Part shown: positions 1 to 10,000 of the stretch, piece by piece | How the letters are laid out: each line of letters begins with the position of its first letter | Numbering within the stretch: the first letter of the stretch is position 1 | Source: Candidatus Hydrogenedens sp. | GTDB taxonomy: Bacteria; Hydrogenedentota; Hydrogenedentia; Hydrogenedentales; Hydrogenedentaceae | Direction of reading: 5' to 3' | DNA: 10,000 nucleotides | Assembly (NCBI GenBank): GCA_020216745.1 | Contig: JAIWNQ010000154.1 | Location: forward strand, 1 to 10,000 | The notes under the pieces: model-generated | The model's input: the letters and a program-made list of their open reading frames with translations, nothing else | The model's database searches: none | What the model was told of the DNA's origin: nothing | Made by a program: the position numbers and the translations under genes

Positions 1-28
1 AGAAAAATATCAGAAAAAATACAAACTC

Positions 29-59
29 AAAAACCCATTGTAAAGAAAAACTTTACAAT
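29..59 (-). terminator. Probable Rho-independent terminator of the DUF4838 gene
   Basis: Positions 37-45 and 51-59 form a perfect 9-bp inverted repeat around a 5-nt loop (ATTGTAAAG, then CTTTACAAT). Read on the minus strand, the hairpin is followed by GGG and five T residues (positions 36 down to 29). It begins 44 nt after the TAA stop of the minus-strand gene. The stem is AT-rich and the T-run is short and offset by GGG, so it would be a weak terminator. On the plus strand no T-run follows directly. Confidence 0.45.
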
Positions 60-103
60 AAGGAAAAACTAATTTTTGATTGTGTCTATATTAAACCACT
101 AAA

Positions 104-1936
104 TTAAAGTGATGTCCCTAACCATTCTTCAACTATTTTTTTATAAGATGATATCTCACCATCAGACTCTCTGTATTTTGTAACATTATTCCTCTCTGCA
201 ACTTCAAAAAATCTTTTTGCTCGGGATATCATTGTTGGGTCTGAATTTTTAGTCTTAAAATCCATATCCCGTTTCCGTGCACGTTCCATAATCGCATAGT
301 CAACGCTTAATCGTGCTACCTTTACTCGCTCAAGGACTTCGGGTTTCTCGCTGACAGCTTTTTCTGCCTTGTCAAATAATACTTCTGCTTGTTGTAATAA
401 CTCATTACTTAAATGTTTTCCATTGGGACCGACCCAGATATTCATATGTGTTCCACGATTATGTATTGGTTTATGTATCAATTGGAGGTATTCCATAATA
501 TACGGTGAAGCATCTTCATAAAAGGCATCCACAAATTCACTAATAGCTACCTTTTCATCATAGGAAGGGTCCCATAAAAGTTTTGCATTTAAGTATGCAC
601 TCAATTCATTAAATTCACCATGCAAAGTTGTATATGTATCCTGCTCAAAAATACCTGTAACATTATGGTTTACAAAAAATCGGATATTAGGTCCTCGAAC
701 TTCAAGGTTTGGGAATGGGACAAGATAATGACTGAAAGATGTTACATAATCCCACACCCATAGGCGATTACAAATTTTGGACCAACCTTCTACATCCTTT
801 ACAAAATCGCGATTTTGTTTTGACACACAACTATCAAGAGGGTGAGCAAAACAACATTCGATACTGCACAAACGGATTACAACATTTGGTTCTGGACGCA
901 TATTTTTAGGAGGCTTTCTCGACCACTGATATGCTAATGTGTCTATAATTTTATCAGGGAACTCATCACGGACAGCACGTGCAACACTGTTTACGAGATA
1001 TAACAAAGGTCCCATTTGTGATTCTTCTGCATTTGCCATTGCTGAACATTTATCGCACTGGCAAAAGTTATACCAGTCGTTTTGAGAAACCGAAAAAACT
1101 TTGGCTTCTGGATGTTCTCTCATCCATCTTTTAACTTCTTCTGTAACTAAACGAATGACTTCCTCATTTGTGCAACAAAGCTGTGTCCGCTCTTTAACTC
1201 GTTTCCCTTCTACCATAGAATAATATTCAGGATGCGAATCGAAGTATTTATCGGGGGGTAGAAGTGAATCAAACGTATGCACAAACCCATAATAAGTAAT
1301 TTTCCCTCCATGTTTTTCTTCAAGCCGACATGTATTCCCGTTAGCACGATTTCGTGCACACCAATCCCCATCAATAAATCCGTCCATCGTGAATGGCTCA
1401 CGATATTCTAAAGGTGGTATATAAATCTCATTTAACAAGGGTAAAGCTATCGTTTGCATCTTCGGGATTCGACTTACATTTGTAGCAAACCAACGACAAC
1501 CAAGATGGTCTTCAAGTAAACCATAAACACCATATAATGTCCCACGAGGTTCACCACCAGCAATGATAATTTTATCCTCCATCACAATAATGTTGTATCC
1601 TTCCTCACCTAAATCATCCCAACTGACATTAATATTCAAATCATTTAATCGTTTATTTTTTCCAAGTATAATCTCCTTTCCTTTCATAGGCTCCGCATCA
1701 GTTATAATGGGAAGTTCAGCACCACTCATCTCTTTAATAAATCGTTGCAACTCTTCACTTGCATATTTTACGGATGGAATACAATTTTCGGGAATTACAA
1801 TAACACATTGTGGTTCACCATTATGAGCAATCATAAAAAATTTTTCCATTACTGACGGTGCTTTCTTAGCACATCCAAAACCAAACAAAAGAAAGGAAAC
1901 TCCAAGAATTATCAATATCTGCTTTAGTATTTGCAT
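104..1936 (-). CDS. DUF4838 domain-containing lipoprotein, GH-like (610 aa)
   Basis: A probable surface or periplasmic protein that binds or hydrolyses glycans; no member-specific substrate can be read. The N-terminus is a lipoprotein-type signal: K5, a hydrophobic run to about residue 20, then FGFGC with the candidate lipidated Cys at 22. The -3/-2 residues (G, F) are atypical for a lipobox. Residues about 45-160 resemble the alpha-glucuronidase N-terminal fold seen in this family (SVKYASEELQRFIKEMSG; LYGVYGLLEDHLGCRWF). Residues about 210-490 match the DUF4838 TIM-barrel-like core, with SQNDWYNFCQCDKC at 284-297 and a Cys cluster C292/C294/C297. The C-terminal 120 residues are helical. The ATG at 1936 is supported by an AAGGAG ribosome binding site (plus-strand 1945-1950, 8 nt away). 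The gene is divergent from the 1166-aa gene. Family assignment is confident; enzymatic activity is inferred only. Confidence 0.9.
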   Translation of the reverse strand: MQILKQILIILGVSFLLFGFGCAKKAPSVMEKFFMIAHNGEPQCVIVIPENCIPSVKYASEELQRFIKEMSGAELPIITDAEPMKGKEIILGKNKRLNDLNINVSWDDLGEEGYNIIVMEDKIIIAGGEPRGTLYGVYGLLEDHLGCRWFATNVSRIPKMQTIALPLLNEIYIPPLEYREPFTMDGFIDGDWCARNRANGNTCRLEEKHGGKITYYGFVHTFDSLLPPDKYFDSHPEYYSMVEGKRVKERTQLCCTNEEVIRLVTEEVKRWMREHPEAKVFSVSQNDWYNFCQCDKCSAMANAEESQMGPLLYLVNSVARAVRDEFPDKIIDTLAYQWSRKPPKNMRPEPNVVIRLCSIECCFAHPLDSCVSKQNRDFVKDVEGWSKICNRLWVWDYVTSFSHYLVPFPNLEVRGPNIRFFVNHNVTGIFEQDTYTTLHGEFNELSAYLNAKLLWDPSYDEKVAISEFVDAFYEDASPYIMEYLQLIHKPIHNRGTHMNIWVGPNGKHLSNELLQQAEVLFDKAEKAVSEKPEVLERVKVARLSVDYAIMERARKRDMDFKTKNSDPTMISRAKRFFEVAERNNVTKYRESDGEISSYKKIVEEWLGTSL

Positions 1937-2001
1937 AACAATTTCTCCTTCATTTGTAAAGTGTAATTTTAATTACTCGAAATACTATTATATATTAGAT
2001 T

Positions 2002-2032
2002 AATATAACCTATTTATAAGTTCTAATGTCAA
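2002..2032 (-). promoter_or_regulatory. Candidate promoter for the DUF4838 gene
   Basis: On the minus strand there is a perfect -35 hexamer TTGACA (plus-strand 2027-2032), a 19-nt spacer and TATATT (plus-strand 2002-2007). An 18-nt alternative is TTATAT at 2003-2008. Transcription would begin near 1995, giving a leader of about 60 nt. The spacer is longer than ideal. The whole 100-bp divergent intergenic region 1937-2036 is very AT-rich, so -10-like matches are expected by chance; I could not settle a plus-strand promoter for the 2037 gene within it. Confidence 0.33.
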
Positions 2033-2036
2033 AGTT

Positions 2037-5000
2037 ATGAGTAATTACCGATATAAAATTAAACTAATTTTTGCCTTTGTATTTGTCTTCCATATCTTTA
2101 CCCTTTCTGCATTAGGAATAGACCTTTTTAAAAGGGATAAAAAAGAACCAATAAAATTAGATATCCCCACTACATCAATACCAGTTTTATGGGCAAAGCC
2201 GTTAAAGAAAACAATAAAAATACTTGCAATTGCACCTCGATATGCTTTTCTTGACTTTATGGAACTTGAGAAACGATTAGATTGTAGCATAAATCTCATT
2301 GCGACAGAAGACGCTTTACACCTTGGCTGTGACCCTCTTTGGGGTCAATGGTGCCTTGAAGATGAGAGGAATGAATCTTTGAGTAATAAGATTCAACGTG
2401 AATTAGAAAAAAAATGGGATTTGTTAATCATCAGTGGAATTGATTTAAACATATTGCCTAAAAATATTTATGAAATTATTATTCAAAAAGTTGCGGAAGG
2501 AAAATCCTTTCTCTTCATACCATTAACAGGTATTTCATCTACTCCACATCCAATATTTAACCTATTAGATATGTTAGATACTAATATGGACCCTGTTGCA
2601 AAATGGACTCAGTTATTTTCAGGGCAGGATGAAGAACTGACTAATATTGCAAAAATGATGTCCATAAAATGCGTTAATTATGAAAAAGGACGAATTACCT
2701 GTTTAGATAACTATATAATGAATGTAAATAACCATGTTCTCTTGCCTGATAAAGCCGTAATAGACAAACCAAATCACCTCGAAAACGCATGGGCAGGACT
2801 TATTTCTTTATTACTCTGGACTTGTAAGATTGAACAAAAAACAGAAATATTAAGCATCTCAGATGCTAAGCCAGCAGGACCAATTGAAGAAGAAATTCCT
2901 CCTGACCTATCTATGATGCTCATCCGTAATACGAATCAATCACTATTAGGACCTGGAACATACCCATTCTATATCGAAATAAACAAAGCAGAAAAAGGTA
3001 AATTTGACCACGTAAAAATCCAAATTCGCAGAGAAAATGATAATTACTACTTTCAACAATACGACTTCAAGTACATCATGAAAAAGAAGGGACACACATT
3101 CACCCAAATAGAGATACCTATTGGAGACGGAACATTTTTTATTGATGCATGGTTAATGAATAAAACAACGGTTATTAATTTTTTTACAAAAAAGTTTAAA
3201 TTTACTTCCTGGCCTGAAATCGTAAGTATAGAAGCCGATAAAAAAGTTGTATATCCAAACGATAGTGTAAACTTAAAGGTTAAAATGTCTACTCACTTTT
3301 TAGAGAATAGGGAAGGAAGCATCGTTGTCCAAGCGATTGAAAATGGAATGAACCCATTAATCACCGAAGGTACTTTAATATCTGAACAGGTTCAATATAT
3401 TACAGGGGAAGAAAAAGAAATTGTTATACCGATACGCTTCGCAGATGTAAAATGCAATTATATTAAATTATCCGTTTGGGGACTACCTTTTAAAGTAAGT
3501 TCATTAGGAAATAGTTATTCTTCTTTTTTCTCAAATAAATATATTTATCTACCTGTTCAAAAAAAGTTGCTCCCAAAAGAATGGAAAAATTTCATTGCAA
3601 TAGAAAAAATTAACGAGTATAACCAGAGTCTCTACGGGAAAATATTTGAATACAATCTAAATTGTGGAGTATACCTTCCATGGAATCAATTTAAGGAGCC
3701 ATACTCAAAATATTTAACACAACCATTTATCGTTCAGGTAGCAGAGGAATCTACCATAAAAGCAGGCTCTAAAAACCAACGTGAACCATGTATAAATGAT
3801 GAAACCTATTTAGAAAAGTCTAAATCGGAAATAACTCACATATCAGAATCAGTCCTAATTCCTACACCCAAAGCCTTTTCATTAGGTCTGAATAATTGTT
3901 TAGTCCAATCAGAAGAAGCGGTTTGTTTTTGCGATAAATGTATTGATAAATACCTAAATCTATCTGAAAACATTGCCAATAATACAGAAAGAATAAGTTC
4001 CATTACAGGAAAAAATCACGATGAAATTAGAGAATATATACTGAATCAAGAATACCCATCTATTATCCTGACCAACTACCAAAAATTTATGTCTGAAAGT
4101 TTTTTGAATTATGAAAATGAATTAAAGAATCGATTAAAACTACTTTTCCCGAATGTCCCTATTGGTTTCCGCATATTCCCAGGTAAAGAATCTATAAGAG
4201 GAATTGATTTGTATACCACTATGTACTCTATGGATTGGCTTGCATTTAATCCCGACCCTTTCCTGTTTACATTTATCTCTTCACAAAGAGAACATAGAAA
4301 AAACTTCTGGACAACCATTGATTTTTCCGACCCAAGTCAAGCACCTGAAAAATTAACATGGGATTACTGGAATTCATTATTAAACCAGGCTAATGGCGTA
4401 TGGTTTATCTCTACATTTGAGACTATTCATAATTCATCACCAATAAAGTTATTAAATGAAAAAGGAGAAATTAATTATAAATTAGCCAGTTTATATAACG
4501 CTGTTATAAAAACAAAACAAGGATTAGGAGACTTCATACTTCAACTCAGTCCTGATATTGAGGATGAGATAGGAATATATTACTCAACTGAAAACTTATT
4601 TTTTACAAATTATGCACCAGAATTTGATTACAAGAAATCAGCAACAAATTTTATACGAATCTTAAACGGGGCAGGCTTTAATCCAATTGTAGTTACAAAA
4701 GACTCCTTATTGTCCTCGAAAAATGTAAAGGTTTTAATCCTACCATGCTTTCTTAACTTAACGGACTCTGACATAATAGTATTATCAGAATTTGCAAAAA
4801 AAGGAACTCTTATTGCAGATATAATTCCAGTTTCTAAGGATAACAACAACGATAAATGTAAGGAAATTATAAACAATGACTTCGTCTTATTAGGTGAAAG
4901 CCTCGCAAAAGATATAAAAGAAGAGCCAAAAGAAAAAATTGAAAAGATTATTGCCCTTATCACCGAAACTATTCAGGAAAAGGGAATAAAAAGTAGGTTC

Positions 5001-5537
5001 CTACCTGATAATAAATGGTTTGATGGTAAGTTTTTCTCTTTCGACAATTACAGAGTAATTGCGTGGTTACCTAACATAACTCCAATTGTCTTGTCCGAAG
5101 AATCTTCCATGAAGCAAGAGTTAATAAAAGATATGGAGATATTTGATGTTCTAAAGGAAGAAAAAACCAAAAAGATAAAAATAAATTCCAATATGAAAGA
5201 ACCCCTTCTTTTAGTTAGCAATCCATATAAAATTGAAAATATAAATGTTCTTTTCCCAAAAATAATTAAAACTGGAAATAGAATCCCCATAAAATTACAA
5301 GTAAATGCTAAGACAAAAGAAGCAAACTACTTAAAACACTGGATATTTATTGAACTTAAAACAAATATTCATAAAGGTAAAACAGTATATAGTTCTCTTA
5401 TTCAAACAGACCAGAAAGGAATAGGGGAGACCTACATACCAATCCCATTAAATCAACCCAATGGATGGTATTATATTTCCGCATGGGAAATAACATCAGG
5501 GATAAAAGAAGAACAACTCATTAAAATAGAAAAATAA
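2037..5537 (+). CDS. Large secreted multidomain protein with GH-A/GH42-like core and GATase-like domains (1166 aa)
   Basis: I do not recognise a named family; the architecture suggests an exported glycoside-hydrolase-like protein. Residues 1-27 form a signal peptide (basic YRYKIK, hydrophobic stretch, likely cleavage after SALG). Residues about 58-265 look like an alpha/beta amidotransferase-like domain (KILAIAP; DLLIISGIDLNIL; GKSFLFIPL). Residues about 290-500 are beta-rich, Ig-like. Residues about 510-830 look like a TIM-barrel region, with SEEAVCFCDKC at 625-635, recalling the Cys cluster after the catalytic acid region in GH42-like proteins. Residues about 843-930 resemble a beta-galactosidase trimerisation domain (GIYYS; VKVLILPCFLNLTDSD; GTLIADI). 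About 1060-1166 is a terminal beta-sandwich. The start is chosen because it gives a clean signal peptide, although no Shine-Dalgarno sequence precedes it. Catalytic residues could not be assigned, so a non-catalytic role is possible. Confidence 0.75.
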   Translation: MSNYRYKIKLIFAFVFVFHIFTLSALGIDLFKRDKKEPIKLDIPTTSIPVLWAKPLKKTIKILAIAPRYAFLDFMELEKRLDCSINLIATEDALHLGCDPLWGQWCLEDERNESLSNKIQRELEKKWDLLIISGIDLNILPKNIYEIIIQKVAEGKSFLFIPLTGISSTPHPIFNLLDMLDTNMDPVAKWTQLFSGQDEELTNIAKMMSIKCVNYEKGRITCLDNYIMNVNNHVLLPDKAVIDKPNHLENAWAGLISLLLWTCKIEQKTEILSISDAKPAGPIEEEIPPDLSMMLIRNTNQSLLGPGTYPFYIEINKAEKGKFDHVKIQIRRENDNYYFQQYDFKYIMKKKGHTFTQIEIPIGDGTFFIDAWLMNKTTVINFFTKKFKFTSWPEIVSIEADKKVVYPNDSVNLKVKMSTHFLENREGSIVVQAIENGMNPLITEGTLISEQVQYITGEEKEIVIPIRFADVKCNYIKLSVWGLPFKVSSLGNSYSSFFSNKYIYLPVQKKLLPKEWKNFIAIEKINEYNQSLYGKIFEYNLNCGVYLPWNQFKEPYSKYLTQPFIVQVAEESTIKAGSKNQREPCINDETYLEKSKSEITHISESVLIPTPKAFSLGLNNCLVQSEEAVCFCDKCIDKYLNLSENIANNTERISSITGKNHDEIREYILNQEYPSIILTNYQKFMSESFLNYENELKNRLKLLFPNVPIGFRIFPGKESIRGIDLYTTMYSMDWLAFNPDPFLFTFISSQREHRKNFWTTIDFSDPSQAPEKLTWDYWNSLLNQANGVWFISTFETIHNSSPIKLLNEKGEINYKLASLYNAVIKTKQGLGDFILQLSPDIEDEIGIYYSTENLFFTNYAPEFDYKKSATNFIRILNGAGFNPIVVTKDSLLSSKNVKVLILPCFLNLTDSDIIVLSEFAKKGTLIADIIPVSKDNNNDKCKEIINNDFVLLGESLAKDIKEEPKEKIEKIIALITETIQEKGIKSRFLPDNKWFDGKFFSFDNYRVIAWLPNITPIVLSEESSMKQELIKDMEIFDVLKEEKTKKIKINSNMKEPLLLVSNPYKIENINVLFPKIIKTGNRIPIKLQVNAKTKEANYLKHWIFIELKTNIHKGKTVYSSLIQTDQKGIGETYIPIPLNQPNGWYYISAWEITSGIKEEQLIKIEK

Positions 5538-5567
5538 CCCATGGAATTACAACACACGAACTATTAT

Positions 5568-5597
5568 TTGCAAAGGAATCATTTCATGGAATAGAAT
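5568..5597 (+). promoter_or_regulatory. Candidate promoter for the riboswitch transcript
   Basis: TTGCAA (5568-5573, four of six matches to the -35 consensus) is followed after 18 nt by TAGAAT (5592-5597, five of six to the -10 consensus). Transcription would start near 5604, about 47 nt before the aptamer's first helix. The position agrees with a separate transcript for the downstream gene, after the stop codon at 5537. Confidence 0.4.
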
Positions 5598-5650
5598 TAC
5601 TCCCAACGTCAACATTTAGGAAGGAGGTGAAAAAGGTCAAAGTGAGTCTG

Positions 5651-5789
5651 GCTAATGTTAAGGGAAGTGCGGTGAAAATCCGTCGCAGACGCGCTGCTGT
5701 AACCGGGGACGAAAGTCACAAAAAGCCACTGCATTTGCGGGAAGGCGTGACAAGTAGACAGAGCCGGAAGCCAGAAGACCTACATTAGC
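5651..5789 (+). promoter_or_regulatory. Cobalamin (B12) riboswitch aptamer
   Basis: The conserved cobalamin-riboswitch landmarks occur in the right order. The closing helix P1 is a perfect 8-bp pairing of GCTAATGT (5651-5658) with ACATTAGC (5782-5789). The core has GGTGAAAATCC at 5671-5681, GCTGCTGTAACCGGGGACGA starting at 5693, GCCACTG at 5725-5731 paired with CGGGAAGGC ending at 5746, and the B12 box AGCCAGAAGACC at 5769-5780. The box departs from the usual AGCCAGGAGACC at one base. Known members bind adenosylcobalamin or related corrinoids and switch the downstream gene off when the ligand is abundant. The helix set, including the large peripheral arm, looks like the adenosylcobalamin class, but ligand preference is inferred. 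Confidence 0.95.
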
Positions 5790-5805
5790 AGGAATAATTT
5801 ACTGT

Positions 5806-5917
5806 AACAACTCGCGGAAAGGTTGTTGCGGGAATGGCATTCTCCTTCTGTGAAAGCCAACCTGCCTACTTTTCCCACCTTAAATGAAACATAACAAAAA
5901 CAATTTAACAGAAGGAG
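5806..5917 (+). promoter_or_regulatory. Riboswitch expression platform with anti-Shine-Dalgarno segment
   Basis: CTCCTTCTGT (5842-5851) is perfectly complementary over 10 nt to ACAGAAGGAG (5908-5917), the ribosome binding site of the gene starting at 5926. This is direct evidence for a translational off-switch. Competing helices are visible: AACAAC (5806-5811) with GTTGTT (5822-5827), and AGGTTG (5820-5825) with CAACCT (5858-5863). TGGC (5835-5838) with GCCA (5856-5859) would put the anti-SD in a hairpin loop. No T-run terminator lies between the aptamer and the start codon, which also points to translational control. Confidence 0.75.
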
Positions 5918-5925
5918 TAAAGTTT

Positions 5926-7251
5926 ATGCGTATTAAGCGTTATGTAGTGGTATTTATTTCTTTTTATATGTTTGTATTTACGCTGGACGGGGTTTCAGAA
6001 AGAATCATACCCCTTGAAAATTTACCTCAACCCGCTTCTGGCTCTTATTTTGTAACATCAGCCCCACTAACTGATGGAACATTCCTAATTTGGAATGGCA
6101 ATGAAATCTTTAAGCAAACGACACCTGCAAATGACAATTTCAGTTTAATCACCTCAGGTTATATTGGAGACCCAGGTTTTATAGCCATCTCACCAGATGG
6201 GAAAAAGGCAATTTTAGGACAAGGGTATTTAGGTAATCTCTACTTACTTGATTTAGACAATCCACAGGATTTCACACCAAGTTCAATTGTCGGCAATATT
6301 AGCCACTATTATGGTATTTTCCTTACAGAGGATTTGCTCCTACTTGATATAACAAAACTAGACTTTTCAGGAAGTGAAATACATGTTTTATCCGTGTTTA
6401 CTAAAAATGTTGTTGACACAAAATTGATAGTCTCCAAACCACAACATCCTAATAAAGAAATGGTTATTGATAAGCCACCGTATGCATATTCTGCAACTCT
6501 TGCCATCGATAACGACTGGGTCTATATTATGGATGCTAATACCCGCGAATTAAGAAAATTCAACATACAGAACATTGTCAACGCTTATGAAGGTAATTAC
6601 ACACTTGACTGGGAAACAGACGGAACATTAATTGGAAATACAGGAATGTATTTCACAGGTGGTGTATCGGGTGTAACAAATGATGGATATTTAATAATAG
6701 GTGGTTCAGCAGGTTTCATGCTACCTGGAGGGATTCAGGAGGTAAATCCTACAACAGGGGAGATAATTAAGATTTGGGATCCTGCAAATAATCAGGGCTA
6801 TTACTCTGCATTCTACAATTCATTCTCAGATACAATCCTAACAATTGTCAACAACAATGGATATTTAGTACTCAGAAACGAACAGGAGGAATGTCCTGAC
6901 TGTATTCCCAAGAGAAAATCGTTCTACCGTACAGGGGAAGATATATGCCTTGACATTTTTGGTGAAAATCTACCACCAAATACGACATTTACATGGACTA
7001 AAGAAGGGGAGAGTCTGGACACAAATCCACGAGTATACGGTATTCACTGTCGGCATCTATTAATATACAATGCCCAAGTCGAAGATAGTGGAACTTACAT
7101 CTGTTCCTACAACAGTGAGAAGAAAATCTTCAAAATCAAGGTTAACGTAACCGACCAACAATTATCTATTAAGAACAATTACTTATTGTTTACCATTTTT
7201 ATCTTCCTTGTTCTTACAGCAGTATCAAAAATAATCAGGGTGATAAACTAA
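5926..7251 (+). CDS. B12-riboswitch-controlled surface protein: beta-propeller-like plus Ig-like domain, C-terminal membrane anchor (441 aa)
   Basis: Probably an extracytoplasmic, membrane-anchored binding protein, possibly for corrinoids. Residues 1-24 form a signal peptide (MRIKRY, then a hydrophobic run to about 20). Residues about 27-317 carry repeated beta-strand blocks typical of propeller blades (FIAISPDGKKAILG; DNDWVYIMDANTRELRKFNI; GGIQEVNPTTGEIIKIW). A CPDC motif lies at 323-326. Residues about 330-410 are Ig-like: C341, W357, and DSGTYIC at 387-393 ending in C393, so a C341-C393 disulfide is expected. Residues about 418-434 are a hydrophobic segment with the short tail KIIRVIN, a C-terminal anchor. 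The start at 5926 is chosen over an in-frame ATG at 5884 because GAAGGAG (5911-5917) lies 8 nt before it and is the target of the anti-SD sequence; 5884 has no ribosome binding site. The gene stands alone. Fold assignment is by pattern, not by search; the corrinoid-binding role is inferred from the riboswitch. Confidence 0.85.
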   Translation: MRIKRYVVVFISFYMFVFTLDGVSERIIPLENLPQPASGSYFVTSAPLTDGTFLIWNGNEIFKQTTPANDNFSLITSGYIGDPGFIAISPDGKKAILGQGYLGNLYLLDLDNPQDFTPSSIVGNISHYYGIFLTEDLLLLDITKLDFSGSEIHVLSVFTKNVVDTKLIVSKPQHPNKEMVIDKPPYAYSATLAIDNDWVYIMDANTRELRKFNIQNIVNAYEGNYTLDWETDGTLIGNTGMYFTGGVSGVTNDGYLIIGGSAGFMLPGGIQEVNPTTGEIIKIWDPANNQGYYSAFYNSFSDTILTIVNNNGYLVLRNEQEECPDCIPKRKSFYRTGEDICLDIFGENLPPNTTFTWTKEGESLDTNPRVYGIHCRHLLIYNAQVEDSGTYICSYNSEKKIFKIKVNVTDQQLSIKNNYLLFTIFIFLVLTAVSKIIRVIN

Positions 7252-7272
7252 CATACATACAATCAAAAATTA

Positions 7273-7313
7273 AAGGAAGGAGAAAGTTTTCTTTCTTCTT
7301 CCTTATTTTTTTT
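7273..7313 (+). terminator. Strong Rho-independent terminator of the riboswitch-controlled gene
   Basis: AAGGAAGGAGAAAG (7273-7286) pairs with CTTTCTTCTTCCTT (7291-7304) over 14 bp with one G-U pair around a TTTT loop. One A and then eight T residues (7306-7313) follow. It begins 21 nt after the stop codon at 7251. Confidence 0.9.
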
Positions 7314-7342
7314 ATTCATAATGTAAAACATTATGAATTTTT
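7314..7342 (+). terminator. Second, tandem hairpin terminator
   Basis: ATTCATAATG (7314-7323) and CATTATGAAT (7329-7338) form a perfect 10-bp hairpin with a TAAAA loop. A short T-run (7338-7342) follows. It abuts the first terminator's T-tract, so it would act as a backup. The stem is AT-rich and therefore weaker; it could also be a chance palindrome. Confidence 0.5.
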
Positions 7343-7368
7343 GATAAAATTATATATATTTTTTTAAT
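7341..7368 (+). promoter_or_regulatory. Candidate promoter of alaS
   Basis: TTGATA (7341-7346, five of six to the -35 consensus) and TTTAAT (7363-7368, five of six to the -10 consensus) are separated by 16 nt. Transcription would begin near 7375 and leave a leader of about 23 nt before the GTG at 7398. The -35 box overlaps the T-run of the second upstream hairpin. The leader is too short for a T-box. Confidence 0.5.
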
Positions 7369-7397
7369 CCAATCCCCTTAATCATGGAGACAATGCA

Positions 7398-10000
7398 GTG
7401 AAAAGTTATGAAATACGAAAAAGTTTTTTAGATTTTTTCAGAGATAGAGGACATGTTATTGAAAAAAGTGACTCACTCATTCCTAAAAATGACCCAACGT
7501 TGCTCTTTACAAGTGCTGGAATGGTTCAATTCAAGCCTTATTACACTGGGGAAGTACCTGTTCCATATCGTAGAGCCTCCACCGTTCAAAAATGCTTAAG
7601 AGCGGGTGGAAAAGCAAATGATTTAGAAGAAGTGGGGAAAACTTCTCGTCACTTAACCTTTTTTGAAATGCTTGGCAACTTTTCTTTTGGTGATTATTTT
7701 AAGCGTGAAGCAATCCATTGGGCATGGGAATATTCAACACAAATCATGAAGATAAAACCCGAACAAATCTGGGTATCTGTATATGTAGAGGATGACGAGG
7801 CATTTAATATCTGGAATAAAGAGATTGGCGTTCCAGAAAAAAGAATCGTAAGAATGGGAGCAAAAGATAATTTTTGGGGACCTGCTGGTGATTCAGGGGC
7901 ATGTGGTCCTTGTTCTGAACTTCTTTTTGATAAGGGCGAAGAAGTTGACCCTAATGCGACCCCAGAAAATGACCCACATGAGCGGTTCCTTGAGTTTTGG
8001 AATTTGGTTTTTCCTCAATATGACCAGCAACCCGATGGAACAAGGTTACCATTAAAGAATAGAGGAATTGATACAGGTATGGGACTGGAGCGAATGTGTC
8101 TACTGCTTCAAAATAAACCTACAGTTTTCGATACCGACGTACTTTTCCCAATTATCGAGGCAACACAACAAATTGCAGATTCTACATATAAAGGCAACCC
8201 CGTTCCTTTTCGGGTTATTGCAGACCACATTAGAGCATTGTCCTTTATGACTGCTGACGGAATTCTACCTGCAAATGAGGGGAGAGGTTACGTATGGAGA
8301 AGAATATTGAGACGAGCTGCACGCTTCGGCAGAGAGATTGGACTGACAAAACCGTTCTTATTCCAGATTTCAAAAGTTGTAGTAGAAAATATGGGAAAAT
8401 ACTATCCTGAGCTAATTGAAACCCAAACGCAAATTGAGAAAATCATTCACCTCGAAGAAGAACGATTTGGAAGTACTCTTGCAAGGGGAATGGATTTATT
8501 AAGAGAGCTGTTCGAAGACATGAATAGCAAAGGAGAAAAGCAAATAGCTGGAGACATTCTTTTTAAACTTCACGATACATACGGTTTTCCACTTGATATT
8601 GTTAAAGATATGGCAGAAGAACAAGGTTTTGAATTAGATGAAAAAGGTTATATAGACGCTAAAGAGAAACAACGCGAATTAACCCGCAAAACATGGGTAG
8701 GAAGTGGTCAACAAGAAATTTCTCCTATTTATCATCAAATTTTAACCCAATACGGCGAAACAGAATTTATAGGTTATCAACAACATACAAACGTTAGTAC
8801 TATTGTAGCCATAATTAAGGAAAACAAAATTGTAGATGAAATACAAGAAGGGGAGGAAGCATACATTATTCTCAACAAAACCCCATTCTATGCAGAAAGT
8901 GGAGGACAGGTAGGTGATACGGGCTCTTTGACAGGGTTGGACGGGAAAACATTGATTGACATAACCGATACAAAAAAAGTGTTAGATAAATTATTTGTAC
9001 ACTATGGAAAAGTTATAAATGGTAATTTAAAAGTTGGACAGGAAGTGAATGCAATTATAAACATAAAAAGACGGCTTACCATACAAAACCATCACACCGC
9101 CACACATCTCCTTCAGGCAAGTTTGAGGGATATTTTAGGAGAACATGTCCATCAATGTGGTTCTTTAGTATCTGAAGAACGGTTACGTTTTGATTTTACC
9201 CATTTTGAAGCAGTAGGTTATGAACGACTTTTAGATATTGAAAAATGGGTCAATGAAAAAATACGGGCAGATTATGACGTTGAAATTTTATACCTTCCTA
9301 TAGAAGAAGCTAAAAAATTGGGGGCTATGGCACTATTCGGAGAGAAATATGGAGACATTGTACGTGTTGTCAAAATTAACGAAATTAGTACCGAATTTTG
9401 TGGAGGATGCCATGTCCCAAAGACAGGTGTTATTGGAGGATTTAAAATCATATCAGAATCATCCGTCTCCGCAGGGGTTAGGAGAATAGAGGCTATATGT
9501 GGTGAGCCTTTTATACAATGGATACAAAAAACAGAACGAACAATAAAAGAGTTGGCAGAATCATTAAATACCACTCCTGAGCTACTATATGATAGAGTTT
9601 TTCAAATCATTGATGAAAATAAAAAAATAACAAAAGAATTAGAGAAATGGAAGCGTCAAGCTCTGTTAGGTGAGGGGAGAGATATATTGAAAAATCTTCG
9701 CACTATCGATGGCATAAATTACATCACCTTACAGATGGAGAATGAAGATATAGACCAGGCACGTTCCCTTGTAGACCACTTAAAAGATAAAATCAAATCA
9801 GGCATTGTAGTTATAGGAATAAAATATGAAGATAAAGCCACGTTTTGTGTCGGTGTAACAAAAGATTTAACGAATAGATTTAGTTCGTCAGAAATAGTAA
9901 ATCAATTAGCCCAAATTGTAGGAGGTAAAGGTGGCGGTAGAAAAGATTTCGCCCAGGCAGGCGGTAAAAATATAGAAAAATTCAATGAGGCAATAGAAAA
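7398..10000 (+). CDS. alaS: Alanine--tRNA ligase (AlaRS), 3'-truncated by window edge
   Basis: Charges tRNA-Ala with alanine in the cytoplasm and hydrolyses mischarged Ser/Gly-tRNA-Ala. There are 867 complete codons before the window ends; bacterial AlaRS proteins are about 875 residues, so only a few residues are missing. The class II aminoacylation domain shows GMVQFKPYYTG at 41-51, RHLTFFEMLGNFSFGDY at 84-100, EFWNLVF at 199-205 and motif 3 GMGLERM at 227-233. The editing domain has HTATH (H566, H570) and CGGCH at 668-672, which together form the zinc site and contain the editing Cys. The C-Ala domain shows GGKGGGRKDFAQAGG at 842-856. The start is GTG: GGAGA (7386-7390) lies 7 nt upstream, the N-terminus aligns with the family (VKSYEIRKSFLDFF, first residue formyl-Met in the cell), and the ATG at 7394 is out of frame with an immediate stop. 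The CGGCH motif carries Cys where Thr is more usual. Confidence 0.98.
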   Translation, partial: MKSYEIRKSFLDFFRDRGHVIEKSDSLIPKNDPTLLFTSAGMVQFKPYYTGEVPVPYRRASTVQKCLRAGGKANDLEEVGKTSRHLTFFEMLGNFSFGDYFKREAIHWAWEYSTQIMKIKPEQIWVSVYVEDDEAFNIWNKEIGVPEKRIVRMGAKDNFWGPAGDSGACGPCSELLFDKGEEVDPNATPENDPHERFLEFWNLVFPQYDQQPDGTRLPLKNRGIDTGMGLERMCLLLQNKPTVFDTDVLFPIIEATQQIADSTYKGNPVPFRVIADHIRALSFMTADGILPANEGRGYVWRRILRRAARFGREIGLTKPFLFQISKVVVENMGKYYPELIETQTQIEKIIHLEEERFGSTLARGMDLLRELFEDMNSKGEKQIAGDILFKLHDTYGFPLDIVKDMAEEQGFELDEKGYIDAKEKQRELTRKTWVGSGQQEISPIYHQILTQYGETEFIGYQQHTNVSTIVAIIKENKIVDEIQEGEEAYIILNKTPFYAESGGQVGDTGSLTGLDGKTLIDITDTKKVLDKLFVHYGKVINGNLKVGQEVNAIINIKRRLTIQNHHTATHLLQASLRDILGEHVHQCGSLVSEERLRFDFTHFEAVGYERLLDIEKWVNEKIRADYDVEILYLPIEEAKKLGAMALFGEKYGDIVRVVKINEISTEFCGGCHVPKTGVIGGFKIISESSVSAGVRRIEAICGEPFIQWIQKTERTIKELAESLNTTPELLYDRVFQIIDENKKITKELEKWKRQALLGEGRDILKNLRTIDGINYITLQMENEDIDQARSLVDHLKDKIKSGIVVIGIKYEDKATFCVGVTKDLTNRFSSSEIVNQLAQIVGGKGGGRKDFAQAGGKNIEKFNEAIE

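Follow-up and report, generated by a model that had tools for sequence, protein, structure and literature searches.

The window, the whole stretch of 10,000 nucleotides analysed here, belongs to a Candidatus Hydrogenedens draft genome (86% complete) and carries a full-length cobalamin riboswitch aptamer (93.7 bits against an RF00174 gathering score of 31.5) upstream of a gene for a 441-aa propeller-Ig protein (Table 1). Homologues, by the names of the organisms they come from, also point to Candidatus Hydrogenedens / Hydrogenedentota. The original prediction, that a riboswitch precedes a gene encoding a signal peptide, a propeller, an Ig-like domain and a C-terminal helix, is confirmed by the aptamer score, the predicted model of the protein and Pfam.

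Table 1. Features of the window, with the co-regulated pseudopilin (on a separate contig, L059) in the last line.
Feature	Position	Strand	Basis
DUF4838 protein, N-terminal domain of glycosyl-hydrolase-67/20 type	104-1936	-	
ORF of 1166 aa	2037-5537		no Pfam match over cut-off
Cobalamin riboswitch aptamer, RF00174	5638-5801	+	cmscan 93.7 bits, E 8.1e-23, full model
Expression platform	5802-5925	+	anti-Shine-Dalgarno arm CTCCTTCTGT (5842-5851) able to pair with ACAGAAGGAG (5908-5917)
Propeller-Ig protein, 441 aa	5926-7251	+	ORF, Shine-Dalgarno sequence, length equal to database protein P0001
Putative N-terminal signal peptide, about residues 1-20	5926-5985	+	by eye; helix 3-16 in predicted model
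Predicted six-bladed beta-propeller, residues 23-320 (family alignment A1)	5992-6885	+	predicted model, fold search
Ig-like domain, about residues 326-408	6901-7149	+	Pfam ig, Ig_3, Ig_2, I-set
C-terminal hydrophobic helix, residues 418-440	7177-7245	+	DSSP helix in model; family tails
Intrinsic-terminator-like hairpin	7273-7304	+	14-pair stem, then ATTTTTTTTA
DUF1559 pseudopilin	L059:5136-5993		prepilin N-terminal methylation motif PF07963 (29 bits) and PF07596 (26.2 bits), each above its cut-off

The gene most likely starts at 5926, 8 nt past a strong Shine-Dalgarno sequence, which is also the start implied by the residue numbers of the original prediction; an alternative start lies upstream at 5884 (455-aa frame). 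The first cysteine is residue 323 of 441 (337 in the 455-aa frame), and thus the protein has no lipobox. The C-terminal helix may serve as a membrane anchor or as a sorting signal. Because of the terminator-like hairpin 3' of it, the gene looks monocistronic (two terminator-like sites were found in the whole stretch, with 1.3 expected), and a promoter-like site at 5568-5597 does not stand out from chance. The 1166-aa ORF ends 100 bp before the riboswitch and was not found at the 16 propeller loci examined.

Translational control by the riboswitch is likely. The 10-bp CTCCTTCTGT/ACAGAAGGAG helix is present in the 151-nt leader fold, and the leader energy of the region as a whole is ordinary (z -0.59). 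In the four members of the genus, the Shine-Dalgarno zone can pair over 10-13 bp with the segment just past the aptamer; in 190-nt minimum-energy folds, this helix occurs in one of the four leaders (G002) and is absent for the window leader. As a control, the four leaders were shuffled 500 times each, and the longest helix with the Shine-Dalgarno zone beat most shuffles in all four members: with G-U pairs allowed, the observed length was reached by 8 (G000), 14 (G003), 0 (G002) and 23 (G001) of 500 shuffles, and with Watson-Crick pairs only, by 2, 3, 54 and 5, respectively. We hold the anti-Shine-Dalgarno helix of the window leader with moderate confidence. By analogy with known cobalamin riboswitches, control would be in the OFF direction.

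The propeller family and its riboswitch linkage

The propeller is predicted to be six-bladed (mean pLDDT 88), with about 24 strands in residues 23-320 of the model, and its best fold alignments are to Pizza6 and NHL domains, which we take to be six-bladed propellers. Model and fold search thus agree on a propeller fold, as the original prediction had proposed to test. The propeller half had no significant match in Pfam or NCBIfam among the proteins scanned, and the best 60 matches listed for the window protein against PDB sequences include Ig-type chains. In precomputed database annotation, PF22854 is assigned to 10 of 66 relatives, none of them propeller-only; it was not reported when one of the ten (P0010) was scanned here. 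Many relatives have the propeller and the C-terminal tail without an Ig domain, which makes the propeller the constant part of the family. Two ORFs (L039:4034-5839, and one on L051; genomes G009 and G034) contain two window-type propellers in tandem.

A propeller match was found in 31 of 68 genomes of the phylum and at 34 loci (37 match rows, three of them second copies that were counted with their locus); 37 of the 68 genomes are without a match. Searched against genome contigs, profile A1 recovered 13 loci, on contigs titled Hydrogenedentota, Hydrogenedentes or "uncultured bacterium" except for one of the 13 titled Nitrospiraceae (OTbin.67, contig L215), which is probably a mislabelled bin.

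Of the 34 propeller loci, 30 have a cobalamin riboswitch on the same strand, 125-277 bp upstream, versus none within 5 kb upstream of 43 Ig-only control hits (Fisher p 2e-17, only a guide as the species are related). The association of homologues with cobalamin riboswitches, on which the original prediction depended, is therefore borne out. Two of the four loci without a riboswitch are near a contig edge (G014:C159 and G030:C465), and two are weak relatives (G044, E 4e-17; G050, E 1e-9) with no riboswitch within 700 bp upstream. The neighbouring gene alaS was present at 3 of the 16 loci examined, all three in the genus, which indicates that the riboswitch linkage outlives other linkage.

The cobalamin regulon across the phylum

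A survey of 60 genomes identified 92 cobalamin riboswitches, under stricter filters that may miss weak ones, and 88 of these lead to five families: the window propeller, a propeller-Ig protein of family f10, BtuH-like proteins, a pseudopilin and BtuF-like proteins. The first gene that could be recognised is the window propeller behind 26 of the 92, BtuH-like behind 25, BtuH and pseudopilin in a single ORF behind 5, the f10 propeller behind 14, the pseudopilin behind 12 (plus one 1.6 kb distal, G016:C19), and BtuF-like behind 5, in five genomes; this tally is descriptive, since ORFs behind these very riboswitches supplied the profiles for BtuH, pseudopilin, f10 and BtuF, and the linkage control above (30/34 versus 0/43) is independent of it. 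Four of the 12 pseudopilin assignments are partial or weak (G015:C18, G048 twice, G036:C348). The four riboswitches without a recognised gene all run off the contig within 377 bp. Tandem pairs of riboswitches occur at G048:C11:52302-52814, preceding a divergent pseudopilin-like gene, and at G062:C373:2296-2915. Six genomes had no riboswitch match in the survey (G006, G024, G050, G052, G056, and G058), and three of these (G024, G052, and G056) have a match to a TonB-dependent-receptor barrel.

The window propeller is very probably a member of this B12 regulon. The original prediction had cast it as a stand-alone capture factor, and this did not hold: in 7 of the 26 propeller loci the next gene after the propeller is BtuH-like, and the window protein's own genome has an unlinked btuFDC-like operon and one other cobalamin riboswitch, the second of two in all, which drives a BtuH-domain protein followed by a DUF1559-type pseudopilin.

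The BtuH-like partner (L059:5986-8094) has 703 aa, with the BtuH domain within the first ~265 residues and a C-terminal helix recognised by eye. As a single sequence it matches the PDB at 4e-11, and the family profile A2 (hmmsearch) matches 8blw_B (8.6e-20) and 7biz_A (4e-18), each over two stretches; from the available portion of PMC10404256, these are BtuG1, of which A2 matches the H-domain, and BtuH2, respectively. The polar B12 contacts of BtuH2 given in the accessible part of PMC8941943 are Tyr510, Trp511, Trp577, His476, Asn399, and Gln333. Of these, Asn399 and Tyr510 align to the invariant N107 and Y182 of the BtuH-like proteins (numbering offset 100, hand-counted), Trp511 and Trp577 are not conserved, and His476 and Gln333 are outside the aligned stretches. 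The partner also matches the NCBIfam LIC_13355 family lipoprotein model (E 5.6e-9; 35.6 bits, cut-off 120), and on this sequence similarity the LIC_13355 family may share the BtuH fold.

The regulon pseudopilin is the best conserved member, with 18 of 20 genomes carrying an orthologue (56-90% identity), in most cases a single one. Against the model for the H-X9-DG C-terminal motif (TIGR04294) it scores 17.4 bits, below the cut-off of 19. Pseudopilin matches in the 20 genomes number 5-87 per genome, and the other matches listed mainly cover the N-terminus. Of the 20 orthologue rows (the G001 orthologue, split over two contigs, counts as two), 15 are behind a cobalamin riboswitch, versus 0 of the 81 paralogues checked among those listed; thus, one particular pseudopilin belongs to the B12 regulon. 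Among the five rows without a riboswitch, four start within 3 kb of the contig start, and G016:C9 is unexplained. The regulon pseudopilin belongs to the expanded DUF1559 (PF07596) family, and differs from its DUF1559 paralogues in being mostly a single orthologue and in being tied to cobalamin riboswitches.

The BtuH and pseudopilin frames overlap by 11 bp in the own genome, and are a single ORF in six genomes of five families, one of them behind a propeller (L152:2661-5339, L163:574-3327, L172:2123-5377, L131:767-3838, L140:1959-4958, and L043:8864-11173). The prepilin motif of these frames is in mid-protein, and a prepilin peptidase could split the product. Of the five riboswitch-linked BtuF-like proteins, the one checked against Pfam (G014) has PF01497, and a FecCD match lies 1.9 kb behind its riboswitch.

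In family f10, the riboswitch slot holds another protein with a propeller, an Ig domain and a C-terminal helix (L167:1905-3305 and P0187-P0226; pLDDT 90.2), apparently unrelated to the window propeller. Homology between the two was not found in two profile tests, in which only the C-terminal tails aligned (probability 34 and 44).

Probable corrinoid capture and possible passage into the cell

None of 60 genomes gave a match to CbiC, a marker of corrin-ring synthesis, yet B12-binding domains are present in 20 of 20 examined (in the own genome within a 1211-aa frame of MetH size, presumably MetH); corrinoid is therefore needed but probably not made in the Hydrogenedentota. The btuFDC-like operon of the own genome has PF01497, FecCD and, by eye, an ATPase (the BtuF model is below its cut-off), and its contig had no RF00174 match. 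To our knowledge, in the Gram-negative bacteria studied B12 crosses the outer membrane via a TonB-dependent receptor. Neither Plug nor barrel was matched in the four genus genomes (drafts, the own one 86% complete); in the phylum, Plug was found in 3 of 20 genomes and the barrel in 18 of 60 (15 over cut-off). Secretins are present in 20 of 20 genomes, with 4-9 matches each. Without a receptor, a molecule of the size of B12 needs another outer-membrane path, and the co-regulated pseudopilin together with the ubiquitous secretins points to a pseudopilus-linked outer-membrane step.

The original prediction was that the window protein may do a job like that of BtuG, the Bacteroides surface lipoprotein whose gene, in the available text of PMC10404256, likewise has a cobalamin riboswitch, belongs to a B12 regulon and encodes an exported beta-propeller. 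This prediction was supported in part: the predicted propeller fold, the riboswitch linkage (30/34) and a regulon with BtuH-domain and BtuF-like proteins agree with it, but the family is without a sequence match to BtuG1 (profile A1 gave 0 matches at E<=1 against PDB chain sequences including 8blw_B), and no BtuB-type receptor was found in the four genus genomes. BtuG2 has seven blades according to the same text of PMC10404256, and six are predicted for the window propeller; BtuG has an N-terminal lipid cysteine, whereas the window protein has none and has instead an Ig domain and a C-terminal helix; and BtuG is the lid on the TonB-dependent transporter BtuB. The absence of BtuG among the best 50 Foldseek/VIA-align matches listed is no evidence that the folds differ. 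The window protein thus does not share four features of BtuG: the number of blades (predicted), homology in sequence, the lipid anchor and the BtuB partner. In how it is regulated, in fold class and in the genes that accompany it, it works like BtuG, but it is not a BtuG.

In the PMC10404256 excerpt, BtuG1 combines a propeller with a BtuH domain; the propeller and BtuH genes described here share their regulation and in some cases are neighbours. The BtuH domain (BtuH2-B12 structure 7BIZ; PMC8941943, in part) is present in the partner and not in the window protein. In gut Bacteroidetes, as stated in that portion of PMC8941943, btuB is mostly in an operon with BtuH, whereas here a pseudopilin gene lies behind the BtuH-like gene. 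The BtuJ/DUF4465 proteins are also riboswitch-linked, exported B12-binding proteins over several clades, and have a jelly-roll with a conserved NTPAY motif in place of a propeller (PMC13398666, available sections); Pfam DUF4465 had no match in the proteins scanned.

We infer that the window protein probably captures corrinoid outside the cytoplasm, as part of a B12-scavenging regulon and in an envelope that lacks BtuB; direct corrinoid binding by its propeller is also probable on balance. Counting against this reading are the receptor barrels in 18 of 60 genomes, the riboswitches in many of the 37 genomes that have no match to this propeller, the two weak relatives with no riboswitch nearby, the missing sequence link to BtuG, the BtuH2 contacts Trp511 and Trp577 that are not conserved, and the 190-nt folds. 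Surface location is plausible, and the helix could equally hold the protein at the periplasmic side of the inner membrane.

An unlikely alternative is that the propeller-Ig protein is a scaffold with no corrinoid binding of its own, which docks the BtuH-like protein or the pseudopilin and leaves binding to BtuH. Propellers and Ig domains often mediate protein-protein contacts, f10 has an unrelated propeller-Ig protein in the same slot, and at 7 of 26 loci the propeller is immediately followed by a BtuH-like gene; moreover, of the seven genomes where all riboswitches lead first to a propeller, six have a BtuH-like gene behind it in that locus, and a propeller without BtuH is thus rare. Against this, the propeller loci of the genus and of family f9 have a riboswitch of their own and lie on another contig than the BtuH riboswitch, so that the propeller is expressed on its own. 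It is improbable that the window protein is an extracytoplasmic corrinoid-handling enzyme, such as a lactonase-like propeller remodelling cobamides before uptake: cobalamin riboswitches can control salvage genes, and the aligned solved folds include lactonases (for the f10 propeller, Drp35 and DFPase), but at this level six-bladed propellers resemble one another, and a fold in common does not reveal function. That the riboswitch is upstream by chance of an ordinary Ig-bearing surface adhesin is scarcely credible, and already contradicted: same-type Ig domains do occur in many other proteins of these genomes (the 43 Ig-only hits), but linkage is 30/34 versus 0/43 (Fisher p 2e-17, the loci not being fully independent) and 88 of the 92 riboswitches fall in five families.

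Under the capture reading, low intracellular cobalamin would lead the riboswitch to leave the Shine-Dalgarno sequence free, so that the propeller-Ig protein is made. It would be exported by its signal peptide, kept in the envelope by its C-terminal helix, and act in parallel with the BtuH-domain protein of the second riboswitch. The dedicated DUF1559-type pseudopilin would act at the outer-membrane step, and captured corrinoid would pass to an ABC transporter of the BtuF-BtuDC type. The conjectural parts of this scheme are B12 binding by the propeller, exposure at the surface, control of the OFF type, the role of the pseudopilin and hand-over to BtuF. The pseudopilin could instead help to export BtuH or the propeller to the surface.

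A more tentative proposal, which we regard as possible but doubtful, is that corrinoid import in the Hydrogenedentota is TonB-independent and pseudopilus-based, with capture by propeller and BtuH proteins and a DUF1559 pseudopilin carrying the corrinoid through a secretin to BtuF. As a possible precedent, by analogy and in kind only, pili-like fibres of Planctomycetes bind gold-labelled dextran, some of it apparently internalised (PMC5394234, available portion). If the proposal were true, the many other DUF1559 pseudopilins would each serve particular substrates within one general machinery for uptake.

Beyond the window gene itself, the larger result is a B12 regulon with a dedicated pseudopilin and, in the genus, no detectable BtuB. 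Hydrogenedentes, Hydrogenedens and Hydrogenedentota had no mention in the top-ranked literature matches, and "cobalamin riboswitch" and "pseudopilin" occurred together in one of the papers matched, on Klebsiella. The list of candidate corrinoid binders grows by two propeller families. In this phylum, whose members are apparent corrinoid auxotrophs and where no receptor barrel was matched in 42 of 60 genomes, the genes under cobalamin riboswitches form an unfamiliar set: propellers that are new, BtuH domains and a single pseudopilin with strong conservation. This makes testable how such envelopes admit B12 and, because the likely substrate of this pseudopilin is readable from its switch, what the expanded DUF1559 pseudopilins do.
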